Shown: piece after piece, positions 1-64,000 of the stretch | How the letters are laid out: every line of letters starts with the position of its first letter | Position numbering within the stretch: the stretch's first letter is position 1 | Program-made: the position numbers and the translations under genes | Source of the DNA: Rhizobium sp. Q54 | GTDB lineage: Bacteria; Pseudomonadota; Alphaproteobacteria; UBA2966; CAIVPW01 | Direction: 5' to 3' | Assembly: GCA_945947575.1 (NCBI GenBank) | Contig: CAMEYM010000008.1 | Coordinates: forward strand, 1-64,000 | Length of the DNA: 64,000 bases | Notes under the pieces: model-generated | What the model was told of the DNA's origin: nothing | Database searches by the model: none | What the model saw: the letters and a program-made list of their open reading frames with translations, nothing else

Positions 1-129
1 GGGCGGGAACACCATCGGCGCCTGGGGCGTCAGCACGGCGGCGGGCGCAGGCGGACCGGGCGGCGGCGCGGGTGGGACCGCGCACGCGGCGAGCGCCAAC
101 AATGCCGCGACGAGAGCAAGACGCTTCAT
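1..129 (-). CDS. Putative lipoprotein (3' part outside window)
   Basis: The first 43 codons of a minus-strand gene are visible and run off the left edge of the window. The N-terminus MKRLALVAALLALAAC has a positive start, a hydrophobic core and an L-A-A-C lipobox, so residue Cys16 should be the lipidated cysteine of an outer- or inner-membrane lipoprotein. After it comes a Pro/Ala-rich stretch typical of a flexible linker. Its ATG overlaps the TGA of the EI24 gene by the ATGA arrangement, so the two are probably co-transcribed and translationally coupled. The function cannot be read from the part available. Confidence 0.7.
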   Translation of the reverse strand, partial: MKRLALVAALLALAACAVPPAPPPGPPAPAAVLTPQAPMVFPP

Positions 130-827
130 GACCGATCGAGCCGGTGGAACAGGTGCACCATCGCAGCGGCGCCGAGCATGGGCGCGAAGAAATTGACGAC
201 GGGGATGGCGAACACCAAAGCGACGATCACGCCGGCAAGGAAGAAGAGGCCGCGATGGGCGCGGCGCATGTCGCGCGCGTCGAGCGGGTCCAGGTGGCGG
301 TGCGCCACCATCTCGAAGTACTCACGGCCGAGAAGGTAGCCGTTGACCGCGAGGAAGACCACCGGTGCGAGGAACGCGGTGAACAGGAGGAAGATGTAGA
401 GCGGCAACAGCACGAGGTTGAGCGTGATGACGAACAGGGCGAAGCGCGCACTGGCTATCACGCCGGCAAGCCACGACGGCGAGCGCTCGGACACGCGATC
501 GGGGTAATGACGCCGCTCCACGGCGTCCACCAGGCCTTCGATCATCGTGCCGGCGACGAAGGTCGCCACGGCCGGGAACAGCAACCAGACGACCACCAGG
601 GTGGCGAGGCCGCCGAGGAAATCGAGGACCGCCTGGATCCAGCCGGCCTGGTCGGTGGTGAAGTAGCCGATCGCGGCCTGCACCACGATCGCCAGGACGA
701 CGAAGGCGGCGATGGTGAAGCCGAGGGTGCGCCACAGGATGCTGCGCGCCGCGGGGGCGCGCACGTCGGCACTCGCCGTGCGGAAGGCTTCGAGCAGCGA
801 CATGGGGCGCGGCGCTTGTGCGGGCAT
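126..827 (-). CDS. EI24 domain-containing membrane protein
   Basis: This 233-residue protein has several strongly hydrophobic segments (about residues 35-55, 70-95, 125-160 and 197-222) and the pattern of EI24/CysZ-like integral membrane proteins, including the N-L-V-x-x-P-L-Y-x-F motif region near residues 137-146 and a short acidic-basic loop (REYFEMVAHRH) before the last membrane pair. Members act in the inner membrane; CysZ transports sulfate, but the family is broad and the substrate here is unknown. It precedes a lipoprotein gene in the same operon. An inner ATG at 803 is an alternative start. It is divergent from the adenosine kinase gene with a 60-bp gap. Confidence 0.75.
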   Translation of the reverse strand: MPAQAPRPMSLLEAFRTASADVRAPAARSILWRTLGFTIAAFVVLAIVVQAAIGYFTTDQAGWIQAVLDFLGGLATLVVVWLLFPAVATFVAGTMIEGLVDAVERRHYPDRVSERSPSWLAGVIASARFALFVITLNLVLLPLYIFLLFTAFLAPVVFLAVNGYLLGREYFEMVAHRHLDPLDARDMRRAHRGLFFLAGVIVALVFAIPVVNFFAPMLGAAAMVHLFHRLDRS

Positions 828-887
828 CTATGCTTCTTATACTGCGGCCCTTGCGCGTGGGTGCGCGCACCGAATCTCGGGGGTCCA

Positions 888-1886
888 ATGCCACAACAGC
901 TCGACGTCGTCGCCATCGGCAATGCCATCGTGGACGTGCTCAGCAATGCCGACGACGCGTTCGTGTCCAAGCACGGCTTGGCCAAGGGGTCGATGACCCT
1001 GATCGATGCGGCGCAGGCCGACAAGCTCTATGCCGCCATGGGCCCCGGCAAGGAAGTGTCGGGCGGGTCGGCCGCCAACACCATCGCGGGGCTCGCGGCG
1101 CTCGGCGCCAAGTGCGGCTTCATCGGACGGGTGCGCAACGACCAACTCGGCGAGGTCTACCAGCACGACCTGCGCGCCGGCGGCGTCGAGTTCACGACGC
1201 CGATGGCGAAGAGCGGACCGGGCACGGGACGCTGCTACATCCTGGTGACGCCGGACGCCCAACGCACGATGAACACCTACCTGGGCGCGTCGGTGGAGCT
1301 GGGGCCCGCCGAAGTGGACGCGGACCTCGTTGGCCGCGCGCGCATTCTCTACCTCGAGGGCTACCTGTGGGACCGGCCGGGCGCCAAGGAAGCGTTCCGC
1401 AAGGCGTCCGACATCGCGCGCGCCAAGGGCGCCAAGGTGGCGTTCAGTCTGTCCGACTCGTTCTGCGTCAACCGCTGGCGCGACGAGTTCCGCGAGCTGA
1501 TCGAGACGCACGTCGACATCCTGTTCGCCAACGAGGCGGAGGTCACCGCGCTGTACCAGGTGAATACCTTCGAGGAAGCCGTGCCGATGGTGCGTGCGCA
1601 TACCGAGGTCGCGGCGCTGACGCGCTCGGAGAAGGGCGCGGTGATCGTGCGCGGCCAGGAAGTGGCGACGGTCGCCGCCGAGCGCATCGCCAAGGTGGTG
1701 GACACCACCGGCGCCGGCGACTTGTACGCAGCCGGGTTCCTGTACGGCCTGATTCGCGGCAAGGACCTCGCCACCGCGGGACGCATGGGCGCGATCGCCG
1801 CCGCGGAAATCATCAGCCACTTCGGTGCGCGCGCCGAGATGCCGCTCAAGGACCTGATGAAGAAGCAACTCGGCGCGGCGGTCTGA
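888..1886 (+). CDS. Adenosine kinase / PfkB-family sugar kinase
   Basis: This 332-residue protein belongs to the ribokinase (PfkB) family, and the adenosine-kinase-like branch is the best match. It would phosphorylate adenosine (or a related nucleoside or sugar) with ATP in purine salvage. The first family signature is the Gly-rich stretch GGSAANTIAGLAALG (about residues 57-71). The second, near residues 275-290, is DTTGAGDLYAAGF, whose last Asp is the catalytic base and whose GAGD forms the anion hole. The reading frame stays open upstream, but the ATG at 888 gives the normal family N-terminus (an LDVVAIGNAIVDV strand), and the upstream part is antisense to the EI24 gene. Substrate specificity is inferred. 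Confidence 0.88.
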   Translation: MPQQLDVVAIGNAIVDVLSNADDAFVSKHGLAKGSMTLIDAAQADKLYAAMGPGKEVSGGSAANTIAGLAALGAKCGFIGRVRNDQLGEVYQHDLRAGGVEFTTPMAKSGPGTGRCYILVTPDAQRTMNTYLGASVELGPAEVDADLVGRARILYLEGYLWDRPGAKEAFRKASDIARAKGAKVAFSLSDSFCVNRWRDEFRELIETHVDILFANEAEVTALYQVNTFEEAVPMVRAHTEVAALTRSEKGAVIVRGQEVATVAAERIAKVVDTTGAGDLYAAGFLYGLIRGKDLATAGRMGAIAAAEIISHFGARAEMPLKDLMKKQLGAAV

Positions 1887-1997
1887 GGGCGGCGAATTTC
1901 TTCGCAGAGTACGGTGGCTACGGGCGAAATACGGGGCGGTCGCGCCTCGCTGGCTGCCGTTACAGCCTGTGGCGGAGTGGCCACGCCGACGGTCTCG

Positions 1998-2016
1998 CCC
2001 GCATAGAATATGCGGG
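1998..2016. repeat. Perfect inverted repeat (8-bp arms)
   Basis: CCCGCATA and TATGCGGG flank a 3-base loop between the convergent adenosine kinase gene and the DUF6998-like gene. No T-run follows on either strand, so it is not a standard intrinsic terminator. It may be a transcript-end hairpin or a protein site. Nothing else recognisable lies in 1887-2119. Confidence 0.4.
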
Positions 2017-2119
2017 ATATATGCAGATAACCGGGGCGTGATCGTCGGGGCGGTGCTCACGAACAGTATATGGTGCGCGACACAGTTCGTGTCAAGGCGT
2101 CATGATGCTCGCTGGAACG

Positions 2120-2579
2120 CTAGATCGTGACCGCCTTCAGCTCCTCGGTTACATCGCGCACACCACGCGCAGTCCAAACGTCGTCTCGGAGTAGGAACCT
2201 GTGGCTGTTGGTGTGCTTCACGAACGAAGCGCGTTCGGCGACGACCGCCGCCGAAATAATTGCGGCTCGAAGATATGGTGTAGTCGGCAGCGAAAAGGAC
2301 GCCGGCCAAGAAGTCGAAGGGCGCGCCATCAAGGTTGCGGATCGCTGACATTTGCCGCGATGCGTTGAGCCGAGAGAGACGGCGCCCCTTGATCTGATAG
2401 CGCTTGCCGCCCCTTCCGATCGCATCGACGCTGCGACTGGAATTGCCGGACTGCTTCCATCCGAACGCCCTGCAGAAGAGAGTTTCCGCAACATCGCCAA
2501 CTGGGTTGTTCGAACTGCGCACAATGTTGCGGGCGCGCAACTCGTCCATGATCTTTGCGTGCAGAGCCAGCAGGTCCAT
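2120..2579 (-). pseudogene. DUF6998-like protein, frameshifted
   Basis: Two minus-strand frames together make one protein. From the ATG at 2579 the first frame reads through a conserved NPVGDVAETLFCRAFGW segment and a basic GKRYQIKGRR segment to about ADYTI. The rest (RAAI.., then ASFVKHTNSHRFLLRDDVW to DVTEEL) continues in the +1 frame and stops at 2120. The switch point lies near 2270-2278, so one extra base (or two missing) breaks the gene. The combined length, about 152 residues, suits the DUF6998 family of unknown function, which I recall as often found beside mobile or restriction-type genes. It is either a decaying gene or a sequencing error. Confidence 0.65.
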
Positions 2580-2624
2580 CGCCCCCTTCGAGGTCAGTCC
2601 CTTCGTTGACTTCTCCCAGCCCCG

Positions 2625-2984
2625 CTAGCGAAGCACCATAGGCCCGACGTTGGCGCCACCGAGGATGTGGATGTGGAAGTGCGGCACTTCCTGGCCGCCG
2701 TTGACGCCCGTGTTGGCGACGAGGCGGTAGCCGGCGTCGAGGACGCCAGCCGCTTTGGCCGCCGCGGTGACGGCTTTGTAGAAGCCGGTCTGCTCGGCGG
2801 CGGAGGCGCGGGTGGTGAAGTCGGTGAAGTCCGCGTACTTGCCCTTGGGGATCACCAGCACGTGCACCGGGCGCGCGGGATGGATGTCGTGGAAGGCGAG
2901 GGCGTGTTCGTTCTCGAAGACCTTCTTCGAGGGAATCTCGCCGCGCAGAATCTTGGCGAACACGTTGTTGTCGTCGTAGGCCAT
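2625..2984 (-). CDS. HIT family (HinT-like) nucleotide hydrolase
   Basis: This 119-residue protein is a histidine-triad protein of the HinT (purine nucleoside phosphoramidase) branch. The active-site motif HFHIH (H-x-H-x-H) lies near residue 105, followed by GGANVG. The N-terminal half has the family pattern VFAKILRGEIPSKKVFEN and the nucleotide-binding stretch DIHPARPVHVLVIPK. The ATG at 2984 is preceded by GAGGAAC on the minus strand. It is the last gene after hisE in the histidine cluster, a common alphaproteobacterial arrangement, though its hydrolase role is not a step of histidine synthesis. Confidence 0.92.
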   Translation of the reverse strand: MAYDDNNVFAKILRGEIPSKKVFENEHALAFHDIHPARPVHVLVIPKGKYADFTDFTTRASAAEQTGFYKAVTAAAKAAGVLDAGYRLVANTGVNGGQEVPHFHIHILGGANVGPMVLR

Positions 2985-3029
2985 CGTTCGTTCCTCAAGT
3001 TCAGCGAGCAGCGCGACCCCCCATCCCAG

Positions 3030-3052
3030 CCTTCCCCCGCAAGGGGGGAAGG
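3030..3052. repeat. G/C hairpin repeat in hisE-HIT gap
   Basis: CCTTCCCCC and GGGGGAAGG form a 9-bp perfect stem with a 5-base loop in the 86-bp gap between hisE and the HIT gene. The neighbouring CCCATCCCAGCC text resembles the short interspersed palindromes common in GC-rich proteobacterial genomes. No second copy was found in the window, so the repeat status is an inference. Confidence 0.4.
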
Positions 3053-3070
3053 GGCCGACCGCGACAACCT

Positions 3071-3391
3071 CTAACCTTTGCGGGCGGCTTTCTCGGCGAG
3101 GCCTGACGTGCCTTCGCGGCGTTCGAGTTCGGCGAGGACGTCGGCGGGGGAGATGCCGCCGTCGGCCCATAGGACCATCAGGTGATAGAGGAGGTCGGCG
3201 CTCTCTTTGACCACGGCGTTGCGGTCGTCCTGCATAGCGGCGATCACCAGCTCGACCGCTTCCTCACCGACCTTGCGCGCGATGGCGGGCGGGCCTTTGG
3301 CGAACAGGCTGGTCGTGTAGCTGGTGGCGGGGTCGCCGCCGCGGCGGTCGAGGATGGTGGTGAACAGCCGGTCGAGAATGGTTTGGGGCAT
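3071..3391 (-). CDS. hisE: Phosphoribosyl-ATP pyrophosphatase
   Basis: This 106-residue protein catalyses the second step of histidine synthesis, hydrolysing phosphoribosyl-ATP to phosphoribosyl-AMP and pyrophosphate. The MazG-like all-helical fold is shown by GEEAVELVIAA (residues about 42-52) and the second acidic motif KESADLLYHLMVLW (about 62-75), which together coordinate Mg. The length is normal for a stand-alone HisE. It follows hisF by 5 bases in the his operon, so it is co-transcribed. The ATG at 3391 is the only good start. Confidence 0.95.
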   Translation of the reverse strand: MPQTILDRLFTTILDRRGGDPATSYTTSLFAKGPPAIARKVGEEAVELVIAAMQDDRNAVVKESADLLYHLMVLWADGGISPADVLAELERREGTSGLAEKAARKG

Positions 3392-3396
3392 TTGTC

Positions 3397-4155
3397 CTAC
3401 TCTCGCATCGCGACGCCGTGGTCGGCCAGATAGCGCTTGGCGGACGGGATGGCGACCTGGCCGAAGTGGAAGATGCTGGCGGCCAGCACCGCGGAAGCGT
3501 GGCCCTGGGTGATGCCTTCCAGGAGGTGCTGCTCGGTGCCGGCGCCGCCGGAGGCGATGACGGGCACGGTCACTGCGTCTGCGACGGCGCGCGTGAGCGC
3601 GAGGTCATAGCCGTTCTTGGTGCCGTCGCGATCCATCGAGGTCAGCAGGATTTCACCGGCGCCGAGCGCGACAACCTGGTGCGCCCATTCGATGGCGTCG
3701 AGGTTCGCATTCTTGCGGCCGCCGTGGGTGAAGACGCCCCACCGGCCGGGCGCGACCTGCTTCGCGTCGATGGCGACGACGATGCACTGGCTGCCGAATT
3801 TCTCGGAAGCCTCTTTCACCACGTTCGGGTTGGCGACGGCGGCGGTGTTGATGCCGACCTTGTCAGCGCCGGCGAGCAGGAGCTTGCGGACGTCCTGGGG
3901 CGTGCGCACGCCGCCGCCGACGGTGACCGGCATGAAGCACGCCTCGGCGGTGCGGGCGACGACTTCGAACAACGCGTCGCGGCCTTCGTGGCTGGCGCTG
4001 ATGTCGAGGTAGCAGAGCTCGTCGGCGCCCTCGGCGTCGTAGCGGCGCGCCTGGGCGACGGGATCGCCGGCATCGCGGTGGTTGACGTATTCGACGCCTT
4101 TGACGACACGGCCTTCGTGCACGTCGAGGCAGGCGATGATGCGCGGCTTCAGCAT
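3397..4155 (-). CDS. hisF: Imidazole glycerol phosphate synthase cyclase subunit
   Basis: This 252-residue TIM-barrel protein is the cyclase half of IGP synthase. It uses ammonia made by HisH to turn PRFAR into imidazole glycerol phosphate and AICAR. The N-terminus [20 protein letters not shown] carries the catalytic Asp of the C-L-D-V strand. The second catalytic Asp lies in [15 protein letters not shown], and phosphate-binding GGG (VTVGGGV) and ASGGAG motifs are present. The reading frame is open further upstream, but this start gives the standard N-terminus. AICAR released here is the substrate of PurH, encoded at 44641. Confidence 0.96.
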
Positions 4156-4181
4156 GTGAACCGACCCATAGGGGCCGCAGA

Positions 4182-4913
4182 CTACATCAGAGCGAGCGCC
4201 TGGGCCGGATCGATGCGGCCGTCGTAGAGGGCGCGGCCGGTGATGACGCCGACGATGCCGGGCGCGCGGCCCTGGACCTTGGCCCACTTGAGGCGGCGCA
4301 GGTCGTCGAGGCTGGTGACGCCGCCCGAGGCGATGATGGGCGTCGAGGTGGCGCGGGCGAGCTCGACCGTGGCCTCGACGTTCATGCCCTTCATGGCGCC
4401 GTCGCGATCGATATCGGTGTGGATGATGGCGGCGACGCCGCAATCCTCGAACTGGCGGGCGAGGGCGAACACCGTGACGTCGGAGCTCATCGCCCAGCCT
4501 TCGACGGCGACGCGGCCGGCGCGGGCGTCGATGCCGACGGCGATGCGGCCCGGCCACTTCTTGCACGCCTCGCGCACGAGCTCGGGCTCGCGCAGGGCAA
4601 CGGTGCCGAGCACGACGCGGGCGACGCCCTTGTCGAGCCACGTCTCGATCGCGGCGAGGGTGCGGATGCCGCCGCCGAGCTGGATGCGCAGCGGCGTCGC
4701 TTTCAGGATCGATTCAACGGCGGCGCCGTTGACGGGCTGTCCGGTGAACGCGCCGTTCAGATCGACGACGTGGATCCAGCTGAAGCCCTGCTGCGCGAAC
4801 GTGCGCGCCTGGGCGGCGGGATCGGTGTTGAACACCGTCGCCTGCTCCATGTCGCCGCGCACCAGGCGCACGCAATTGCCATCCTTCAGATCGATCGCCG
4901 GGAAGAGGATCAA
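4182..4913 (-). CDS. hisA: ProFAR isomerase
   Basis: This 243-residue TIM-barrel enzyme isomerises ProFAR to PRFAR, the substrate of HisF/HisH. It has the family N-terminus [16 protein letters not shown] with the catalytic Asp in strand 1, the phosphate motif QLGGGIR, and the second catalytic Asp in [12 protein letters not shown]. The start is a TTG at 4913, the only initiator that gives the normal N-terminus. Its last two bases overlap the TGA of the upstream GNAT gene (TTGA), implying translational coupling. hisF follows after 26 bases. Confidence 0.94.
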
Positions 4914-5476
4914 GTCGGCACGATCCTTGGCCGCGGCCTGATCTCCTTGGAGTAGTAGTGGCCGACGATGAACTGGCCGTTGGCCTTGGCATACTTCTGC
5001 TTGGTCGCCCAGCGCACGAAGCCGTGGCTCTCGTAGAGCGAGATGGCGGCCGTCTGCGTGTCGCGCACGTTGAGCTCGATCGCTTCGAAGCCGCGCTCGG
5101 CGGCGCGCTCGTCGATGGCGCGCAGCATGCCGCGCGCCAGCCCGTGGCCGCGCGCCGACGGCGCCAGGAAGAACGTGGTTATCATGGCGGCGAACGCCTG
5201 CGCCTCGTTGTTGGCGGGCGGGCGCACCAGCTGGCCGGAGCCGACGATGGTGCCGTCGTAGCGCGCCACGACGAGCTCGCGCTCCGGCACCAGCAGCACG
5301 CCGCGCCAGTACGCCTCGAGCTTTTCGCGCGGCGGCGGCTTGAGCCAGCCGAAGCCGTTGCCGTCGAGGATCGCCTGCTCGGTGGCGACGCACAGGTCTT
5401 CCAGATCGGTGCCGGTGAAGCGCGTCAGCCACTCGACGTGGGTGCTGACCGGATGGGTCTCGATCTCCGCCGCCAT
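4910..5476 (-). CDS. GNAT family N-acetyltransferase
   Basis: This protein of about 188 residues has the GNAT fold. The acetyl-CoA pyrophosphate loop is [15 protein letters not shown] (near residues 108-122), followed by the [20 protein letters not shown] signature of the last strand-helix pair (near residues 133-152). The substrate is unknown. It sits between hisH and hisA, and its TGA overlaps the TTG of hisA, so it is part of the histidine transcript. The ATG at 5476 follows an AGGGAC stretch; an upstream in-frame ATG at 5530 would overlap the hisH 3' end and is less likely. A role in modifying a histidine-pathway or protein amino group is possible but not shown. Confidence 0.85.
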
Positions 5477-5517
5477 TTCAGTGTCCCTCGGAAGTATGCG
5501 TTCCAGCGCCTGCGGCG

Positions 5518-6168
5518 CTAGGGACGCCACTCCAGGAAGTTCCCGATAAGCTGGAGGCCGACGGCCTGGCTCTTCTCGGGGTGGAACTGCGTACCGACGA
5601 TATTGTCGCGGCCGACGATGGCGGCAAGATCGCCGCCGTAAGAAACGGTGGCGAGCATGTCCGACGCGCGCTTCGGCCGCACGGCGTAGCTGTGCACGAA
5701 GTACGCGTGCGCGCCGGTCGCGACGCCGGCCAAGACGGGGTGGCGCGCGGTGACGGTGAGATCGTTCCAGCCCATGTGCGGGACCTTGAGGTGCTCGTCT
5801 TCGTTGGGCTCGATCTCGGTGACGTCGCCGGCGATCCAGCCCAGGCCGCGATGCTCGCCGTGCTCGAAGCCGCGCTCGGCGAGGAGCTGCATGCCGACGC
5901 AGATGCCGAGGAACGGCCTGCCCCGCTTGGTCACCGTCTCTTCGAGCGCATCGACCATGCCGGGGACCGCATCGAGACCGCGGCGGCAGTCGGCGAAGGC
6001 GCCGACGCCCGGCAGCACGACGCGCTCGGCGGTGCGCACGGCGTCCGCATCGGACGTGACCGCGACCTCGCCCTTGTAGGCGCGCTCGCGCGCGACCCGC
6101 TCGAACGCCTTGGAGGCGGAGCGCAGATTGCCGGAGCCGTAATCGACGATGGCGACACCTAGCGCCAT
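5518..6168 (-). CDS. hisH: Imidazole glycerol phosphate synthase glutaminase subunit
   Basis: This 216-residue class I glutamine amidotransferase supplies ammonia to HisF. It has the N-terminal [13 protein letters not shown], the nucleophile-elbow motif [11 protein letters not shown] with the catalytic Cys (near residue 92), and the His-Glu pair in TQFHPEKSQ near the C-terminus. The ATG shares one base with the TGA of the preceding DUF2628 gene (TGATG), so translation is coupled. It is the normal family length. Confidence 0.96.
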
Positions 6169-6569
6169 CAGCCGTACATCGAGTTCATGGCCGCGAACAG
6201 GCGGCGCTCGGCATCGATCTGGTCGGTGCCGCTGACGATGCTGACGAGCTCGTGGCCCGAGCGCCCCAGCGACCACTGGCGCAGGTCGTTGCCGAACATG
6301 CCGAGCAGCAGCAGAAAACCGAGGCACAGCCAGAACGGGAATTCGCCGCTGCCGAGCAGATTCGGAGCGAAGGCGATACCGACGCTGGCGGCGACGAGCA
6401 GCAGGAAGATCACCCACATGCGGTTGGCCAGCGCCCACAGCGGACCGAAGAACAGCGCCGGCCAGCAGAAGCCTTCCTTCACCAGAACGTAGGAGTCCTC
6501 CGGCGTGTTGCGCGAGCGGCCCTTCGTCTTGGTCTCGACGCGGCGCTCGTAGACGGCGTAGAGACGCAT
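6168..6569 (-). CDS. DUF2628 membrane protein
   Basis: This 133-residue protein starts with a soluble stretch of about 45 residues, then two hydrophobic segments (roughly residues 52-72 and 78-92). The [19 protein letters not shown] stretch before the first of these is typical of DUF2628, an inner-membrane family of unknown role. It is wedged between hisB and hisH with no spacing (it starts one base before the hisB stop and shares one base with the hisH start). This placement is common in alphaproteobacteria and suggests co-regulation rather than a known enzymatic step. Confidence 0.85.
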
Positions 6570-7187
6570 CTAATTCTTCTTCAGCGCAGACACGTTTCCG
6601 GACAGCACACCCTTGGTGCTGGGGACGGCGTTGGCCTTGCGCTCGTCGATCGAGAATGCTTCGCGCAGTGCGCGCGCGGTGCCTTTGAAGCACGACTCGA
6701 CGATGTGATGGCTGTTCTCGCCGTAGAGATTCTCGATGTGCAGCGTGAGGCCACAATTCTGGGCGAAGGCCTGGAAGAACTCTTTGAAGAGTTGCGTATC
6801 GATGTCGCCCAGACGCTGGGTCGGCACGATGACCTTCCAGATCAGATACGGACGATCGGAGGCGTCGAGCGCGACGCGCGTCAGCGTCTCGTCCATGGGG
6901 ATGTGCACGTCGGCGAAGCGGCGGATGCCGCGGCGGTCGCCGAGCGCCTTGTAGATGGCCTGGCCGAGGGCGATGCCGGTGTCCTCGGTGGTGTGGTGGG
7001 CGTCGATGTGCAGGTCGCCCTTGGCCTCGACCGTGATGTCGATGAGGGAGTGGCGCGACAGCTGCTCGAGCATGTGGTCGAGGAAGCCGATGCCGGTGGA
7101 CACCTTGTAGACGCCGGTCCCGTCGAGGTTCACCTCAACGCGGATACGGGTCTCGGTGGTGCTGCGTTCGACGGAAGCCTTGCGCAT
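6570..7187 (-). CDS. hisB: Imidazoleglycerol-phosphate dehydratase
   Basis: This 205-residue enzyme dehydrates imidazole glycerol phosphate to imidazole acetol phosphate, the sixth step of histidine synthesis. The two Mn-binding motifs are present: [12 protein letters not shown] near residue 75 and the matching [12 protein letters not shown] near residue 163, plus the early FLDHML. It is the monofunctional form, without the phosphatase domain. The ATG at 7187 gives the usual [13 protein letters not shown] start. It is the first gene of the minus-strand his operon, so the operon promoter should lie in 7188-7369, which it shares with the divergent hslV. Confidence 0.96.
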
Positions 7188-7288
7188 GCTGGAATCCCTG
7201 CGGAATTCGGCCCCTATAGCAGGAAGACCCCGCGGAATCCATGGGCTTAGGCCGTGGTGCGGTGGCCTGTCCCTAGTGTCGGGCCGTC

Positions 7289-7316
7289 CTTGACGAGGGT
7301 CGGACCCTCCCCACAT
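7289..7316 (+). promoter_or_regulatory. Candidate heat-shock (sigma-32) promoter of hslVU
   Basis: CTTGACG (7289-7295), a 13-base spacer and CCCCACAT (7309-7316) match the RpoH pattern CTTGAAA-N13-CCCCATNT closely. The element lies 54 bases before the hslV ATG in the correct orientation. HslVU is a classic RpoH target, so sequence and context agree. Confidence 0.6.
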
Positions 7317-7369
7317 CTTGAGCCTCGTTCCTGGCCGCACGGCGGCCGATCCACCCCAGTTGAGGCGGC

Positions 7370-7915
7370 ATGGCGGAACCCACCCCCGCGTGGCACGGCA
7401 CCACCATCATTTCGGTGCGCAAGAACGGCAAGGTCGTCATCGCCGGCGACGGCCAGGTGACCATGAAGGACACGATCCTGAAGGGGACGGCCGTCAAGGT
7501 GCGGCGGCTCAAGGGCGACAACGTCATCGCCGGGTTCGCGGGCGCCACCGCCGACGCCTTTACGTTGTTCGAGCGGCTCGAGGCGCGGCTGGAGAAGCAT
7601 CCCGGGCAGCTGACGCGGGCATGCGTCGAACTCGCCAAGGATTGGCGGACGGACCGCTACCTGCGGCGTCTCGAAGCGATCATGGCGGTGGCGGACAAGA
7701 GCGTCAGCCTGATCCTGTCGGGCACCGGCGATGTGGTGGAGCCGGATGACCAGCTGATCGGCATCGGCTCGGGCGGCAATTACGCGCTCGCTGCGGCGCG
7801 CGCGCTGCTCGATCGCGCCGATATGGACGCGGAGGCGATCGCGCGGCGGTCGCTGGAGATCGCCGCCGGCATCTGCGTGTACACCAACAATCACGTCACA
7901 TTGGAAACCCTGTAA
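7370..7915 (+). CDS. hslV: ATP-dependent protease peptidase subunit HslV
   Basis: This 181-residue protein is the proteolytic subunit of the HslVU (ClpQY) complex in the cytoplasm. After a short propeptide ending in WHG, the mature N-terminal Thr (TTIISVRK) is the catalytic nucleophile. The Lys of VIAGDGQVT and the [14 protein letters not shown] segment are typical of the family. hslU follows after 3 bases. A heat-shock-type promoter lies just upstream. Confidence 0.96.
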
Positions 7916-7918
7916 GGC

Positions 7919-9247
7919 ATGGCGGACTTTTCCCCGCGCGAAATCGTCTCCGAACTCGATCGCTACATCGTCGGCCAGCGCGATGCGAAGCGCGCGGTCG
8001 CCATCGCGCTCCGCAGCCGCTGGCGGCGCCAGCGCACGCTGGAAGACCTGCGCGACGAGATCCTGCCGAAGAACATCCTAATGATCGGGCCGACGGGCGT
8101 CGGCAAGACGGAGATTTCGCGCAGGCTCGCGCGGCTCGCCAACGCGCCGTTCATCAAGGTCGAGGCAACCAAGTTCACCGAGGTCGGCTACGTCGGGCGC
8201 GACGTCGAGCAGATCATCCGCGACCTGGTCGAGTCGGCCATCGCCATGGAGCGCGAGCGCGGGCGCTCCGCCGTATCGGCGAAAGCCGAAGCCGCGGCGG
8301 AGGAGCGTCTGCTCGACGCGCTGGTGGGACCGTCGGCGGGTGACAACACGCGTCAGGCGTTCCGCAAGCGGCTGCGCGAGGGCGAGCTCGGCGACAAGCC
8401 GATCGAGATCGAGATGGCGGAGACGGGTGGCGCCGGCGCGGGCGGCATGCCGACGTTCGACATCCCCGGCGTGCCGGGCGGCCAGATGGGGATGATCAAT
8501 CTGAACGACATCCTCGGCAAGGCGTTCGGCAAGCGCACGCGCAAGCATCGCACCACCGTGGACGAAGCGTGGCGCACGCTGGTGACCGAGGAGGGCGACA
8601 AGCTGGTCGACCCCGAGAAGACGACGCGCGCGGCAATAGACGCGGTGCAGCAGAACGGCATCGTGTTCCTGGACGAGATCGACAAGATCGTCGGCCGCGA
8701 TTCGGAGCACGGCTACATGAGCGCGGGCGTCAGCCGCGAGGGCGTGCAGCGCGACTTGCTGCCGCTGATCGAAGGCACCACCGTGGCGACGAAGTACGGG
8801 CCGGTGAAGACGGACCACATCCTGTTCATCGCATCCGGCGCGTTCCATCTGTCGAAGCCATCGGACTTGCTGCCGGAGCTGCAGGGGCGGTTGCCGATTC
8901 GCGTCGAGCTGCAGGCGCTGACGCGCGATGACTTCCGCCGCATCCTGACCGAGCCGGAGAACAGCTTGATCCGGCAATACACGGCGCTGCTCGCCACTGA
9001 AGAGGTGACGGTGCAGTTCAGCGACGATGCGATCGACGAAATCGCGACGATCGCCGCCGAGGTGAATTCGGGCGTCGAGAACATCGGTGCGCGGCGCCTG
9101 CACACCGTGATGGAACGGCTGCTCGACGAGATCAGCTTCACGGCATCGGACCGCGCCGGCGAGACGGTGAAGATCGACGCGGCCTACGTGCGCGCGCAGG
9201 TCGGCGCCCTGGCCAAGAACGCCGACTTGAGCCGCTTTATTCTCTAG
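7919..9247 (+). CDS. hslU: ATP-dependent protease ATPase subunit HslU
   Basis: This 442-residue AAA+ unfoldase feeds substrates into HslV. Walker A is GPTGVGKT (residues about 57-64) and Walker B is VFLDEID (about 243). The I-domain is inserted between them, and sensor-2 and C-terminal elements ([18 protein letters not shown], then the ending LSRFIL) are intact. The hydrophobic C-terminal tail is what docks into HslV, and it is complete. It is co-transcribed with hslV. Confidence 0.97.
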
Positions 9248-9342
9248 CGCCGACCCCGCGCGCCTGATTGCGGCGCGGCCCCGGGGCGCCTACGTCTCTG
9301 GGAACGCGCGGCTACGGCCGCGCTCCCGGCATGGAGGCACCG

Positions 9343-9972
9343 ATGGTGAAGCATACGGACGTTGCTCGCAGCGCGAGCGTCCAGTTGGCAAGCCCGCAGC
9401 ATTTCGAATTGCCTGAGCTCGGCGGTATCTCGCGCGAGCAGGTCGAGGTGCACCTAAAGCTGTACGACGGCTACGTCGCCGCGCTCAACGGGCTGCGTAA
9501 GCTCGAGGCGGACCTTTCCCAAGACGTGGAGAAGAATGCGCTCGCCCTCGACGGCGCACACAGGCGTTGCGCCTTCGAGTTCAACGGCGCGCGCATGCAT
9601 GAGTTGTACTTCCGCCAGTGGGAGCACAAGGCTGCCGGGCTCGCGCCCGGCGGCATCCTCGGCACTGCGCTGACGCAGCAATACGGCAGCACTGCCGCAT
9701 GGGAAGAAGAGTTCCGCACGGTGGCGAAGACGCGTGGCATCGGCTGGACGGTGCTGCACTACGACCGCGAGCAGGACCTGTTTCTCAACGTGTGGGTCGA
9801 TGAGCACCACATCGGCCAGCATGCCGGCGTGCCGATCGTGCTGGCGATGGACATGTGGGAACACGCCTACATGGTCGACTACACGCCGGCCGAGAAGGCC
9901 GACTATGTCGACGCGTTCTTCCGCAACCTGAACTGGAGCGTGATGGAAGGGCGCTTCGCCAAGCTGCGGTAG
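9343..9972 (+). CDS. Fe/Mn-type superoxide dismutase (variant)
   Basis: This 209-residue protein has the iron/manganese superoxide dismutase fold. All four metal ligands can be placed: a His in VEVHLKLYDGYV, a His in MHELYFRQW, and the Asp and His of DMWEHAYMVDY. The Tyr of the substrate channel (DGYV) is kept. It departs from standard SodB: the His-His pair normally found four residues after the first ligand is Tyr-Asp, and the stretch before the last ligand pair is longer and acidic (NVWVDEHHIGQHAGVP). The ATG at 9343 follows GGAGG (9333-9337). Dismutase activity is inferred. Confidence 0.75.
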   Translation: MVKHTDVARSASVQLASPQHFELPELGGISREQVEVHLKLYDGYVAALNGLRKLEADLSQDVEKNALALDGAHRRCAFEFNGARMHELYFRQWEHKAAGLAPGGILGTALTQQYGSTAAWEEEFRTVAKTRGIGWTVLHYDREQDLFLNVWVDEHHIGQHAGVPIVLAMDMWEHAYMVDYTPAEKADYVDAFFRNLNWSVMEGRFAKLR

Positions 9973-9998
9973 CAGCGCGCTTCCAACCAAGGCGCGCG

Positions 9999-10514
9999 CT
10001 AGCGCGCGCGCCGCAGCAGGACGTAGCGGGCGCCGGCGCCGCCGTCGCGCGGCGCGGCGGGGGCGGAGGCGATGACGAGCGGCGCGAGTTCCGGCGCTTC
10101 GAGCCAGTGCGGCAGCGCGGTGCGCAGCACGCCGGCGCCGAACTGCGCGTAGGGATTGTCCGCCTCGCTGCGCTTGCCGCCCTTGCCGGTGATCACCAGG
10201 ACGCAGCGCGAGCCTTCGGCTACGCATTTCTTGAGGAAGCGCGTCAGTGTGGTGTGGGCGCGGTCTTGCGTCATGCCATGCAGATCGACGCGCGCCGCGA
10301 TGGCGATGCGGCCGCGACGGATGGCCTTGGCGTCGTGCGGATCGAGCGGGCCGGGTTGCGGCGCGCGCTTTGCTTCTTGCGCACGCGGCGGCGTGTCGGC
10401 CAGCAGATAGAAGCGCGTGTCAGCCTTCGTGGACGCGGGTGGGTCGGGCGGAATCTCGCCCATCGCCTGGCGCCACTCGCGCACCTCGTCCGCCGTCAGG
10501 CGACGCTTGCCCAC
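9999..10514 (-). CDS. Smr/MutS2-type domain protein
   Basis: This 171-residue protein has a charged, probably disordered N-terminal half and a C-terminal Smr domain. The domain begins with RVDLHGMTQDRAHTTLTRFL (near residues 75-94) and has the conserved VITGKGGKR and VLRTALPHWL segments. Smr domains nick or cleave nucleic acids, and in the DLHG motif the His and Asp are needed. The likely start is the GTG at 10514. It follows the Tim44-like gene after 18 bases. This pairing is common in alphaproteobacteria. Confidence 0.88.
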   Translation of the reverse strand: MGKRRLTADEVREWRQAMGEIPPDPPASTKADTRFYLLADTPPRAQEAKRAPQPGPLDPHDAKAIRRGRIAIAARVDLHGMTQDRAHTTLTRFLKKCVAEGSRCVLVITGKGGKRSEADNPYAQFGAGVLRTALPHWLEAPELAPLVIASAPAAPRDGGAGARYVLLRRAR

Positions 10515-10532
10515 CGGCGACTCCGACGTCCG

Positions 10533-11207
10533 CTAGGTGGGACTGTGCGTCTCCGCGAGCGCCCAGTTGGGATCGCCGGAGCGTACGTCGCGCACGAAAG
10601 TCCAGATGTCGGTGACTTCCTTCACGGGCGGGGCGCCCTCGAAGGCGTCGGGATCGGTCTTGGCCATGCGCACCACGTTGATGATGTCGCTGACGAACTT
10701 CACAGTGACCTCGGCGATGCGACCGGCCATGCGCGCGTCGGTAACGTCGGCGGAACGCACGCCGACGATGGTCGTCTCGAGCGTCTCGCCGCGCTGCTCG
10801 CGCTCGGTGATGGCGCGCGAGAAGTTCTCCAGCACGTCGCGGGTCAGCAGACGCTTGAGCGTGTCGCGGTCGCCCTTGGCGAACGCGGTGACCACCATCT
10901 CGTAGGCGGCCTTGGCGCCGGTGACGAACTCCTGGACATCGAAGGCCGGGTCCTGCATGCGGATCTCGGCGACCCCAGCGGCGGCCAACGCCTCGTCATC
11001 GGATGTCTCGGTCTTCTTGCTGACGGCCCGCGCGGGCGGGCCCGGACGGCCTACACGGCCCGGCAGGGAGACGACGTTGTCGTCGCCGCTCGGGCGGCGG
11101 AACATGCTCGAGCCCGAATCGTCCGGGCGCCGGCCCAGCACGCGTCCCAAACGATAGAGAACGAAGCCGGCCAACAGGGCCAACAGGATGATGTCAAAAT
11201 ACTGCAC
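10533..11207 (-). CDS. Tim44-like domain membrane-anchored protein
   Basis: This 224-residue protein has one N-terminal membrane anchor (YFDIILLALLAGFVLYRLG), a low-complexity linker of about 60 residues, and a Tim44-like domain. That domain includes DVQEFVTGAKAAYEMVVTAF and ends in the DIWTFVRDVRSGDPNWALAE signature. It is a bacterial relative of mitochondrial Tim44, possibly tied to membrane protein handling. Its position facing secB fits a protein-export theme, but no direct role is shown. The start is a GTG at 11207, which places the anchor at the extreme N-terminus. Confidence 0.88.
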   Translation of the reverse strand: MQYFDIILLALLAGFVLYRLGRVLGRRPDDSGSSMFRRPSGDDNVVSLPGRVGRPGPPARAVSKKTETSDDEALAAAGVAEIRMQDPAFDVQEFVTGAKAAYEMVVTAFAKGDRDTLKRLLTRDVLENFSRAITEREQRGETLETTIVGVRSADVTDARMAGRIAEVTVKFVSDIINVVRMAKTDPDAFEGAPPVKEVTDIWTFVRDVRSGDPNWALAETHSPT

Positions 11208-11500
11208 AGCTTGTTGTTCCACACTCCGACACGCCGGCCGGCCGCCTGTTGGCGCCGGTCGCCGCACATGCACGGGGCGGACCTTTGTTAACAGACTAAC
11301 GGCCCCCGGCACACCGGTCCAGGGCGGGGGCCCTACGAATGCGCGGAATCCAAGGGCTCTCGGGGTGCGCGACACCTGACCTAGTGCCCAGGCCGCTCCT
11401 TGACACCAGGGAGGGCGCGAACGATGGTGCGCACGCGTCGCGTCGCGCCGAAGGCGCGCACCCAAGGCGAGACGGCGCGCAGAGGGGGCGAGACCCGAAC

Positions 11501-12046
11501 ATGGCGGAAACCGAGGCGAAGACCGACGGCGCAGCAGGCGAGGCCCAGACCGGCCCGCGCGTCGCCGTGCGCGTGCAGTACATCAAGGACCTGTCGTTCG
11601 AGAATCCGGGCGCGCCGCGCGCGCTGGCCGATGGCGCCACCGCCCCGCAGATCCAGGTGAACGTCGACGTCGAGGCGCGGCCGATGGGCAAGGACCACTA
11701 CGAAGTGGCCCTGCACGTCAACGCCACGGCGGCGCGCAACGACGCCAACGTCTTCGTCATCGAGCTCGTCTATGCCGGCCTGTTCGCGCTGGAGAACATC
11801 CCGCGCGACAAGCTGGAGACCGTCTGCCTGGTCGAATGCCCGCGCCTCTTGTTCCCGTTCGCCCGCCGCATCGTCGCCGACACGACGCGCGAAGGCGGCT
11901 TCCCGCCGCTGCTGCTTGATCCGATCGACTTCGGACGGCTGCTGCAGCGCCATCGCGGCGCGGTACCCACGGCTCCCGCAGCGACGGCGACTCCCGCGCA
12001 AGCGGCGCCGGCAGCCAAGGGCGCGGCGCCGAAGCGCGGGCGGTAG
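11501..12046 (+). CDS. secB: Protein-export chaperone SecB
   Basis: This 181-residue protein is the SecB export chaperone, which holds preproteins unfolded and passes them to SecA. The family core is clear: VQYIKDLSFENPGAPRAL at the front, the FVIELVYAGLFAL strand in the middle, and the FPFARRIVAD..REGGFPPLLLDPIDF helix-loop region. The C-terminus is an Ala/Pro/Lys-rich tail ending in basic residues. The ATG at 11501 gives the family N-terminus. It is divergent from the Tim44-like gene with a 293-bp gap in which no further gene was seen. Confidence 0.95.
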   Translation: MAETEAKTDGAAGEAQTGPRVAVRVQYIKDLSFENPGAPRALADGATAPQIQVNVDVEARPMGKDHYEVALHVNATAARNDANVFVIELVYAGLFALENIPRDKLETVCLVECPRLLFPFARRIVADTTREGGFPPLLLDPIDFGRLLQRHRGAVPTAPAATATPAQAAPAAKGAAPKRGR

Positions 12047-12072
12047 TTACAGCTCGTCCTGCGTTGTTGCCA

Positions 12073-12738
12073 CTAGGCGGCCAGCCAGATTGGTTCTTTG
12101 ATCTTCGCTAAGAACGCGGCGTGAGCGGCGAGCTCTTCGGGGCTGGCGGCGTGCGGGCGCGCCGGGCGTAGCTCGCGCTGGATGACCACGGTCGTCGTGG
12201 TCGCCGCGACCGCTAGGGCGAGGTCCGGTTGGCGGCCGCCGCTCAGCTCCAGGTAGACCTCGGCGAGCAGCTGCGCGTCGAGCAAGGCGCCGTGCTTGGT
12301 GCGCGCGGACTTGTCGATGCCGAAGCGTTCGCACAAGGCGTCGAGGTTGGCGGGCGCGCCCGGGAAGCGCCGGCGCGCCAGGCGGACGGTGTCGATGACG
12401 TCCGCAGCAACGGGCGGACGATCGATGCGCGCCAACTCAGAGTTGATGAAACCGATATCGAACTCGGCGTTGTGGGCGATGACGCGCGCACCGTCGATGA
12501 AGTCGAGGAACTCCTGGGCGACGTCCGCAAACAGCGCCTTGTCCTTCAGGAATTCGTCCGTCAGGCCATGCACGGCCTGCGCCGCCACCGGCACGAACCG
12601 CTGGGGGTTCAGGTACTTGTGGAACTCGCGGCCGCTCGGGATGGTGTTGACCAGTTCGACGCAGCCGATCTCGACGACGCGATGGCCGCTGCCCGGATCG
12701 AGTCCGGTGGTTTCGGTGTCGAGGACGATTTCGCGCAA
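12073..12738 (-). CDS. dnaQ: DNA polymerase III epsilon subunit (proofreading exonuclease)
   Basis: This 221-residue protein is the 3'-5' proofreading exonuclease of the replicative polymerase. The three Exo motifs of the DEDDh family are present: IVLDTETTGLDP at the start (first Asp and Glu), HNAEFDIGFIN near residue 95 (Asp), and the closing HGALLDAQLL with the catalytic His and Asp. The C-terminal tail for binding the alpha subunit is retained. The start is a TTG at 12738, giving MREIVLDTE. It follows coaE after 4 bases. Confidence 0.95.
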   Translation of the reverse strand: MREIVLDTETTGLDPGSGHRVVEIGCVELVNTIPSGREFHKYLNPQRFVPVAAQAVHGLTDEFLKDKALFADVAQEFLDFIDGARVIAHNAEFDIGFINSELARIDRPPVAADVIDTVRLARRRFPGAPANLDALCERFGIDKSARTKHGALLDAQLLAEVYLELSGGRQPDLALAVAATTTTVVIQRELRPARPHAASPEELAAHAAFLAKIKEPIWLAA

Positions 12739-12742
12739 GAAA

Positions 12743-13333
12743 TTACTCCGGCAGCAGAATACCGATCACGCGGCGAATCGCGCGTGTCATTTTCGCTTTG
12801 CCGGCGCCCGTGTCTATGACGAACGTCGCACGGCGGCGTTTTTCCCGATCCGGCATCTGGCGCGCACGCATCGCACGAAAGCGCCGCGCGGTCATGCCGG
12901 GGCGCGTCATCACGCGCGCTCTCTGCACCGCGGCGGGTGCGCTGACGACGACCGTCGCGTCGGCGCGCTTCTCGCCACCGGTTTCGAACAGCAGCGGAAT
13001 GTCGAGCACGGCGAGGCGTGCGCCGGATTGCTTGGCCGCAGCGAGGAACCGCTTCTCCGCGCGGCGCACGCGCTTGTGCAGGATGCCTTCCAGGCGTTCA
13101 AGGACGGCCGCGTCGTCGAACACCAGGTCGGCCAGAACCTTGCGATCGACGGCGCCGTCGCGCACGGCCACAGGAAACGCGCGGCGCACGGCGGCGATTG
13201 TGCGGGCGTCGCTGGTGAGAAGATCGCGCACGGTCGCGTCGGCGTCGAAGACCGGATAGCCCAGCCGGGCGAAGACCTTGGCGGCCGTCGTCTTGCCCAT
13301 GCCCACCGAGCCGGTGATGGCGAGCACGATCAA
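12743..13333 (-). CDS. coaE: Dephospho-CoA kinase
   Basis: This 196-residue P-loop kinase makes coenzyme A from dephospho-CoA and ATP. The Walker A region is ITGSVGMGKTTAA near the N-terminus, with FDADATV (substrate-binding Asp) next, and the DIPLLFETGGEKRAD region is typical. The start is the TTG at 13333. Its last two bases overlap the aroE TGA (TTGA), an arrangement identical to the GNAT-hisA pair. The order maf-aroE-coaE-dnaQ is the usual alphaproteobacterial cluster. Confidence 0.94.
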   Translation of the reverse strand: MIVLAITGSVGMGKTTAAKVFARLGYPVFDADATVRDLLTSDARTIAAVRRAFPVAVRDGAVDRKVLADLVFDDAAVLERLEGILHKRVRRAEKRFLAAAKQSGARLAVLDIPLLFETGGEKRADATVVVSAPAAVQRARVMTRPGMTARRFRAMRARQMPDREKRRRATFVIDTGAGKAKMTRAIRRVIGILLPE

Positions 13334-14172
13334 AGGCCGGCCAGCACGAAGTCGCGCAGCGCCTTGTCCACCACCGGCTCCACGCCGAACCAGGCGGTGA
13401 ATCCGGCGCGCGCCTGGTGCAGCAGCATGCCGATGCCGTCCACGGTCGGATTGCCGCGCGCACGGGCGCGCAGCAAGAGGTCGGTTTCGAGAGGGTTGTA
13501 GACGATGTCGGCGACGATGGCGTCGCCGGGCAACGGCCCGAGCTCGATCTCGAGGCGCGGCTGGCCCTTCATGCCGAGGGTGGTTGCGTTGACGAGCAGG
13601 CCCGCGTCTTCCAGGGCGTCGTCGCACGATTCCCAATCGACGGCGCGCGCGCGCTTGCCGAGGGACGCGGCCAGCGCCTTGGCGCGTTCCGGCGTGCGGT
13701 TGACGATGCGGACCTCGTCGGCACCTTCGCTATGCAGAGTCCACGCGATCGCCTTGGCGGCGCCGCCGGCGCCGAGGATGGCCACACGCTTGCCGCGCAC
13801 GCTCCAGCCGGGGATGAAATCGCGCAGGTTGGCGAGGAACCCCTGCCCGTCCGTGTTGCTGCCGAGCAGAGCGCCGTTCTTCTGCACGACGACAGTGTTG
13901 ACCGCGCCGAGGGCACGCGCTTCGGCCGTCGCGTCGTCCACGGTCCCCAGTGCTGCTTCCTTGTGCGGCACCGTGACGTTGGCGCCGGCAAATCCCAGCG
14001 CGGGGAGCGCGCGCAAAGCGGCGGCGAACTTGTCCGGCGATACCGACATCGGGATGTAGGTCGCATCGAGCTGGTGACGCTCGATCCAGAAGCCGTGCAA
14101 GCGCGGCGACAAGGAGTGCGACACCGGCCAGCCCATGACGCCCGCGATGCGTGCTTTGCCAGAAAGGATCAT
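13330..14172 (-). CDS. aroE: Shikimate dehydrogenase
   Basis: This 280-residue enzyme reduces 3-dehydroshikimate with NADPH in aromatic amino acid synthesis. The substrate site is shown by GWPVSHSLSPRLHGFW at the front (Ser-x-Ser) and NVTVPHKEAAL with the catalytic Lys. The NADP Rossmann loop is ILGAGGAAKAIAW, followed by the NRTPERA basic motif that selects NADP. It overlaps maf (ATGA) and coaE (TTGA), so the cluster is one transcript. The length is normal. Confidence 0.96.
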   Translation of the reverse strand: MILSGKARIAGVMGWPVSHSLSPRLHGFWIERHQLDATYIPMSVSPDKFAAALRALPALGFAGANVTVPHKEAALGTVDDATAEARALGAVNTVVVQKNGALLGSNTDGQGFLANLRDFIPGWSVRGKRVAILGAGGAAKAIAWTLHSEGADEVRIVNRTPERAKALAASLGKRARAVDWESCDDALEDAGLLVNATTLGMKGQPRLEIELGPLPGDAIVADIVYNPLETDLLLRARARGNPTVDGIGMLLHQARAGFTAWFGVEPVVDKALRDFVLAGL

Positions 14173-14762
14173 TCCGGAATCACTCCCTGGGCACGCAGAT
14201 AGCCGAGCAAAGGCAACAGCGGCAGCCCGAGGATGGAGAAATAGTCTCCCTGCACGGCTTCGAACAGGGACGCGCCGAGACCCTCGAGATGATAGGCGCC
14301 GGGACTACCCAGAACTTCTTCGCCGACCATTCCCACGTAGCGTTCGATCGCCGCGCCACTGAGAGGCCGCATGGTGAGCTCCGCGACCTCAGCATGCTGC
14401 CAGACCGGTTTGCCGCCGCGCGCCACCGTAACCGAGGTGAGCAGCTGGTGGGTGCGGCCACTGAGCTGGGCGAGTTGTTGGCGCGCGGCCGCTCGGTTGC
14501 CCGGTTTGCCCAGCAACGTCGCGCCGAGGGCGAGCACCTGATCGGAGCCGATGATCCAGGCACTCGGGTATTGCACCGATATCGCGACCGCCTTGGCGGT
14601 TCCTATGATGCTTGCAGCTTCGGCGCCGTCCGTGGTTCTCGCCCGGAGCGCCGGCTCATCGACGGTGGGCACTTCGACCGCGAAGTCCACCCCCGTGGCG
14701 CGCAACAGACGAGCCCGCGTGGGGCTGCCGCTGGCCAGAATCAGGCGTGCGTCATCCGCCAA
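14169..14762 (-). CDS. maf: Maf-family nucleotide pyrophosphatase
   Basis: This protein of about 197 residues is a Maf/YceF-type nucleoside triphosphate pyrophosphatase, proposed to remove non-canonical nucleotides. The ILASGSPTRARLLRATG stretch binds the triphosphate, and the central IIGSDQVLALG holds the catalytic Asp. The ending YHLEGLGASLFEAVQGDYFSI-like block is conserved. I chose a TTG at 14762 because it places the conserved strand six residues in. An ATG at 14828 or 14873 would add residues not typical of the family and would run into the presumed origin. The start is therefore uncertain. Confidence 0.85.
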   Translation of the reverse strand: MADDARLILASGSPTRARLLRATGVDFAVEVPTVDEPALRARTTDGAEAASIIGTAKAVAISVQYPSAWIIGSDQVLALGATLLGKPGNRAAARQQLAQLSGRTHQLLTSVTVARGGKPVWQHAEVAELTMRPLSGAAIERYVGMVGEEVLGSPGAYHLEGLGASLFEAVQGDYFSILGLPLLPLLGYLRAQGVIPE

Positions 14763-15091
14763 GGGATTGTGGCGCGCGGACTTATGCAGGTTATCTTCGG
14801 GATAACCTGGGTGCTTGTCCGCTACCATGGCGCGGACGTGCACGATCCCGGATTCATCCGGGTGTCTTCGCACAAGGGGATCAATCTATCCACGCCCTCT
14901 GCAGAGTGGGGACAACCTCTGCTATGGGAGACAACCTGCGGCAAGCGTCCGCTCGTGCGCGTGCTTGAGGCCTGTGCATCGAATGCAACTTTTTTATAGC
15001 CCCCGCTTTACGGTCCTCCAACCACCACTACTACCTTCTTTAAAGTATCTATGAATCTTAGAGGGGCCGAGCACTTCGCGGAAATCAGCGC
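14763..15091. other. Presumed chromosomal replication origin region
   Basis: This 329-bp gap between divergent maf and hemE is the place where alphaproteobacterial chromosomes such as Caulobacter have their origin. It holds a 9-bp inverted repeat CAGGTTATC/GATAACCTG (14788-14810). DnaA-box-like 9-mers with 7 of 9 matches to TTATCCACA lie at 14797-14805 (minus), 14886-14894 (plus) and 14907-14915 (minus). An AT-richer stretch runs from 14985 to 15060. Genes to the left run on the minus strand and to the right mostly on the plus strand, as expected for replication leaving this point. No perfect DnaA box is present. Confidence 0.6.
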
Positions 15092-16126
15092 GTGACGCAC
15101 AAGACGTTGCTGCGTGTGCTGGCAGGAGAGAGCCTGTCGCCTGCACCGATCTGGTTGATGCGACAGGCAGGGCGATATCTGCCGGAGTATCGGGCGGTGC
15201 GAGCCAAGGCAGGCTCGTTCCTGGATCTTTGTTACAACCCGGAGCTCGCCGTCGAAGTGACGATGCAGCCGATCCGTAGGTTCGGCTTCGATGCGTCGAT
15301 CATCTTTTCTGACATCCTGGTGATCCCGCACGCGCTCGGCATGCACCTCGAGTATCGCGAGGGCGAAGGGCCGGTGCTGACGCCGGTGCGAACCGCGAAC
15401 GACGTCGCCAAGCTGCGAATCGAACGGCTGGAGGAGCACCTGGCGCCAGTCTATGCGGCGATCCGGGGCCTGGCGGCAGCTTTGCCGCGTGAGACGACAT
15501 TGATTGGCTTTGCCGGCGCACCGTGGACGGTGGCGGCCTACATGGTCGAGGGCCAAGGGGGCACCGACCATGCGACCCTGATCCGCTGGGCATGGCGCGA
15601 TCCGCAAGGCTTTGCCGCCCTGATCGGTCTGCTGGTTGACGCAACCGCGCGGCATCTGATTGCCCAGATCCGCGCCGGGGCAGAAGTCGTACAACTCTTC
15701 GAAAGCTGGGCGAGCGCGGCCCCGGAAGCCCTGTTCCAGCGTTGGTGCGTCGAGCCGGTCGCCGAAATCGTACGGCGCGTGCGAGCCGCGGCCCCCGACG
15801 TGCCGATCATCGGGTTTCCGCGCGGCACGGGCGGCGTCCTCGGGCGCTACGCCAGCGAGACGGGGGTAAACGCGGTGGGGGTGGACCAGAGCATGTCGAT
15901 GGCAGTGGCACGCAGCCAGATGCCCAAGGGCACCGCGCTGCAGGGCAACCTGGATCCCCTGGTGCTGGTGCAAGGCGGCGCGGCGCTCGATGACGAGGTG
16001 CGCCGTATTGTCGATGCCATGGCCGGTGCCCCCCATGTCTTCAATCTGGGCCACGGTATTCGTCAGGACACGCCGGCCGAGCACGTTGCCCAACTGCTCG
16101 AGCGGGTGCGCTCATATCGGCCATGA
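15092..16126 (+). CDS. hemE: Uroporphyrinogen decarboxylase
   Basis: This 344-residue enzyme converts uroporphyrinogen III to coproporphyrinogen III in haem synthesis. The N-terminal PIWLMRQAGRYLPEYR signature (with the substrate-binding Arg residues) and the catalytic Asp in FSDILVIPHALGM are clear. The central GFAGAPWTVAAYMVEG and the C-terminal FNLGHGI are also family marks. The start is a GTG at 15092 with a weak ribosome site. hemH overlaps its stop by 4 bases, so the two are translated together. It lies directly beside the presumed origin. Confidence 0.96.
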   Translation: MTHKTLLRVLAGESLSPAPIWLMRQAGRYLPEYRAVRAKAGSFLDLCYNPELAVEVTMQPIRRFGFDASIIFSDILVIPHALGMHLEYREGEGPVLTPVRTANDVAKLRIERLEEHLAPVYAAIRGLAAALPRETTLIGFAGAPWTVAAYMVEGQGGTDHATLIRWAWRDPQGFAALIGLLVDATARHLIAQIRAGAEVVQLFESWASAAPEALFQRWCVEPVAEIVRRVRAAAPDVPIIGFPRGTGGVLGRYASETGVNAVGVDQSMSMAVARSQMPKGTALQGNLDPLVLVQGGAALDDEVRRIVDAMAGAPHVFNLGHGIRQDTPAEHVAQLLERVRSYRP

Positions 16127-17169
16127 ACGCGCCGCGCGTCGCCGTCGTGCTGTTCAACCTGGGCGGTCCTGATCGCCCGGAAGCCGTGCTGCCGTTCCTG
16201 CGCAACCTGTTCCGCGACCCCGCCATCCTGCGCGTACCGGGCCCGGTCCGCGTGCTGCTGGCCGAGTGGATCGCGCGCCGGCGGGCGCCGGTGGCCCAGG
16301 AAATCTACGGCAAGATCGGCGGCCGTTCGCCGATCCGCGAAGAAACCGAAGCGCAGGGCCGCGCCCTGGAAACCGCGCTGGCCGCCAAGGGCATCACGGC
16401 GCGGGCGTTTGTGGCCATGCGCTATTGGCATCCGCGCGCCAGCGAAACGGCCGCGGCGGTGCGCGAGTTCGCTCCCGATCGCATCGTGCTACTGCCCCTC
16501 TATCCGCAGTTCTCGACGACGACGACGGCGTCGTCCCTGGCCGAATGGCAGCGCGTCCCTCCCAGCGCCCGCACCTCGGTGGTCGGCTGCTACAGCGCCG
16601 AGACGTGGTTCGTGCGCGCCTATGCCGACGTGATCCGGCCGGTTTGGGAGCAGGCGCGCCAGCACGGCAACGCACGCGTGCTGTTTTCCGCGCATGGGTT
16701 GCCGAAGCGCATTGCCGACTCCGGTGATCCGTATCCCCTCCACACCCAGCAGACCGCGCAGGCAGTGGCCGCGGAGCTCGGACTAGCCGCTGCGCAGTGG
16801 CGGCTGTGCTACCAGAGCCGCGTAGGGCGCTTGGCCTGGATCGGGCCGTCCACCGAGGACGAGATTCGCCAGGCTGGAGCCGATCGTGCGCCGCTGGTAG
16901 TGGCGCCGATTTCGTTCGTGTCGGAGCATTCGGAGACGCTGGTGGAGCTCGACATCGAGCTGCGCGAGACGGCCCACAAGGCGGGGGTACCGGTGTACCT
17001 GCGGGCGCCGGCGGTTGGCGTGCAGCCCGGATTCATCGAAGGATTGGCTACCATGGTGCAGCGTTCGTTGAGCGGCGCACTAGGTGCGTGCCCGTTGCAC
17101 GCGGGACGGCGCTGCCCGCGCGGCTTGTGCGTTGCGGCGAACGTGCGTGGCCTCAAGGTGCGGGCATGA
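16123..17169 (+). CDS. hemH: Ferrochelatase
   Basis: This 348-residue enzyme inserts ferrous iron into protoporphyrin IX. The N-terminal VAVVLFNLGGPD and the catalytic region FSAHGLPKRIADSGDPY, with the metal-binding His, are present, as are the SRVGRLAWIGPSTED segment and the EHSETLVELDIE motif with the second acidic group. The C-terminus has several Cys residues (ACPLHAGRRCPRGLC), as in some bacterial ferrochelatases, but an iron-sulfur cluster is not established. It is encoded directly after hemE, then hemJ. Confidence 0.95.
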   Translation: MNAPRVAVVLFNLGGPDRPEAVLPFLRNLFRDPAILRVPGPVRVLLAEWIARRRAPVAQEIYGKIGGRSPIREETEAQGRALETALAAKGITARAFVAMRYWHPRASETAAAVREFAPDRIVLLPLYPQFSTTTTASSLAEWQRVPPSARTSVVGCYSAETWFVRAYADVIRPVWEQARQHGNARVLFSAHGLPKRIADSGDPYPLHTQQTAQAVAAELGLAAAQWRLCYQSRVGRLAWIGPSTEDEIRQAGADRAPLVVAPISFVSEHSETLVELDIELRETAHKAGVPVYLRAPAVGVQPGFIEGLATMVQRSLSGALGACPLHAGRRCPRGLCVAANVRGLKVRA

Positions 17170-17179
17170 GTGCCGAAGC

Positions 17180-17632
17180 ATGAGCACACTCGCGGAATAT
17201 CCGTGGCGCCAGATCATCACGGCGCTGCACGTCATCTCGGTGATCGCGTGGATGGCCGGGATGTTCTATCTGCCGCGGCTGTTCGTTTATCACGCCGACT
17301 CTGCCGTGGGCTCGGAGAAGTCCGAGACGTTCAAGGTGATGGAGCGGCGCCTGCTGCGCGCCATCGTCAATCCGGCGATGATCGCAACTTGGCTGTTCGG
17401 TCTGCTGCTGGTGTTCACACCAGGGGTTGTGGACTGGAGCCAGGTCTGGCCCTGGGTGAAGGCCGCGTCGGTGATCGCCATGAGCGCTCTGCACGGCAAC
17501 CTGTCGCGCTGGCGCAGGGACTTCGAAGCCGACCGCAATACGCGGCCGGCGCGCTTCTACCGCATGATCAACGAAGTGCCGACGGTGCTGGTGATCGTCA
17601 TCGTCATCATGGTGATTGTGAAGCCGTTCTAG
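17180..17632 (+). CDS. hemJ: Protoporphyrinogen IX oxidase HemJ
   Basis: This 150-residue membrane protein is HemJ, which oxidises protoporphyrinogen IX to protoporphyrin IX. It has four hydrophobic segments. The conserved His lies in ITALHVISVIAWMAGMFYLPRL, and another conserved group is in ALHGNLSRWRRDF. The C-terminus ends IVIVIMVIVKPF. The step comes just before ferrochelatase, so hemE-hemH-hemJ is a coherent unit. The ATG at 17180 is chosen because an earlier start would overlap hemH by about 90 bases. Confidence 0.92.
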   Translation: MSTLAEYPWRQIITALHVISVIAWMAGMFYLPRLFVYHADSAVGSEKSETFKVMERRLLRAIVNPAMIATWLFGLLLVFTPGVVDWSQVWPWVKAASVIAMSALHGNLSRWRRDFEADRNTRPARFYRMINEVPTVLVIVIVIMVIVKPF

Positions 17633-17699
17633 GCTCGTGCCAGCGCGCCGCGCCGGGTCGGGGCGAGGTCACAACTCTGCGTCCCTCCCTTCCCCGGGT

Positions 17700-17728
17700 T
17701 TGACTTAGGCGAAATCTTCGCCTTAACT
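17700..17728 (+). promoter_or_regulatory. Candidate rho promoter with overlapping inverted repeat
   Basis: TTGACT (17700-17705), a 17-base spacer and TTAACT (17723-17728) form a plausible sigma-70 promoter 180 bases before rho. The spacer contains an inverted repeat AGGCGAA-ATC-TTCGCCT (17707-17723) that overlaps the -10 element, as an operator would. The remaining leader is C-rich and about 180 bases long, which would suit Rho feeding back on its own leader. In 17633-17908 I see no gene. Confidence 0.45.
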
Positions 17729-17908
17729 GTCCCGGTCAGCACCGCGGGCGCACACCGCCCGCCTCTTCCCGACAAGTCCAGTCCTGCTCGGTGCCCCTCG
17801 CGGCACTCGACCCCTAGCAAGACCCGAGCGCTGGACGGCGACTGATTCACCTCACTTTTCCTTCCCCACCGAGCACTGTCCCCAGGCTCATCAGACCCGA
17901 AACCGGCC

Positions 17909-19162
17909 ATGAACCTCCAAGAACTCAAGCGCAAGTCGCCGACCGAGCTCCTCGCGTTCGCCGAGGCTCACAACGTCGAGAACGCCAATTCGCTGCGGAC
18001 GCAGGACATGATGTTCGCGATCCTGAAGCAGCTCGCCGAAGACAATGTCGAGATCACCGGCGTCGGCGTGCTGGAGATCCTGCAGGACGGCTTCGGGTTC
18101 CTGCGCTCGCCAGAGTCGAACTACCTGCCGGGCCCGGACGACATCTACGTCTCCCCCAGCCAGGTGCGCCGCTTCGCGTTGCGCACCGGCGATACGGTCG
18201 AAGGCGAGATTCGCGCGCCCAAGGAAGGCGAGCGCTACTTTGCGCTGCTGCGCGTCAAAAGCGTCAACTTCGAAGACACCGAGAAGGTTCGCCACAAGGT
18301 CAACTTCGACAACCTGACGCCGCTATATCCGGAGAAGCGGTTCAAGCTGGAGATCGAAAAGGCCGGCGGCGATCCCAGCGCGCGCGTCCTCGACCTCATC
18401 ACGCCGCTCGGCATGGGTCAGCGCGGATTGATCGTCGCGCCGCCGCGCACCGGCAAGACGATGATGCTGCAGACCATCGCGCACTCGATCAGCCACAATC
18501 ATCCGGACGCCTACCTGATCGTGCTGCTCATCGACGAGCGGCCCGAGGAAGTCACCGACATGAAGCGCTCGGTCAACGGCGAAGTTGTAAGCTCGACGTT
18601 CGACGAGCCGGCCTCGCGCCACGTGCAGGTCGCCGAGATGGTGATCGCCAAGGCCAAGCGCCTCGTCGAGTACGGCCGCGACGTGGTGATCCTGCTCGAC
18701 TCGATCACGCGTCTCGCGCGCGCCTACAACACCGTGGTGCCGTCCTCCGGCAAGGTGTTGACCGGCGGCGTCGATGCCAACGCGCTGCAGCGTCCGAAGC
18801 GCTTCTTCGGCGCGGCGCGCAACATCGAGAACGGCGGCTCGCTGACGATCATCGCCACGGCGCTGATCGACACCGGCAGCCGCATGGATGAAGTGATCTT
18901 CGAAGAGTTCAAGGGTACCGGTAACTGCGAAATCATTCTCGACCGCAAGCTCTCGGACAAGCGCACGTGGCCGGCCATCGACATCACGCGCTCCGGCACG
19001 CGCAAGGAAGAGCTGCTCGTCGATAAGGGCACGCTGTCGAAGATGTGGGTGCTGCGCCGCATCCTCATGCCGATGGGCGTGGTCGACTCGATGGAGTTCC
19101 TGCTGTCCAAGATGAAGGGCACCAAGACCAACGCCGAGTTCTTCGACTCGATGAACGCGTAA
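17909..19162 (+). CDS. rho: Transcription termination factor Rho
   Basis: This 417-residue hexameric RNA helicase ends transcription at Rho-dependent sites. The N-terminal domain has the RNA-binding RNP1-like DGFGFLRS (about residues 60-67). Walker A is APPRTGKT (about 177-184) and Walker B is [16 protein letters not shown]. The Q-loop and R-loop regions ([12 protein letters not shown] and [18 protein letters not shown]) are intact. The length is standard without insertions. It lies near the origin, as in Caulobacter. Confidence 0.97.
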
Positions 19163-19170
19163 CGCCATCC

Positions 19171-19341
19171 ATGAGCGAGACCGGCCATCTCTGGCTGATC
19201 CGCTTCTACGCCGCGGTCATCGTCGTCGCCGGGCCGCTCGAAGCGCTGGAAGGCGGCGTGCTCAAGCTGGTCGTGAGCGCCGCGTGCGCCGGAATCATCC
19301 TGCAGTCGTTCCTGCTGCGCCGCAAGGCGGGCGCGGACTAA
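19171..19341 (+). CDS. Small membrane protein after rho
   Basis: This 56-residue protein starts at the ATG 8 bases after the rho stop, so it is likely in the same transcript. It has two hydrophobic segments (about residues 7-21 and 30-48) and a basic C-terminus ending RRKAGAD. I do not recognise a family. Its last codons and stop fall inside the 32-bp direct repeat that borders the ATPase/PIN insert, so the gene's 3' end looks partly duplicated on the far side of that insert. Confidence 0.5.
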   Translation: MSETGHLWLIRFYAAVIVVAGPLEALEGGVLKLVVSAACAGIILQSFLLRRKAGAD

Positions 19342-19364
19342 CGCTCCAGCGACTCGCGCAGCGG
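19333..19364. repeat. Left direct repeat bordering the ATPase/PIN insert
   Basis: This 32-bp copy matches 21450-21481 at 30 of 32 positions and includes CGGACTAACGCTCCAGCG. It covers the end and stop of the small membrane gene. In the right copy the same bases form the end of the PIN gene and the 3' end of the convergent sulfotransferase gene. The pair encloses 2.1 kb of lower-GC DNA, consistent with target duplication on insertion. No integrase is encoded between them. Confidence 0.65.
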
Positions 19365-19369
19365 GCAAG

Positions 19370-19404
19370 GGGCTCCTCGGGGGGGGGCACCCAGTGAGGA
19401 GCCC
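19370..19404. terminator. Hairpin after the rho transcript
   Basis: GGGCTCCTC (19370-19378) and GAGGAGCCC (19396-19404) form a 9-bp stem around a G-rich loop, just after the left direct repeat. No T-run follows, so a factor-dependent end or mRNA-protecting hairpin is more likely. A second inverted repeat, GGGACCAT/ATGGTCCC (19500-19528), lies nearer the ATPase start and may be an operator. No gene is seen in 19342-19562. Confidence 0.4.
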
Positions 19405-19562
19405 AACCGCGCCAAGTGTTGCCTTTGGAGTCGCTACGCTGAGGTTCCACCACCGTGATATTCTCGTCCAGGGGCCACGCGAAGAACGCGAAATGCGAAG
19501 GGACCATGTGTCTGTGGGCAATGGTCCCGCGCGAACATCTAGCCTAGTGGTTGACGGCGTGA

Positions 19563-20921
19563 ATGCTCACCCGACTTAGGTTTTCCAACTTCAAGAGTTG
19601 GCCCTCCGCCGAGATTCAGTTCGGCGGAATCACTGGCCTGTTCGGAACCAACTCTTCCGGCAAGACGAGCTTGATTCAATTCCTTCTCCTTCTGAAGCAA
19701 ACGAAGGAGGGAACTGATCGAGGCGTGTCGCTAGACCTAAACGGTCCACTTGTGAATCTCGGTGTCTACAAGGACATGATTCACGCGCACGACGAGAAGA
19801 AGGCAATAGGATGGGCGCTTGAGTTCGAACGCGACAAGGACCTTTCCCTCGTTGACCCAAGTGGGAAGAGGACTGAGACGATAGCGAAAGAGCGCCGCAT
19901 CGTCGTGGAAAGCGGAGTTCGCGCGGCGTCACAGGGCGCGGTCGCAACGCGGCTCACCTATCGACTCGGCGCGATCGGATTCTCGCTGGCACCTAAGGAG
20001 TCGAGCGAGCGCGGCTTTGAATTGGGCGCGACGGGGACGGACTTCAGGTTCGAACGCACACGTGGTCGACCGTGGCAACTGCCTGGGCCAGTTAAGTCGT
20101 ACGCATTTCCTGACCAAGCTCGTACGTACTTTCAGAATGCGTCGTTTCTGTCGGACATAGTCGCGGCCTACGAAGAGCAGATCGATCAGATCTACTATCT
20201 CGGTCCTCTTCGGGAGTACCCGCAACGTGACTACCTTTGGGCGCGCTCTCGACCACAAGACGTTGGCCGGAGGGGAGAAAAGGCGATTGATGCCCTCCTT
20301 TCCGCCACCGCCAGCGGAGAGTCGAGAAACAGAATGCGCCGGGCGCCAAAACGACCGTTTCAAGAAATGGTCGCCTATTGGCTGCGCGATATGGGTCTAT
20401 TGAACGAGTTTAGGGTCGAGGAGATTGCTGAGGGATCGGGACGCTGGCAAGCAAAGGTGCGAGTCAGGAAAGGTGGCCCGGAGGTTCTCCTAACGGATGT
20501 CGGTTTTGGGGTGTCGCAAGTGCTCCCAGTGGTCACGCTCCTGCAATACGTACCGGAAGGATCGACCGTCATTCTTGAGCAGCCGGAGATTCATTTGCAT
20601 CCGCTTGCTCAAGCAAATCTCGCGGATGTCATCATAAATGCCGCCACGCATCGACGTGTGCAGGTGATCCTTGAGAGCCATTCTGAGCACCTCTTGCTTC
20701 GTCTACAGCGAAGAGTTGCCGAAGAAGCAATTTCGGCTGAGATGGTGAGGCTCTATTTCTGTGATTCCCACGGCGGCAACTCCGAGATTTCGAAGCTAGG
20801 CATTGATTTGTTTGGCACTATTCAGAATTGGCCTACTAATTTCATGGGCGATGCGTTCGGTGAGACGCTCGCTGCAGAAAAGGCCAAACTGCGCCGTATG
20901 AAGAAGGATGCTGCGGAATAG
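19563..20921 (+). CDS. DUF3696-type (OLD-like) AAA ATPase
   Basis: This 452-residue protein is an SMC/ABC-like ATPase. Walker A is GTNSSGKTSLI (residues about 29-39). The signature-like element is GFGVSQVLPVV, Walker B is TVILEQPEIHLHP, and a switch His follows in VILESHSEHLL. The C-terminal block with QNWPTNFMGDAFGE is the DUF3696 mark. Such ATPases are common in two-gene phage-defence modules with a nuclease. The next gene starts directly after its stop. Base composition is clearly lower in GC than its neighbours, and the flanking direct repeats suggest transfer. The exact system is not recognised. Confidence 0.85.
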   Translation: MLTRLRFSNFKSWPSAEIQFGGITGLFGTNSSGKTSLIQFLLLLKQTKEGTDRGVSLDLNGPLVNLGVYKDMIHAHDEKKAIGWALEFERDKDLSLVDPSGKRTETIAKERRIVVESGVRAASQGAVATRLTYRLGAIGFSLAPKESSERGFELGATGTDFRFERTRGRPWQLPGPVKSYAFPDQARTYFQNASFLSDIVAAYEEQIDQIYYLGPLREYPQRDYLWARSRPQDVGRRGEKAIDALLSATASGESRNRMRRAPKRPFQEMVAYWLRDMGLLNEFRVEEIAEGSGRWQAKVRVRKGGPEVLLTDVGFGVSQVLPVVTLLQYVPEGSTVILEQPEIHLHPLAQANLADVIINAATHRRVQVILESHSEHLLLRLQRRVAEEAISAEMVRLYFCDSHGGNSEISKLGIDLFGTIQNWPTNFMGDAFGETLAAEKAKLRRMKKDAAE

Positions 20922-21458
20922 GTGCGGCGCGTCATAGACACTAACGTGCCCGTCGTAGCGAACGGCCGCAGCGCTAGCGCCTCCATCGATTGCCGACTGA
21001 ACGCGGTTGAGTTCCTCGAGAGGATGATCTTAGAGGGAAGAACCGTGCTGGACGAAGGCGGGGACATTCAAGGAGAGTACGCGCGCCATCTCTTCGCTCG
21101 CGGGCAGCCTGGCGTCGGTGATCGCTTTTTTCAGATGATCCTGCAGAGTCAGCCGGATCGCGTTGAACGAATCGCGCTGCCGCGCAGCGCGGCAACCGGC
21201 CAGTACACGCACTTCCCCACGGACCCCACCCTCGCCGCGTTCGATCAATCAGATCGAGTGTTCGCTGCTGCTGCTCTCGCAAGTGGTTGTCCGGTTGTCA
21301 ACGCAGTTGACTCTGACTGGGCGATACACGAGGCACGGCTAGTCGCGAACGGAGTGACAATCGAGTTCTTGTGCGGCCGCGCCCTTGGTCGCCATAGAGT
21401 TCCCGCAGTACGCCGACGGCGTGCAGCTAGGCCGGCGCGCCGCGCTGCGGCGGACTAA
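20922..21458 (+). CDS. PIN-like nuclease domain protein
   Basis: This 178-residue protein starts with RRVIDTNVPVVANG, the first acidic motif (Asp-Thr-Asn) of PIN ribonucleases. Further acidic residues follow in a PIN-like order: VLDEGGDIQGEY, then AFDQSDRVFAAAAL, then NAVDSDW. The GTG start follows the ATPase stop with no spacing, so the two products should be made together. The C-terminal RRRRAARPARRAAAD is rich in Arg/Ala, lies in the direct-repeat region and probably derives from host DNA captured at insertion. A role as the effector of the ATPase is inferred. Confidence 0.65.
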   Translation: MRRVIDTNVPVVANGRSASASIDCRLNAVEFLERMILEGRTVLDEGGDIQGEYARHLFARGQPGVGDRFFQMILQSQPDRVERIALPRSAATGQYTHFPTDPTLAAFDQSDRVFAAAALASGCPVVNAVDSDWAIHEARLVANGVTIEFLCGRALGRHRVPAVRRRRAARPARRAAAD

Positions 21459-21481
21459 CGCTCCAGCGCCTCGCGTAGCGG
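21450..21481. repeat. Right direct repeat bordering the ATPase/PIN insert
   Basis: Second copy of the repeat at 19333-19364 (30 of 32 identical; differences are C for A and T for C). It overlaps the stop codons of the PIN gene and of the convergent sulfotransferase gene. Both copies have a gac-taa reading ending in Ala-Asp-stop, which argues for common origin rather than chance. Confidence 0.65.
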
Positions 21482-23587
21482 CTTCAGGAACTCCGCATAG
21501 TTCTTCGCGTTGCCGACGCGGGTCGCATCGAGCGGCGTGCGGCTGCGCGTGCGGCTCTGAGTCGTCACCGGGCGCGCGAGCTCGCCGAACTTCAGCGCAT
21601 TCGCGTCCCACGGCAAGCCGATCCCGGCGAGCAACGACTTCGCCGTGGCCTCCGGCGCGCGCACCAGATCCTCGTACTTGATCTCGGTCATCGGCGCGAA
21701 CGTGCGCCAGTGCGCCATCAAGCGCTGATACTCGCGCCAGTAGACGCCGAGCGCCGCGAGGTCGGAGGGGAACGGGTGGTCGCCCGCGAAATGGAACGAG
21801 AAGATCGAGAACATCGTATCGAGTGGATCGCGGGTGACGTGCACGACGCCGGCGCGCGGCAACAGCACGTGCGCGAGGCCGACGAATTGCCAATGCATGG
21901 CGCTCTTGTCGGCGACGCGCCTCGCTTTGGGCGCGTGGCGCTGACGTAAGGCGACGAAATCGTTGGCGACAGGGCGGCCGACGTCGGCGGTGAGATCTCG
22001 GATGCAGTCGGGATACTCGCTGGATGCCTGACTCGCCAGCCACTCGCTCTGCGGTGCGGCGATCGCCATGCCGGCGGTGGCGCTTTGGGCGATCAGCGGC
22101 GGCAGACGGCGGGCGAGGACGTAGAGATCCTGCGGCTCGCCGAGACCCCAGCCTTGGCCGTGCGCGGCGATGATGCGCTCGACGAGCGTCGCGCCGCTGC
22201 GCGGCAGGCCGACGACGAACACCGGAACATCGGAGTCGCTGCCCATGCCGCGCTTGGCGGCGACCGTCTCGGGGGTGAACGCAGCGATTTGGCGCGAGAT
22301 CCACGCACGGAAGGCGGCCATGTCGAACGGCTGACCGGCGGCGCGCGACTTGTTGGCGGTGGCGAACTGCTCGAAGGCGCGGTCGTACTCGCCACGCGCA
22401 TCGTAGGTGCGGCCGAGGGCGAGGTTCCCCTTGGCGCGTTCACCGGGCGAGCGTTGCTCATTGGTGGTGAGCAGGACGAGCTGATCCTCGAGGCCGCGCG
22501 GCAGGTCCTTGCCGTAGATGTCGCACAGGCTGACGAGCGCCACGGGATGGTCGGCCTGCTGCTGCAGCACGCGTTCGAAGGTCGCGATGGCTTCGCCCGT
22601 CTTGCCGAGGCGCGCGAGCAGGTCGCCGAGCTGCACGAGGATGCCGCCGTTGGGACGGCTTTCGAACGAGGCGCGCAACACCTTCTGCGCTTCGTCGGTG
22701 TTGCCGGCGGCGACAAGGGACTCGGCGAGGTTGGCGGCGACGAACGGCTCGCCGTGGGAATCGGCAAGCGCCTGGCGCAACTGCTCCGCCGATTCGTGCG
22801 GGCGATTGCCGTGGCGCAGCGCCAACCCGTAGTTCGAGCGCGGCGGCACCATCTTCGGGCCTTCCTTGAGAAGGCGCTGGAACAACACGTAGGCCTCGTC
22901 GAGCTGGCGCATCGAGACGAGCGAGTTGGCGAGGCCGTACACCGCGTCGAAATGGTCGGGCTGTAGCGCGAGCACCTTGCGGAACTGCTCGACGGCTTCT
23001 TCGTGCAGGTTGACGTTCTGCAGCGCGACCGCGAGGTTCTGCTGCACGTCCACCACTTGGGGCGCGAGGGATGCCGCCTTGCGCAGCTGGCGCAGCGACT
23101 CTTCGACGTCACCGAGCTGGTAGAGCACGCCGGCGAGGGTGTTGCGGACGGCGGCCGACTCCGGATTTTCCTTCGCCGCGCGCTCGAGGTGCTTGGCGCC
23201 GGCGGCGAGGTCGCCGTTCTCGAGCTCGGCGAGCGCCAGGTGATAGCGGCCATCGAACGAGCTCGGCTTCATCGACGCCGCCTTGCGCAGGACGGGCAGC
23301 GCTTCCTTCGGTTTCTTCTGGGCGCGCAGGGCCATGCCGAGCGTCAGCATGGCGTCGTGGTGGCGCGGTTGCAGGGCGAGCACGCGCTGCATGTGACGCG
23401 CCGACATGTCGTACTGCTGGGCGCGGTAGGCGACGGCGCCGAGCAGGTACAGCGCCTCGGCGTTGTTCGGGTACGCCTTGATGATCTGGCGGACGATGTG
23501 CTCGGCGTCGGTCAGGCGGCCTTCCACGTAGTGCTGGCGCGCCTCGGCGAGCGCGGCGCTCACCTCGAAGGAAACTGCTGTGCTCAC
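21455..23587 (-). CDS. TPR-repeat sulfotransferase
   Basis: This 710-residue protein has about ten tetratricopeptide repeats over residues 1-420 and a C-terminal sulfotransferase domain. The PAPS-binding loop is VFVVGLPRSGATLVERIIAAH (trimmed motif PRSGATL), and the 3'-phosphate region is VHVTRDPLDTMFSIF. It would transfer sulfate from PAPS to an unknown acceptor, the TPR part probably serving for binding. Such proteins are frequent in alphaproteobacteria. The GTG start at 23587 overlaps the MGMT stop, and its own stop is shared with the PIN gene end on the opposite strand. Confidence 0.88.
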   Translation of the reverse strand: MSTAVSFEVSAALAEARQHYVEGRLTDAEHIVRQIIKAYPNNAEALYLLGAVAYRAQQYDMSARHMQRVLALQPRHHDAMLTLGMALRAQKKPKEALPVLRKAASMKPSSFDGRYHLALAELENGDLAAGAKHLERAAKENPESAAVRNTLAGVLYQLGDVEESLRQLRKAASLAPQVVDVQQNLAVALQNVNLHEEAVEQFRKVLALQPDHFDAVYGLANSLVSMRQLDEAYVLFQRLLKEGPKMVPPRSNYGLALRHGNRPHESAEQLRQALADSHGEPFVAANLAESLVAAGNTDEAQKVLRASFESRPNGGILVQLGDLLARLGKTGEAIATFERVLQQQADHPVALVSLCDIYGKDLPRGLEDQLVLLTTNEQRSPGERAKGNLALGRTYDARGEYDRAFEQFATANKSRAAGQPFDMAAFRAWISRQIAAFTPETVAAKRGMGSDSDVPVFVVGLPRSGATLVERIIAAHGQGWGLGEPQDLYVLARRLPPLIAQSATAGMAIAAPQSEWLASQASSEYPDCIRDLTADVGRPVANDFVALRQRHAPKARRVADKSAMHWQFVGLAHVLLPRAGVVHVTRDPLDTMFSIFSFHFAGDHPFPSDLAALGVYWREYQRLMAHWRTFAPMTEIKYEDLVRAPEATAKSLLAGIGLPWDANALKFGELARPVTTQSRTRSRTPLDATRVGNAKNYAEFLKPLREALER

Positions 23588-24104
23588 AGGGTCATGCTCG
23601 TTTGTGTGGCCGCGCGCGAACGCCGCGCCGGCGAGGGGATCGCTACGCCTTCGTGGCGAAGCAGAAGAATCTTTGTGTCAAGACCGCGGCCGCCGGAGTA
23701 GCCGCCGATCCGTCCGCCGGCGGCGAGGACACGGTGGCACGGTACAACGACGCAGATCGGATTGGCGCCACAGGCGCCACCCACCGCGCGCGGGCCGGAC
23801 TTGGTGACGCGCGCGATGTCGCCGTAGGTCGCGGTTTCTCCGCACGGCACGGCGGCGATGGCGTCCCAGACGCGACCTTGGAAGTGCGTGCCCTCGGCGC
23901 GCAGCGGGAAATCCACGGCGCGGAAGCGGCCGGCGAAGTAGTCGTCGAGCCAGGCCCGGGCTTGTGCAAGCACGCCGTTCTCGCCGCGCGACTCGCGCGT
24001 GTGCTTCGGCGACTTGCCCTCGAGCCATGCGATGCCGGTGATCTCGCCGGCCTCGGCGCGTACGAGCAGCACGCCGAACGGCGTTGCGACGGTGGTGGCG
24101 GCGA

Positions 24105-24108
<4 letters not shown>
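23584..24108 (-). CDS. ogt: Methylated-DNA--protein-cysteine methyltransferase
   Basis: This 174-residue protein repairs O6-alkylguanine by moving the alkyl group to its own Cys. The active-site motif is VVPCHRVLAAGG, with the helix-turn-helix RAVGGACGANPI before it and the GYSGGRGLDTKILLLRHEG ending. It lacks an Ada-type N-terminal domain, so it is an Ogt-like form. It overlaps its neighbours on both sides by ATGA and GTGA, giving a three-gene transcript with the thioredoxin-domain protein and the sulfotransferase. Confidence 0.92.
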
Positions 24109-26129
<2,021 letters not shown>

Positions 26130-26202
26130 GAACCAGATTACGCGAACCGGGTAGCGCGAAGGCGTATACGCCGCGCCCGAGCCAGTTCCCAAGGAGTCAC
26201 AA

Positions 26203-26538
26203 GTGGCGGAGCCGCTCTTTTACCGCAAGCATGTGTTCGTATGCACCAACCAACGGCCGCCCGACGACCCGCGCGGGTGTTGCCACGCCAAGGGCGCTGT
26301 GGCTCTGCGCAACCATATGAAGGACCGCGCCAAGGAGTTGGGGCTTAAGGACGTCCGGATCAACAACTCCGGCTGCCTGGACCGCTGTGAGCTGGGACCG
26401 AGCGTCGTCATTTATCCGGAGGGCGTCTGGTATACGGCCAGGACCAAGGCCGACATGGACGAGATCCTGGAGCGTCATGTGGTGCGCGGAGAGGTCGTCG
26501 AGCGCCTGGTGATGCGGCCCAAGGCGCCGGCTGCCTAG
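26203..26538 (+). CDS. Thioredoxin-like [2Fe-2S] ferredoxin
   Basis: This 111-residue protein has the cysteine pattern of shethna-like, thioredoxin-fold [2Fe-2S] ferredoxins. A Cys is at residue 14 (VFVCTNQR), Cys-Cys at 26-27, and Cys 58 and 62 lie in SGCLDRCELGP. VVIYPEGVWYT is the typical following strand. It would carry electrons for an unknown partner. The GTG at 26203 follows AAGGAG. mnmE begins 3 bases after its stop, so it may be read with the mnmE-mnmG-rsmG-parAB group. Confidence 0.88.
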   Translation: MAEPLFYRKHVFVCTNQRPPDDPRGCCHAKGAVALRNHMKDRAKELGLKDVRINNSGCLDRCELGPSVVIYPEGVWYTARTKADMDEILERHVVRGEVVERLVMRPKAPAA

Positions 26539-26540
26539 GT

Positions 26541-27857
26541 TTGCGCGCCGATACGATCTTTGCGTTGTCGAGCGCGGCGGGGCCTGCCGGGGTCGCGGTC
26601 GTGCGGGTATCGGGTCCGGGTGCCGGCGGTGCCATCCAGGCGTTGGCGGGACGCTTGCCCCGTCCGCGGCACGCCACGATTGCGGCGCTGCGCCGGCCGG
26701 GAACGGCCGAGCTCTTGGATCGGGGCTTGTTGCTTTGGTTCCCGGGGCCGGCCAGCGTTACCGGGGAAGACGTGGCCGAGTTTCAGATCCATGGCGGACG
26801 CGCGGTGGTGCGGGCGATGCTCGAGGCGCTTGCCGCCCTGTCCGGCCTGGCGCCCGCCGAGCCCGGCGAGTTCACGCGGCGGGCGTTCGAGCACGGCAAA
26901 CTGGATCTGACCCAGGTTGAGGCCCTCGCGGATCTCGTGAAGGCGGAGACCGAGGGCCAGCGCCGCCAGGCCCAGCGGCAGCTCGAGGGCGAGCTGGGAC
27001 AGCGGCTCGAGCGATGGCGGTCCGAGGTGCTGCGTGCCCTCGCCCACGTCGAGGCGGCGATCGACTTTGCCGAGGATGAGGTGCCGACCGAAGCGCTGGC
27101 GGCCGCGGCTGCGCGGGTGCATCGGCTGGTGCCTGAAATGCGCGAGGCGCTGGGCGAGGCGCGGCGGGGCGAGCGCCTGCGAACGGGCGTGCAGGTAGCG
27201 ATCGTCGGCGCCCCGAACGTCGGCAAGTCGAGCCTCCTGAACGCCATTGCGGGGCGCGACGCGGCCATTGTGTCCGCTCGTGCGGGAACAACGCGGGATG
27301 TGGTCGAGGTGCACCTGGACCTTGGCGGAGTGCCGGTGGTGCTTTCCGATACGGCGGGATTGCGGGAATCCGGCGACGAAATCGAACGAGAGGGCGTCCG
27401 GCGGGCGGTCGAGCGTGCCGAACAAGCGGACGTCCGCGTCGCCGTCTTCGACGCGACAGCGTGGCCGGACTTGGACGAGCGTACGCACGCGACCGCCGGT
27501 CCGGACGCTGTACGGGTCATCAATAAGGTGGACGTGCGGTCGATTTCGGGAGTCGGGGTCTGGCCGGTGTCGGCGCGTACTGGCGAGGGCATGGCGCCAC
27601 TGCTGCGCGAATTGGAACGAGTGGCCGGGGAACGAGCCGGCATGAGCGAAGAGCCTGGACTGACGAGCGTTCGACAGCGATCGGCGCTGAGGGAGTGCGT
27701 GGCGAGCCTCGCCCGTTTCCTGGAAAGCGACGGCGAGTTGGCGCTGCGGGCAGAGGACCTGCGGCTCGCCGCCCGATCGCTCGGTCGAATCACGGGGCGG
27801 GTCGATGTGGAGGAGCTGCTGGATGTCGTCTTCCGCGACTTCTGCATCGGGAAGTAG
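26541..27857 (+). CDS. mnmE: tRNA modification GTPase MnmE
   Basis: This 438-residue GTPase works with MnmG to place the carboxymethylaminomethyl group on the wobble uridine of tRNAs. The N-terminal folate-binding domain starts [21 protein letters not shown]. The G domain has G1 [10 protein letters not shown]2/G3 around GTTRDVVEV and DTAGLRES, and NKVD. The C-terminal CIGK with the catalytic Cys is complete. The start is a TTG at 26541. mnmG overlaps its 3' end. Confidence 0.96.
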
Positions 27858-29742
27858 GCCCCTGCGCGCGGTCGCCGACCGGTCGTACGACGTTGTCGTG
27901 ATCGGCGGTGGCCACGCGGGGTGCGAGGCGGCGGCGGCGGCCGCGCGCGTCGGGGCGCGCACGCTTTTGTTGACGCAGCGCTTCGACACGATCGGGGCAA
28001 TGTCCTGCAATCCGGCCATTGGCGGGTTGGGCAAAGGCCACCTCGTCCGCGAAATCGATGCCTTGGACGGGCTGATGGGCCGAGTCGCGGACAAAGCCGG
28101 GATTCACTTCCGCGTGCTGAACCGCAGCAAGGGGCCGGCGGTTCGGGGGCCGCGCGCGCAGGCCGATCGCGCTCTCTACAGGTTGTGGATGCAGCGGACC
28201 CTGGGCGCTATCCAAGGTTTGGATATTGCCGAGGCGACGGTGGAGGACCTCGACGTCAGGGAATCGAGGGGTCGGTTGACAGTGCGTGGGGTACGGCTGG
28301 GGGGCGGTGAACGCATTGACTCACGCACGGTCGTCCTTACCACCGGTACGTTTCTACGTGGACTGATCCACCTGGGTACGGAGCAGACTCCAGCGGGGCG
28401 CGCTGGCGAAGCGCCGAGCGTCGGCCTGTCCGAGACGTTGGCGCGGGCGGGGTTCACCTTGGGGCGTCTGAAGACGGGGACGCCGCCGCGGCTTGACGGT
28501 CGCACCATCGACTATGCCGGCTTGGAGCGGCAGCCGAGCGAAGATCCGCCGGAGCCCTTCTCGTTTCTGACAGGGCGCATCGAGACGCCCCAGGTCGCGT
28601 GCCACCTGACGCAAACGACCGAGCGAACGCACGCGATCATTCGCGAGAACCTGCACCTGTCGCCGATGTACTCGGGCCAGATCGAGAGCGTCGGACCGCG
28701 GTACTGCCCGTCGATCGAGGACAAGGTGGTGCGGTTCGCGGGCAAGGCCTCGCACACGATCTTCTTGGAGCCCGAGGGGTTGGACGACCGCACCGTCTAT
28801 CCGAACGGGATCTCGACCTCGCTGCCAGCGGACATTCAGCGAGAGATCGTGCGGTCCATCCCCGGGCTGGAGCGGGCGGAGATTTTGCGGCCGGGCTACG
28901 CCATCGAGTACGACTTCGTTGACCCGCGCCAGTTGGGCCAGGACCTACAGACGCGGCGGGTGGCGGGACTCTTCCTGGCGGGGCAGATCAACGGGACGAC
29001 GGGATACGAAGAAGCGGGCGCCCAGGGGATTGTAGCCGGCGCGAACGCGGCGCTGTGCTCGCGGGGCGCCCCGCCCTTTGTTGTGTCGCGCACCGAAGGC
29101 TACGTCGGCGTTCTCATCGACGACCTGGTGACGCGCGGGACGAATGAGCCGTACCGGATGTTCACGTCGCGGGCCGAGTACCGGCTGACCTTGCGAGCCG
29201 ACAACGCCGATCTTCGCCTGACCGAAGCGGGCGCTGCGGCAGGCCTGGTCGGCAGCGAGCGCCTGGGTGTGTATCGGCGGAAGGCCGCGGCGATCGATGC
29301 GGGCCGGGCAATGCTGGGGGCCCTGTCGATGACCCCGCCCGAGGCGGCGGGCCACGGCATCCGGCTCAACCAGGACGGGCAGCGCCGCACGGCGAGCGCG
29401 ATGTTGGGCGCGGGCTTGGCGGATCGCGCGGCGCTGGTACGGGTCTGGCCGCAGCTCGAGGTGATCTCTGCGGCGGCATTCGAACAACTGGAAATCCAAG
29501 CGCGGTACGAGTCGTACCTCGTGCGGCAGCGCGCCGACGTCGCGGCGTTCGAGCGAGATGAGCATGTGCGCCTTCCCGATGACCTCGACTACGCCGCCAT
29601 TTCCGGACTGTCGATCGAGGCTCGGTCGAAGCTTGCCGCCCAGCGGCCGGCAAACTTGGGCGCGGCCGCGCGCATCCCGGGCGTGACGCCCGCCGCCCTG
29701 ACCCGGCTGCTGAGTTTCGTGAAGTCGCGGTCCGCGGCGTAG
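27823..29742 (+). CDS. mnmG: tRNA uridine 5-carboxymethylaminomethyl modification enzyme MnmG
   Basis: This protein of about 639 residues is the FAD partner of MnmE. The FAD-binding loop is [13 protein letters not shown], followed by [24 protein letters not shown], and the signature [12 protein letters not shown] is in the middle. [16 protein letters not shown] and [13 protein letters not shown] come near residues 400-430. The proposed ATG at 27823 lies inside mnmE and overlaps it by 35 bases; no other initiator lies closer to the FAD loop. Start confidence is lower than identity. Confidence 0.95.
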
Positions 29743-30408
29743 ATGGGCGGCGAGCGTCTTGCTCCGCTCACGCCGGAGGAGTTCCAGAGAGCGACCGGTG
29801 TTTCACGTGAAACAGTGGACCGCCTCCGCGTCTATGAGATGCTCCTACGGAAATGGCAACGCACGATCAACTTGGTGGGCCCCTCGACGCTCAGTGACCC
29901 GTGGCGGCGGCACTTTCTCGATTCGGCGCAACTCTACGCGCTGGCGCCTCAGGGCGCGCGGTGCTGGGTTGACGTTGGTTCCGGCGCGGGCTTTCCCGGG
30001 CTAGTTCTTGCGCTCCTAGGTGCGCGCCAGGTTCACCTGGTCGAGTCGGATGCGCGGAAGGCCGCGTTCCTGCGAGAGGTAGCCCGAGCCACGGAGGCGC
30101 CGGTCCTGGTTCATACAAGCCGGAGCGAGGCTGTTTCACGTGAAACAGTGGGTGGGGCCGACGCCGATGTCATCATGGCCAGAGCCGTTGCGCCGCCGGC
30201 CGCTCTCTTTGAAATCACCGCGGGCGTGCGTGGACCCGCCACCGTCTACCTCCTGCTGATGGGCCGCGAATACACCGGCCCATTGACCGAAGCCCGAAAC
30301 GCGTGGAAGATGGAGCTGGACGAGTTCCCGAGCCAGTCGGACCCTTCGTCCCGGGTCCTGCGCATCCAGGGTGTGTCCCGTGGTGGAAGCCGTAGCTCTG
30401 CAATCTGA
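29743..30408 (+). CDS. rsmG: 16S rRNA (guanine-527-N7)-methyltransferase RsmG
   Basis: This 221-residue SAM-dependent enzyme methylates G527 of 16S rRNA. The N-terminal WQRTINLVGPST and HFLDSAQLYAL are conserved. The SAM loop is VDVGSGAGFPGLVLALL, and the following ARAVAPPAALFEI matches the catalytic region. The ATG comes directly after the mnmG stop. Two perfect parS centromere sites lie inside the coding sequence and are read in frame as V-S-R-E-T-V both times. The 3' end overlaps parA by 38 bases. Confidence 0.95.
   Translation: MGGERLAPLTPEEFQRATGVSRETVDRLRVYEMLLRKWQRTINLVGPSTLSDPWRRHFLDSAQLYALAPQGARCWVDVGSGAGFPGLVLALLGARQVHLVESDARKAAFLREVARATEAPVLVHTSRSEAVSRETVGGADADVIMARAVAPPAALFEITAGVRGPATVYLLLMGREYTGPLTEARNAWKMELDEFPSQSDPSSRVLRIQGVSRGGSRSSAI
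29799..29814. promoter_or_regulatory. parS centromere site 1
   Basis: This is a perfect 16-bp palindrome TGTTTCACGTGAAACA, the standard ParB-binding parS sequence. It lies in the 5' part of rsmG, about 1.4 kb from parB. ParB loads here, spreads and is moved by ParA to segregate the origin. Confidence 0.97.
30132..30147. promoter_or_regulatory. parS centromere site 2
   Basis: This is the second perfect copy of TGTTTCACGTGAAACA, 333 bases after the first and in the same reading frame of rsmG (333 is a multiple of 3). Confidence 0.97.
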
Positions 30409-31192
30409 TCCGAAGCGCGCCCGCGTCGTTTGTATTGCCAATCAAAAAGGCGGGGTCGGCAAGACGACGACAGCAGTCAATGTGGCTACCGCGATGGTGG
30501 CCGTTGGCCAGAAGGTCCTTCTGATCGACCTCGATCCCCAGGGAAACGCTAGCACCGGCGTCGGCATCCCTCCGTCCAAGCGCGGGGTCAGCGCCTACCA
30601 GGTCATCCTGGGAGAGGCATCGCTGGCTGCGGCGACCATCGCCTCGGACATTCCCGGACTGAGTGTCGTTCCAGCAACCGTGGACTTGGCGGGCGCCGAA
30701 CTCGACCTTGTGGCGGTCGAGCGGCGGGCGCACCGGCTGCGCGACGCGATGCCAGCGGCGCGCGAACAGTACGACCATATTCTGATCGACTGTCCGCCTT
30801 CCCTTGGCTTGCTGACGCTCAACGCCATGGTCGCGGCGGATGCGTTGCTGGTGCCGCTCCAATGCGAGTTCTACGCACTGGAGGGTTTGAGTCACCTTCT
30901 GCGTACGATCGATCGCGTGAAGAGTTCTTTGAACCCTCGTCTGGAGATTCAGGGGATCGTGCTGACCATGTTCGATCGGCGCAATAATCTTTCGGGGCAA
31001 GTTGCGGCCGACGTGCGCGGGCACCTGGGCGACAAGGTCTACAACACGGTCATTCCTCGCAACGTCCGAATCTCGGAGGCACCGTCGTTCGGAAAACCGG
31101 CACTACTGTACGACCACACGTGTTCCGGGAGCCAGGCGTATATTGACCTGGCGCGCGAGATCCTGCGACGCGAACGTTCGTTAGCGGCCTAA
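30371..31192 (+). CDS. parA: Chromosome-partitioning ATPase ParA
   Basis: This 273-residue ATPase of the ParA/Soj family moves ParB-parS complexes. The deviant Walker A is KGGVGKTT (after CIANQ), the A' motif is LLIDLDPQGNAS, and Walker B is LIDCPPSLGLL. The C-terminal NVRISEAPSFGKP is conserved. The start may be the GTG at 30371 or GTGs at 30380 or 30383, all inside the rsmG 3' end. parB follows after about 50 bases. Confidence 0.95.
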   Translation: MCPVVEAVALQSDPKRARVVCIANQKGGVGKTTTAVNVATAMVAVGQKVLLIDLDPQGNASTGVGIPPSKRGVSAYQVILGEASLAAATIASDIPGLSVVPATVDLAGAELDLVAVERRAHRLRDAMPAAREQYDHILIDCPPSLGLLTLNAMVAADALLVPLQCEFYALEGLSHLLRTIDRVKSSLNPRLEIQGIVLTMFDRRNNLSGQVAADVRGHLGDKVYNTVIPRNVRISEAPSFGKPALLYDHTCSGSQAYIDLAREILRRERSLAA

Positions 31193-31244
31193 TACGACGC
31201 CGGTGGGGATGGGCCCCCAGTCGTTCCGGCGCGGGAGGGCAGAG

Positions 31245-32273
31245 ATGACGGAAGAAGGCAGCAAGCGCCACGGTCTTGGCCGTGGCCTGTCCGCGCTGTT
31301 GGGCGAGGACGCACAGGACTACGCGACGCTCGACCGGATCAAGTCCTCCAAAGAGGTTCCGATCGAGCGCTTGCGCCCGGGCAAGTACCAGCCGCGGCGT
31401 CGCTTCGACGCCGACGAAATCGCCGAGCTGGTGGCATCCGTGCGGGAGCGCGGCATCCTGCAACCGATTCTGGTGCGCCGCATCGGCGACGGCGCGGACG
31501 AAACGTATGAGATCGTCGCCGGCGAGCGCCGCTGGCGTGCTGCCCAACAGGCGCAGCTGCATCAGGTCCCGGTCGTCATCAAGGAGTTCTCGGACGCCGA
31601 CGCCCTCGAGGTGGCGCTGGTCGAGAACCTGCAACGGCAGAACCTGACGGCTCTCGAGGAGGCCGAAGGATACCGGCGCCTCATGGACGAATTCGGCCAT
31701 ACCCAGGAGCGCCTGGCCAAGGCTCTCGGCAAGAGCCGCAGCCACCTTGCCAACACCCTCCGACTGTTAGGCCTGCCGGACGAGGTCAAGGCGCTTGTTG
31801 ACGAAGGGAAGCTGACGGCGGGGCACGCTCGTGCGATTTTGTCCTCTTCCGATCCCGTTGCCCTGGCGCAGCGAGCCGTCCGGCAGGATTTGAACGTTCG
31901 TCAGGTAGAGCAACTGGTACAGGGCACGTCGCCCAAATCGAAGGCTGCGGCGACGCCGCCTGCCAAGAACGCGGACATTCGCGCCCTCGAGCACGACATT
32001 ACCGGCGCCCTTGGGCTGCCCGTCTCGATCCAGCATCGCCAGAAGGGCGGCGAGGTGCGGGTCCGATATACGACCCTCGAGCAGCTGGACGAAATCTGCA
32101 AGCGGCTCGCGCGCGTCCTCGGCAACCCCGCCGCCGACCTGACCGTGGCCGATTTGGCATCTGCGGAGATGGAGGCGCCGGACGCGACCGCTGCCGACGA
32201 GATGGAAACGAACGATTGGTCTGCCGAGGCACTGGAAGAGGCGATCGCCGCGATTCCGAACGATCGCTTCTAG
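31245..32273 (+). CDS. parB: Chromosome-partitioning protein ParB
   Basis: This 342-residue protein binds parS. The N-terminus has RHGLGRGLSALLG. The CTP-binding ParB/Srx domain carries GKYQPRRRF, GERRWRAAQ and the ENLQRQNL box. The helix-turn-helix region is LAKALGKSRSHLANTLRLL. The C-terminal dimer domain follows a short linker, and the acidic tail ends NDRF. The ATG at 31245 has GGGAGGGCAG ahead of it. Its stop overlaps that of holA on the other strand. Confidence 0.96.
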   Translation: MTEEGSKRHGLGRGLSALLGEDAQDYATLDRIKSSKEVPIERLRPGKYQPRRRFDADEIAELVASVRERGILQPILVRRIGDGADETYEIVAGERRWRAAQQAQLHQVPVVIKEFSDADALEVALVENLQRQNLTALEEAEGYRRLMDEFGHTQERLAKALGKSRSHLANTLRLLGLPDEVKALVDEGKLTAGHARAILSSSDPVALAQRAVRQDLNVRQVEQLVQGTSPKSKAAATPPAKNADIRALEHDITGALGLPVSIQHRQKGGEVRVRYTTLEQLDEICKRLARVLGNPAADLTVADLASAEMEAPDATAADEMETNDWSAEALEEAIAAIPNDRF

Positions 32274-33322
32274 CGGCGGTCCGCCGCGGCCGGCCGGCGC
32301 GCTGCGTTGGCGACACGCAATGCGGCGCGCCACGCAACCGCTTCGTCGGCCCCCGAACGCAGCTTGCAGGCGACCTCCGCCTCGACCACCACCTCGATGG
32401 CGCGCGCCAGGTCGTCGGGACGCCAAGCTGCCAGGGCGCGCTGGTAGGCGGGTTTGTGTTTGAAAAACACGGGCGGCCGCATTTGGCCCATCGCGTCCGC
32501 TACCGACGTCCCGCCGGCAATCGCGGCCGAGGCCGGGTGAAGGCGAACCAATTCTCGACCGATCGCACGCAAAAGCGTGATGGGCGACTGCCCGGCCGCG
32601 TAGGCTCGCACGACCGCTTGGTCCAGACCCGCCAAGTCGCCGGTGCTCGCCGCAAGCGCGACCTCGTCGACGTCGAGAAGCGCGGTGTCGCCCAAGCAAG
32701 CCTCGGCGTCTTGTGCCGTGATCGGCCTGCCGGGACCCACGTAGACGCTCAGTTTCTCTAGCTCTCGGCGCAAAACCGAACGATCGCCTCCCGCGGCCGC
32801 CGTGATCCAATCGAGGGCGGCGGCATCGACGGGATGACCGAGCTCGCGCAAAGCGTCCCGCGAAAATTCCGACAACCGTTCGTTCTCGTCGGGGTAACAG
32901 GCCACCGCCGCGGCGTCCGCCGAATCCTCGAACAGACGCCGTAGCGCGGATCGCGGACCCAGCTCTCCCGCCTCGAGGATCAGGAGGGCCTCGCCCGCAG
33001 CATCGCGGCCGGTCCGCGCCTTGAGCACAGTCGCGACCGCGTCCGCGGCACCGTCGGTTGTGCCCACGACCCGCACCACCCGCCGGCCGCCAACCAACGA
33101 CAGCGCGGCGGCTTCGTCGATCAGCGCCGCCGGGTCGCCATTGATCCCCGCTCCGCTCATTTCGGCGGAACGGAACGGATCGGCGACATTGGCGCCCAGC
33201 ACCGAGGCGGCCATCGTGCGACTCCGCTCGCGCACCAACCCCTGGTCGGGCCCGTAGACGAGTACGCATGACTTGTGTGGCGCACGCGCGAACCCATCCG
33301 CCTCGCGCGTCCCGACCTTCAT
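32270..33322 (-). CDS. holA: DNA polymerase III delta subunit
   Basis: This 350-residue protein is the delta subunit of the clamp loader, which opens the sliding clamp. The family is weakly conserved, but VLVYGPDQGLVRERSRTM at the start, the ILEAGELGPRSALRRLFED region and the C-terminal LLRAIGRELVRLH helix fit HolA. The ATG at 33322 overlaps the lptE stop (ATGA). The order leuS-lptE-holA facing parB is the usual alphaproteobacterial arrangement, which strengthens the call. Confidence 0.93.
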   Translation of the reverse strand: MKVGTREADGFARAPHKSCVLVYGPDQGLVRERSRTMAASVLGANVADPFRSAEMSGAGINGDPAALIDEAAALSLVGGRRVVRVVGTTDGAADAVATVLKARTGRDAAGEALLILEAGELGPRSALRRLFEDSADAAAVACYPDENERLSEFSRDALRELGHPVDAAALDWITAAAGGDRSVLRRELEKLSVYVGPGRPITAQDAEACLGDTALLDVDEVALAASTGDLAGLDQAVVRAYAAGQSPITLLRAIGRELVRLHPASAAIAGGTSVADAMGQMRPPVFFKHKPAYQRALAAWRPDDLARAIEVVVEAEVACKLRSGADEAVAWRAALRVANAARRPAAADRR

Positions 33323-33849
33323 CGCGGCGCCGATACGCGCGCGAAGTAGATCGACAGGCGCGTCTTGATCTCCTCGGCGACGACGCGCGCGGTGCGCGCC
33401 TCGGCGTCACGCTCGGCGATGACGTTGGCAAATTCGGCGCGCAAGACGTTGTACGCAGCCGTTGCGCGCACCGATCCGCTGTTGAGGCGCCTGCGCGTGC
33501 GGGCGTCCAAGAGGTCGTAGCTCGCCGTCAGCGTCAGGTTGAAGCGCGTCACGGTCGCGTCGCGTTCGATGGCGAGCCCCTCCTTCTCCTCGAAGAGATT
33601 GATCTGCAGCACGTAGCGCGCGTCCAGCGGCTGGCCAAGCGGCGTGACAAGATCCAACAGCTCGTTGCGCACGATCTGTCCGAGACGATCGTCGAGCTCG
33701 CCGATGCGCACCGTGCCGAGCTCGGCGGTGATCGCCGCGCCGGCCAAGTCGGCGCCGTACAGCGGACGAAACCCGCACGAAGCGACCGCCAGCAGCGCCA
33801 AGCCGAGCAGCCCACACCGCGCAAACCTGGAGCTGCGCGTTGTCGTCAC
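33319..33849 (-). CDS. lptE: LPS assembly lipoprotein LptE
   Basis: This 176-residue outer-membrane lipoprotein acts with LptD to insert lipopolysaccharide into the outer leaflet. A signal peptide with the lipobox V-A-S-C (near residue 25) is followed by GFRPLYG, which is diagnostic for alphaproteobacterial LptE. The start is a GTG at 33849, two bases after the leuS stop. It shows the organism makes an LPS-type outer membrane. Confidence 0.92.
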   Translation of the reverse strand: MTTTRSSRFARCGLLGLALLAVASCGFRPLYGADLAGAAITAELGTVRIGELDDRLGQIVRNELLDLVTPLGQPLDARYVLQINLFEEKEGLAIERDATVTRFNLTLTASYDLLDARTRRRLNSGSVRATAAYNVLRAEFANVIAERDAEARTARVVAEEIKTRLSIYFARVSAPR

Positions 33850-33851
33850 GC

Positions 33852-36437
33852 CTAGACGACGATGTTGACGACGCGGTCTTTGACCACGATCACCTTGCGG
33901 ATCGGCTTGCCTTCCAGCGCATTGCGAATGCGCTCTTGCGACTCGGCCTCCTTCAACGCCAACGCCCGCACGGCCGCCTCCTCTGTGCCGACCGCGACGT
34001 CCAACGTGCCGCGCAGCTTGCCGTTCACCTGCACGCCGAGGGTGACGACGTCCTCGCGCGCCAAGCCCTCGTCGGCTCCTGGCCAGGACTCATCCGTGAC
34101 CAGTGTGCGATGTCCGAGACGGGCCCACGCTTCCTCGGCGATGTGCGGGGTCATAGGCGCCACCAGGCGCGCCAGCGCTTCGAGCGCCTCGCGCCGTGCC
34201 CACACGCCGTCCGGACCCTTCAGGTCCGCGTCCGCGACGGCATCGGCCAGGCCGTTGACGAACTCGTAGATGCGCGCCACGGCGACGTTGAAGCGGAACT
34301 TCTCCAGATCCGCGCTCATCTTCGCGATCGTGCGATGGGTCAGCGCGCGCAGCTTCGCCGCCGCCGCGCCGACCTGCTGCGGCACCGGCGTCCCCGCCTT
34401 CGGCAGCGTCTCGGTGCCCTCGTCAAAGAGGCGCCACAGGCGCTGCACGAACCGGAAGGCGCCGGCGGCGCCGGCGTCGGTCCACTCGAGATCGCGCTCG
34501 GGCGGCGAATCCGACAGCATGAACCAGCGCGCGGTGTCGGCGCCGTATTTGTCGATGATGGCGCCGGGATCGACGACGTTCTTCAACGACTTCGACATCT
34601 TCTCCGAGCGCCCGACGGTGACGGGCCGGCCGGTGTCCTTATGGCGCGCCTGTCCGTCCTCGGTGACGATGACTTCGCTCGGGAAGATCCACTTGCCCTG
34701 GTCATCCTTGTAGGTCTGGTGGCCGACCATGCCTTGGGTGAACAGCGCCGAGAACGGCTCGTCCAAGGCCAGGTGTCCCGTGGCGCGCAACCCGCGCGTG
34801 AAGAACCGGGCGTACAACAGGTGCAGCACGGCGTGCTCGATGCCGCCAATGTACTGATCGACGGGCAACCACTTGCCGGCGGCGTTGCCGTCGATCGGCA
34901 CCGAGGCGCGCGGCGCGCAAAAGCGAGCGAAGTACCACGACGAGTCGACGAATGTGTCGAGGGTGTCGGTCTCGCGCCGCGCCGCGCCTCTGCACTTCGG
35001 GCAGCGCGCGTTCTTCCACGTCGGGTGATTCTCGAGCGGGTTGCCGGACTGGTCGAAGCGCGCGTCCTCGGGCAGCAGCACCGGCAGTTCGGATTCAGGC
35101 ACCGGCACGACACCGCAGTTCGGGCAATGCACGACCGGAATCGGACAGCCCCAATAGCGCTGCCGCGACACGCCCCAGTCGCGCAGGCGGTAGTTGACCT
35201 CACGCTTGCCGGTGCCCGCCTTCTCCAGGCGCTTGGCGACCTCGTCCTTGGCGCTCGGCACGGTCAGGCCGTTGAGGAAGTCGGAGTTCACCAGGACGCC
35301 GTCGCCGGTGTAGGCGACGGTGCCGATCTCCTCCGCGCCGGCGGCATCGGTCGTCGCGACGACGCGTCGAACGGGCAAACCGTACTTGCGTGCGAAATCG
35401 AGGTCGCGCTGGTCGTGGGCCGGGCAGCCGAAGATGGCGCCGGTGCCGTACTCCATCAGCACGAAGTTGGCGATGTAGACCGGAACGGACTCCCCCGCGC
35501 GAAACGGGTGCTTGGCGCGCAGCTTGGTGTCGTAGCCGCGCTTTTCCGCACCCTCGATCGCCTCCTCGCTGGTGCCCAGGCTGTGGCATTCGGCGATAAA
35601 TGCACGGGCGTTCGCATCGGTCTTGGCGAGCTCGGCCGCCAACGGATGGTCCGCGGAAACGGCGAGGAACGCCGCCCCGAACAACGTATCCGGACGAGTG
35701 GTATAAATCTCGAGCTGGTCGTTGCGCCCCGCGATCTCCCAGCGCAGCCGGCAGCCTTCCGAACGGCCGATCCAATTGCGCTGCATGATGCGGACGCGCT
35801 CTGGCCAATTCTCCAGGCCGTCAAGCGCCTGCAACAGATCCTCGGCGAACCGCGTGATCGAAAAGAACCACTGTTCGAGTTCACGCTTCTCGACCGGAGT
35901 GCCGGATCGCCAGCCTTTGCCGTCGATGACCTGTTCGTTCGCCAGAACCGTCTGGTCGATCGGATCCCAATTGACCCGCGCCTTCTTACGGTAGGCCAGG
36001 CCCGCCTTCAGGAAGTCCAGGAACAGCTTCTGCTGATGGGCGTAGTAGCCGGGATGGCAGGTGGCGATCTCTCGCGACCAGTCGATCGATAATCCCATGC
36101 GCTGCAACTCGCCGCGCATGGTGTCGATGTTGGACAGGGTCCAGGCCTTCGGATGGACGCCCTTCTCGCGGGCGGCGTTCTCGGCCGGCAGTCCGAATGC
36201 GTCCCAGCCCATCGGGTGGAGGACGTTGTGGCCCCGCGCCCGCTTGTAGCGGGCCACCACGTCCCCCAAGGTGTAGTTGCGCACGTGGCCCATGTGGATG
36301 CGCCCCGACGGATAGGGGAACATCTCCAACACGTAGTACTTGGGGCGCGGATCGTCCTCGCGGCACGTGAATGCGCCGCGCTCGGTCCACACCGTCTGCC
36401 ATTTGCGCTCGGCGACAGCCGGTTCGTAGCGGGCCAT
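33852..36437 (-). CDS. leuS: Leucyl-tRNA synthetase
   Basis: This 861-residue class I synthetase charges tRNA-Leu. The HIGH-type motif is in [16 protein letters not shown] (near residue 42). The editing (CP1) domain is present, with its Thr-rich region around residues 240-255. The zinc-like CPNCGVV and CPKCRG pairs are kept, and the KMSKS loop lies in [14 protein letters not shown] (near residue 615). The length is normal and the ATG at 36437 is a good start. A long open frame on the opposite strand is a shadow of this gene. Confidence 0.97.
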
Positions 36438-36479
36438 GGAATGCGTCTCCGCCCTCGCAGGGCGCCTTTGGCGGGCGGC

Positions 36480-36998
36480 TTAGGGTGCGGCGTTCGCGTC
36501 CAGCCACATCTGCCGGGCGCGCGTCAGGATCGCGTTCTCGAGCTCGGTGCCCGTGGCGGTGTTGGCGGCGACGTCGCGCCACTCGGCTCCGGCCCGTTCC
36601 TGCCGGAAAACTGTCACTTTCACGCCATCCGACCGCAGCCGCTGGTCCTTGATGAGGACATTTAGCTTGAAGCGCTCGGCACCCGGCGTGGTCGGCGGCG
36701 CGTACCAATCCGTGATGATGACGCCGCCAAACGGATCCGCCGAAGAAAGCGGCATGAACGAGATGGTGTCGAGCGTCGCGCGCCACAGGAATGCGTTGAC
36801 GCCGATCTCGCCGCCACCACCGCGCGGCCGCTCCTCGTTGGTGAAGAGAACGAGGCCGTCCGGTCCGAACAGTCCCTGGGCTTGGCGTTGGGGCGCCGGC
36901 GGCGCCGGCTCGATCACGCCGCACGCGCTTAAAGCCAAGGCCGCAGCCAGACTCGCGCCGCGTACCCAGACTCTATCGAAGCGGCCGCCGCGTACCAT
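36480..36998 (-). CDS. DUF3576 lipoprotein
   Basis: This protein of about 172 residues has a signal peptide with the lipobox L-S-A-C followed by GVIEP, then a globular domain of the DUF3576 family. Conserved parts include GVNAFLWRATLDTISFMPL and the DPFGGVIITDWY region. The role is unknown; it is found in alphaproteobacteria and usually sits upstream of leuS, as here. The ATG at 36998 best places the signal peptide; an in-frame ATG at 37050 or nearby is possible. A good promoter lies about 90 bases upstream. Confidence 0.85.
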   Translation of the reverse strand: MVRGGRFDRVWVRGASLAAALALSACGVIEPAPPAPQRQAQGLFGPDGLVLFTNEERPRGGGGEIGVNAFLWRATLDTISFMPLSSADPFGGVIITDWYAPPTTPGAERFKLNVLIKDQRLRSDGVKVTVFRQERAGAEWRDVAANTATGTELENAILTRARQMWLDANAAP

Positions 36999-37085
36999 CG
37001 GCAGCGAGCCAATGCTGGGCCGTGACTGAAAAACGAGGGTCATGCAAAGAAAAACGCCAACCGGCGCAAAGAAACAGGGGCCTTG

Positions 37086-37115
37086 AGTATAGACAGGCGC
37101 GCGCGGAAACGACAA
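37086..37115 (-). promoter_or_regulatory. Candidate sigma-70 promoter for the DUF3576-leuS-lptE-holA unit
   Basis: Read on the minus strand, TTGTCG (37115-37110), 18 bases and TATACT (37091-37086) form a promoter pointing to the DUF3576 gene. The 350-bp gap 36999-37348 holds no gene I can support. Near the porin start it contains the 10-bp palindrome GTTACGTAAC (37319-37328), a possible operator for the porin. Confidence 0.5.
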
Positions 37116-37348
37116 ATCGCAAATGCGCGGCCGGTCCCACACGACCTCCAATTCCGCTCGCCGCGCCGCGGCCGTCCTGTGACTCACGCGACACACTGGG
37201 GAAAATTCGACACAGCCGCAACCGCCAAAACCTTGACCGTGTGCACCAGCGGTGTCACAGATTCCGCAGTTCTTTCGCGGATTCGTTCCGCCGAAGGGGC
37301 AGCTGCTAAGCGGATTCCGTTACGTAACAAGACTGAGGAGACGCGGGG

Positions 37349-38701
37349 ATGAAGAAAGTACTGTTGGGGACCACGGCCCTTCTTGCCGCCGGCATGTTTG
37401 CCGGTCCGGCGCTGGGTCAGGCCCGCACGGCGATGACCGCCACCAACTTCAATCTGACGCTGGGTGGTTTCACGACCTTCCGGTTTGAATACCAGAGCAA
37501 GGCGCCGGCCCAGGACGTGACGACCCTGGATGCCGATGGCACGCTGACCGACCAGCCGCGCAACCACAACCTCGACTTCGACGCCGAGTTGGAGTTCCGC
37601 GGTGCTGCCACTCTCTCGAACGGCGTCAAGGCCGGTTGGGAAATCGAACTCGAAGCGGGCGGCACTGAGCTCGCCGACTTCGTTGACGATGCCGACCCGA
37701 CCGACATCGACATCATCGACGACAACTTCATGTACGTCGATGGCCGCCTCGGCAAGGTCACCATGGGTGGCTTCTCCGTCACCACGCTCGATGTTGGCAT
37801 CGCCCGCACGTACTCCTCGGCGGGTGGCGTCTCGCTCACCGACGACGCTGGCGACGCGCTGGCGGCGGCAGGCGACAACCAGGCCTCGTTCACCAACTCG
37901 CTGACGGCCAGCAACGGCCGCAACCGCATCCAGTACGAGCCGCCGGCGATCGCGGGCCTCCGTATTGCTATGGCCTACGCTCCGGACATCGCGTTGGAGA
38001 ACACCACCGGCGTGACGCAGGAAGACGACGTCGGCGCAGGCGACAAGGACATTCAGATCGGCGCACAGTGGGCCGGTTCGGTCGCCGGGAACCGCTTGCG
38101 CGTGTCCTTCGGCTGGGCAACCACCAGCCCGGAAAACCAGGATCCGACGGCCGTCGGCGTGTCTTCCAACGGCCGCTGGCGCTTGGGCGCGGACATCGAG
38201 ATCGCCGGTTTCACCATCGGCGGTCACTACGTGAGCCGCACCGACAACGCCCTCGCGGTTGACGGTGCCGCTACCACCGACGAAGACATCGTGCGCTACG
38301 GCATCGGTGCTAATTACAGTCTGGGCGTGTGGCAGTTCGGCCTCGCCTACGAGAAGGCCACGCAGGACGAGAACGACATCAACCATGTCGCGATCGGCAC
38401 GGGCAAAGACACCGCCACCCGTTGGGACTTCGGCGTCCAGTACACCGGTCTTGGCAGCGGTCGCACCATCATCGCTGGCGTCCGCCAGGAGAACTGGAAG
38501 GACAACGCCGACAACCCGGACAACGAGGCCAAGGTCCGTTCGATCGACCTCCAGTACAACTGGAAAGTCGCGGCCGGCCTCGACCTGGACTTCGGCTACA
38601 CCAACTACCGCTACACGCATCACGCTGGTCTCGACTCCACCGACACGCAGGACACGCGTACTGCACACGGCATCAAGGTCCAGACCAAGCTGACGTTCTA
38701 A
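37349..38701 (+). CDS. General porin (outer-membrane beta-barrel)
   Basis: This 450-residue protein has a typical signal peptide (MKKVLLGTTALLAAGMFAG) cleaved near ALGQA. The mature part is rich in alternating hydrophobic and aromatic residues and acidic loops, and ends in the C-terminal Phe (TKLTF) needed for barrel insertion. It resembles the 16-strand trimeric porins of alphaproteobacteria. Its codon choice, strong ribosome site (GAGGAG) and strong terminator suggest high expression. Pore selectivity cannot be read from the sequence. Confidence 0.9.
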   Translation: MKKVLLGTTALLAAGMFAGPALGQARTAMTATNFNLTLGGFTTFRFEYQSKAPAQDVTTLDADGTLTDQPRNHNLDFDAELEFRGAATLSNGVKAGWEIELEAGGTELADFVDDADPTDIDIIDDNFMYVDGRLGKVTMGGFSVTTLDVGIARTYSSAGGVSLTDDAGDALAAAGDNQASFTNSLTASNGRNRIQYEPPAIAGLRIAMAYAPDIALENTTGVTQEDDVGAGDKDIQIGAQWAGSVAGNRLRVSFGWATTSPENQDPTAVGVSSNGRWRLGADIEIAGFTIGGHYVSRTDNALAVDGAATTDEDIVRYGIGANYSLGVWQFGLAYEKATQDENDINHVAIGTGKDTATRWDFGVQYTGLGSGRTIIAGVRQENWKDNADNPDNEAKVRSIDLQYNWKVAAGLDLDFGYTNYRYTHHAGLDSTDTQDTRTAHGIKVQTKLTF

Positions 38702-38727
38702 CGTCTGCTTCTTTGGGGGATGGAATT

Positions 38728-38760
38728 GAGGGCGGACTTCGGTCCGCCCTCAGTTTTTTT
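38728..38760 (+). terminator. Intrinsic terminator of the porin gene
   Basis: GAGGGCGGAC-TTCG-GTCCGCCCTC gives a 10-bp stem with a stable UUCG loop, followed by AG and seven T (38754-38760). It starts 27 bases after the porin stop. The last bases also carry the stop of the convergent TPR gene. Confidence 0.92.
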
Positions 38761-40348
38761 GTGCGAACGGTAGCCCGGCGCTGATCGCCTCCCGCACCAC
38801 TGAGAGTCCCGCCGACCAATCGCCGATGGCCGTCTGGCGCAACAGGCGCACGGTCGGATACCAAGGGCTGTCTCCGCGACCAAGGAGCCAGCGCCAGGTC
38901 GGATTGTAGGCCGCCAGGAGCAGTACCGGCTTGCCCATCGCGGCAGCCAGATGCGCCACGGCGGTATCGACCGTGACGACCAAGTCCAATAGTTCAACAA
39001 GCGCCGCCGTATCCGCAAAGTCTGTCAGACCCGTCCGGAAGTCTGCGATGTCGGGCCGCGCGAGCAGGGCCGCGCCATCCGAATCGCGCACTTCCTTCTG
39101 CAGACTGACGTATGCCGGCCCCACTGGCAGCGCGGTCGTCAACGTCGCCAAGGCAATCGAGCGCTGATCGTTCTCGAACGCACCGCTCCCCGCCCAGGCC
39201 ACGCCGATGCGGGGGCGCGACACCCCATGCAATCGCTCTTGCCACTGCGCCACCCGATCGGCCGGGGCGCGCAGGTAGGGGACGACACTCGGAATCGTGG
39301 AAACGGTGGTTCCAAACGCCAACGGCAGACTGAGCAGCGGGCAGTGCAGGTCGAACCGAGGCAGCGATCCGCCCCGTGCGATCACTGTCTCGACCCCGGC
39401 GAGCGAGCGCATCAGCGTCTGCAGCGCCGGCTGCACCTCCAAGATCACAGTCGCGCCCGCCTGTGCGACCAGCGGCGCGTAGCGGCAAAACTGAATCGTG
39501 TCGCCAAAGCCCTGTTCGGCGTGCAGCAGAACCGTCTTGCCGCGCAAGTCGCTCTTCTCGCCCCGCCACTGTGACCCTGGCAGGTCACGCCGCACGCGCG
39601 CAGCGGCGGCAGTGCGCCATCGCGCCTCGTACAGCGGCCACCCCTTCTCATAGTCGCCGGCCAGCAGACGGAGCAGTGCCTCGTGAAATGCCGCGTCCGG
39701 GCTGCTTGGCTCAAGGATGCGCGCTCGTGCGTAGCAAGCGAGAGCCTCGTCCAGCCGACAAATCTCCTGCAAGGAATTGCCGCGGTTGATCCAGATGTCG
39801 GCGCGACCAGAATCAACCGCGAGCGCACGTTCGAAGGCGATCGCGGCATCCCCGTGGCGGCCGAGAGACGCGAGCGCGTTGCCCCTGCCATATAACGCGT
39901 CGACATGGCGCGGCTCGACTGCCAACGCCCGCTCGTAGCTCGCCAGGGCCTCCGCATGGCGGCCAAGCCCGCCGAGGCACACTCCGCGATTATACAAAGT
40001 CCGGGTGTGCACGGGGTCGAGCGCCAGCGCCCGGTCATAGCTGCGCAACGCGTCCTCGGAACGCTGCACCTCGAGCAGCGCATTGCCGACGTTCGTATGG
40101 GCCGCCGCGTCCCGCGGCCTTGCCGCGGCTACCTTCTCGAATGCCTCGAGACCCGCAGCAATGTTGCCACGCTGCACCTCAATCCATGCCAGGAGCTGCC
40201 ATGCATCGACATCACCGGGCGCGCCGCGCAGCACCTTGCGGCACGCGATCACAGCGGCGGCAGCGTCACCCTGCCGCTGGAGGCGAACCGCCTGCGCAAG
40301 GAGCCTGTCGCGAACGGGTCCGGACACAACAGCGTCGCCGCGACTCAT
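38750..40348 (-). CDS. TPR protein with glycosyltransferase-9-like domain
   Basis: This 532-residue protein begins with about six tetratricopeptide repeats (residues 10-230; for example NVGNALLEVQRSEDALRSYD). The C-terminal domain is similar to ADP-heptose-type glycosyltransferases: KTVLLHAEQGFGDTIQFCRYA, RIGVAWAGSG and DLVVTVDTAVAHLAAAMGKP, the last being the sugar-nucleotide region. It probably modifies a cell-surface molecule or protein. The ATG at 40348 overlaps the thiE-like stop (ATGA). Acceptor and donor are unknown. Confidence 0.85.
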   Translation of the reverse strand: MSRGDAVVSGPVRDRLLAQAVRLQRQGDAAAAVIACRKVLRGAPGDVDAWQLLAWIEVQRGNIAAGLEAFEKVAAARPRDAAAHTNVGNALLEVQRSEDALRSYDRALALDPVHTRTLYNRGVCLGGLGRHAEALASYERALAVEPRHVDALYGRGNALASLGRHGDAAIAFERALAVDSGRADIWINRGNSLQEICRLDEALACYARARILEPSSPDAAFHEALLRLLAGDYEKGWPLYEARWRTAAAARVRRDLPGSQWRGEKSDLRGKTVLLHAEQGFGDTIQFCRYAPLVAQAGATVILEVQPALQTLMRSLAGVETVIARGGSLPRFDLHCPLLSLPLAFGTTVSTIPSVVPYLRAPADRVAQWQERLHGVSRPRIGVAWAGSGAFENDQRSIALATLTTALPVGPAYVSLQKEVRDSDGAALLARPDIADFRTGLTDFADTAALVELLDLVVTVDTAVAHLAAAMGKPVLLLAAYNPTWRWLLGRGDSPWYPTVRLLRQTAIGDWSAGLSVVREAISAGLPFAQKN

Positions 40349-40977
40349 CGAGCTGCGCCGTGCAAGGCGTCCACCGCCGCGACGCCGGCAACGCCGGTGT
40401 CGAGCAACCGCGAGGCATTGCTCAGGTTGATGCCACCCAACGCGTACACGGGCATCTCCGCCTCGCGTACCATCTCGCGCAACCGTTTCACGCCGATCGG
40501 CCGCGCGTCCGGGTGCGTTCTGGTCGCGAACACGGGTGCGATCAAGGCGGCATCCGCTGCAAGCCTGCTGGCGCGATCGAGGGCGCCGAGCGAATGGACT
40601 GACGTCGTCAGCACCCCATGCCACTGCTCCCGGGACAAAGGCCCAACATCGCGCTCGCGCAAGTGCAATCCGTCTGCGGCGACGCTGCGTGCCAACGCGA
40701 GGTCAGCGCCGACCCACAGCGCAATCCCAAGCGCACTGCACTCCCGGGCAAGCGCTGCGGCCAGCGACGCGCGCTGTGCGTGTTCATAATCGCGCAATAG
40801 CACTGCTGAGCCGCGCGGCAGACAGCGCATCGCCCGCAGAGGATCGGGATGCCGGAGCGTGTCCGTCACAAGGATCAGCGATGGAAGTGGACCGCCGTTC
40901 GCGGCACGCGGGTTGCCGGCGCGCTCGCGCAATTGCGCTGCCACCGCGCCGAGGTGCCGTAGGCCGTCGTACTTCAT
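40345..40977 (-). CDS. Thiamine phosphate synthase-like (ThiE/TenI)
   Basis: This 210-residue protein has the TIM-barrel fold of ThiE/TenI. ILVTD at the N-terminus, LHLRERDVG, the TTSVHSLGAL loop and the phosphate-binding APVFATRTHPDARPIGVKRL and YALGGINLSN stretches are seen. ThiE joins the thiazole and pyrimidine moieties of thiamine; TenI is an aromatase relative. With no other thiamine gene nearby and translational coupling to a TPR-glycosyltransferase gene, the specific reaction remains uncertain. The ATG at 40977 is preferred over an upstream one at 41028. Confidence 0.8.
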   Translation of the reverse strand: MKYDGLRHLGAVAAQLRERAGNPRAANGGPLPSLILVTDTLRHPDPLRAMRCLPRGSAVLLRDYEHAQRASLAAALARECSALGIALWVGADLALARSVAADGLHLRERDVGPLSREQWHGVLTTSVHSLGALDRASRLAADAALIAPVFATRTHPDARPIGVKRLREMVREAEMPVYALGGINLSNASRLLDTGVAGVAAVDALHGAAR

Positions 40978-41066
40978 GTGCGCACAAGGAGCCACGGCCG
41001 CGAGTTTGCCGCAACTCCTGCGCCTCACGGTAGTTACGTATCTGCGCCTCTGCTAGGTTTCCGACG

Positions 41067-41762
41067 GTGTCCCACCCCCCTTTGCAGACCGCCGGCGCCG
41101 ACGTTGCTGCGAACCTCGCGCGCATACAGGCCCGCATTGCGCTGGCGGCGCGCGGCGTCGAGCGCGATCCGGCCGCAATTACCCTCATTGCCGTATCCAA
41201 GACCCAGCCGGCGGAACGGGTGGAGGCGGCCCTGGTTGCCGGACACCGTGCGTTCGGCGAAAACCGCGTCCAAGAGGCGCAGGGCAAGTGGCCGGCGTTG
41301 CGCGCGGCTTATCCGGACGCCGTCTTGCACCTCATCGGACCGCTGCAGACGAACAAGGTAAAGGCCGCCGTTGCGGTGTTCGACATCATCCAGACCCTCG
41401 ACCGGCCCAAGCTCGCCCACGCGATCGCAGCCGAAATCGCGGCCAGCGGCCGCCGGCCGTCCTGCTTCATCGAGGTAAACATCGGCGAGGAACCCCAGAA
41501 GGCCGGCGTTCTGCCAGCCGAGTTGGCGCAGTTCCTGTCGCTCTGCCAGGGCGAGCTCGACCTGCCGGTGGTCGGGTTGATGTGCATCCCGCCGAACGAT
41601 GAACCGCCAGCGCCGCACTTCGCGCTGCTGGCGAAACTTGCCGCGCGTCACCGCCTACCGCAGCTGAGCATGGGCATGAGCGCCGATTTCGAGGACGCGG
41701 TAGCGCTCGGCGCGACCTGCGTGCGCGTCGGCACCGCAGTCTTTGGTGAGCGCGCGCCGTAG
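41067..41762 (+). CDS. PLP homeostasis protein (YggS/ProSC family)
   Basis: This 231-residue protein binds pyridoxal phosphate through the Lys in LIAVSKTQPAERV and has the GENRVQEAQGK, LIGPLQTNKVK and LSMGMSADFEDAVALGAT motifs of the YggS/PROSC family. It regulates free PLP and amino-keto acid balance. The GTG at 41067 gives the usual length. It is divergent from the thiE-like gene. Confidence 0.94.
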   Translation: MSHPPLQTAGADVAANLARIQARIALAARGVERDPAAITLIAVSKTQPAERVEAALVAGHRAFGENRVQEAQGKWPALRAAYPDAVLHLIGPLQTNKVKAAVAVFDIIQTLDRPKLAHAIAAEIAASGRRPSCFIEVNIGEEPQKAGVLPAELAQFLSLCQGELDLPVVGLMCIPPNDEPPAPHFALLAKLAARHRLPQLSMGMSADFEDAVALGATCVRVGTAVFGERAP

Positions 41763-41769
41763 CGCGCGA

Positions 41770-42585
41770 CTACTGCGCGAACAGGCGGCGAAGCTCGTCT
41801 CCGTTGGCGCGCGCTTCGTCGAGGGCGCGGCGACGGGCGCGTTCGTCGGCATCGGCCGCTGTCGCGGCCGGATGCGGCGTCAGGTCTGCAACAACGACTG
41901 GTTGAACAGGCAGGGACGGCATCGTGACCGCCGCCGGCACGCGCACCGTTCCGGCAGCAGAGACATGCACCGGCGCTCCTGCAACCGACGCGGGAGTTAC
42001 CGCTGCAGCGAGTTCCTGCGCCGGCAGACCGACCGAGCGCAGCAGCAACGCGATCTGATCTTGCGGCAGCGTCGCCGCTGCTTGTTGCCAGGCTGGTGTG
42101 GCCGCCGTCGCAGGTGCCGCGACGGGCGCGCCGCCGAGCAGTCGCGCCATCTGCGCTTCCGTCAGAGTCGGCGTTGCATCGGTCGTGCCCGCCGGCGCAG
42201 TCCGCGCCGCGATGGCAATGCCGTCCGGCGCGGCGTTCGTCGGCGCCGGGGCGCCGCGGTCTTTGCCGCTGAGCAACGCCACCACGGTTTCGCCACTGTC
42301 GCGGCCGGTCCTGTGCAACAGCGCAGCGTCGATGGCGCTCAGTGCCAGGCCCACGGGCCCGCCGAACAGCGTGCCGCCAACCACCTTCGCCGCCGGCGCT
42401 ATGTTGTCGCCGGTCAACGCACGGTAGGCCCACGACACGACTGGGATGTGCTGCAGCGGATTTACGACGTCGATCAGGTCGCCAAACGTGAATCCGTCGT
42501 CACCCCAAGCCGGCACGCCGCGCGCCGCTGGCGCAACCGCCGCTGGCGCCTGGGTGCCGTTCGTGCCGGGAGTGGGGCCGAGCAT
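41770..42585 (-). CDS. Hypothetical Ala/Pro-rich protein
   Basis: This protein of about 271 residues starts, by my choice, at the ATG at 42585 (MLGPTPGTNGTQAPA). The more conserved part is the N-terminal third: DDGFTFGDLIDVVNPLQHIP, then VSWAYRALTGDNIAP and a glycine-rich amphipathic GGTLFGGPVGLALSAIDAAL. The rest is Ala/Pro/Thr-rich and ends in a charged helix RRALDEARANGDELRRLF. I do not recognise a named domain. It is convergent with yggS and divergent from the response regulator. Its context in alphaproteobacteria suggests a conserved lineage gene. Confidence 0.6.
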   Translation of the reverse strand: MLGPTPGTNGTQAPAAVAPAARGVPAWGDDGFTFGDLIDVVNPLQHIPVVSWAYRALTGDNIAPAAKVVGGTLFGGPVGLALSAIDAALLHRTGRDSGETVVALLSGKDRGAPAPTNAAPDGIAIAARTAPAGTTDATPTLTEAQMARLLGGAPVAAPATAATPAWQQAAATLPQDQIALLLRSVGLPAQELAAAVTPASVAGAPVHVSAAGTVRVPAAVTMPSLPVQPVVVADLTPHPAATAADADERARRRALDEARANGDELRRLFAQ

Positions 42586-42836
42586 GATGGTTACCAAGCA
42601 AGCGGCGCGCCACGGCAGCGGCGCAGTAGCCAAGGACTCTCCGCTACGCGTCGCGTCGCGCCCGGAATCTTTTGCCGCATCCGGTTCGCGAAGATGGACA
42701 AGCGGAACCTCCCGCCGCGGATGTGGTTGCGGCGCACACTTTCCCTTGAGCTTGGTTGTGCGCCAGCCGTGACTTGTGCATTCTGCGGCGCGCTTCCCGG
42801 ACTTTTCTCGTGGACGCCTTGCCGGAGCCGCTTCGT

Positions 42837-43526
42837 ATGGCCGCTGCCAAGACAGTCCTGCTCGTGGACGACGACAACGCGCTGCGCGATGCGTTGCACG
42901 AGCAGCTCGACCTGCACGAGGAGTTCGAGACAACCGAAGCGGAGACCGGCGCGCGCGCGCTCGAACTCGCCAAGTCTCAGCGCTTCGATGCCATTCTGCT
43001 CGACGTCGCGTTGCCGGATCTCGACGGCCGCGAGGTGTGCCGGCTGTTGCGCCGCTCGGGCGTCAAGGCGCCGATCATCATGCTGACCGCGCAGGATGGC
43101 GACGCGGACACCATCCTCGGCCTCGAGTCTGGCGCGAACGACTACATCACCAAGCCGTTCCGGTTGGGCGTGCTCGTGGCGCGTCTGCGTGCGCACATGC
43201 GTCAGCACGAGCAAAGCGAAGACGCGGTCTTTGCGATCGGTCGATACTCGTTCCGTCCCGCCGGCAAGCTGCTGCTCGACGCCGAGAGTGGTGAAAAAGT
43301 ACGCTTGACCGAAAAGGAAACCGCTATTCTTAAGTACCTGTACCGGGCAGGCGCGCGCGTCGTGAATCGCGAAACGCTGTTGTCCGAAGTGTGGGGCTAC
43401 AACTCTGGGGTGACGACCCACACGCTAGAGACGCATGTGTACCGTCTGCGGCAGAAGATGGAACGCGACCCGTCCGCCGCAGTAATCCTGGTCACGGAGC
43501 CCGGCGGCTACCGGCTCATTCCGTAG
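42837..43526 (+). CDS. OmpR-family response regulator
   Basis: This 229-residue protein has a receiver domain (DDDNALRDAL acidic pocket, phospho-accepting Asp in ILLDVALPDLDG near residue 50, and Lys in YITKPFRLG near residue 102) and a C-terminal winged-helix DNA-binding domain (LTEKETAILKYLYRAG, then the recognition helix around THTLETHVYRLRQKME). No histidine kinase gene lies in the window, so the partner is elsewhere. The ATG at 42837 gives the normal N-terminus. Confidence 0.92.
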   Translation: MAAAKTVLLVDDDNALRDALHEQLDLHEEFETTEAETGARALELAKSQRFDAILLDVALPDLDGREVCRLLRRSGVKAPIIMLTAQDGDADTILGLESGANDYITKPFRLGVLVARLRAHMRQHEQSEDAVFAIGRYSFRPAGKLLLDAESGEKVRLTEKETAILKYLYRAGARVVNRETLLSEVWGYNSGVTTHTLETHVYRLRQKMERDPSAAVILVTEPGGYRLIP

Positions 43527-43629
43527 CGGCGTACCGCTCTGAAATCAAAACGAAAAGCGACTTTCGAACGAGCGGCGACTTGGGCACAATGCCCTCAATT
43601 GGGGGATTCCGGTCAGGGGGCGCGAGTAC

Positions 43630-44466
43630 GTGGCGGACAGTGAGGACTTCTACGTCCGGTTCTGGGGAGTGCGCGGCAGTATCGCGACGCCCGGGCCGAG
43701 CACATCCCGGTATGGCGGCAATACCTCGTCGCTCGAAGTGCGCTGCGGCCAGCACATGCTGCTCTTCGATGCCGGCACGGGCCTGCGCTATCTCGGCAAC
43801 GAGCTGGTGAAGAACGGGCCCGTCGATACGGACCTGTTTCTCACCCACACGCACTTCGATCACGTCTGCGGCCTGCCGTTCTTCGTGCCGCTGTTCATCA
43901 AGACCACTCAGATCCGCGTCTGGGCGGGCCACTTGAAGGCGCGCGAGATGACGGTGAAGTACGTCATCTCAGAGATGATGTTCTCGCCGTTGTTCCCGGT
44001 ACCGCCGGAGATCTTCACCGCCAACGTCGCGTATCTCGATTTCGACGCGGGCGAGGTGTTGGAGCCGCGCCCGGGGGTCCGGTTGCGCACGGCGCGCCTC
44101 AATCATCCGGATCGCGCCACCGGCTATCGCATCGAATTCGGCGGCAAGTCGATCTGCTATCTCACCGACACCCAGCACATCATCGGCAAGCCGGATCAGA
44201 ACGTTCTCAATCTGATCAAAGGTTCCGAGATGGTGATCTACGACTCGACGTACACCGACGCCGAGTTCCCGAAGCGCGCCGACTGGGGTCATTCGACCTG
44301 GGAGGAAGGCGTGCGCCTGTGCGACGCGGCCGGAGTGAAGACGTTCGTCGTCTTCCACCACGACCCCGACCACGACGACGACTTCATGGACGGTATTTCC
44401 AAGTCGGTCACCGAGAAGCGCCCCGGCTCGATCGTCGCCAAGGAAGGCATGGTCCTGCGGCCATAG
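43630..44466 (+). CDS. Metallo-beta-lactamase-fold hydrolase
   Basis: This 278-residue protein has the metal-binding THTHFDHVCG motif (H-x-H-x-D-H) near residue 75, a later His in LNHPD, Asp in LTDTQH and a His pair in FHHDPDHDDD. RFWGVRGSIATPGP at the N-terminus matches the family close to PhnP and RNase Z relatives. The substrate is unknown, possibly a cyclic nucleotide or phosphoester. The GTG at 43630 is the only start close to the domain. The ZTP riboswitch and purH follow. Confidence 0.85.
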   Translation: MADSEDFYVRFWGVRGSIATPGPSTSRYGGNTSSLEVRCGQHMLLFDAGTGLRYLGNELVKNGPVDTDLFLTHTHFDHVCGLPFFVPLFIKTTQIRVWAGHLKAREMTVKYVISEMMFSPLFPVPPEIFTANVAYLDFDAGEVLEPRPGVRLRTARLNHPDRATGYRIEFGGKSICYLTDTQHIIGKPDQNVLNLIKGSEMVIYDSTYTDAEFPKRADWGHSTWEEGVRLCDAAGVKTFVVFHHDPDHDDDFMDGISKSVTEKRPGSIVAKEGMVLRP

Positions 44467-44524
44467 CCTTGCCCGACGCGGGTCGCCTTGCCGACCCGTC
44501 TCTTTGCCCCCTATAAGAAACCGA

Positions 44525-44640
44525 CCGCGCGACTGGCGAAGCTGGATGGGATGAACCATCGGGAAGCGCGGGCACGCATCGCCGATCGCCTGGGCGCCGG
44601 ACTTCCGTCCGGTTCATCGCTTCCCGGAAGGAGCCCGCCC
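44525..44640 (+). promoter_or_regulatory. ZTP (pfl) riboswitch and expression platform of purH
   Basis: The aptamer marks are clear. P1 is CCGCGC (44525-44530) paired with GCGCGG (44566-44571), after which comes GACTGGCGA. P2 is GATGG (44545-44549) paired with CCATC (44556-44560). The conserved GGGAAGCG follows at 44561-44568 and CGCCTGGGC at 44587-44595. A hairpin CCGGAC-TTCC-GTCCGG (44597-44612) comes next, then the ribosome site GGAAGGAG (44626-44633) seven bases before the GTG of purH. ZTP riboswitches switch on folate/purine genes when ZMP/ZTP builds up; PurH consumes ZMP (AICAR), so gene and ligand agree. Confidence 0.88.
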
Positions 44641-46224
<1,584 letters not shown>

Positions 46225-46277
46225 CCGCGGCGTGGGCTAGCGCGCGACATCGCACTTCTGCTGCGCGCCTGCGACGG

Positions 46278-47567
46278 CTAGCCGGCGCGCGGCTCGCGGA
46301 CGGTCCACAGCAGCGCGCCGCCGACCACGAAGAAGACCAACAGCACGGACAGTCCCCAGCGCTGGCTTTGCGTTGCGGCGGTCACCGTCGCCACCACGGC
46401 GGGGCCGAGGAACGCGGTCGCCTTGCCCGACAAAGCGAACAGGCCGAAGTATTCGGTGGTGCGCCCCGCCGGGGCCATGCGCGCCATCAGCGAGCGCCCG
46501 CCGGCTTGCACCGGACCGACGAACAGTCCGAGCGCCGAGCCGAACACCCAGAACAGGGTCGTGCTTGGAGCGACGACGGCGCCGCCGGCGGTGATGAACA
46601 AGCCGACGAGCGCGATCAGGATGGCCCGCTTCGGCCCCAGGTGATCGTCCACCCATCCGAAGGCCGCTGCACCGATGCCGCCGGTGAGGTTGAGGACGAT
46701 GCCGAACACCAACACATCGGTCTGCGTCATGCTGAACACGCCGGCGGCAAAGATGCCGCCGACGACGAACACCGTCACCAGCCCATCCATGATGATCATG
46801 TTGGCGAGCAGGAGGCGTACCAGGTTGCCGTCCTGGCGCGCGCTCGCCAACGTCGCGCGCACGTTGCGCAGACCGTGGCGCACGTGCGCCGCCAGGTTGC
46901 CGACCTGTCCGGGACGATCGGGCGTGAACAGGAACAGCGGCACCGCGAAGATCGCCAGCCACACCGCGGCGAGCGGGGCGACGGCGCGAATGTGCTCAAA
47001 GTTGGCCTTGTCGAGGCCGAACAGCGGCTGCTCGGCTTGCACGAGGGCGACCAAGGCGACGACCATCGAGACGATGCCGCCGGCATAGCCCAGCCCCCAG
47101 GCCCAACCCGACCAGCGGCCGATGCGGTCGCGCGGCACCAGATCCGGCAGCATCGAGTTGGAGAACACGACGCCGAACTCGATACCGACGTTGCCGATCG
47201 CGTACCACACCATCACCCAGACGATGAAGGCGGGGTCCGGTTCGGCCCACCACAACAGCGCCGTGCACACGCTGGCGAGGGCGGTGAAGCCGAACAGCAG
47301 CGGCTTGCGCCGGCCACCGGCATCGGCAATGGCTCCGACAACCGGCGCCAGCAGCGCGACCGCAAGGCCGCTCGCGCTTGCCGCCCAGCCCCACAGCTGC
47401 TGTCCGCGCAGCGCGTCATCGACCACCGCCAGGGCGAAATACGTCGAGAACACGAACGTGACGATCAGCGTTGCGTAGGCCGAGTTGGCCCAGTCGTAGA
47501 GCGCCCAGGCGATCCGCGCGCGCGTCGAGACAGCGGCCGGCGCGCCGAGCGTCACGCGGGCGCTCAT
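46278..47567 (-). CDS. MFS transporter (UMF1/VPS-like family)
   Basis: This 429-residue protein has about twelve membrane segments and the signature of the UMF1-like MFS branch: AWALYDWANSAYATLIVTF at the N-terminus, the DDALRG loop and the WVDDHLGPKRAIL motif between halves. The substrate is unknown; relatives exist for fungal vacuole export and bacterial permeases. The ATG overlaps the DUF2147 stop (ATGA). It is convergent with purH. Confidence 0.88.
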   Translation of the reverse strand: MSARVTLGAPAAVSTRARIAWALYDWANSAYATLIVTFVFSTYFALAVVDDALRGQQLWGWAASASGLAVALLAPVVGAIADAGGRRKPLLFGFTALASVCTALLWWAEPDPAFIVWVMVWYAIGNVGIEFGVVFSNSMLPDLVPRDRIGRWSGWAWGLGYAGGIVSMVVALVALVQAEQPLFGLDKANFEHIRAVAPLAAVWLAIFAVPLFLFTPDRPGQVGNLAAHVRHGLRNVRATLASARQDGNLVRLLLANMIIMDGLVTVFVVGGIFAAGVFSMTQTDVLVFGIVLNLTGGIGAAAFGWVDDHLGPKRAILIALVGLFITAGGAVVAPSTTLFWVFGSALGLFVGPVQAGGRSLMARMAPAGRTTEYFGLFALSGKATAFLGPAVVATVTAATQSQRWGLSVLLVFFVVGGALLWTVREPRAG

Positions 47568-48040
47568 GGCGCCACCCGCGTCCAGCGCTCGCTCTGGCTG
47601 AGACCGGGCAGCCAACCGAGCCACGGCACCCAAAAGAAGCGGCGCACGAGCAGCGTGTTGGGGTCCTCCAGGCTGACGCTGGCGCGGTACTCGCGCCCCG
47701 CTTGTGGCACATAGACGACGCCGCCGCTCCAGCGATCGGGGCCATCCGGGGCGAAGCCGGTCAGTACCTGCAGGCCGAGGATCGGACGCAGGCGCAGCCC
47801 TTCGTCCTCGTTGGCGACGTCACGGCGCACGCGCCCGGCGTCATCGATCGGCTGCCGCAACCAGACGACGCGCCCGCACAGAGTGCCCTGGCAGTCGAAC
47901 GTGTCGACCCGCGCTTCGCCATCGGCGGTCAGCCACTGGCCCGCAGCCGCACTCTGGGCGAGCGCGGCAGCCGGCAGCATCCACAGGGTAAGGATCAGGA
48001 CGAGGCGCGCGCCCCAATGCGTGCCAAACAGCACGATCAT
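47564..48040 (-). CDS. DUF2147 secreted protein
   Basis: This 158-residue protein has a signal peptide ending WMLPAAALAQ and a small beta domain of DUF2147: GQWLTADGEARVDTFDCQGTLCGRVVWL, then the LRPILGLQVLTGF and GGVVYVPQAGREYRASVSL blocks. The two Cys probably form a disulphide in the periplasm. The function is not known. I chose the ATG at 48040, which places the signal peptide directly; an upstream ATG at 48166 would add a non-secretory leader. It is divergent from the MipA gene. Confidence 0.85.
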   Translation of the reverse strand: MIVLFGTHWGARLVLILTLWMLPAAALAQSAAAGQWLTADGEARVDTFDCQGTLCGRVVWLRQPIDDAGRVRRDVANEDEGLRLRPILGLQVLTGFAPDGPDRWSGGVVYVPQAGREYRASVSLEDPNTLLVRRFFWVPWLGWLPGLSQSERWTRVAP

Positions 48041-48230
48041 CGGCGGTGTGCGGTTCGCCGCGGCGCACCGGAGCGCGGTTGGCTGTCCATGCAGTCCCAC
48101 CGGGGCAGCTTCATCCAGGATACTCACGGTGCGGCCATCAGGATGCACCTGCGGCAGAGATGACACAAGGCGCGGCCTTGACCGCGCACGCGGCCGTGAC
48201 AGACTCGCGGCGAAGAGGCGAGAGGACTTG

Positions 48231-49064
48231 ATGAAATCCTGGGTGACGTGGTTTTGCGCGCTGCTGTTTGTTTGCGCGCCGGTTGTGGCACGCGCGCAAC
48301 AAGCATTGCCGCTATGGGAACTGGGCGTGGTCGTGGGGGCGGGCTACCTGCCCGACTATCCGGCGGCGGACGAGTACTCGGCGCGCGTTGTGCCGCTGCC
48401 GTACTTCGTCTATCGCGGCCAGGTGTTCCGGTCTGAGGAATCGGGGCTCGTGCGCGGCCGCTTCGTCAACACGGCGCGCATCGAGTTCGACGTCAGTCTG
48501 GCGGGCGCGCTCGACGTGAAGTCAGGAGACAATGTCGCGCGGGCCGGCATGCCCGATCTCGACTGGATGGGACAGATCGGTCCGCGCCTGCAGATCACCT
48601 TGGCGCGCGCGGCGCGCGACGCCCACATCGATCTCGAGCTGCCGGTACGTGCGGTACTCTCGACCGACTTCTCCAAGATCGAGCACATCGGCTTTCTCAG
48701 CGTGCCGGAGCTCGCGTACCACCACGACAACGTCTTCGGCAACCGCACGCGCCTGAAGCTCGGCCTCGGCTTCACGTTCGCCGATCGGACGTTCCAGGAA
48801 GTGATCTACGGCGTGCCCGACGTGTACGCGACGGCGACGCGTCCGGCCTACGACGCCAAGGCCGGATACATGGGCGCCAAGATCTCTCTCGGCGTCGCCG
48901 CGCCGGTGACGCCTGCGCTACGGATGCTCGGCCAGGTGCGCGCCGATTTCCACAGCGGCGCCGCCAACGAGGCCAGCCCGCTGTTCCGCAGCAAGACGAC
49001 GGGCACCGTGCTGGTCGGCGCCATCTGGTCGTTCCTGTATTCGAGCCAGCGCGAAGCGCCCTAG
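48231..49064 (+). CDS. MipA/OmpV-type outer membrane protein
   Basis: This 277-residue protein has a signal peptide (MKSWVTWFCALLFVCAPVVA) cut near ARAQ, then a beta-barrel domain of the MipA/OmpV family. Typical parts are WELGVVVGAGYLPDYPAADE, VVPLPYFVYRGQVFRSE and the last strand VLVGAIWSFLY. Members are outer-membrane scaffolds or porins; MipA of E. coli links murein synthases to hydrolases. A 4-base loop hairpin follows the stop. Confidence 0.88.
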   Translation: MKSWVTWFCALLFVCAPVVARAQQALPLWELGVVVGAGYLPDYPAADEYSARVVPLPYFVYRGQVFRSEESGLVRGRFVNTARIEFDVSLAGALDVKSGDNVARAGMPDLDWMGQIGPRLQITLARAARDAHIDLELPVRAVLSTDFSKIEHIGFLSVPELAYHHDNVFGNRTRLKLGLGFTFADRTFQEVIYGVPDVYATATRPAYDAKAGYMGAKISLGVAAPVTPALRMLGQVRADFHSGAANEASPLFRSKTTGTVLVGAIWSFLYSSQREAP

Positions 49065-49079
49065 GAACTTGAATCAAGA

Positions 49080-49105
49080 GGCCCGGGAAGTTGCCTTCCC
49101 GGGCC
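49080..49105. terminator. Hairpin between MipA and the small membrane gene
   Basis: GGCCCGGGAAG-TTGC-CTTCCCGGGCC gives an 11-bp stem located 16 bases after the mipA stop and 23 bases after the end of the convergent small gene. No long T-run follows on either side, so it may act bidirectionally or with Rho. Confidence 0.55.
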
Positions 49106-49127
49106 CGCACCGAAGCTATTCGGTCGC

Positions 49128-49268
49128 TTAGCTCAGCACCGTGGCGATCTGCGACATCACGAGCAGGAACATGCCTGCAAACGCGACGACCATCGCGGTG
49201 GCCGCAGCAGCGCGCGCTGCCTCGCCAAGGTTGATTTCGCGCTCACCGTTCCAAGTGCGTACCGTCAT
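49128..49268 (-). CDS. Small membrane protein, 46 aa
   Basis: This 46-residue protein has a polar N-terminal half (MTVRTWNGEREINLGEAAR) and one membrane helix (ATAMVVAFAGMFLLVMSQIA). A strong ribosome site GGAGGAAA lies 3 bases before the ATG. I do not recognise a family. The combination of a charged leader and one helix suits a small regulatory or stress-linked membrane peptide. Four 11-bp spaced ATGA repeats lie about 170 bases upstream. Confidence 0.65.
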   Translation of the reverse strand: MTVRTWNGEREINLGEAARAAAATAMVVAFAGMFLLVMSQIATVLS

Positions 49269-49764
49269 GGTTTCCTCCAATGCCCGCAGACGAAGCGGCA
49301 ACGCTTCCGCTGGAAGCCGCGCTACGTCGCGGAGTTGCTTTTGTTTTCCGAGGCGCAATCGGCCCAAGGCCATGCGCCCGTGGCCTCTACATAGGCACAA
49401 CCGGCGCACAGCGAAAGGGTGTGGAGACCTACCAACCGCCTATGACCGGCATATGAAGGCCCTATGACAAGCCCATGAAAAGGCTCGGAAAACACATTCA
49501 GTCGATCGCGTGCTCAAGTGCGCAACGTTATGGCTGTCGCGCGGGCCCGGAACGCAACGAACGTGCGATGCGGGTGCGACGCTGGGCCGCACCAAGGTGG
49601 TAGCGCTTACGCTTCACATGTTGTTTACGCGTCCCCGGTTAAGGTCACGCTGCCGCTCGGTTGATGCATTCCGCAGACTCCTGTGCATCGAAGGCGAGTG
49701 GCGTGGATCGCGTGACACGCTGAATGCGCCGATCGCGATCGTTTGACCGGGAGGTCAACGACCG
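49269..49764. other. 496-bp gap between two small membrane genes
   Basis: No protein gene is supported here; a 78-codon open frame at 49510-49746 has no family look or ribosome site. The notable content is the 11-bp repeat array at 49442-49478. The 12-mer GGTAGCGCTTAC at 49599-49610 recurs at 56577-56588 and is otherwise unexplained. Confidence 0.5.
49438..49480. promoter_or_regulatory. Tandem 11-bp ATGA repeats (Pho-box-like)
   Basis: ATGA starts at 49442, 49453, 49464 and 49475, exactly 11 bases apart. On the minus strand the units read GGTCAT, CTTCAT, TGTCAT and TTTCAT. This matches the design of PhoB/OmpR-family sites (direct repeats of TGTCAT-like half-sites, one helical turn apart), though none is the full CTGTCAT. 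The array faces the promoter region of the 46-aa gene on the minus strand. Confidence 0.5.
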
Positions 49765-49965
49765 ATGTCCAGCCAAACCCTCCGCACCATCCAGTCCGCT
49801 TTTCACGAATCGCTGCCCGTGCGCCGTCTGGCGACTCGCCAGCACGCGGCGTGGCTGCTGCGCGCCGCCGGCACCGGCGCCGTACTCGCCGCCGTCTTCG
49901 CTGCGGCGGTTGCCGTCGGCCTGTTCACCCTGCTCAGCATGGGCGGCGTACTCAGCTTCGGCTGA
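49765..49965 (+). CDS. Small membrane protein, 66 aa
   Basis: This 66-residue protein has a basic amphipathic first half (about residues 1-32) and a long hydrophobic helix (about residues 35-62, rich in Ala/Val/Leu). A ribosome site GGGAGG precedes the ATG by about 8 bases. I do not recognise a family. It resembles small single-span membrane proteins and is paired head-to-head with the 46-aa membrane gene across a 496-bp gap. purM begins 90 bases downstream. Confidence 0.6.
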   Translation: MSSQTLRTIQSAFHESLPVRRLATRQHAAWLLRAAGTGAVLAAVFAAAVAVGLFTLLSMGGVLSFG

Positions 49966-50055
49966 TTCCAGACACCCCGCTTGGCTTGGGAACGGTCGGT
50001 GGGTAGTGTCCCCCGGCCGTCCCACCCCCATCCCGTCCCCTGGGCTCGAGCGGAC

Positions 50056-51171
50056 ATGTCCAAGCCTCCTGCAGCATCTGAGGACGCCTACGCTTCCGCC
50101 GGCATCCACATTGGCGCCACCGAGACCGCGCTCGAGGGCCTGACCGCGCGCCTGCGCCGGACGTGGCCGGCCAAGCCGGGCTTTGGCGCCGTCGCGCTCG
50201 ACTTCGGTTTCTACGCCAACGTCGTCGATATCGGCGGCGGCTTGGGGCTCGCCATCAGCACCGATGGCGTCGGCTCCAAGGCGCTCATCGCCGAGATGAT
50301 GGGCAAGTACGACACCGTCGGCATCGACTGCATCGCCATGAACGTCAACGACGTCATCTGCGTCGGGGCGCGGCCGCTCACCCTGGTCGACTACATTGCG
50401 GTGGAGCGCGTCGATCCGGCTGTCATGCGCGCCATCGCCGAGGGACTTGCCGTTGGCGCCGAGCGCGCCGGCGTTTCCATCACCGGCGGCGAGATCGCCG
50501 AGCTACCCGACATGATCAAGGGCGCGCACCCGAAGTCCGGCTTCGACCTCGCCGGCACCGCGGCCGGCATCGTGCCCCTCGATCGCATTGTGGTGGGGCG
50601 CGACTGCAGGCCCGGCGACGCGGTGGTCGGTATCGAGTCGAGCGGCATCCACTCCAACGGCATGACGCTGGCGCGCAAGGTGCTGCTCGGCACCGCCAAC
50701 CTGAAGATCACCGACCGTCTGCCGGAAGTCGGCCGCTCGGTGGGCGAGGAGCTGCTCGAGCCGACTCTTATTTACGTCGCCGAGGCGATGGAGATGCTCG
50801 AGAAGGTGACGTCGGTGCGGGCCCTCGCCCACATCACCGGTGACGGCTTCCTCAACTTGGTGCGCGTGCCCGCCAAGGTCGGCTTCACCCTCGACGCCCT
50901 GCCGGAGGTTCCTGCGCTGTTCCGGGCCATTGCGGCGCGTGGCTCGGTGCCCGCCCAGGACATGTACACGGTGTTCAACATGGGCGTCGGGCTGTGCGTC
51001 GTCTGCGCGTCACAAGATGTTCATGCAGTCGTCGCCATCGCCAAGAAGCACGGTAAGAAAGCCGCCCGCATCGGCTCGGTGACGGCCGAAACCGGGGTCG
51101 TCCGCATCCCCAACAACGCGATGTCGGGCCAGGACTTGGTGGGGGCGGGGCGCTTCTTCCGCCCCGCCTAG
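50056..51171 (+). CDS. purM: AIR synthase (phosphoribosylformylglycinamidine cyclo-ligase)
   Basis: This 371-residue enzyme closes the imidazole ring to form AIR in purine synthesis. Family marks are AISTDGVGSKALIAEMMGKY, AMNVNDVICVGARPLTLVDY, ITGGEIAELPDM, GIESSGIHSNGMTLAR and the LAHITGDGFLNL block. It is about 20 residues longer than typical PurM and diverges near the N-terminus, so it is a variant form. purN, its usual neighbour, is not next to it. The ATG at 50056 starts the DAYASAG region typical of PurM. Confidence 0.92.
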   Translation: MSKPPAASEDAYASAGIHIGATETALEGLTARLRRTWPAKPGFGAVALDFGFYANVVDIGGGLGLAISTDGVGSKALIAEMMGKYDTVGIDCIAMNVNDVICVGARPLTLVDYIAVERVDPAVMRAIAEGLAVGAERAGVSITGGEIAELPDMIKGAHPKSGFDLAGTAAGIVPLDRIVVGRDCRPGDAVVGIESSGIHSNGMTLARKVLLGTANLKITDRLPEVGRSVGEELLEPTLIYVAEAMEMLEKVTSVRALAHITGDGFLNLVRVPAKVGFTLDALPEVPALFRAIAARGSVPAQDMYTVFNMGVGLCVVCASQDVHAVVAIAKKHGKKAARIGSVTAETGVVRIPNNAMSGQDLVGAGRFFRPA

Positions 51172-51328
51172 GGCACGAAACCCGCCGCTGCCGGGGGTCT
51201 CCGGCTTGCCAGAGGGGCCGCCGGTCCCATATAAACCGCGCGTACATCAGGGTTTTCGGATTCGGGCCAGGCGATTGCGCAGAGAGCGCGCAGTCGCACG
51301 GGCTTGGTTTTGCTAGGTACGGAACGTC

Positions 51329-53158
<1,830 letters not shown>

Positions 53159-53163
53159 AAACG

Positions 53164-53195
53164 ATTAGGGCCCCGTTCGGGGCCCTAATTCTTTG
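53164..53195 (+). terminator. Intrinsic terminator of typA
   Basis: ATTAGGGCCCC-GTTC-GGGGCCCTAAT is an 11-bp stem, followed by TCTTTG. It begins 6 bases after the typA stop. Confidence 0.88.
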
Positions 53196-53209
53196 TTCGG
53201 TTTCCGCCG

Positions 53210-53554
53210 CTAGTTTCCGATCAGCGTGACGCCGTGGAGGATGTTCTTCCCATCCTCCTCTTCCCACTGCAGCATCACCGACTGACCGACGCGCAGGGCG
53301 CCCGGATTGAGGTTGTTGGCGAAGGTCAGCACCCTGCCGCCGGGGATCGTCATCGTGCGCGCGTTGATGTCGAGCGCCTCGATGCGCGTGGTGATGTTGT
53401 TCAGCACGCGACCGGCGCGGTCGTACAGCATGTCCATGCTGTTCATGCTGGGTCCGTCCGCCTTAGGCGGCATGATCAGTTGCGCCTCGGCAGCGCCGCT
53501 AGCGGCAACGGTCAACAGGGTTGCGGCGGCAATGCCGCGATAGAGCGTACGCAC
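53210..53554 (-). CDS. DUF1344-like secreted protein
   Basis: This 114-residue protein has a signal peptide ending ASGAAEAQ and a small beta domain: ITTRIEALDINARTMTIPGGRVLTFANN, then the LRVGQSVMLQWEEEDGKNI strand. It resembles DUF1344 (a conserved periplasmic family in alphaproteobacteria). The GTG at 53554 is chosen because GGAGG lies 6 bases before it; a TTG at 53572 is possible. A truncated paralogue with the same fold is next to it (53697-54197). Confidence 0.7.
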   Translation of the reverse strand: MRTLYRGIAAATLLTVAASGAAEAQLIMPPKADGPSMNSMDMLYDRAGRVLNNITTRIEALDINARTMTIPGGRVLTFANNLNPGALRVGQSVMLQWEEEDGKNILHGVTLIGN

Positions 53555-53647
53555 GACGATCCTCCAAGCCAAATCCGAGCGATTCTGTAGATAAGGATTG
53601 CAGGGCCGCGCGACCAGGGCAAGCAGTTGCGCTGTCTCCGAATGTAA

Positions 53648-53680
53648 CGAGGGCGTGCGTCTCTCCGACGCACGCCCTCG
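53648..53680. terminator. Long hairpin after the truncated DUF1344-like gene
   Basis: CGAGGGCGTGCGT and ACGCACGCCCTCG form a 13-bp perfect stem with a 7-base loop. Read on the minus strand it lies 17 bases after the stop at 53697 and is followed by TTACATT, so it is likely the terminator of that gene. Confidence 0.7.
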
Positions 53681-53696
53681 CTTTGCTGGGCATGGG

Positions 53697-54197
53697 TTAT
53701 GGGTTCAGCGGCAGGGGCGCGGCACCCGGGGCCATCGGCGCCATCGGCGTAACGTCCGGACCCGGAATCGGCGCCCGGTTGTTGACGATGTTCTGGATGA
53801 CCTTCTGGTCGCCATCCAGGCGGTAGGTCAGCGTGACGGTCTGACCCGGCGTCAGCGTGTCGCCGCCCGGCACGTTGGCGGCGAGCAGGAAGGTATCGCC
53901 GTTCTCCAGCGTCAGGGTGCGGCGCAGCGGGTCGTACTGATCGACGCGGCCGTTGGTGGTCTGCGTCATCGCGGCGAGCGCGTTAGGCGCGGCTGCCGGC
54001 GGCGTGATCGGCGTGGCCGGTACGCCCCTGTTGTCGCCGAGACCGGCGCCGCCACCCGGCATGGCCGGGGCGGGAACGATGGGGGACGGAGTCACTGCCG
54101 GCGGAACGACCGGAGCGGGCGCCATGCCGGCGTTCGGCAGGCCGCGATCGGCCGGCGCCGTCGGCACGAACACGCCGTTGTCGTCCGGCAGCAACGC
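53697..54197 (-). pseudogene. DUF1344-like protein, 5' end missing
   Basis: The frame ends at 53697 and has a Pro-rich linker (about residues 25-80) followed by a DUF1344-like domain (GRVDQYDPLRRTLTLENGDT, then GQTVTLTYRLDGDQKVI). Upstream of about 54197 the same frame enters the antisense of the AAA ATPase gene, just at its Walker A loop. No signal peptide or convincing start is present before that junction. The simplest reading is that the 5' part was deleted together with the 5' part of the ATPase. The domain itself looks functional. Confidence 0.6.
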
Positions 54198-56592
54198 GAC
54201 CCGGGCATCGGCAAGAGCCGCCTGGTTTCCGAATTCGACGCGCAGGTGAGCGCCGCGGGTCACATCGTCATCCGCACCTCTTGCTTCCCGCCGCACTTGT
54301 TCGTTCCCGTCCCGCCGGTGGCCGAAGCGATGCGCCAGGCGCTGGCGCTGCTCGGCGTGCGCACTCACGAGGACGTCGGCAGCGACAAAGGTCTCGTGCA
54401 GCTCACGCCTCTGCACCGCGCCGCGATCCGCGTCGTGCTCGGCGGCGATCCGGGGGACACCCAGTGGCAGGCCCTCGGTCCGACCGAGCGGCGCCATCTG
54501 ACGCTGTCGGCGTGCGTCGAAGTGTTCGAGCAGTTGGCGCGCGCGCCAGGCTCTGGTGCTCTTGTTCGAAGACATCCATTGGGCCGATTCGGATCTTTCG
54601 CGCCTCATTGACCTGTTGTCGGTGCGCGTACACCTCGGCCGTACGCTGGTAGTCATGACGCGCCGTCCGGGCGCCGAGTTCCAGGACACGCCGTGGCCCA
54701 GCACCACGGTTGTCGAAGTCGATCCGCTCAGCGCGGCCGAGGGCGCCGAGCTCGCCAAGGCGACGCTCGGCTCCGCAAGCCACCTCAGCGCGCTGCGCGA
54801 CCTGCTGGTCGACAAGACCGGCGGCAATCCCTTCTTCCTGCTCGAGTGCGTTGCATCGGTGCTCAACGCCGGTCCGCTCACCGAGCGCGCCAGCGCCGCC
54901 ACGGTGCAGAACTGGGTGCGCGAGTTCGCGGTGCCGCGCACTATCCAAAGTATTATCGCGGCGCGCATCGACCGGCTCGCGCCGGCCGACCAGGAACTGT
55001 TGAGCCGCGCTTCCGTGATCGGCCAGACCTTTGCACACCAGCTGCTGGCGCGCATCGTGCCCGAGCGCCGCGAACAACTGCTCGCCGCACTCAACCGCCT
55101 GTGCCAGCTCGGCTTCCTGCAGCGCACGCGCGTCGTCCCGCACCTCGAGTTCAGCTTCAAGCACGCGTTGATTCATGACGTTGCGTACGGCTCGCTGCCG
55201 AGGGCGCTGCGCAAGAACCTGCACAGCGAGATCGCCGCGAACCTGCGTGCGCGCAGCCTGCAGATTGCGAACCGCATGGCGCTGCTCGCGCAGCACTGCC
55301 TGCGCTCGGAGCTGTGGGGCCAGGCGTTCGTCTATGGTCTCGCCGCCGGCCGCGATGCCTTGCGCCGCTCCCAGTTCCGAGAGGCCGTTGGCCTTCTCGA
55401 GGACGCTTCGAGTGCGCTCAAGCGCTTCCCGCGCACGGCGCGCAATAGCAAGCGCACCGCGCACGTCTGCCTCGACCTCGCCGATGCGCTCTTCCCGTTG
55501 GGCCGCAAGCAGGACGCGGAGCAGCAGCTGATTTTGGCGCAGTCGGCGGCGCGCCGCTCGGGCGACACCCGCACGCTGACGCGCACCTGGTGCAGCCTGA
55601 TGCTGCATCACTGGGTCGCCGGCAATCTGGAGACCGCTCACCGCATCGGCGTGCGCGCGCTCAAGGCGGCGGACGCCGCACGCTTCGACGATCTGCGTCT
55701 GATCTGCCTCGGCCGTCTTGGTTACGTGGCACTGGAACGTGGTCGCGGCAAGAGTGCCCGCCAGTATCTCCAAGATGCGCTGGCACTATCCGTTTCGTTG
55801 CCCGGCCGCCGTCGCGACGGCTTCCTCGTGGTTTCGCCGGTCGCGCTACAAGGTCCGCTGTCCGTTGCGCTCGCCCAGTTGGGCCTCTATCGCGAGGCGG
55901 TCGAACTCGCCGACGCCGCACTGAGCGGCGCCGAGGAATCGGGACACCTGTTCAGCAAGGTGTTCGCGCTGTTTCACGCCGGCATGGTGTATCTGCACCA
56001 GGGCGATTTCCAGCGCAGCGCTGAAGTCCTGGGCCAGTCCCTGCGCCTGTGCCGCACGATCGGCTCGACACTGCTCGTGCGCCAGATCGTCAGCGCCATG
56101 GGGTATGCGCTCCTTCACATCGGCCGCGCTGAAGAGGGCTGCACCCTCCTCGAGGACGCCGTCGCCTCCGCGACGCCGGATCCGATGGTCGGGCAGCTGC
56201 CGCAGCATCTCGGCTGGTTGGCCATGGCCAAGCTCGCCCTGGGTAACCACGGCGAGGCCGAGGTCGTCGCACGGCGCGCCATAACGCTGGCACGGCGCAA
56301 CGGCCAGCGTGGCTACGAAGCTTGGGGATGGTATGCGCTCAGCCGCGCCCAGCACGCCCTCGACGTTAGAACTGCCGCCCGCTCCATGGAACGGGCTCGC
56401 ACCATCGCCGTTGGTTGTGGCCTCACGCCCCTGGCAGCCCGAACCGAAGGCGGTTGGGGGGCATCGGAATCCGCCCTCGCCGTGGAAGTGACGGCGACGC
56501 CTACCTCGCCCCGCTCGCGCAATCATCTGCGCGTAGTGCGGAGCGACAATCAGGGCGCAGCGCGCCCTAAGCGTACGGTAGCGCTTACTTAG
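54198..56592 (+). pseudogene. AAA ATPase with TPR region, 5'-truncated and frameshifted
   Basis: The sequence begins in the P-loop: D-P-G-I-G-K-S-R-L-V at 54198-54227 lacks the first Gly of Walker A and everything before it. The frame then runs through CFPPHLFVPVPPVAEAM to about 54540, where a 1-base slip in a GCGCGCGCGC tract moves to the next frame. Walker B follows (LVLLFEDIHWADSD). The rest (about 680 codons) has LVDKTGGNPFFLLECV and a TPR-like helical C-terminus. This is the C-terminal part of a cyclase- or LuxR/MalT-like ATPase regulator. It lies upstream of the RiPP operon, but a regulatory link is not shown. Confidence 0.65.
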
Positions 56593-56818
56593 GCTCCGCG
56601 GGCTTCTCGCCCAGCGCGTCCAAGCACGCCTCGGCTGCCGCTCCGATCAGGAGCGCCGCAAGCTCAGCCCTGTGGCCCGTTGCTTCTGCCCGCAACTGGT
56701 CCAGGCACGCCTTGATGCTGTTGAGGGCTTGTTCCCTGCGGCCGTGAGCCTGACCCGCCGGCATCGCCGTTGGGCGGTCTGACGGGACAATCCTCGCGGC
56801 AGCACTCGTACTCTTCAT
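56585..56818 (-). CDS. Small helical protein divergent from the RiPP operon
   Basis: This 77-residue protein starts with GGAGAA before the ATG at 56818. It has a Ser/Pro-rich N-terminus and a long helical part, RREQALNSIKACLDQLRAE then LAALLIGAAAEACLDALGE. It has two Cys residues and a basic-acidic pattern. No family was recognised. It is divergent from the precursor gene with 189 bp between the starts, so it shares the region of the CRP sites. It could belong to the RiPP locus or be unrelated. Confidence 0.6.
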   Translation of the reverse strand: MKSTSAAARIVPSDRPTAMPAGQAHGRREQALNSIKACLDQLRAEATGHRAELAALLIGAAAEACLDALGEKPAEPK

Positions 56819-56894
56819 AACGGTTCTCCAAGTATTTGGGCGCCCAACTGCGGCGGCCATCCTGCAGCGATACTGCGACTTGGCGAATCCGTTC

Positions 56895-56942
56895 TGTGAG
56901 CCACTTCACAGGGCGCTTCACCTCTGGGTGAAGCAATTCACA
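56895..56942. promoter_or_regulatory. Two CRP-type operator palindromes upstream of the RiPP precursor
   Basis: Site 1 is TGTGA-N6-TCACA (56895-56910), a perfect match to the CRP consensus. Site 2 is GGTGA-N6-TCACA (56927-56942), with one mismatch. Their centres are 32 bp apart, about three helical turns, so both lie on one face. A further inverted repeat GCTTCACC/GGTGAAGC joins them (56915-56934). The Crp/Fnr protein at 59523 keeps the Arg-Glu residues that read TGTGA, so it is the likely regulator. Distance from site 2 to the precursor start is 66 bases. Confidence 0.8.
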
Positions 56943-57007
56943 GAGCTTTAGCACCCGTCCCGGTAAGTACTCTGGGTCGGGTCAGCAACTCTTAGGAGAA
57001 ACCAAAG

Positions 57008-57412
57008 ATGACGACGGAGGTACGCGGAACCCTGGTACGGGGTCCAGACGGATTGCTTTATGCGGTCGGCGGGGGTGTCGCGACCGTTGTTGATTCTTCG
57101 AACAGCGCACCGGTTGCACCGCGGGCCGCCGCAGCGGCCGCTGAAGATCACGACGCGGGCCGCTACATGATCACTCCGGGTGACCATGACGCCGGCCGCT
57201 ACATGATCACGCCGAGCAACGCGTCGAGCGAGCATGACGCCGGGCGCTACATGATCACTCCGGGCGACAACGAAGCCGGCCGCTACATGATCACGCCGAG
57301 CAACGCTGCCGCGCAGGATCACGACGCCGGCCGCTACATGGTGACTCCCGGTGAGGAGAGCGACCATGGCGCGGGCCGCTACATGATCTCTCCTGAAGTC
57401 AGCAACGCTTAG
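57008..57412 (+). CDS. RiPP precursor with six AGRYM-type repeats
   Basis: This 134-residue protein has a short N-terminal part (residues 1-45, ending in an Ala run) and then six near-identical units [D/E/G]AGRYM[I/V][T/S]P at residues 49-57, 61-69, 77-85, 89-97, 106-114 and 121-129. Acidic or small spacers such as GDH, SNASSEH and SNAAAQDH lie between them. Repeats of one core in one precursor are known for RiPPs such as thiovarsolin. The next genes encode a YcaO-TfuA pair, so the units are the likely core peptides and the N-terminal part the leader. AGGAG lies before the ATG. No homologue is recalled; the product is unknown. Confidence 0.85.
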   Translation: MTTEVRGTLVRGPDGLLYAVGGGVATVVDSSNSAPVAPRAAAAAAEDHDAGRYMITPGDHDAGRYMITPSNASSEHDAGRYMITPGDNEAGRYMITPSNAAAQDHDAGRYMVTPGEESDHGAGRYMISPEVSNA

Positions 57413-57418
57413 TTCCAA

Positions 57419-57454
57419 GGACCGCCCGGCGGCCGGACCGTCGGGCGGTCCTTT
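57419..57454 (+). terminator. Partial terminator between precursor and YcaO
   Basis: GGACCGCCCG (57419-57428) and CGGGCGGTCC (57442-57451) form a 10-bp stem with a 13-base loop, followed by TTT. It lies 7 bases after the precursor stop. With the same-strand YcaO gene 44 bases further on, it should allow partial read-through, giving more precursor than enzyme, a common RiPP design. Confidence 0.75.
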
Positions 57455-57497
57455 GCTCGCCTAGTTCCAACGAGTGCCAAGACCAAGGGAGCTCCCC

Positions 57498-58766
57498 ATG
57501 CTCAGCCAGCTCGAGACCACCGCCCTCGCCGCCGCGCGCAAGGCCTACCACTCCGGCACGCACCGTACGGTCGCGCCCGAGGAAACGCTGAAGCGCATCA
57601 CGCCGCTGCTGCCCGCCATGGGCATCACGCGCGTGGCCAACGTCACGGGACTCGACCGGGTCGGCATTCCCGTCGTCATGGTGACGCGCCCGAACTCGCG
57701 TTCGGTCTCGGTCAGCCAGGGCAAGGGCACGACCCTCACCGCCGCCAAGGTGTCCGGCGTCATGGAGGCGATCGAGGGCTACCACGCCGAGCGCATCACC
57801 CTGCCCCTCAAGCTCGCGAGCTTCGAGGAGCTGCGCTACACGCACCAGATGGTCAACGTCTACGCGCTGCCGCGCAATGGCCGCAGCACCTTCACGCCGC
57901 ACGCGCCGCTCTTGTGGACCGAGGGCAAGAGCCTGGTCTCCGGCCAGCCGGTGTGGGTGCCGTTCGAGATGGTGCACCTGAACTACACCTCGCCGATGCC
58001 GTCGGGCACCGGCTGCTTCCTGGCCAGCTCGAACGGTCTGTCGTCCGGCAACACCCTCGACGAAGCGATCAGCCACGGCATTTCCGAATTGGTCGAGCGC
58101 GACGCGGCGACGCTGTGGCATCGTCTCGACGCCGAGGCACGCGCACGCACGCGCATCGACCTTGCCACCATCCAGGACGGCTGGTGCTGCGACCTGATCA
58201 AGCGCTTCGACGCCGCCGGCATCGACGTCGGCATTTGGGACATCACCTCCGATATCGGCCTGCCGGCATTCCTGTGCCGCGCCGTGCCGCGCGACGCCAC
58301 CGTGCATGGCTTCCGCCCGGCCGTCGGCATGGGCTGCCACCCGGCGCCCGAGATCGCGCTGTCGCGCTCCCTCACCGAGGCGGCACAGAGCCGGCTCACC
58401 TTCATCTCCGGCGCGCGCGATGACATGCCGCGTCACGAGTACGAGCACTTCCTCGACGCCAACGTGCACAAGCGTTGGCAGGCGATGCTGCACGGCGAGA
58501 CGCCGCAGAAGCGCTTCGCCGACGTCGCCACCTTCGCGACCGATTCGATCACCAGCGACATCCAGCGCGAGGTTGCGCGCGTGATGGAATGCGGTGGCGA
58601 GGACGTCATCGTCGTCAACCTCACCAAGCCCGAGTTCAACATCCCGGTCGTGCGCGTCATCATCCCCGGTCTTGAGGGCGTCGATGCGTCGTCCGACTAC
58701 GTGCCCGGCAGACGTGCCGCAGCCCAGGATGCCGAGCGGCCGCGCGTCGCCGCGAGGGCGGCATGA
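57498..58766 (+). CDS. YcaO-domain peptide-modifying enzyme
   Basis: This 422-residue protein is a YcaO ATP-dependent enzyme that activates backbone amides. ATP/Mg-binding motifs are VSQGKG (about residues 72-77), E90-x-x-E93 (MEAIEGYHAE), the SSNGLSSGNTLDEAISHGIS block with E197 and E200 in SELVERD, and E294-A-A-Q-S-R. The C-terminus lacks the Pro-rich tail of azoline-forming YcaOs, which fits the TfuA-linked, thioamide-forming type (compare McrA thioglycine formation and thiovarsolin). GGGAG precedes the ATG. It overlaps tfuA (ATGA). Thioamidation is inferred. Confidence 0.88.
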   Translation: MLSQLETTALAAARKAYHSGTHRTVAPEETLKRITPLLPAMGITRVANVTGLDRVGIPVVMVTRPNSRSVSVSQGKGTTLTAAKVSGVMEAIEGYHAERITLPLKLASFEELRYTHQMVNVYALPRNGRSTFTPHAPLLWTEGKSLVSGQPVWVPFEMVHLNYTSPMPSGTGCFLASSNGLSSGNTLDEAISHGISELVERDAATLWHRLDAEARARTRIDLATIQDGWCCDLIKRFDAAGIDVGIWDITSDIGLPAFLCRAVPRDATVHGFRPAVGMGCHPAPEIALSRSLTEAAQSRLTFISGARDDMPRHEYEHFLDANVHKRWQAMLHGETPQKRFADVATFATDSITSDIQREVARVMECGGEDVIVVNLTKPEFNIPVVRVIIPGLEGVDASSDYVPGRRAAAQDAERPRVAARAA

Positions 58767-59515
58767 CCGCTTTCGTCTTCTGCGGGCCGAGCCTCACCGC
58801 CGAGCAGGGGCGGCCGCATCTCGACGCCATCTACCTGCCGCCGGTGGCCCAAGGCGACGTGATCCGCGTCATCGCGCGCAAGCCGACGGCGATCGGCATC
58901 ATCGACGGCTTCTTCCACAACGTGCCGGCGGTTTGGCACAAGGAAGTTCTCGCGGCGCTGCAGCAAGGCATCCCGGTGTGGGGCAGCGCCAGCATGGGCG
59001 CCCTGCGCGCCGCCGAGTTGCACCCGTTCGGCATGGTCGGTGTCGGCGCGGTGTTCGAGGCGTACCGCGACGGCATCATCGAGGATGACGACGAGGTCGC
59101 CGTCACCCACGGGCCCGGCGAGCTCGGCTACCTGGCGCTATCGGAAGCGATGGTCAACATCCGCTGCACCATGGCGGACGCACAACAACAGGGCGTTCTC
59201 TCCGAGCGCAGCCGCATCGTGCTCGAACGCGCCGCCAAGGCATTGCCCTACCAGGAGCGCACGTACGATCGCATCCTGAAGGCCGCTGCCGCCGCGGGCC
59301 TCGATCGCCGCGACGTCGAGGTCACGCGCGCGTGGCTTCCGTCCGGCCGCCGCGACCTCAAGCGCGAGGACGCTGTCCGCATGCTGCAAGTCATGCGTGA
59401 GCGCCTGGTTGCAGGCGCGCCGCGCGCAACTCCGAAGTTCCACTTCGAAGAAACGACGCTGTGGTTGAGTGCGGTAAAGGGTACCCTGGAAGGCACCAGA
59501 GCACCGCGGACATAA
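58763..59515 (+). CDS. TfuA-domain partner protein
   Basis: This 250-residue protein is a TfuA homologue. Its marks are FVFCGPSLTAEQG, IGIIDGFFHNVPAVWHKEV, the GSASMGALRAAELHPFGMVG block and AVFEAYRDGIIEDDDEVAV. TfuA was named from trifolitoxin genes and works beside YcaO, where it is thought to deliver sulfide and help thioamide formation. The start overlaps the YcaO stop, so the two are translationally coupled. It is complete. Confidence 0.88.
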   Translation: MTAFVFCGPSLTAEQGRPHLDAIYLPPVAQGDVIRVIARKPTAIGIIDGFFHNVPAVWHKEVLAALQQGIPVWGSASMGALRAAELHPFGMVGVGAVFEAYRDGIIEDDDEVAVTHGPGELGYLALSEAMVNIRCTMADAQQQGVLSERSRIVLERAAKALPYQERTYDRILKAAAAAGLDRRDVEVTRAWLPSGRRDLKREDAVRMLQVMRERLVAGAPRATPKFHFEETTLWLSAVKGTLEGTRAPRT

Positions 59516-59522
59516 CGGACGA

Positions 59523-60218
59523 ATGCCAGCCGCAGAAGATCTGCGGAGCGTCATCACCAAGAATGTGATCTTCGGGGCGTTAGGTTCCGGGGAGGTCGAT
59601 CGGCTCCTCGCCGCCGCCACGCTCCGCGCATACGAGAAAGATCAGCAGATCTTCCAACAGGGAGATTTGGCGGACGGTCTGTATCTCGTCGCCACAGGCC
59701 GCGTCGGTATCCGCACGCTGTCCGAGGAGGGCAGCGAGATCTTCCTCAACATTCTCGAAGGCGGCGCCGTGTTCGGCGAGATCGCCGCGATCGACGGCGG
59801 CGCGCGCACGGCAGGCGCGATCGCGATGGAGCGCTCCGACCTCCTGTTCGTCGACCGCCGCACATTTCACGGCTTGATGCTGGCGAGCCCGGCCCTGTGC
59901 GTCAGCCTGCTCACGCTCATGTGCGAGCGCTTGCGCTGGACCAGCTCGATCATCGAGGACGCGCACTTCCGCGACGTCAGGACGCGCCTCGCGCGGCGCC
60001 TGCACAAGCTGCTCGGCGAGTACGGCGTCGAGCAGGAAGGCGGCATGCGCATCAAACTGAAGGTGACGCAGGAAATGCTCGCGCGGATGCTCGGTGCGAC
60101 GCGCGAGAGCGTCAACAAGGAACTCATGGCGCTGCAGCGCGCCGGCATCCTCACCTACAGTCGCGGCTACGTCACCGTGCACGACGGCGAAGGATTGCGG
60201 CGTACTACCGAGGAGTAG
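59523..60218 (+). CDS. Crp/Fnr-family transcription regulator
   Basis: This 231-residue protein has an N-terminal cyclic-nucleotide-binding domain (IFQQGDLADGLYLVATGRVGI, then GAVFGEIAAIDGGARTAGAIA with the Glu and Arg that bind phosphate) and a C-terminal winged helix (VTQEMLARMLGATRESVNKELMAL). The R-E-x-x-x-K recognition order resembles CRP, which reads TGTGA. It is the last gene of the precursor-YcaO-TfuA operon (7 bases after tfuA), and CRP-type sites lie before the precursor. Autoregulation by this protein is inferred. No iron-sulfur Cys set of Fnr is seen. Confidence 0.9.
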   Translation: MPAAEDLRSVITKNVIFGALGSGEVDRLLAAATLRAYEKDQQIFQQGDLADGLYLVATGRVGIRTLSEEGSEIFLNILEGGAVFGEIAAIDGGARTAGAIAMERSDLLFVDRRTFHGLMLASPALCVSLLTLMCERLRWTSSIIEDAHFRDVRTRLARRLHKLLGEYGVEQEGGMRIKLKVTQEMLARMLGATRESVNKELMALQRAGILTYSRGYVTVHDGEGLRRTTEE

Positions 60219-60357
60219 CGCAGGCACTCGTCGGCGGCGCAGACGCCAGTACGGGACCGTTCCCCACGTGGGCCCCGAGTCCGAAGCCGCCAGGTCGCCG
60301 GACCCGACAAAAAAGCGCCAAGGCTGATCGAGAGGCGCGCACCCTCCCGCGACCAAA

Positions 60358-60391
60358 GGGCGGAGACTTCGGTCTCCGCCCCTTTCGTTTG
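60358..60391 (+). terminator. Intrinsic terminator after the Crp/Fnr gene
   Basis: GGGCGGAGAC-TTCG-GTCTCCGCCC is a 10-bp stem with a UUCG loop, followed by a T-rich stretch CTTTCGTTTG. It ends the RiPP operon about 140 bases after the regulator stop. The following DNA to 60530 has another inverted repeat CCCCGCC/GGCGGGG (60454-60474) but no supported gene. Confidence 0.85.
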
Positions 60392-60530
60392 TCGGCACGG
60401 TCCTTGCGATACCGAGGCTATGGAGCGTCTCCTCCTTTGCTCGCAAAACGGTTCCCCGCCTTCGTTTGGCGGGGGGTTTCGGGTCGTGGCGCTGCCCTCC
60501 CCGGTGCCCACGGCGCGTGCACCACGAGCA

Positions 60531-60557
60531 GCGGCTGCCCAAAGGCTGGGCAGCCGC
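60531..60557. promoter_or_regulatory. Hairpin just before a ribosome site
   Basis: GCGGCTGCCC (60531-60540) and GGGCAGCCGC (60548-60557) form a 10-bp stem with a 7-base loop that ends two bases before the ribosome site GGAGGGAG (60559-60566) of the 70-aa gene. It could control translation start or shield the mRNA end. Confidence 0.45.
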
Positions 60558-60571
60558 CGGAGGGAGACGCC

Positions 60572-60784
60572 GTGACCTGGGTGGTCGTCGTGCTGTGGCT
60601 GATGGGCGACCAGCGCCTGCCGACCCAGACCGGAGGACTGCTCCAGGGCCGCGAGGTGTTTCTCACCGAGGCGGCGTGCGTCGCCGCCATCCCAACCTTC
60701 CAGGCCGCCGTGCAGCGCGATTTCGGCGAGCCCGGCGTCGTCGCCTGCGCTCCCCAGCGCAACGCCGAGATCGCCGCCCGCTAG
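60572..60784 (+). CDS. Hypothetical small protein, 70 aa
   Basis: This 70-residue protein starts at a GTG with a strong ribosome site (GGAGGGAG, 5 bases before). It has a short hydrophobic N-terminus (VVVVLWLM) and then a soluble part with two Cys (ACVAAIPTF and VACAPQR), as in small secreted or anchored proteins with one disulphide. No family was recognised. Upstream is a 10-bp hairpin that may control its translation. Confidence 0.55.
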   Translation: MTWVVVVLWLMGDQRLPTQTGGLLQGREVFLTEAACVAAIPTFQAAVQRDFGEPGVVACAPQRNAEIAAR

Positions 60785-60973
60785 CTGCTCCCTCCGAGGG
60801 TATCGCCGTTTGCGCTAGCATCTGCGGATGCGCGCGCTGCTCCTCGCACTTCTTTCTCCGCGCTCGTCGAAGAAGCGGCGAGCCGGCTGGGCATCCTCGC
60901 CATCGCCGAGATCGGCCCCCGCCAGGTGCCAGCACTCGGTCTGGCGAACTCACCCGGACGAGGTGTGCGATCC

Positions 60974-61204
60974 GTGACAGCGCCCCGGCGGGAACTCAGT
61001 GCACGGTTCGGTATGTCGTACTCACCGTCAGCGCCCGGCCGGCGCTCACCGATCGTGCGCGCCTTCGAGCTTCTGGCGTGGGCGAACGATCATCGCAACG
61101 CGGCCCTGCACGAGCCCGATGCGGCCAAGCGCGCCGACATGCTGCGGGTCGCGGCGTACTGGGAAGCCCGGGCCGTGGCGATCGAGGCCGAATCCGGCAT
61201 CTAG
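60974..61204 (+). CDS. Hypothetical small protein, 76 aa
   Basis: A frame from the GTG at 60974 gives 76 residues; the later half, AFELLAWANDHRNAALHEPD then ADMLRVAAYWEARAVAIEAE, looks like a real amphipathic helical protein. The start is uncertain (ATG at 61013 is an alternative). In 60785-60973 I see no supported gene, although a frame with a signal-like start at 60828 could join this one if one base were missing. Confidence 0.45.
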   Translation: MTAPRRELSARFGMSYSPSAPGRRSPIVRAFELLAWANDHRNAALHEPDAAKRADMLRVAAYWEARAVAIEAESGI

Positions 61205-61290
61205 TCCGCCGCGGCGCCAGCCGGACGCTCGCGCGCTCCGTCGGCGCCATGCGCCGCAGGGCGGACAAGTCTTCGATTCGCGGTCAAATC

Positions 61291-61365
61291 TGGAGCGGGA
61301 GAAGGGATTCGAACCCTCGACCCCAACCTTGGCAAGGTTGTGCTCTACCCCTGAGCTACTCCCGC
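61291..61365 (-). tRNA. tRNA-Gly (anticodon GCC)
   Basis: The minus strand folds as a full cloverleaf. The acceptor arms GCGGGAG/CTCCCGC pair, followed by the discriminator base T and an encoded CCA (61293-61291). The anticodon stem CAACC/GGTTG surrounds TTGCCAA, so the anticodon is GCC. The T arm has GGGTTCGAATCCC. The gene lies between small hypothetical genes and the thioredoxin gene. Confidence 0.97.
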
Positions 61366-61554
61366 GCCCCAGGGCGCAGGCTGTATGGCCTGCGCCGAAG
61401 GCCGGATCATACCGACCCAGGTCCCCTTTGCAACCTCTGCGAATCCGGCCGTAGCGCCAGGATTTCCAGGCCGGCGCGTGGCTTGGCAGCGGGGGTTGGT
61501 TGATGGCAGCACGCGGCGGCCCCATGTTAGGGTCCGACCCACAGAGAGACATTG

Positions 61555-62514
61555 ATGGCCGATCTCATGAATCTGCGAGGCAACCCCGCCGCTTCAGGCG
61601 CCGCCCCTGGCGCTGCTCCGGCGCCTGCACCTGCGCCCGGGCTCGATAGCCTGATCAAGGACGGCACGGACGCGACGTTCGTCGATGACGTTCTCAAGGC
61701 TTCGAGCGACGTGCCGGTCATCGTCGACCTGTGGGCGCCGTGGTGCGGCCCCTGCAAGACCCTCGGCCCGATCATCGAAAAGGCGGTGCTTGCCGCGCGC
61801 GGTGCGGTCAAGCTGGTCAAGATCAACGTCGACGAGAATCCGCAGCTCTCACGCCAGCTGCGCGTGCAGTCGATTCCGGCGGTCTACGCCTTCAAGGACG
61901 GTCAGCCCATCGACGGCTTCGTCGGCGCGCTGCCCGAAAGCCAAGTCAAAGCTTTCATCGAAGGCCTCACCGGCGATCTGGGTCCGGGCCCGATCGACGA
62001 GCTGCTCGCGGAAGCCGCCGCGGCGCGCGAAGCCGGCGACCTCGGCAGCGCCGCCGCGCTCTACGGCGAGATCGCCAAGGCCGACCCGGGCAACGTCCCC
62101 GCGTTGACCGGCCTCGCGCAGATCTATCTCGACGCAGGCCACCCCGATCGCGCCACCGAGACGCTGAAGCTGGTGCCGCCCGACAAGGCCGCGGATCCCG
62201 CCGTGCGCGCCATCGAGGCCGCGCTCAAGCTCTCGGCCCAGGCCAAGCCCGCCGACGAGACCGCGGCGCTCGAGGCGAAGGTCGCCGCCAACGCCACCGA
62301 CCACCAGGCGCGCTTCGACCTCGCGGTTGCGCTCGCCGCCGCCGGCCGTCGCGAGGACGCCGTCGATCATCTGCTCGAGATCGTGCGCAAGAACCGCACC
62401 TGGAACGACGACGCGGCGCGCAAGCAGCTGCTGACGTTCTTCGAGGCATTCGGTCCCAAGGACGACGCCACCGTGTCCGGCCGCCGCCGGCTGTCCGCAC
62501 TCTTGTTCGCGTGA
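61555..62514 (+). CDS. Thioredoxin-TPR chaperone (CnoX/YbbN-like)
   Basis: This protein of about 319 residues has a thioredoxin domain (PVIVDLWAPWCGPCKTLGP, active CxxC near residue 65) followed by TPR-type repeats (IDELLAEAAAAREAGDLGSA and onward). The cis-Pro region is IPAVYAFKDGQPIDGFVGAL. CnoX/YbbN relatives act as chaperone-holdases under oxidative stress and hand clients to DnaK or GroEL. The chosen ATG at 61555 lies 3 bases after an in-frame TTG. The N-terminus is a Pro/Ala-rich extension of about 20 residues. Confidence 0.92.
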   Translation: MADLMNLRGNPAASGAAPGAAPAPAPAPGLDSLIKDGTDATFVDDVLKASSDVPVIVDLWAPWCGPCKTLGPIIEKAVLAARGAVKLVKINVDENPQLSRQLRVQSIPAVYAFKDGQPIDGFVGALPESQVKAFIEGLTGDLGPGPIDELLAEAAAAREAGDLGSAAALYGEIAKADPGNVPALTGLAQIYLDAGHPDRATETLKLVPPDKAADPAVRAIEAALKLSAQAKPADETAALEAKVAANATDHQARFDLAVALAAAGRREDAVDHLLEIVRKNRTWNDDAARKQLLTFFEAFGPKDDATVSGRRRLSALLFA

Positions 62515-62569
62515 GGCTCCGTTGTCTGCGCCGACGCGCGCCACGTTGCCTTCGTTGCGGCCACCCGCG

Positions 62570-63205
62570 ATGACCGAGAATCTTGCGGTCGTGCGCACGC
62601 TGCCGCTGTTTCCGCTGGCCGGTGCGCTGTTGCTGCCGCGCGGCAGCTTGCCGCTGCACATCTTCGAGCCGCGCTACCTCGCCATGGTCGATGACGCCAT
62701 GAGGGGCGACAAGCTCATCGGCATGGTGCAGCCGCGCAGCGAAGGCGAACCGCCGACCCTGTACACGATCGGCTGCGCCGGTCGCATCACCGCCCACACC
62801 GAAGCGCCCGACGGCCGCCGCTTCATCACGCTGACCGGCCTCAGCCGCTTCACCATCGCCGCGGAGCTCGACGTGCAGCGCGGGTATCGCCGCGCCGACG
62901 TGCGATGGGACCGCTTCGGCGACGACCTGATCGAGGACGTCGCCGACAGCATCGACGACCAGGCGCTGCTCGGCTCGTTGCGGGCGTACTTCTCGGCGCA
63001 CTCCTTCGACACGGATTGGAAGGCGCTGCAGGACCTGCCGGTCTCGGCGCTGGTCAATCTCCTGGCGATGATGTGCCCGTTCGAGCCACGCGAGAAACAG
63101 GCGCTGCTCGAAGCCCAGACGCTGGAGGAGCGCGCGCGCGTGTTGCGCGCGCTGCTCGACCTCGACGCCGCGTCTACGGTGACGGCCGGCAACAGGCTGC
63201 AATAG
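62570..63205 (+). CDS. LON substrate-binding domain protein
   Basis: This protein of about 211 residues is the N-terminal domain of Lon proteases as a free protein: VVRTLPLFPLAGALLLPRGSLPLHIFEPRYLAMV, then YTIGCAGRI and the LTGLSRFTIA strand. The C-terminal helix includes LVNLLAMMCPFEPREKQALLEA. Its role is unknown; it may bind substrates. The ATG at 62570 is preferred to a TTG at 62522. It is in line with the thioredoxin-TPR gene and Trm112-like gene. Confidence 0.9.
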   Translation: MTENLAVVRTLPLFPLAGALLLPRGSLPLHIFEPRYLAMVDDAMRGDKLIGMVQPRSEGEPPTLYTIGCAGRITAHTEAPDGRRFITLTGLSRFTIAAELDVQRGYRRADVRWDRFGDDLIEDVADSIDDQALLGSLRAYFSAHSFDTDWKALQDLPVSALVNLLAMMCPFEPREKQALLEAQTLEERARVLRALLDLDAASTVTAGNRLQ

Positions 63206-63214
63206 GAGACAACC

Positions 63215-63415
63215 GTGCCCGCCGGAATCGATCCGCGTCTGCTCGAGATTCTCGTGTGTCCGCTCACCAAGGAGCCGCTGCGCTACGACGCCGGCGCGCA
63301 GGAGTTGATCAGCGACGCCGCGCGCCTCGCCTACCCGATCCGCGACGGCATTCCGATCATGCTGGTGGACGAAGCTCGCAACCTCGATGAGCCAGGCGCG
63401 AAAGCGAAGCGATAG
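63215..63415 (+). CDS. Trm112-like small zinc-ribbon protein
   Basis: This 66-residue protein resembles the bacterial Trm112/YcaR family ([23 protein letters not shown], then [23 protein letters not shown]). Only one Cys is left in the normally four-Cys zinc site, as in many bacterial forms. It may act as a partner or activator of a methyltransferase. The GTG at 63215 is 9 bases after the LON-domain stop. Confidence 0.9.
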
Positions 63416-63428
63416 AGAGGGCGTTGCC

Positions 63429-63860
63429 ATGAACAAGGCCAAGCCGGACGTCACGCCCGTCGTTGCCGAACAGCGCATGGCCCAGGAGGCGCCCGCCTCC
63501 GCCGAGCGTACGCGCTGCACCGAGCTGAAGCTGCGCCGCGCCGACAAGTCGGTCGAGGTCGCGTTCGCCGACGGCGCTCGCTTCGTCCTGTCCGCGGAAT
63601 TGCTACGCGTCGAAAGCCCGTCCGCCGAGGTGCGCGGGCATGGCTCGCAGCAGAAGCGCCTGATTGCCGGCCGCAAGTTCGTCGGCATCCTCGGCCTCGA
63701 GGCAGTCGGCCACTACGCCGTGCGCATTCGCTTCGATGACCTGCACGACACCGGCCTCTACACCTGGGCCTACCTGCGCGAGCTCGGCGAGCGCCAGGAC
63801 GAGCTGTTCGCGGCCTACACGGCCGCGTTGGCCCGCGCCGGCCTCACCCGCGAGCCGTAG
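63429..63860 (+). CDS. DUF971 (GBBH-like) protein
   Basis: This protein of about 143 residues has the DUF971 domain, related to the N-terminal region of gamma-butyrobetaine hydroxylases: ELKLRRADKSVEVAFADGARFVLSAELLRVESPSAE, then VGILGLEAVGHYAVRIRFDDLHDTGLYTWAYLREL. It is often encoded near Fe-S or redox genes; the biochemical role is unknown. ATG at 63429. Same direction as the Trm112-like gene. Confidence 0.92.
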   Translation: MNKAKPDVTPVVAEQRMAQEAPASAERTRCTELKLRRADKSVEVAFADGARFVLSAELLRVESPSAEVRGHGSQQKRLIAGRKFVGILGLEAVGHYAVRIRFDDLHDTGLYTWAYLRELGERQDELFAAYTAALARAGLTREP

Positions 63861-63879
63861 CGACGACAGGAAGACGAGC

Positions 63880-64000
63880 TTAGAGCGTCTCTCCCAGCAG
63901 CAGGCGCGGCAGCTTTCCCGAAGTGCCGCGCGCGTGGCCGGCGAACAGGCGCTTGAGCGGCGTCAACCGATTCACAGCGCCAAGGCCGATGTCGCGCCCC
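63880..64000 (-). CDS. UbiH/UbiF-type FAD monooxygenase (3' end only)
   Basis: The last 40 or so codons of a minus-strand gene are visible up to the right edge: GRDIGLGAVNRLTPLKRLF, then GHARGTSGKLPRLLLGETL and the stop. This matches the C-terminal tail of alphaproteobacterial ubiquinone hydroxylases (UbiH/UbiF/Coq6 family), which hydroxylate the ubiquinone ring. The rest is outside the window. Confidence 0.75.
   Translation of the reverse strand, partial: GRDIGLGAVNRLTPLKRLFAGHARGTSGKLPRLLLGETL

Follow-up and report, generated by a model that had tools for sequence, protein, structure and literature searches.

The locus described here lies in a 64,000-nucleotide stretch of DNA from Rhizobium sp. 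Q54, which was analysed as a whole and is called the window below. On its plus strand, a gene for a predicted RiPP-type precursor of 134 amino acids (57008 to 57412), with the leader RGPDGLLYAV and then six AGRYM(I/V)(T/S)P repeats, is followed by genes for a YcaO protein (57474 to 58766; PF02624, 1.7e-87), a TfuA protein (58763 to 59515; PF07812, 1.4e-47) and a CRP-family regulator (59523 to 60218; PF00027 and PF13545). YcaO and TfuA adjoin the small leader-core ORF, which is the arrangement of a YcaO-TfuA RiPP cluster. Matches of the precursors to Pfam families such as MBG_2 and EspG were regarded as artefacts of repeats or composition, and neither an exporter nor a protease gene was recognised in the operon from ORF translations and Pfam. 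The number of precursor cores varies strongly within the family, from one in Azospirillum to six in the window and about 20 in locus L064 of genome G007, where a precursor-like ORF upstream of ycaO encodes 306-317 amino acids with about 20 AGRWA(I/V)(S/T)P repeats. Beyond the operon, 54 bases (61291 to 61344) are identical to the nearest relative, locus L001, and by their look may form a tRNA gene.

Divergent from the operon, a minus-strand gene (56585 to 56818, start at 56818, SD GGAG) encodes a 77-amino-acid protein which is without a Pfam match, is 79% identical in L001 and shows a dN/dS of 0.13. It occupies the place of an RHH_4 gene in Azospirillum (the divergent gene of L009, the sole Azospirillum protein tested, is RHH_4, PF13467), and comparable divergent ORFs with an SD are found across the Azospirillum family. 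Upstream, on the plus strand, lies the apparent remnant of a cyclase-AAA-TPR gene (54179 to 56592).

Two palindromes, neither assigned to a strand, separate the divergent genes. The distal one (56895 to 56910, TGTGAGCCACTTCACA) matches TGTGA-N6-TCACA without mismatch and the proximal one (56927 to 56942, GGTGAAGCAATTCACA) with one mismatch, their centres (56902.5 and 56934.5) being 32 bp apart, so that the original prediction of a perfect and a near-perfect CRP-type site at this spacing agrees with the letters of the window. Both are predicted operators, and they are the sole matches to the consensus at up to one mismatch in a scan of the 64-kb window. Both palindromes are retained in L001, 32 bp apart as in the window, the distal one reading TGTGAAGCACTTCACA and the proximal one GGTGAACCAATTCACA.

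Homologous YcaO loci were collected from one scan of genome contigs (21 loci) and then from wider searches that covered 61 relatives, 385 genomes from the class, 82 from the order to which G065 belongs and 398 from the phylum. The comparison table holds 81 loci and the window, with crp directly after tfuA in 62 of these 82; a later search of the phylum gave one further locus (L204), which stands outside the table. A palindrome with at most one mismatch to TGTGA-N6-TCACA lies within 1.2 kb upstream of ycaO in 59 of the 62 ycaO-tfuA-crp loci (51 of them perfect) but in only 3 of the 19 scorable loci without an adjacent crp. The three exceptions with crp are L161 and L162, which read AGTGAA-N4-TTCACT, and L081, whose perfect site lies farther upstream. 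The extended form NGTGAA-N4-TTCACN is present in 59/62 against 0/19 of the two groups, with 13 matches over 885,140 other positions of the same stretches as background. The Fisher p of 2e-11 overstates the independence of the loci, which are related and come mostly from one family; when they are aligned, however, the arms of the palindrome are fixed while the flanks diverge. The check named in the original prediction, a search for the palindromes before homologous clusters, thus finds them conserved with a linked crp and nearly absent without it. The pairing of the sites fared less well: the pair is kept in L001, but 59 of the 61 loci with a site have a single one. In some Azospirillum genomes a second YcaO-TfuA locus (L177, L178, L181) is present without crp, site or cyclase.

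Of 17 whole genomes searched for the exact form TGTGAA-N4-TTCACA, 12 contain it, and in nine of these it occurs as a single copy, at the YcaO cluster. G405 has three copies. Its cluster is split, and one copy lies with the part that has ycaO (L123), one with the part that has the precursor, the RHH gene and the TPR end (L201), and the third at L189. About 90 kb separates the two parts, each of which has kept an operator, and this genome thus offers a natural experiment on what the operator does. The cluster sites of G427 and G431 read AGTGAA, and the exact match stands upstream of another RHH-like gene (L192 and L193, site at 1501; family assigned by eye). Since these RHH-like genes share the exact operator, the regulon probably extends beyond the cluster. 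The exact form is absent from the remaining five genomes, of which G000, G426 and G099 have variants at the cluster and G002 and G003 are without a YcaO match.

Alignment of 61 loci on the site revealed, besides the site itself, a conserved block between +31 and +36 relative to its centre, mirrored at -31 to -36. In a spacing test with 31 representatives of less than 55% flank identity, 20 show the pattern xAxxxT at exactly +31 rightwards and 10 show it there leftwards (nine of them TAxxxT), and nine have it at +30 rightwards; all remaining offsets give 0 to 6. A -10 element at this block would put the site near -41.5, where E. coli CRP binds at class II promoters, so a typical locus would place one CRP dimer between two divergent promoters. 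The window has a -10-like TAAGTA on the plus strand (56964 to 56969) at +30 from the proximal site, ahead of the precursor operon, and a -10-like TATCGC on the minus strand (56867 to 56872) at +31 from the distal site, the mirror position, for a leftward promoter. In the opposite direction from each palindrome, the -10 position is taken by the other palindrome. Most likely, then, the proximal site serves the precursor promoter and the distal site the leftward promoter.

The original prediction had instead taken the sites as a tandem pair on the precursor promoter, which would correspond to class III CRP activation from -41.5 and about -73.5. A spacing of 32 bp is near three helical turns and would put both dimers on one face of the DNA, and both sites are retained in L001. 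However, only one site is present in 59 of 61 site-bearing loci, the distal site has its own leftward TATCGC in the window (weak in L001, which has the poorer CATCTC), and in Rhodospirillum centenum both divergent genes of the corresponding cluster are activated by the CRP homologue CgrA. A tandem arrangement is accordingly possible but rather improbable, and the geometry points to one site for each divergent promoter.

The regulator, whose gene closes the operon, reads GATRESVNKEL at the recognition helix and so keeps the Arg-Glu order that had been claimed for it. It has the cNMP-binding and Crp-type HTH domains of the CRP family with conserved contacts. In an alignment of the 62 cluster CRPs with E. 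coli CRP, the cNMP contacts G71, E72 and R82 and the DNA contacts R180 and E181 are invariant, S128 is kept in 61, and S83 is Thr in 60; T127 is Thr in 17, the window included. The operator consensus and the Arg-Glu recognition helix are shared with E. coli CRP and with GlxR / Mycobacterium CRP, whereas the cluster regulator is apparently dedicated to one cluster and differs from E. coli CRP in having Lys for R185 (61/62) and mostly Val for T127 (42/62, with Thr in the window). The AR2 residues found in E. coli CRP have not been retained by the 62 cluster CRPs. With the E. coli-type global CRP profile NF008732, the regulator scores 83.7 of the 266 bits needed, and the nearest solved chains are 4byy, 3r6s, 4cyd and 3d0s. 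A tree split 15 of the 62 cluster CRPs from E. coli CRP and from two further proteins of the window's genome, L023 and L030 (95/99); inner support is weak and branches are long, and only this split was used. By analogy with CgrA, the ligand here would be a cyclic nucleotide, most likely cGMP.

L023 and L030 also carry Arg-Glu recognition helices and could bind TGTGA, which would let a global CRP of the host, instead of the linked regulator, use both sites; a one-mismatch TGTGA site moreover lies upstream of the L030 gene (G000, C6:78115-78130). Such a role for the global protein is nevertheless quite unlikely, as the site tracks the linked crp across loci, the exact form is confined to the YcaO cluster in 9 of 17 genomes, and CgrA of R. 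centenum itself binds TGTGA-N6-TCACA. A global CRP may still act in addition to the linked one. The site at C6:78115-78130 is about 200 bp upstream of a Crp/Fnr gene (C6:78343) and perhaps reflects autoregulation.

A closely similar arrangement has been described in R. centenum, in which a guanylate cyclase has been identified (PMC3770947, in the available text). According to the available text of PMC4681086, CgrA is a CRP homologue which uses cGMP, and a 16-bp TGTGA-N6-TCACA site upstream of RC1_3785-gcyB-gcyC-cgrA, published as TGTGAAGCAGTTCACA, was footprinted and also covered by ChIP-seq and RNA-seq. The divergent genes RC1_3784 and RC1_3785 are both activated by CgrA there and are termed hypothetical, and gcyB and gcyC are termed putative or non-catalytic cyclase subunits. 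For A. brasilense, cGMP genes and a CgrA homologue have been noted (PMC6159551, in the available text). Among the genomes searched here, the YcaO cluster of G468 bears the exact 16-mer TGTGAAGCAGTTCACA, and the published chrR site TGTGATCCATTTTGCG occurs once in the same genome; on these two matches, G468 was taken as R. centenum itself or a very close relative. Where gcyB and gcyC would stand, it encodes a YcaO protein (2.8e-89) and a TfuA protein (7.1e-47), and the first gene is a 54-amino-acid ORF beginning MSMLIRGADGRLYAIE with the family leader, a motif which is present in 55 of the 62 loci with crp. RC1_3784 agrees with the divergent RHH-like ORF, for which the upstream start is 44-47 nt away from the centre of the site (-43 in the available text of PMC4681086). 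For RC1_3785, the position given in that text, -188, misfits an ATG at 130 nt, and the annotated start may lie inside the ORF.

As judged from sequence, the locus in the window is the orthologue of the gcyA / RC1_3784 / RC1_3785-gcyB-gcyC-cgrA cluster, with GcyB and GcyC corresponding to YcaO and TfuA and RC1_3785 to a putative RiPP-like precursor, while position and name suggest that GcyA of R. centenum is the AAA-TPR gene of the locus. A CRP homologue stands 3' of gcyB-gcyC and a TGTGA-N6-TCACA site upstream of the first gene, and the two clusters share gene order, operator, a divergent small gene and an autoregulated CRP. The window differs from R. centenum in having two operators, a six-repeat precursor, a 77-amino-acid protein in place of the RHH protein and a missing cyclase domain, and its CRP is 45% identical to the R. 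centenum-type CRP. A full-text search, outside which most subscription papers fall, found nothing tying the cluster, or cGMP signalling, R. centenum or Azospirillum, to YcaO, TfuA or RiPPs. It is stated in the available text of PMC4681086 that gcyB and gcyC are cyclase subunits, which would make the peptide reading wrong; with matches of 2.8e-89 to YcaO and 7.1e-47 to TfuA, and with a leader-bearing small ORF next to them, this is very unlikely. That the palindromes are chance matches scarcely deserves weight, for although at least two sites arise anywhere in 19 of 100 shuffles of the window, their position, spacing and conservation contradict it and the contrast between loci with and without a linked crp (59/62 against 3/19) effectively rules it out.

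The same shuffles (mean expectation 0.80 sites) make the count of palindromes weak evidence by itself, and a scan of the whole genome at up to one mismatch gave 24 places (4 perfect) against 11 for a reversed control pattern. The weight of the evidence for functional operators lies in conservation rather than in count.

The cyclase gene is where the window departs most from its relatives. L001 has an intact cyclase-AAA-TPR gene of 1054 amino acids, and the gene is intact in L009 as well. Homology of the window to the L001 gene, by orthology gcyA, starts only at 54179, shortly ahead of the Walker A motif; the cyclase domain is missing, and a frameshift of 2 nt is present near 54545. A minus-strand gene to the left of 54155 has a homologue in G003. 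On the minus strand, the segment 53210 to 54155 encodes two small proteins, members of a family that is present in several copies in each genome of the genus, and the second protein ends at the cyclase breakpoint. Other cyclase-like matches in the window's genome are 26-39% identical, none being closer. Either the lineage of the window has lost its cyclase arm, or the assembly would have to be wrong there. The dN/dS of the remnant against L001 is 0.20, like that of neighbouring genes, which means that the loss is recent, that the fragment still works or that the assembly is wrong. The closed control loop proposed originally does not hold for the window genome, whose local cyclase gene lacks the cyclase domain and is frameshifted; if a cyclic nucleotide is used in this organism, it would come from elsewhere than a linked cyclase.

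Across the compared loci, a cyclase gene lies upstream in 53 of the 62 with crp, and 5 of the 19 scorable ones without crp have it too, so that the link of cyclase with YcaO-TfuA is more than shared control by CRP. Catalytic residues were checked in 59 aligned cyclase rows, including those of loci without crp. Both metal-binding Asp residues are kept in 58, whereas the substrate Lys position is Gln in 55, the transition-state Asn is His in 50, Asn in five and Tyr in three, and the transition-state Arg is Lys in 50 and Arg in eight. This unusual pattern set aside a canonical adenylyl cyclase, but as the R. centenum-type copy likewise has Gln, His and Lys, the family is not called dead. His or Tyr and Lys replace Asn and Arg in most loci with crp, while several loci without crp retain Asn and Arg; such replacement is unusual for class III cyclases.

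Two other known systems resemble parts of the locus. The YcaO-TfuA thioamidation pairs, of the McrA-glycine type and of thioamidated RiPP clusters (Malit et al. 2021; PMC8120280, in the available text), share adjacent ycaO and tfuA genes and a small precursor ORF, but the window adds a linked cyclase gene (as a remnant) and a CRP, and its scores fall short of the McrA-type cut-offs (270.4 of 365 bits for TIGR03266 and 224.5 of 235.2 bits for NF033432). The main text of that paper, as available, is without Azospirillum, cyclase or Crp (PMC8120280). The best NCBIfam match of the AAA-TPR part of the ORF pair in the window is to the C-terminal part of the TOMM kinase/cyclase fusion TIGR03903 (3.5e-48). 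However, the score of 164.3 is far from the cut-off of 705.75 bits, the two ORFs cover only profile positions 507-1137, and the genes of relatives are cyclase-AAA-TPR, with the kinase domain absent in Pfam.

Taken together, the palindromes are very probably operators of the linked CRP, which would mediate cGMP-type activation of a divergent promoter pair in an orthologue of the R. centenum cluster. A cyclic nucleotide, most likely cGMP, would bind the CRP-family regulator from the end of the operon, and the loaded regulator would bind the palindromes and activate the divergent promoters in class II fashion, with the precursor-ycaO-tfuA-crp operon as rightward output, amounting to autoactivation, and the small gene as leftward output. 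The core of the original prediction, that the linked regulator controls the precursor and its operon through a cyclic nucleotide, is thus favoured by the co-conservation of site and crp, the kept residues and the published binding by CgrA, with the CgrA circuit carried over from R. centenum to the window organism by analogy. The regulator-operator pair and the circuit are already known from R. centenum. What appears to be new is the identity of this known cGMP cluster as a peptide-modification cluster: on the gene matches, the R. centenum-type cluster is a YcaO-TfuA RiPP-type cluster wired to cGMP.

TPR proteins are peptide receptors in other bacteria; together with the lack of a recognised exporter or protease, this suggests that the peptide may activate the cyclase within the cell that makes it. 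A tentative proposal, more probably wrong than right, is that the YcaO-TfuA-modified peptide is the ligand which activates the AAA-TPR receptor cyclase, forming an autoinducer loop in which a RiPP works through cGMP as second messenger and which would gate encystment in the Azospirillum clade. The modified peptide would raise cGMP, and cGMP-CgrA would yield more precursor, YcaO, TfuA and CgrA; in the lineage of the window, the cores would have multiplied and the cyclase arm would have been lost later.

To our knowledge, there are few established cases of bacterial cGMP signalling. Encystment of R. centenum is among the best studied, and the available text describing it names gcyB and gcyC as cyclase subunits while showing no enzymatic role for them. 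If gcyB and gcyC encode YcaO and TfuA, and RC1_3785 a precursor, this developmental switch would become a peptide-modification system, and the large YcaO-TfuA family would gain a regulator with its operator and a probable ligand.

Follow-up and report, generated by a model that had tools for sequence, protein, structure and literature searches.

A six-core precursor gene adjoining YcaO and TfuA genes in an alphaproteobacterium: a putative thioamidated-peptide cassette with single-core relatives in Azospirillum

The locus described here lies in a 64,000-nucleotide stretch of Rhizobium sp. Q54 (assembly GCA_945947575.1, contig CAMEYM010000008.1, positions 1 to 64,000), referred to below as the window. 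A short gene encoding a repeat-bearing precursor is followed on the same strand by genes for YcaO, TfuA and a regulator of the CRP/FNR family, and is preceded by two predicted operators, a small antisense ORF and the remnant of a larger regulator (Table 1). Housekeeping genes follow beyond the CRP gene. This YcaO is the only copy in the genome. No protease, transporter or RRE-type gene was found within the cassette, and maturation must therefore rest on host enzymes.

Table 1. Features of the cassette and its surroundings (window coordinates)
Feature	Position	Strand	Remarks
Remnant of class III cyclase-AAA-TPR regulator	54180..56592	+	cyclase part missing; frameshift near 54540-54566
Small antisense ORF	56585..56860	-	conserved in G001 (74%), partly in G007
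Predicted CRP-type operator TGTGAGCCACTTCACA	56895..56910	.	centre 105 bases upstream of precursor ATG
Second predicted operator GGTGAAGCAATTCACA, one mismatch	56927..56942	.	same arrangement in G001
Precursor gene, 134 aa	57008..57412	+	ATG start; orthologs in G001 and G007
Leader, residues 1-45, with motif RGPDGLLYAVGGG	57008..57142	+	motif common to 55 distinct precursors; predicted strands
Core 1 AGRYMITP	57155..57178	+	
Core 2 AGRYMITP	57191..57214	+	
Core 3 AGRYMITP	57239..57262	+	
Core 4 AGRYMITP	57275..57298	+	
Core 5 AGRYMVTP	57326..57349	+	
Core 6 AGRYMISP	57371..57394	+	
16-bp RNA hairpin, precursor/ycaO gap	57417..57453	+	-37.8 kcal/mol, z -3.7
YcaO	57474..58766	+	PF02624 1.7e-87; likelier start is ATG at 57498, behind AAGGGAG
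TfuA, 4-base overlap with ycaO	58763..59515	+	PF07812 1.4e-47; solved relative 6xp8, 3e-38
CRP/FNR-family regulator	59523..60218	+	PF00027 + PF13545; 3' of TfuA throughout clade loci examined

The preliminary description of this DNA had reported six AGRYM[IV][TS]P units in the precursor ORF, a 45-residue leader ending in an Ala run, and YcaO and TfuA as the next genes. All of these are present, the two enzymes being recognised by their Pfam models (Table 1). The alternating core spacing, the operator and hairpin, the CRP gene and the truncated upstream regulator were not part of that description. The core units begin at residues 50, 62, 78, 90, 107 and 122, and none of the six deviates at A-G-R-Y-M or P. 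The array is also detected at the DNA level by TRF, including an 84-bp two-core super-unit. Since the six units exist in five distinct DNA versions, which differ mostly at synonymous sites (pS 0.32, pN 0.05), they are not recent DNA copies. The leader is predicted by AlphaFold2 (13 sequences) as three short strands at residues 8-27, with pLDDT 76-89 over residues 1-30, while the chain is predicted to be disordered from residue 42 on (repeats pLDDT 40-48); the overall confidence of the model is low (54). A leader that docks and cores that stay free would give such a picture.

Within the taxonomic family, precursor, YcaO and regulator occur together in three of eight genomes. In addition to the window genome these are G001, whose precursor carries seven AGRYYVTP cores, and G007 (CANKGV010000024, an uncultured alphaproteobacterium), with 20 AGRWA[IV][TS]P cores. 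The reading of the gene as a leader-plus-repeated-core precursor for YcaO/TfuA had been said to fail if the repeat protein occurred away from YcaO in relatives. No such separation was seen: the precursor adjoins the enzyme genes in 3/3 family genomes that have it, and both precursor and YcaO are absent from the other five, which supports that reading. The precursor thus lies beside ycaO and tfuA and is conserved with them, as expected for a RiPP precursor. A repeat-pattern scan of 85k species gave one locus among the matches listed, that of the G007 genome, and the multi-core form is apparently restricted to the present taxonomic family. Viral contigs with core-pattern matches were also considered; no relative was found among them.

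Core spacing alternates between short and long in the window precursor (12-16-12-17-15 residues), in G001 (13-17 three times) and in G007 (a regular 11-15 throughout), which makes the two-core block the multiplying unit in each of the three multi-core genomes. The A, G, R and P of the core are unchanged in all 33 copies of the three genes, where silent sites show a pS of 0.37-0.64. Core positions 4-7 are uniform inside each genome (pN 0-0.11), and between the genomes they are as divergent as silent sites (pN/pS about 1.0-1.4). This uniformity, measured over few codons, can reflect either gene conversion that homogenises the copies or selection that favours a single peptide in each species.

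The idea of a chance or low-complexity repeat protein without any tie to YcaO/TfuA has the weak Pfam matches of the ORF to repeat families in its favour. These matches, to MBG_2 and EspG, are themselves repeat artefacts, as no single stretch passes and they differ between orthologs. The largest set of similar 8-mers in the precursor has six members, against a maximum of two in 300 residue shuffles. Together with conservation in relatives, strict linkage to the enzyme genes and a leader shared with single-core relatives (below), this leaves the chance explanation a negligible probability; linkage and conservation refute it.

About 80 wider loci were gathered from TfuA matches in the class and in the family of genome G065, in which 62/82 genomes gave such matches. 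Close relatives sit in Azospirillum (named plasmid records), and their precursor, where annotated, is a 'hypothetical protein'. Beyond 1e-80, a phylum-wide YcaO search returned only 43%-identical loci. The order regulator - precursor - YcaO - TfuA - CRP is common to the loci of Azospirillaceae, and the leader motif of their precursors, RG[AP]DGxL[YF]xV, is that of the window precursor; its R, D, G and L never vary among the 55 distinct precursors. This combination of a conserved leader with a separate core is that of a RiPP precursor of a YcaO-TfuA pair. A supported clade of the YcaO+TfuA tree comprises 60 loci (3 multi-core, 41 single-core, 14 with other cores and 2 precursor-less), although these counts do not represent independent events since the Azospirillum loci are close kin. 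A precursor with the leader motif lies just upstream of the enzymes in 58 of the 60, and the three multi-core genomes form one branch (99). In two Azospirillum loci (L117, L118) the operator, YcaO, TfuA and CRP gene are kept and no precursor is recognisable.

Most Azospirillum precursors are about 65 aa long with a single C-terminal core such as DHEAGRFSITPGA, the usual form in Azospirillaceae being HE[AS][AGS]Rxx[IV]TPG. Elsewhere in Azospirillaceae the cores differ, for example SAEIF, SADLY or SAELH in one or two copies. The earlier statement that no family with this core was known is therefore partly wrong: a core that is widespread as a single copy in Azospirillum occurs here in multiplied form. 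In the literature searched, core strings occurred only as word fragments among the papers listed, and leader strings not at all. When one spurious linker match is left out, the Arg of the core is invariant in 41/41 single-core relatives and is preceded by Ala (24), Gly (15) or Ser (2), with Ile/Val, Thr, Pro and Gly on its C-terminal side. The Thr/Ser position is Ala in four of the 41. A more distant locus outside the 60-locus clade, L052, has five DDSQRHAANFIGT repeats.

YcaO/TfuA-type enzymes normally exchange O for S in the peptide backbone. The solved structure nearest to the YcaO of the window is MJ1094 of a methanogen (2.9e-38), followed by TruD, LynD and MusD, and that nearest to TfuA is 6xp8. 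The NCBIfam equivalogs for thioamidation of McrA glycine (TIGR03266, NF033432) are the best models for the two enzymes, as MJ1094 and 6xp8 are the best structures; the scores are strong but fall under the curated cut-offs (270.4 vs 365 and 224.5 vs 235.2 bits). Moreover, the substrate of the McrA system in methanogens is a large enzyme, whereas here it would be a small leader peptide. The candidate ATP-binding motifs MEAIEGYHAE, EAISHGISELVERD and LTEAAQSR of YcaO are present and conserved; for TfuA-associated YcaO proteins, PMC8120280 describes a preference for Met, His and Ala in three ATP-binding motifs. More than a thousand YcaO+TfuA pairs were counted in Proteobacteria by the genome mining of TfuA-related BGCs presented there (PMC8120280); a term search of its main text gave no mention of Azospirillum or of repeated cores.

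The closest known system, compared by its published description, is that of the thiovarsolins (VarA/VarY/VarT) of Streptomyces varsoviensis, in which YcaO and TfuA are needed, a thioamide joins Pro and Arg of APR, and host peptidases then trim the product (PMC6511847). Both systems have a leader with imperfect repeated cores, a YcaO and TfuA pair and no dedicated protease (PMC6511847), and in both one or more small residues precede an Arg in the core, APR/GPR there and AGR here. The thiovarsolin family spans precursors from a non-repeating form to five repeats (PMC6511847), and core number is likewise variable here. However, the hosts of thiovarsolins are Actinobacteria, the core triplet here is AGR, AAR or SGR and not APR/GPR, and the conserved C-terminal half of AGRYM[IV][TS]P and the CRP and cyclase genes are peculiar to the present loci. 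The tailoring genes varO, varL, varS and varP also lack counterparts: the neighbours are regulators and housekeeping genes, and the cassette has no gene for a VarO-like dehydrogenase, ATP-grasp ligase, amidinotransferase or MFS protein. In the std cluster, which makes an Asn thioamide, YcaO-TfuA likewise thioamidates a conserved C-terminal core motif, but the SNKEWQE core is unrelated and an MNIO and a carbamoyltransferase are involved (PMC13174530).

Taken together, we consider it likely that the ORF encodes a multi-core RiPP precursor which undergoes backbone thioamidation by YcaO-TfuA and cleavage to short peptides under the control of a CRP-type regulator. The folded leader (about residues 7-28) would dock the chain on YcaO/TfuA; YcaO with ATP would activate one backbone amide in each AGRYM[IV][TS]P core, and TfuA would supply the sulphur, so that every core would receive one thioamide. 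Cleavage of the unstructured acidic linkers by host peptidases could then free as many as six short and almost identical peptides. The thiovarsolin precedent would make the Gly-Arg bond the likeliest site of the thioamide. An AG-thio-R product, a guess drawn in parallel with thiovarsolin, has slightly less than an even chance. The earlier suggestion of a thioamide at the Gly is weakened as a general rule: the Arg is constant, but Ala or Ser replaces Gly in most single-core relatives, so that the family at large can do without Gly. Nor does enzyme kinship fix the modified residue, as sister precursors carry different cores (SAEIF, SADLY, AANFIG). The thioamide of uL16, on Met82 after Arg81 (PMC13063428), was rejected as backing for the Gly-Arg site because it falls after the Arg and not before it. 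By analogy with uL16, a thioamide at the neighbouring bond, after the Arg, is possible.

It is conceivable, though rather improbable, that the repeat protein is modified by YcaO/TfuA and remains uncut, the whole thioamidated chain being the product, for instance a metal-binding or regulatory protein. Indeed, the cassette encodes neither protease nor exporter, the 20 cores of G007 at regular 11/15 spacing recall a repeat protein, and uL16 and McrA are thioamidated and kept whole (PMC13063428, PMC7058361). However, the thiovarsolin precursor is cut although its cluster also has no dedicated protease (PMC6511847), and the single-core relatives, which are just some 65 residues long and end in the core, indicate that no array is needed. 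A different core modification for which TfuA would be a helper, for instance an amidine or an azoline at Thr/Ser, is less probable still. YcaO enzymes do also produce azolines and amidines, and a Thr/Ser is conserved in the [IV][TS]P that closes each core, but characterised TfuA partners are tied to thioamides (PMC6511847, PMC13174530), the SagD-type azoline model scores 152.7 bits on YcaO compared with 270.4 for the thioamidation model, and the Thr/Ser is dispensed with in the Ala-bearing relatives mentioned above.

An exact copy of the palindrome TGTGA-N6-TCACA stands no more than 400 bases 5' of the precursor in 49/61 loci, and one with up to one mismatch in 57/61; no exact copy was found in the remaining 449 kb of locus sequence, and four sites were counted over the 2.5 Mb of the genome. 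Of the four loci without such a site, two (L061, L063) are of a distant type without CRP gene or operator, whose YcaO-TfuA precursors have a longer leader and end in two or three GGKQRFA repeats. With one mismatch allowed, the operator in the window alone is not significant (mean 0.8 expected), and the case for it therefore rests on comparison across loci. A scan of 56580-57520 revealed neither sigma-70 promoter nor T-run terminator patterns. The stable hairpin after the precursor stop (Table 1) is likely a partial terminator or mRNA stabiliser, and a comparable one lies 3' of the precursor in most relatives tested. Hairpins in this position are common where a cell produces more precursor than enzyme.

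In G001 the upstream regulator is an intact protein of 1054 aa with a class III nucleotide cyclase, an AAA ATPase and TPRs. The window lacks residues 1-249 of this regulator, and residues 250-378 are set apart from the remainder by a frameshift; NCBIfam relates the remnant in the window, under the cut-off, to the TOMM kinase/cyclase fusion protein. No ortholog of the missing cyclase domain was found elsewhere in the genome, the other cyclases being only 26-39% identical. The truncation may represent real decay or misassembly. Within the affected region, 53697-54600, an unrelated minus-strand ORF stands in place of the cyclase domain. In Azospirillum a ribbon-helix-helix gene fills the place of the small antisense ORF, which has no RHH match in the window. 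The operator upstream of the precursor and the flanking cyclase/AAA/TPR and CRP genes suggest control by a cyclic nucleotide. This arrangement leads us to propose that the operon is under the control of the CRP-family protein, fed by the cyclase: the CRP-family protein would bind TGTGA-N6-TCACA upstream of the precursor (proposed target TGTGAAGTTCTTCACA) together with a cyclic nucleotide whose original source would be the neighbouring cyclase-AAA-TPR protein.

A bolder and rather doubtful proposal is that of a self-contained thioamide system of Alphaproteobacteria, switched by a cyclic nucleotide, whose species-specific peptide would act like a signal or pheromone and whose output would be raised by core number, from 1 to 20. 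It draws on the fixed A-G-R and P and on middle positions (YM, YY, WA) that differ by species. Repeat-bearing YcaO-TfuA precursors being already known, the cassette is not a new kind of system. New in this analysis are the CRP-type palindrome, the hairpin after the precursor and the flanking class III cyclase/AAA/TPR and CRP genes. Neither the leader motif and core nor the 1-to-20 core multiplication and the CRP/cyclase circuit were found in the literature searched, subscription papers lying outside its scope. Few YcaO-TfuA peptide classes are characterised (four are listed, and one is added in PMC13174530), and the present family would be a further one that has a named leader motif. For clusters of this sort the timing of peptide production is seldom known; here the linked cyclase, CRP gene and operator predict it. 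Since the simple four-gene cassette occurs in Azospirillum that can be cultured and manipulated genetically (A. lipoferum 4B, Azospirillum sp. B510, A. brasilense), product and function are directly testable.

Other precursor types accompany YcaO-TfuA genes. A second Azospirillum locus, represented by L156 (oriented ORF 1520-2683) and L066, has more than 12 IFAGQPA or IAAGQxxGG repeats and is a multi-core candidate; the start of the L066 precursor is weakly Nif11-like (E 0.006, under the cut-off), and L156 gives no such match. Four further loci (L053, L054, L055, L152) have non-repeating precursors of about 75 aa (HGIxIxWGxxxYxVPxExWQ...GEGIGSACYLIDL) before YcaO-TfuA and form another conserved family.
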